Assembly (NCBI GenBank): GCA_036939355.1
Contig: JALLAP010000789.1
Coordinates: forward strand, 1-10,371
From: Thalassiosira profunda
Taxonomy: Eukaryota > Bacillariophyta > Thalassiosirophyceae > Thalassiosirales > Thalassiosiraceae
DNA length: 10,371 nt
Direction: 5' to 3'
Made by a program: the position numbers and the translations under genes
The notes under the pieces: generated by a model
The model's database searches: none
What the model saw: only the letters and a program-made list of their open reading frames with translations
What the model was told of the DNA's origin: nothing
In this document: piece after piece, positions 1 to 10,371 of the stretch
How positions within the stretch are numbered: the first letter of the stretch is position 1
How the letters are laid out: each line of letters begins with the position of its first letter

Positions 1-244
1 CGATCTCCTCGATGTCGAAACAGTCGCCGTCGTGCTCGAAAAATCCGTTGAGGCAATAGCCGCACTCGGTCGTTTGCGTCGCGTCGTAGTTGTTGTCCTT
101 GAACAAGTAGCAGGTGCGGTTCAGTGAGGAGGCGCACGCGGCTCGATCGGCTTCCTCGCACGCCGTGATGGATTGCGCGGCCGCCCGCCCGCCGACGGAG
201 AGGAGGGCGGCGGCTGCCAGTAGTTGGTGCAGGGGAGCCTTCAT
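1..244 (-). CDS. Secreted Cys-rich protein, N-terminal part (runs off left edge)
   Basis: The frame is open from the ATG at 244 to the window edge, giving 81 codons with no stop. The first 23 residues (MKAPLHQLLAAAALLSVGG, then RAAA) form a classic signal peptide, with likely cleavage just before or after AAAQS. The mature part has Cys residues in the order C-x6-C, then C, C-x2-C and C (ACEEADRAAC, RTCYLF, ECGYCLNGFF, GDCFDIEE) and one Asn-x-Thr glycosylation site (NRT). This looks like the start of an extracellular disulfide-bonded domain, perhaps EGF- or TNFR-like, but I do not recognise the family. It lies 360 bases downstream of the nine-exon gene on the same strand. Its own ATG and signal peptide show that it is a separate gene, not another exon. 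The C-terminus and any introns lie outside the window. Confidence 0.72.
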   Translation of the reverse strand, partial: MKAPLHQLLAAAALLSVGGRAAAQSITACEEADRAACASSLNRTCYLFKDNNYDATQTTECGYCLNGFFEHDGDCFDIEEI

Positions 245-603
245 AGTGTCTGTGCAAGGAATTTATGAGGGCGGGGGGCCTGCAGCGCACCGTAGAGCGC
301 CGAGCGGCGGGTGGGCGGGGGAGGTCGTGCCAACTCGATCTTGCTTTGCAGCTTCCCAGCGAAGGGCCTGGAAATTTCCCCCTCTATCTCGCCTCGCAGG
401 GTTGCCACTCACGAATACGATGGAAGTCCTTTCTCAAGCATAAAGGAGGCCTCTGTTCAGCTGAGAGGGATGCCTCATGTTGCTCAAGACAACCAACATG
501 GGCTGTCAGCTCACAATCGGACAACACAGTTGTATTATAGGCTCAACATTGAACATAAAATGATATGAATGGAGCAAATGGAGGGAGCGTCATTTGCAGG
601 CTT
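245..603. other. Intergenic region between two minus-strand genes
   Basis: These 359 bases must hold the 3' untranslated region of the nine-exon gene (right side) and the promoter and 5' leader of the secreted protein gene (left side). I see no coding signal that continues with splice sites, no clear AATAAA on the minus strand, no RNA gene and no repeat. Short open frames across it are composition artefacts. Confidence 0.5.
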
Positions 604-1111
604 CTATCGGAGATCCCACTCGGGAATGGGCTCTTCGGCATTCCACAATTCTTCGAAGTAACACAGCTGACTCGCCGCTCCCTGCTGCTCGTCCGACAGT
701 CCCTCCCAGTACAAGCCTTCCGACTCTGGCTTCGGTCCATCGTTGTCCCACGTGGTCTCGTCCCATCCGAGAGTAGTGAGATGCTGATCGAGTCCAATAT
801 CTTCCATCTCCTCCCACCAGTAGCCGAAGTAATGATTGACGTGACAGTCCCACTTGTCGTCGCCAAATCCAAGAGAAATTGCTCCCGACTGGGCATCGTC
901 GTACAGCTCATCAAATATGAAATCCTCGAGCTCGTTGTTGAGAGGGCTGTTCCAGGTCTGCGCAAAAGATATCGTGTGTGTTTGTTTAAGTGAGCGAAGG
1001 CAGAAGAACGGTATGGTGTGACGTTGCACTTTCTGAACTTACCTCCGCGGTGTACCCCAAATCAACTTGCGCTACCTCCTGATCCTCCTCCGTCAGTTCC
1101 GACCAAGCTAT
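604..1111 (-). other. Three W-x2-(L/M)-x10-LGY-x4-W repeats at the C-terminus (exons 8-9)
   Basis: The units are WSELTEEDQEVAQVDLGY then TAETW; WEEMEDIGLDQHLTTLGW then DETTW; and WEGLSDEQQGAASQLCY then FEELW. Spacing is nearly constant: Trp, 14-15 residues to the L-G/C-Y/W core, and Trp 5 residues later. The first unit is created by splicing exon 8 to exon 9 across intron 958-1042 (phase 0), and the tail is strongly acidic. From memory, short repeats like this recur in diatom extracellular proteins; I know of no assigned function. Confidence 0.75.
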
Positions 1112-4100
1112 CTGAGCGACGAGTAGGGCAAACGAGAAGATGAGCAAAGGCGGCGATTGGACACACAAACGTGCCGTGAAGAACTCACATATCTCTTCCC
1201 AGGTGTCTGCAGAGAGACTGGATTCACAGATGCCTCCTTTGTCATAAATTGTATCTTGCTGTCCGGCGCGACAGGTGACAGCGAGTCAAAGTCCCCCGGA
1301 TTTTCGTACGCAAACACAGATCCAGTGTCCTGTCCGTGAATGAGGGTGGCACCCACAAAGAGGTCAAAGTCATTGATTGCAACTGCAGTCCCGAAGCCAA
1401 TATCTGTATCATCGGGAGAAGCAGTCTGGCACTCTCCGAACGTGCCATCATTGTTCTGCCGGTAGATGTAGACCGAGTTGCCAGGCAGCGAGCTGCCTGA
1501 TCTCCCAATCGCGAGATTGCCGTCTTTGAGGGACACAGAGTCTCCAAAGTTTGGCGCTGGCGACGTAATCCCGGGGTCGATGGTTTGAATCGCGACAACT
1601 CCATCTCCCGAAATGTCGTACACAAAGGCCTCAGATGCAGCTCTGGCACCCACAACCACAGTGTCGTCTTCAACGGCAACGCTGAAGCCAAAGAGCGAGG
1701 TGGCGTCCGGATAGGTGACATTGCCAAACTGTTGCCAATCATCTTCTTGCTTGTACACGAAGAAGGCTCCGTTATTCTGTTCTCCATTGAACGGCGCCCC
1801 AACGACCACAGTATTATTTTCACCGAGGGCGACGTCGTACCCAAAGTTGCCAAAGCTTTGACTTTGCGTTACGTCAGGACGAAATGTCTCCACGAGGCCC
1901 CAGTCATCGTTTGCACTAGGCTCGTACAAGTACGCTAGTCCTTGGCCTTGACGAGCTGCGGTAGCGCCAACGGCGAGATAGCCCTGCATTGGAGTATTCA
2001 TTGCAGTTAAATGAGGTCAACCAGTCGGAATCGCAGCATCGTTGTACAAGACAATAGCAAAAACACACCTGTTCATTCATTGCAACCGAAATACCAAACT
2101 GCCCCTCCTCGTCTTCAACCGCGCCATTCTCGGGAAATAATTCCTCCACTATGGTGAATTCATCATTAGACGGTCCACGCTTGTAAATGTAGACAGCGCC
2201 AGTTTTGACGCCTGAATCATTGCGGAAATGTTAGAATCAACGAAGAATGAGAAACAGACTCGGAGCAGCCAATACGAAAGCTCACCACCAACAAATTGAT
2301 CCGGACATCCCACAGCAGCGTAGTAAATCCCTGAAAGTTCGGGAAGAACCTCTACAATTGCCACGCCCTCTCCGCACTTTGCAAGCTCCTGGTTGGTGGG
2401 AGTCAGTTGTTGACCTTGAATCCAGCTACCATCATCAAGGAAGTCGAAGACGAATGCTGCCCCGGTGCTGTTGGTGCCTGGGGCACCCACCAATGCGAAA
2501 TCAAAGGCGAGGGCCACGTCGTAACCAAGTTGGGATCCTGCCTCTGGCGGTTCAAATTGCTCCCCAGTCTCCGCGAATGGTTGACAAGGCTCCTCTGGTG
2601 TTGGTGTGGGGGTGGGAGGCGGTGTGGGAGGAGGCGCCGGCGGGTTCGTCGGTGGCGGGGTGGGTGGAGTCGGGGGAGGGGTGGGAGGTGGAGTTTGAGG
2701 CGGGGTCGGTGGCGGCGTGGACGGTGGGTTCGTCGGTCCACGCGTGGGGGGCGGGGTGGGAGGAGGCGTCGTTGGTGGACTCGTCGGTGGCGGCGTGGAC
2801 GTGGGAGGCGGGGTGGGCGGTGGAGTTTGAGGCGGGGTCGGTGGCGGCGTGGACGGTGGGTTCGTGGGTCCGCGCGTCGTCGGCGGAGCAGTGGGCCCGC
2901 GCGTCGGAGTCCGACTGGGTCCCTTCGTGGGCTTTCGCGTGGGCTGGGTCGTTGGAGTGTGTGGTCCGGCGCTCCTGTGTGGAGAAGAGATTGCAACGTG
3001 AGGGAGAGTGCGACGAAAAGCAGAGGAAATGTGGATGAATGAACGACGTACGGAGATTCAGTCGTCGGCATGTAGGACGGAGATTCAGTCGTCGGCGTGT
3101 AGGAAGGCGTGAACGTAGGGTAGTTCGTTCTGTGGTTGCAATCAGAACAGCAAGATATGTGAGAGGATGATCTTTGCAAAAGAGACGGCATTGGCTGTTT
3201 CACTGGCACAAGGAAACTTACGGAGAGAGCGTCGGCGTCAACGTGCTGCAGTCATACGTTGAAAGAGTTCAATTGCGAGCAAAGAGGTGAGCATCGCAGA
3301 TAATCGCACCACAACTCAAGTCTTCTGCCAGGGCACTCACGGCGAGATTGTTGGGAAGAACGTGGGATAGTACGTTTCCTCCTTCTTGCACTGCAGGTGA
3401 ACATGAATGGGACGAAGTCAGTTGTGTTGCTTGTCCATAAAAGAGGTAAGATTGAAGCAGCATCAGACGTACCTTCCACCGCTTGCACTTCCCATGGTGA
3501 TCGTCGCTCCCGGACCACCCGGAGGACCAATCGTCACTCCCAGACCACCCAGAGGACCCAGCGGACCAATCGTCATCGCTCCCAGACCACCCCGAGGTCC
3601 AATCGTCGCTCCCAGACCACGCTGAGGACCAATCGTCGTCACTCCCAGACCACGACGAGGACTTGGATCCCTTTCCCCTCTTGGACCCCTTCGACCTCTT
3701 CCTGGCCTTGCTCTTGCCGCTCTTGCCGCCACTCCAGCGGTCGTCCCTTCGGCCCAGCGCCCGTTCGCGGCCGCTGCCGCCGGAGGCGAACCCGGCCGCG
3801 AAGCTGGCGGCGCTGCCTCCCTTGGCAATGCCGTTCTTCTTTTTCATGCCATCGGCGGTGCCGCTGGCCCACCATCCGTCGGGCGACCACCCGTCGTCGC
3901 CCCAGTACTCAACGCACACGCAGCCGGGCTTGCCCCACCAGCCGTCGCTGCTTGGACTCCACGCGCCGTCCCAGCCACCGTGCTTCTGTTTCTTCTTCTC
4001 CTTCTCTACGTGTTTTATCTGCTTCTCGAGTTGGATCTTCTTCTCCTTCTTGGTCATGCTCGTGAGATCCTCAAGGATCTTGGCGTTCTTCTTGGAGTCG

Positions 4101-4594
4101 TCTTTGTCCCTGGCGTCCCCGTTCCGGTTGGCGTCCCTGCCGATGAGCTTCTCTTGCTGCCGCGCGGTCAGTTTGGCGAACTCTTTCTTCTCCTGCTTCG
4201 TCATGCCCGCGAGGGGGTCTTTCCCCTGGGACTTCTTCTCGTCCTCCTCCTTCTGCTTGGACTTCTTCTGGACCATCTTGTTCTTCTTCTTCTTGCCGAG
4301 CTCCCGCGCGGTCAACATTCTGTCTTGGTCCTCCTCCAGTTCCTCTCCGGCATCGACGTCGAGGTCCTCCTCCTCTGTTCCAGCCTCGCCGTTCCGCTGG
4401 TTCCGCTTGCGGTGGATCGACAGCAGGTTGCTCCTCCCGCCATCGTCCAGCGCATCGTCTGGGTTGGCCGTCAGCAACATCGCGGCCTCTTCGTGCAGCG
4501 CGGCGGCGGGCGCCAGCAGCAGCAGCGCGGCGGCGCAGAGGGCGCGGGGCCGCGGCAGGCGCCGAGTAGCGATCGTCGGTGGCATTGTGCTCAT
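604..4594 (-). CDS. Nine-exon secreted multidomain protein: K-rich/WSGSDD region, PT linker, seven FG-GAP repeats, W-LGY repeats
   Basis: Reconstructed exons are 4594-3473, 3390-3341, 3245-3222, 3129-3052, 2974-2286, 2211-2069, 1983-1189, 1111-1043 and 957-604. Together they give 3324 bases, or 1107 residues plus stop. All eight introns (74-95 bases) are GT-AG with GTRNGY-like donors, and all phases match. In order, the protein has a signal peptide (residues 1 to about 32), an acidic then Lys-rich region (about 70-205), a W/G/C stretch (207-245), a Lys/Ser stretch (288-312), five WSGSDD repeats (314-366), a KCKRWKCKK bridge, a Pro-Thr linker (about 380-555), a seven-repeat FG-GAP propeller (about 571-943) and three W...LGY...W repeats (about 970-1095). 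I see no transmembrane segment after the signal peptide, so it is probably secreted, wall-bound or in the silica deposition vesicle. The N-terminal part recalls diatom cingulins, which alternate Lys-rich and acidic Trp-rich domains; the propeller recalls integrin alpha. The start could instead be Met4 (4585). The function is unknown. Confidence 0.85.
1261..2538 (-). other. Seven FG-GAP repeats (beta-propeller) in exons 5-7
   Basis: Seven units can be counted by their core (F/Y)G-x-x-V-A followed by a hydrophobic VGA strand. They are GYDVALAFDFALVGAPG, GEGVAIVEV...YYAAVGCPD, FGISVAMNEQGYLAVGA, FGYDVALGENNTVVVGAP, FGFSVAVEDDTVVVGA, FGDSVSLKDGNLAIG and FGTAVAINDFDLFVGA. Each is followed by a (G/A)-hydrophobic-V-(Y/F) strand such as GAVYIYK or NSVYIYR. 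Repeat 2 is joined across the phase-1 intron 2212-2285, and repeat 3 across the phase-0 intron 1984-2068. Seven copies match a closed seven-bladed propeller like that of integrin alpha. The DxDxDG calcium loop of integrins is absent from the loops I can read. Confidence 0.88.
2687..2865 (-). repeat. 47-base direct repeat with 132-base period in the PT linker
   Basis: Bases 2687-2733 and 2819-2865 are identical over 47 positions and lie 132 bases (44 codons) apart, in frame. Both encode the TNPPSTPPPTPPQTPPP segment. The near-identity suggests a recent in-frame duplication within the linker, so linker length probably varies between alleles or strains. Confidence 0.85.
3050..3104 (-). repeat. 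27-base tandem repeat at the exon 4 splice donor
   Basis: Two 28-base windows starting at 3050 and 3077 differ at one position. They encode PTTESPSYM followed by PTTESP. The left-hand copy carries the splice donor (CC|GTACGT), whereas the other copy reads CCGTCCTAC at the same place and is not a donor. Confidence 0.8.
3500..3655 (-). repeat. Five WSGSDD repeats inside exon 1
   Basis: The minus strand encodes five copies of a W-S-G-S-D-D core, each followed by 2-8 residues such as DWSS, WTS or DWSAGSS. Unit length alternates between about 10 and 14 residues, so the DNA repeat is imperfect (30-42 bases). It follows directly on a Lys/Ser-rich stretch (KSGKSKARKRSKGSKRGKGS). Alternation of basic and acidic-aromatic blocks is known from diatom silica-associated proteins such as cingulins; any assignment to that group here is by composition only. 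Confidence 0.85.
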
Positions 4595-4956
4595 ATCATG
4601 TGCACTTGTCGAAGTTAGGTCTGTATCCCTACGCCGCGCTCCCTACAATGGCCAATGCTTTGCCGGCCTGAAGCGCTTGTGCGCGCGTGTGCGCCTCTCG
4701 GGTCGTAGCAACACAACGGCGCCATGCCGCCCGGGGCGGCGGTCACCCCCAACAAAAGGCTGAAAAATTGCAACTCCCTGGCGCCTGAAAAATTGCAACT
4801 CTACTGTAGGAATCAGTAATATAATAAGGTAGGTATTCCTCCGTAGAGGTTGAGCCAGGGTGAGCGAGCGAGGTGGGGAGCGGGAGGAGGTATCTAGCAG
4901 GAGGGCTCTCTCCGCCCACATTCATCAGCGTGGCACCTATTCACCTCGGCCCCGCT
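4595..4956. promoter_or_regulatory. Divergent intergenic region, presumed promoters of the nine-exon gene and the LYR gene
   Basis: The region is 362 bases between two start codons pointing away from each other, so both promoters and leaders must lie here. It holds a pair of identical 17-base direct repeats (4760-4776 and 4785-4801) followed by an AT-rich stretch (about 4812-4836) containing taatataataag, a possible TATA-like element for the plus-strand gene. No transcription start can be fixed from sequence alone. Confidence 0.5.
4760..4801. repeat. Paired 17-base direct repeat in a divergent promoter
   Basis: CTGAAAAATTGCAACTC occurs perfectly at 4760-4776 and 4785-4801, with starts 25 bases apart. 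It is AT-rich within a GC-rich surround. The repeat could be a duplicated binding site or a remnant of a small duplication. Confidence 0.8.
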
Positions 4957-5913
4957 ATGGCACTCTCATCATCGCGGTTATGCTGCCGCGTCGCCGCGGC
5001 CTGGACTCGTCGACGCCCAGTCGCCACCGTCCGACGCACCAACCTCTCTCGACCTGCCACCCACCGCCATCAGCCTTTGACGAAGAGGCGGCAGCATCGT
5101 CCCTTCGCTACCGACCAATTCCAATATATGTCCTCCAAGGAGCTGGCCTCGCTGCAAACCAATCTGCTCAAAGAGGCCTCCTACCTCACCCGGACGCTCT
5201 ACCGCAAGTGCCTCAAATCGGTCCGGGTGCTGGCGGCAGGAAATGCCCGCGACGAATCCGACTTCTCCGAGCGGGAGAACAGCGAGCTCGATCAATTTGG
5301 AGAGGACGGCGTTAATCTGGATCGGATATCGATGGCCCCGCCCGTCAATCGACAAAACGAGCTGGCCTCCCGCGCCAACTACTACAAGGCCTTTGCGAGG
5401 GAGCACTTTGATGGCCACTGGAATTTATTAGGCGCGCACGGATTTCACATTGGCAAAGAGGGGAACATGTCCCACGGACTGGGTGCGGCCGGGGGCAGAG
5501 GAGGGGATTGGAATCAATATCAGGGCGGGCATCATCACTTGGGCAGCCAGATGGGGGCGCAGTGCGGGCAGGGCGATGCATTGAGAGAAAGCGCAGCAAA
5601 GGGCGAACCTCAACTATGGCGCGAGGAGCAGGTGCAGCAATTCATTTACCTCCTGCGGTCCGGAGAGGAGAAGCGGAGGTGGATTCTGAGCGACTACGAG
5701 TTCAATGACCCTTGCAACTGTACGAAGGAGGATGGTGCAGAAGAAAGCCATGGGTGGCCGGACGAGCTGGAGGAGAGGCTAACAGCATTCGAAGAGCAAT
5801 CGAACTCGCTGGTGAGGGAGATGTATCGAAGAAAAGGCTGGATGCACTCGAGCGGGCATGGGCAGAGCAAGAGCGACGAGGATGATTTTTTCAGCGACAG
5901 TGACTCTGACTAG
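4957..5913 (+). CDS. LYR-motif (Complex1_LYR-like) mitochondrial protein
   Basis: An intronless frame encodes 318 residues from the ATG at 4957. An in-frame ATG at 4873 would add 28 residues, but the start at 4957 gives a typical matrix presequence: MALSSSRLCC, then Arg/Ser/Thr/Ala-rich with no acidic residue for about 50 positions, ending RPFAT. The LYR signature lies at residues 81-83 within TRTLYRKCLKSVR, preceded by a helix (ELASLQTNLLKEA) and followed by YYKAFAREHF, which fits the conserved downstream Phe helix of the family. LYR proteins work in the mitochondrial matrix as iron-sulfur transfer or respiratory-complex assembly factors, usually bound to acyl-carrier protein. At about 318 residues it is far longer than usual LYRM proteins (80-130): a Gly/His-rich middle (about 165-210), a charged helical stretch and an acidic Ser/Asp tail (SDEDDFFSDSDSD) follow. 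The partner complex cannot be told from sequence. Confidence 0.75.
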   Translation: MALSSSRLCCRVAAAWTRRRPVATVRRTNLSRPATHRHQPLTKRRQHRPFATDQFQYMSSKELASLQTNLLKEASYLTRTLYRKCLKSVRVLAAGNARDESDFSERENSELDQFGEDGVNLDRISMAPPVNRQNELASRANYYKAFAREHFDGHWNLLGAHGFHIGKEGNMSHGLGAAGGRGGDWNQYQGGHHHLGSQMGAQCGQGDALRESAAKGEPQLWREEQVQQFIYLLRSGEEKRRWILSDYEFNDPCNCTKEDGAEESHGWPDELEERLTAFEEQSNSLVREMYRRKGWMHSSGHGQSKSDEDDFFSDSDSD

Positions 5914-6045
5914 ATGCAATAAGATAGACACAGAAAGCAGCACCAAATTGCCTCAGCACCGATATTGCCTTTAGACGTCAAAATCATCCCCATCTTGCTC
6001 CGCGGCGCCAACCTTTTCTTCCCCTTTTGATCAACTCTCCTCTGA
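5914..6045. other. Short intergenic region between convergent 3' ends
   Basis: Only 132 bases separate the LYR stop codon from the UNG stop codon on the other strand, so the two 3' untranslated regions probably overlap. There is no clear AATAAA; TGCAATAAG at about 5916 is the nearest plus-strand match. Confidence 0.5.
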
Positions 6046-7155
6046 TTACTCCCCGGCCTCCTCCTCCAGCGGGCCGTCCACCCTCCAATCAATCGGCGCA
6101 TACCCCCGCTTCACCAACTCGGCGTTCGCCCTGCTGAAACACCGACTGCCCATGAAGGGGCTGCTCGTCTTCGTGGCCCCCAGCGGCGAGGGATGGGAGC
6201 ACGTGATCACCGCGTGCTTGGACCGCTTGCTGCCACTGTATTTGGCCAGGACGGTCTGCGCCTTTGCGGAGGCTGGTTTGCCCCAGAGGAGGAATACCAC
6301 TCCGCCCGATCCTTCGTCGTTTGCATCCCGTTCGATGACGGCGCTGATCACTCCATCAGTGAATTGCTCCCATCCCTTCTTCGAGTGGCTCGCCGCCTCC
6401 CCGCGCCGCACCGTGAGCACGTTGTTGAGCAGCAGCACCCCCTGCTTCGCCCATCGCTCTAAGTTGCCATGCTGCGGAATGGAAAATCCCTCCACGTTTT
6501 CATCGTTGTTCAGCTCCTTGTAAATGTTGCGGAGCGACGGCGGGATTTTGACGCCCCGCAGCACGGAGAAGGAGACGCCGTGGCCCTGGTTGGGCTGGTG
6601 GTAGGGATCCTGGCCGACGATGACCACTGCCCATCATTTGCCAAAACATTTTGTTAGCAATGCGTGCATCAACATTGAAGCGAAACAGGTTGCAGCATCG
6701 AGATCCACTTACCCTTCACCTTGTTAAGAGGGGTTAGGTTCAGCGCCGAGAACGTGAGCTCGGGCGGCGGATACACAGTCTTTGAGGCGCTGTAGTATGA
6801 ACGTGAGCATCAATTATTGCAAAACCAAGCATCGCATGCACCAACACACATGCACCATCAACAACGCACCGCTCCTTCGCCACAAACTGCGCCAGGCTCG
6901 CAAACTTCGCCGTGCCGAAACACTTCTTCTCCAACGCCCGGCGCCACGACGGATCCGTCGCCGGCCCGTCGTGCTCGTGCAGGCACGAGAGGAGCGTGGC
7001 CGTCTCGTCCGATAGAGATTTGGAGGTCGTTGTTGTCACAGAGGAGTCCGGGGCGTGACCACCCGCTTCGACGGCCCCGACGCGGCCCCGGCGCCCTCGG
7101 CGCGGCCCCGCTTGCTCCCCGACTTGGACTTGGGGGCGAAGAAGTTGGTGATCAT
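6046..7155 (-). CDS. UNG: Uracil-DNA glycosylase (family 1), three exons, one probable frame error
   Basis: Exons are 7155-6870, 6789-6713 and 6626-6046. Intron 6790-6869 is phase 2 and 6627-6712 is phase 1, both GT-AG. Family-1 UDG removes uracil from DNA to start base-excision repair. Visible motifs are KTVYPPPELTFSAL, the catalytic-water motif GQDPYHQ (Asp about 128), LLLNNVLTVRRGEAASHS, GWEQFTD, VFLLWGKPASAK and the DNA-intercalation motif SHPSPLGAT. The final helix ends SRANAELVKRGYAPIDW. The N-terminus MITNFFAPKSKS resembles a PCNA-interacting peptide as in nuclear UNG2. Exon 1 as written hits a stop (7036-7038), while the homologous part (SWRRALEKKCF...SLAQFVAKER) is in the next frame. 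Adding one base, for example to the C4 run at 7050-7053, restores frame and gives 314 residues, normal for the family. A 59-base intron would also restore frame but has a poor acceptor. Upstream in-frame Met codons (to about 7414) could give an organellar form. Confidence 0.93.
7039..7060 (-). other. Probable one-base frame break in UNG exon 1
   Basis: The frame starting MITNFF runs out at 7036. The frame that carries conserved UNG sequence is offset by one base and is entered somewhere between 7039 and 7155. The homopolymer of four C on the minus strand (7050-7053) is the most likely site of a lost base. With this base the exon has 287 coding bases, which fits the phase-2 splice at 6870. Confidence 0.65.
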
Positions 7156-7462
7156 CGTTGGGCAAGCGTGGAGGCGAGGAGGCGCCGGAAGAAGTGAAGT
7201 CGGCACTCTGGCACTGGCACGCCACTGAAGCTGAAGACTACAAGCCAGTGCACCATCATGTCCGGCCCTCCCTCTCTCCCGCACTTTTTCTGCAACCTGC
7301 AACTCTCGCGCCTCGCGCGCGGCGGGCTCCTCCCTATCGGCCCGACGGTGCACACCGTGCGCAGCGGGAAGTTGGGGGGCATTGGGGTCAAGCACATCTA
7401 CGGAGGAGCGGGGTTGAGCTCGCATTTTCAGCGGGTGAATTGCAAAGCTGCTAATATAGACG
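7156..7462. promoter_or_regulatory. Divergent intergenic region between UNG and the ABC transporter
   Basis: The region is 307 bases between head-to-head start codons and must hold both promoters. It is GC-rich on the UNG side and becomes AT-richer (GCTAATATAGACG) just before the ABC start. Open frames crossing it (for example plus 7258-7548) show no family similarity and do not join either gene. I see no definite element. Confidence 0.5.
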
Positions 7463-9703
7463 ATGATGGCCGTCCGCATCCCCTGCGCACGCGCCATCAT
7501 CCGTCGCCTCGTCGCGCGGCCATGCTTGCGCCCATCGTGCGGTTGTAGGCACTTGTCGATGGCGGCGCACGAAGAGGAGAAGGGCGCAGTGGACCCGAGA
7601 GACAGCTCCGAAATATTGCAGCGACTGTACGAAATGGCGAAACCGGAGCGGAAGCTCATCCTCGCCTCGGCGGGAACGCTGGCCGTCACCTCGTCGATCA
7701 CCCTGCTGCTGCCCTACGCCTGCGGGCACGTCCTGGATGCGGCCATCCTCGAGGCCACTGTCCCAGGCAGCGGTGGTGGAGAACAGTTTAGCCCCTTCGT
7801 GGTGGCCACGGGCCTATTTGGATTGACCGGTACCGCGGGGCTGGGCGTGTACGCCCGGTCTCTGATGTTGAACATCGCAGGCAATCGAATGGTCAGACGA
7901 TGCGACGGCACCTCTTCGCTTCCATCGTATCGCAGGAGAGCGCCTTCTTCGACACGACAGAATCGGGGGATTTGCTGTCGAGATTAACGAACGATGCATA
8001 CTTTGTCAAGAGCGCTGTAACGACGGAGGCGGTGGCGGGATTGCGGGGCGTGGTGATGAGCGTGGGCTCGACGTCGCTGCTGTTCTACACGTCGCCTACA
8101 CTTGCAATGGTATCGCTGATGTCAATACCGCCAGTGTTCTTGATGGCGAGAACTGTGGGGAGGACAATAAAGGCGAAACAAAAGGATGTGCAATCGTTGC
8201 ACGGCAAAGCAACGGATGTTGCCGAGGAAGTGTTTGGCGGCATCAAGACGGTGCAGCTGTTCAATTCGGAGAGGTTGGAATATGATAGATATTCGGAAGC
8301 GATCACCAAAGCACACGACAAGGAGATATCCGTTGGGAGGACGAAAGCCGCCTTTGACGGCGTCGTCCACGTGGCCGCCAACGGAGCAATTCTACTTGTC
8401 ATGGGATACGGCGGAACATTGGTGTTGGCGGGCGAACTCTCTGCCGGCGATTTGACTGGATTCCTCATGTATTCATTGTTGATGGCCGGCAATGTGAGCT
8501 CCCTAAGCGGAACGTATACTGAGATAATGAAATCTCTCTCGGCAGCTGGAAGAGTGTTTGACATCATAGATCGGGAGCCCGAGATACCTTCCTCGTTGAA
8601 ACTGAGGGCGGTTGGAGAAAGCGAAACTGGTGATAAGAGATGCGACCCTGGGCACAAGGACGCAATATCGATACGTTTCGCGAATGTCGGCTTTGCCTAC
8701 CCTGTACGACCAGACGCACCGGTGCTTGGTCCTAATTTCACACTCGACATCAATGCAGGCGAGAACATATCCTTGGTAGGTGGGAGCGGCTCAGGCAAGA
8801 GCACATGCGCTCTGCTTCTTGCTCGGCTGTACAACATTGACGAAGGAGCAATTTACCTCAACGATTGCAACATAATGGATATGGAGCCATCCGTCTTGCG
8901 GNTACAACATTGACGAAGGAGCAATTTACCTCAACGATTGCAACATAATGGATATGGAGCCATCCGTCTTGCGGCGGCAGATTGGGGTGGTGGCGCAGGA
9001 GCCTCTACTCTTTGCCGGGACGATTGCGGAAAACATTCGCTACGGACGGGCAGATGCAACAGATGAAGAGGTTCGGGAGGCTGCCAGGGCTGCTCATGTA
9101 ACTTCTTTCACAGATGACCTACCCCTCGGAATGGAGACGCAGGTTGGGTCGCGTGGCACGCAGCTGAGGTAAGACTGAGTGTCAGAGGCACGCATTCCTT
9201 TTTGGTTAGCTTACCCTGAGATGCCATTGCACTTCACAAAAGTGGCGGACAGAAGCAAAGAGTTGCTATCGCGAGAGTGATGCTACTGAACCCACCCGTC
9301 TGTGTGCTGGACGAAGGTACGATCTTCCTTTTGCACTTCAGCTCTCTTATCTGAAAACTCCACGCCTCATGCATGCATTGGGAACTCTTTTTCAAAGCTA
9401 CATCAGCGTTGGACGCCAAAAGCGAGTATCACATCAACCAGGCACTGAAGGAGATGACCAAAGGCAGAACCGTGATATCGATTGCGCATCGTCTCTCCAC
9501 AATACGAGAGGCAGACCGTATTGCAATGATAAAAAATGGGACAGTGGCAGAGATTGGCACCTANTCTCTCCACAATACGAGAGGCAGACCGTATTGCAAT
9601 GATAAAAAATGGGACAGTGGCAGAGATTGGCACCTATGAAGAACTGATCGAGAAAGAGGGCGCATTCCACAGGCTTGTGCGGCAGCAGCTCACAGATGTT
9701 TAG
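7463..9703 (+). CDS. Half-size ABC transporter, ABCB/MDL type, probably mitochondrial
   Basis: Exons are 7463-9168, 9243-9316 and 9398-9703. Introns 9169-9242 (phase 2) and 9317-9397 (phase 1) are GT-AG. After removing two 72-base assembly duplications with their N and adding one base near 7893-7900, the product is about 646 residues, the size of one TMD-NBD half. The N-terminus [20 protein letters not shown] is Arg-rich without acids, as in mitochondrial presequences; a plastid cannot be excluded. Six membrane spans are plausible. The nucleotide-binding domain shows an A-loop Tyr (GFAYPVRPD), Walker [10 protein letters not shown] (8779-8805), Q-loop VVAQEPLLF, signature SGGQKQR formed across intron 9169-9242, Walker B VCVLDEATSALD formed across intron 9317-9397, and H-loop ISIAHRLST. 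All catalytic residues are present. It resembles ABCB10/MDL1 and TAP exporters, which dimerise and pump peptides or metabolites out of the matrix; the substrate is unknown. It shares a promoter region with UNG. Confidence 0.9.
7890..7902 (+). other. Frame break in the ABC transporter membrane domain
   Basis: The upstream frame reads GNRMVRR and then leaves homology, running to a stop at about 7987. The next frame begins [18 protein letters not shown] at 7900, exactly the family's expected continuation. There is no room for an intron. One base missing between 7893 and 7900 would join them as NRMVRRMRRHLF. Confidence 0.8.
8830..8974 (+). repeat. 72-base duplication around N at 8902 (assembly join)
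   Basis: Bases 8830-8901 and 8903-8974 are identical and separated by one N. Deleting one copy plus the N (73 bases) restores a continuous NBD from [11 protein letters not shown] through [14 protein letters not shown]. This is the signature of two contig ends that overlap but were joined without merging. Confidence 0.95.
9492..9636 (+). repeat. 72-base duplication around N at 9564 (assembly join)
   Basis: Bases 9492-9563 and 9565-9636 are identical with one N between. Removing 73 bases restores [19 protein letters not shown] continuing to [15 protein letters not shown] and the natural stop at 9701. The length equals that of the duplication at 8830-8974. Confidence 0.95.
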
Positions 9704-9933
9704 GCAGAGGGGTTAGTCCTCTATTGCATCGACCAGTCAACGAATGAGCACTCAGTACCCATGTAACACCATCTGTCTCTACCCCAAACCCCAAATTGCC
9801 TTCAGTTGTTTCATATGCACCGCTCACTCTGTTTCATCCCAACACATGCATAACATTAGTGCGCTCTTTGGCGCACTGCATCACTTCTTCACACCGATTG
9901 GATCTCATCATCTTGTGCACAACTCTCATGCAT
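9704..9933. other. Intergenic region between convergent 3' ends
   Basis: These 230 bases separate the ABC stop codon from the FUN14 stop codon on the opposite strand. They are CA/TC-rich and contain no open frame with splice support, no repeat and no RNA-like structure that I can see. Confidence 0.5.
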
Positions 9934-10371
9934 TCAACCTCTCAATCCCAACATGAAACCCAATCCAAACCCACTCGCGTCCGGAATGTTGGCTGTCACG
10001 ATCTTCTTCGCCTTCTCCCAGTATCTCTTCAAATCCTTCTCGGTAATTTCGCCATCGTTGTCCTTTGGGCGTTGCGCATTGACCAATCATCGATACATGA
10101 ATATGAGTGGTTGCAATTAGAAGCAGTTGAGCAGATTGGCGCTTCAGCAAGGAAGGTGATTGCATCTCAAACCAACTCACCGTATCCACCGCATTCGCCA
10201 CTGTCTTCTCAACTTCCTTCCAGTTCACATCGACAATCCCCTTGTGCGCCAGCCCCTGCAGCGCCAGGAATCCCAGGCCGGCGACGAACGCGATTCCCTT
10301 GCCGATCTTCTTGGCCGTGATGGCCGAGCAGTAGCCCATGACGGAGGAGAGGGTGAGCTTTTGCAGCAGCG
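9934..10371 (-). CDS. FUN14-domain membrane protein with an EF-hand loop (5' end beyond window)
   Basis: Exons are >10371-10181 and 10062-9934. The intron 10063-10180 (118 bases, phase 0) has donor ACG|GTGAGT and acceptor AAAG|GAC. Exon 1 has no stop up to the edge, and the residues before the Met at 10339 (LLQKLTLSSV) fit the family, so the true start is probably outside the window. Exon 1 shows the FUN14 pattern MGYCSAITAKKIGKG, a hydrophobic span (IAFVAGLGFLALQGLA), KGIVDVNWKEVEK and AVDT. Exon 2 ends SGFGLGFMLGLRG, the Gly-rich second membrane span. FUN14 proteins sit in the outer mitochondrial membrane; FUNDC1 is a mitophagy receptor. Between the spans, splicing creates a loop D-T-D-N-D-G-E-I-T-E-K-D, which matches canonical EF-hand calcium ligands at positions 1, 3, 5, 6 (Gly), 8 and 12 (Asp instead of the usual Glu). 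No N-terminal LC3-binding motif can be judged because that part is missing. Confidence 0.85.

Follow-up and report, generated by a model that had tools for sequence, protein, structure and literature searches.

A nine-exon gene for a secreted-looking modular protein with a lysine-rich half, an FG-GAP propeller and the tail module LGY4

The window, a 10,371-nt stretch of genomic DNA, appears to carry on its minus strand (604..4594) one gene for a single secreted-looking modular protein of 1107 residues, a model supported by the spliced translation of nine exons and by a syntenic copy on contig C702 of the same genome. The predicted protein joins a Lys-rich N-terminal half through a Pro-Thr linker to a propeller of seven FG-GAP repeats and a C-terminal module of about 145 residues, for which we coined the name LGY4 in this analysis. 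The protein is quite likely some kind of secreted tether, at the wall or at the surface, and that it is anchored on silica or its matrix is a tentative reading to which we give slightly less than even weight.

Gene structure and the syntenic copy

The genome is probably of diatom type, in line with the source given before, as supported by 32 HSF-domain matches and one light-harvesting protein nearest to fucoxanthin proteins, in entries that we take to be diatom ones. HSF expansion is of diatom type according to the available part of PMC4827209.

Rebuilding the exon model from the DNA returns exactly the nine exons, eight introns and 1107 residues that the earlier note had claimed. On the minus strand, exons 1-3 lie at 4594-3473, 3390-3341 and 3245-3222, exons 4-6 at 3129-3052, 2974-2286 and 2211-2069, and exons 7-9 at 1983-1189, 1111-1043 and 957-604, and all eight introns are of the GT...AG type and 74-95 nt long. 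The C702 copy of 1095 residues fits the nine-exon model and has its domains in the same order, with its junctions placed by the sequence of the window gene's junctions, and its eight introns are again GT-AG. Three of the nine exons differ in length between the copies (-45, -21 and +30), each by a multiple of three, and five of the eight introns have changed (-7, -6, +10, -5 and +12), two of them by what happen to be multiples of three. Purifying selection acts on each half of the protein. The omega value between the copies is 0.25 over 1078 codons; it is 0.20 in the acidic segment (residues 34-92), where changes are few, about 0.19 in residues 211-310, 0.09 in both the WSGSDD segment and LGY4, and 1.26 over 26 codons of the signal peptide.

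The reading of one gene for one modular protein, also proposed before, is upheld by this copy. That exons 1-4 and exons 5-9 are two neighbouring genes joined in error could be suspected from the tiny exons 2-4 (50, 24 and 78 nt) and from a gene model read from sequence, but is highly improbable because the C702 copy has both halves fused with the frame held throughout; moreover, each of the eight junctions can be located there, purifying selection acts on both sides of the putative break, and the exon 7/exon 8 join sits at the R[YF]..W position of LGY4 homologues. The N-terminal half is found only at the window locus and on C702, fused to the C-terminal half in both, and own-genome matches to residues 34-204 are confined to C788 and C702. 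Homologues with the two halves always separate, which the earlier note had named as a refuting result, were thus not seen, although elsewhere the propeller is found without LGY4 and LGY4 without the propeller.

The N-terminal half and the Pro-Thr linker

The protein begins with a likely ER signal peptide (residues 1-33; 4496..4594, minus strand, as are all coordinates below), judged by eye from a hydrophobic core that is kept in the C702 copy, with the cut expected after PAAA. By composition, it is followed by an acidic segment with 32% Asp+Glu (residues 34-92; 4319..4495), a Lys-rich charged segment with 27% Lys (residues 93-210; 3965..4318) and a Gly/Trp-rich segment with CVC (residues 211-290; 3725..3964). 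A lysine-enriched region singled out by a shuffle test (residues 291-311; 3662..3724) contains three K[SG][SG]K motifs, as does the C702 copy. The last segment (residues 312-374; 3473..3661) contains five exact WSGSDD repeats, the number reported earlier, and the C702 copy has three exact repeats and one near one.

In the lysine-enriched region, KGSK occurs at 302 and 308, two residues apart, and KSGK at 291, seven residues from the next motif. The available parts of PMC5501833 and PMC9650480 describe silaffin-like proteins by repeated KXXK motifs, X being S or G, that are spaced by 1-6 residues, and the LER rule in the available part of PMC9650480 requires at least two KXXK motifs at most four residues apart, an arrangement present in the KGSK pair. 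When residues 34-374 were shuffled 10,000 times, a cluster of three motifs arose once, so that it exceeds expectation from whole-segment composition, with a P that is too flattering because the shuffles ignore the local richness in K, S and G. Pentalysine is also present (11 overlapping windows) and carries no weight because 54% of 2,000 shuffles have at least one. Of the RXL tripeptides, those at 11 and 17 fall within the signal peptide and those at 92, 97 and 278 within the mature protein; the three in residues 34-374 compare with 0.9 expected (P 0.049), a marginal excess that makes a weak case for the processing signal suggested before. As for the cingulin-like character once ascribed to this half, the lysine cluster bears it out, but no link by descent to cingulins can be drawn because residues 1-430 have no homologue at E 0.01 in a homology search.

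The Pro-Thr linker (residues 375-553; 2590..3390, introns included), delimited by composition and splice junctions, spans exons 2-4 and the first part of exon 5 and consists of 42% Pro and 27% Thr, in agreement with its first description. Frames on C220 and C215 of the same genome repeat the combination of a PT linker (PT repeat by Pfam) and the C-terminal module of the window protein, which favours the reading of a silica or wall tether, and in the C220 frame a start resembling a signal peptide and a block rich in Lys can also be made out by eye.

The FG-GAP propeller and LGY4

The seven FG-GAP repeats noticed earlier are confirmed by Pfam and a repeat alignment, occupying residues about 564-945 (1255..2559, exons 5-7) and aligned over residues 564-944. 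Pfam FG-GAP_2 (PF14312) matches at E 4e-20 with four stretches passing independently, and scores 72.2 bits against a curated cut-off of 23. A propeller of the integrin-type fold class is supported by the model of a relative, P0034, rather than of the window protein itself; the model is all-beta over the FG-GAP block (27 strands, block pLDDT 60-94), and by E-value its top seven PDB matches are all chains of integrins. The earlier term "integrin-like" is therefore supported for the fold, by way of P0034, and weak or unsupported beyond it, as the DxDxDG-type calcium loop, expected in blades 5-7 of integrins, is found in none of the seven blades, the Cage motif occurs in two of seven blades by its strict pattern and in five by a loosened one rather than in every blade, and FG-GAP_2 is the sole Pfam family above cut-off in the protein. 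Polysaccharide lyases and sialidases among the lower PDB matches of P0034 raise the separate question of whether the propeller binds sugars in the manner of an enzyme or a lectin and is not a protein receptor, which we consider unlikely, but not strongly so, with the best E-values belonging to integrin chains.

LGY4 (residues 964-1107; 604..1200, the end of exon 7 plus exons 8 and 9) was delimited by homologues and a 14-copy alignment. It contains four W..L....Q..A..LGY....W-type repeats instead of the three counted before, which had overlooked a degenerate second repeat (F..L....Q...LGF....WDC). The repeats carry W[DN]C...H and [LIVM]C[YFWH], both of which are present in the window protein, and two cysteines are identical in all 14 aligned copies. 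LGY4 is a conserved unit, and it is apparently an undescribed module; Pfam gives no convincing match to it. A homologue exists in Fistulifera solaris, whose LGY4 takes the form of short-helix repeats. Several LGY4 relatives show by eye signal-like starts and TM or GPI-like tails, and the frames on C1229 and C358 of the same genome end in hydrophobic tails that look GPI-like, which places LGY4 at cell surfaces. No transmembrane or GPI-type tail is seen on the window protein. LGY4 turns up repeatedly in this genome, in frames of surface type, and also in Fistulifera; its description would aid in annotating "hypothetical" diatom proteins.

Possible function and comparison with known systems

From these features we infer secretion, wall attachment, glycosylation and partner binding. 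The signal peptide would direct the protein into the secretory route, and the N-terminal half, with its acidic, Lys-rich, Trp/Gly, cingulin-type lysine and WSGSDD parts, would be a polyampholyte lodged in the wall, its anchor being most likely silica or the anionic organic matrix of silica. The Pro-Thr stalk, probably O-glycosylated, would space the folded C-terminal half from the wall, and the FG-GAP_2 propeller and LGY4 may bind a partner outside the cell, either a protein or a glycan. A silica or wall tether recognising a partner had been suggested before; the secreted modular tether is quite likely, and the silica association is the part in doubt. The silica anchor is favoured because the lysine cluster is rare among shuffles and conforms to the LER rule as given in the available part of PMC9650480, according to which single CinW2 LERs targeted eGFP to frustule parts. 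It is disfavoured because a profile search run once on the 21.8 Mb bin gave no silicon transporter match, and because, in the same part of that source, the LERs of CinW2 1-187 were mutated or deleted without mislocalisation.

The missing transporter match also counts for a secreted protein that serves adhesion or recognition in mucilage, at the cell surface or on gametes and is not tied to silica, which we regard as a plausible but doubtful reading. Its basic half would sit on anionic polysaccharide, polybasic segments being known to bind many polyanions, and the propeller and LGY4 would recognise a partner cell or matrix. The GPI-like tails of the C1229 and C358 frames fit this reading, as do the integrin-annotated families among the sexual-stage responders of Seminavis robusta (available part of PMC7335047), but an S/G-spaced lysine cluster of the frustule-protein kind, above whole-segment composition, argues against it. 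An intracellular protein, with no signal peptide at the N-terminus and with Lys blocks as nuclear or nucleolar signals, would be consistent with several strong basic clusters and with a signal peptide seen by eye only whose omega exceeds 1, but is very unlikely given the hydrophobic core kept on C702, the signal-like starts and TM or GPI-like tails of LGY4 relatives, and a PT linker and FG-GAP repeats, which are typical of secreted proteins.

To our knowledge, it is poorly understood how the diatom silica wall is attached to organic layers and to partners, and a single protein in which one half resembles silica proteins and the other is a folded recognition unit would give a direct, testable wall link. 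A bolder and rather improbable version of the tether would give a walled unicellular alga an integrin-like link to its matrix: a polyampholyte embedded in silica would display a head with the integrin fold and a diatom module, LGY4, shuffled among surface proteins; if true, it would be a genetic handle on the joining of the silica wall to the cell or its neighbours.

The window protein has a likely signal peptide, S/G-spaced lysine clusters and RXL tripeptides in common with CinW2 and silaffin-like proteins of Thalassiosira pseudonana, and Trp-rich stretches in common with CinW cingulins. Compared to cingulins, it is far longer (1107 residues vs 383 in CinW2) and adds the propeller, LGY4, a long Lys/Glu block and an acidic block. 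In T. pseudonana, PT repeats also occur in 14 proteins of the silaffin-like or KXXK kind (available part of PMC5501833). The N-terminal propeller of integrin alpha likewise has seven FG-GAP repeats, whereas by the criteria in the available part of PMC3192720 the window protein is without the calcium loop in all seven blades and has the strict Cage motif in two; no further integrin domains or membrane segment are seen in its 1107 residues. The partial P0034 (ACHAWX_004128) of Stephanocyclus meneghinianus shares the FG-GAP_2 propeller and the preceding Pro-Thr linker, but has RCC1 repeats in place of the basic half and is without LGY4. FisN_31Lh089 (P0122) of Fistulifera solaris shares the four-repeat LGY4 and its Cys pair, but carries LGY4 twice, together with a PT linker and what looks by eye like a TM segment, and is without the propeller and the basic half. 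The window protein joins known parts in a new combination with the apparently undescribed module LGY4.

Gene structure and the second copy

On the minus strand at 604-4594, splicing of nine exons (4594-3473, 3390-3341, 3245-3222, 3129-3052, 2974-2286, 2211-2069, 1983-1189, 1111-1043, and 957-604) yields 1107 residues, and all eight introns are GT-AG and 74-95 nt long. The source genome comprises 1366 contigs (21.8 Mb), of which the window is C788. A second copy of the gene on contig C702 is syntenic, because its flanks align to those of the window on both sides (identity about 86% and 80%), and it could represent a homoeologue, a haplotype that has diverged, or a sister strain binned together with this one. 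Transferring the window's junctions by sequence places nine exons in this copy, encoding 1095 residues with 8/8 GT-AG introns. The exon lengths differ from the window's by -45, 0, 0, 0, -21, 0, +30, 0, and 0, and the intron lengths by -7, -6, 0, 0, +10, -5, +12, and 0. The dN/dS between the copies is 0.25 (1078 codons), with 0.09 to 0.21 in four N-terminal blocks past the signal peptide (4 to 9 synonymous changes each), 0.35 in the linker, 0.27 in the propeller, and 0.09 in the tail, while the signal-peptide segment by itself gives 1.26 (26 codons). The single nine-exon gene proposed in the earlier note is thus upheld by the frame, the introns, and the dN/dS; this comparison of copies, made on genomic sequence only, strongly supports one coding gene.

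Tracts of the window at 3825-3611, 5700-5551, and 3174-3025 are 98-100% identical to locus L005; the longest identical run is 215 nt, intron 3 is identical across 92 nt, and 150-column windows of the alignment vary from 56% upward. These tracts could reflect gene conversion between two copies in the same genome or an assembly mosaic. Near-duplicate contig pairs recur (C788/C702, C220/C215, C70/C1066, and perhaps C613/C131, judged by near-equal scores alone), suggesting an allodiploid-like genome or two co-binned strains. The Fistulifera genome is allodiploid.

The neighbors in the window are a 349-aa open frame (4864-5910, plus strand) with no Pfam match at E 0.01, a uracil-DNA glycosylase (6046-6633, minus), an ABC transporter with membrane and ATPase domains (7795-8880, plus), and a FUN14 protein (9926-10369, minus). 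By eye, single-N joins at 8902 and 9564 lie within the ABC transporter gene, with a ~70-base repeat flanking each of them (about 8829-8974 and 9495-9637), which looks like a scaffolding artefact.

The C-terminal W-LGY module

The W-LGY repeats described in the earlier note are present, but they number four rather than three and occupy the last ~145 residues; we call this module LGY4. A search with residues 960-1107 matched three proteins at E up to 1 among 78 candidates: P0121, P0122 from Fistulifera solaris, and P0123, a repeat-rich MATE transporter frame. Fourteen modules were aligned (window, C702, two from Fistulifera, three from P0121, and seven from the own genome, with C965_a shortened at its first repeat; P0123 and weaker or partial own-genome matches excluded), and thirteen positions are identical in all 14: L973, W992, E1001, W1026, C1028, H1032, W1038, L1053, W1060, W1074, L1077, A1085, and C1089. 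Exon 9 drew no Pfam match, and, apart from the PT repeat, all matches in P0121, P0122, and the own-genome frames fell below the cut-off; the latter frames numbered five, and in none did a Pfam family convincingly match the W-LGY repeat. A PF10123 (Mu-like prophage I protein) match over the LGY repeats of P0123 (residues 1059-1116; 27.4 vs a cut-off of 25.2 bits) is probably false. The predicted model of P0122 has short helices in each repeat (pLDDT blocks 61-85).

The own genome holds at least 22 tail matches on at least 9 contigs and at least 49 FG-GAP_2 matches on at least 19 contigs, and among the matches listed the two overlap at C788 and C702 only. Filtering of 32 other FG-GAP loci left three frames, all lacking LGY repeats and all containing an internal hydrophobic stretch. 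By eye, the C220 frame opens with a signal-like sequence and carries a Lys-rich block, PT linkers, and Cys/Trp domains, with LGY4 at its C-terminus, the C215 frame follows the later part of this plan, and the C1229 and C358 frames end in hydrophobic tails. Loci L028-L034 (on C965, C220, C215, C1229, C358, C70, and C1066) make up a W-LGY repeat family, whose frames by eye also show PT linkers, Cys/Trp domains, and TM or GPI-like tails. A further W-LGY match, L017 (C1229:7831-8232), contains three TGA and could be a decayed copy or hold an unrecognised intron.

The lysine-rich half and the source genome

By composition, residues 34-92 are acidic, residues 93-210 contain 27% Lys, and residues 211-290 are rich in Gly/Trp; next come a lysine cluster (291-311), in which the K[SG][SG]K motif occurs three times, and the WSGSDD repeats (312-374). 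When residues 34-374 are shuffled, three such motifs fall within 18 residues in 1 of 10,000 cases and occur at any position in 96 of 10,000, but this result is too favorable to the cluster because the test was picked post hoc and does not preserve local composition. Pentalysine windows (present in 54% of 2,000 shuffles) and RXL tripeptides (3 observed vs 0.9 expected, P 0.049) contribute little, so the processing signal that the earlier note saw in RXL carries little weight.

Excerpts of PMC9650480 define lysine-enriched regions (LERs) and report that lone LERs of the cingulin CinW2 direct eGFP to the frustule, and that CinW2 1-187 is not mislocalised after LER mutation or deletion. An excerpt of PMC5501833 gives a signal peptide and repeated KXXK as screening criteria, and 14 proteins from that screen have PT repeats. 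Residues 1-430 had no match at E 0.01 among 5.8 billion proteins (7992 candidates scored); relatives may go undetected, since just the candidates with most shared words were scored and spliced eukaryotic proteins are probably sparse in the database. Own-genome queries with residues 34-204 and 204-374 matched C788 and C702 only.

There are 32 light-harvesting matches in the source genome. One of three queries, from C136, has fucoxanthin proteins as its best PDB matches (identity roughly 70% by eye), which we take to be diatom entries; the other two, whose match lists are headed by chains of entry 9vfj, are uninformative. HSF domains also give 32 matches, including near-duplicate contigs; HSF expansion seems diatom-specific in an excerpt of PMC4827209 (67 in P. 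tricornutum vs 1-9 in six other algae), although a published abstract gives 16 for a kelp. Counting against a diatom source, no silicon transporter (PF03842) was matched in this otherwise diatom-looking bin. Diatoms have 3-8, parmaleans 1-2, and naked bolidomonads none, according to an excerpt of PMC10328945. The bin may be incomplete, since no 18S was found in it either; alternatively, the alga may be an unusual or non-silicified relative.

Proposed function and the integrin comparison

In the most economical reading, the protein would be secreted, its basic half would attach it to the wall, the PT stretch would act as a spacer, and the propeller and LGY4 would bind a partner. The silica step is suggested by the composition and by a single lysine cluster. 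The chief alternative is a recognition protein of the surface or of gametes that does not involve silica; the integrin-annotated families among responders in sexual stages of Seminavis (excerpt of PMC7335047) are consistent with it.

The propeller matches Pfam FG-GAP_2 (E 4e-20), with seven repeats alignable across residues 564-944. A query with residues 560-1107 found 440 proteins. Among the best 120, the W-LGY pattern was found in none, and the organism is named for eight, seven bacterial and one the diatom Stephanocyclus meneghinianus, whose partial protein P0034 combines RCC1 repeats with a PT linker and FG-GAP repeats. In the predicted model of P0034, the FG-GAP part (residues 722-1102) is all-beta with 27 strands (block pLDDT 60-94), and confidence is low elsewhere in the model (overall mean 47.7, pTM 0.46). 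Ranked by E-value, the first seven PDB matches of P0034 all belong to integrins (4.6e-13 to 1.2e-10), whose chains we read as alpha, with modest TM-scores (0.20-0.26 by query, 0.27-0.46 by target); the eighth, a Sec12 propeller, has a target TM-score of 0.70, above the integrin entries. By the integrin criteria in an excerpt of PMC3192720, strict Cage motifs occur in 2/7 window blades and the calcium loop in 0/7, so the blades fail as integrin members. The integrin-like propeller of the earlier note therefore holds as a probable integrin-type fold, modeled in the relative, but integrin family membership is not supported. Compared with the integrin propeller, the window's blades are without the calcium loop, while the model of their diatom relative matches integrins best by E-value.
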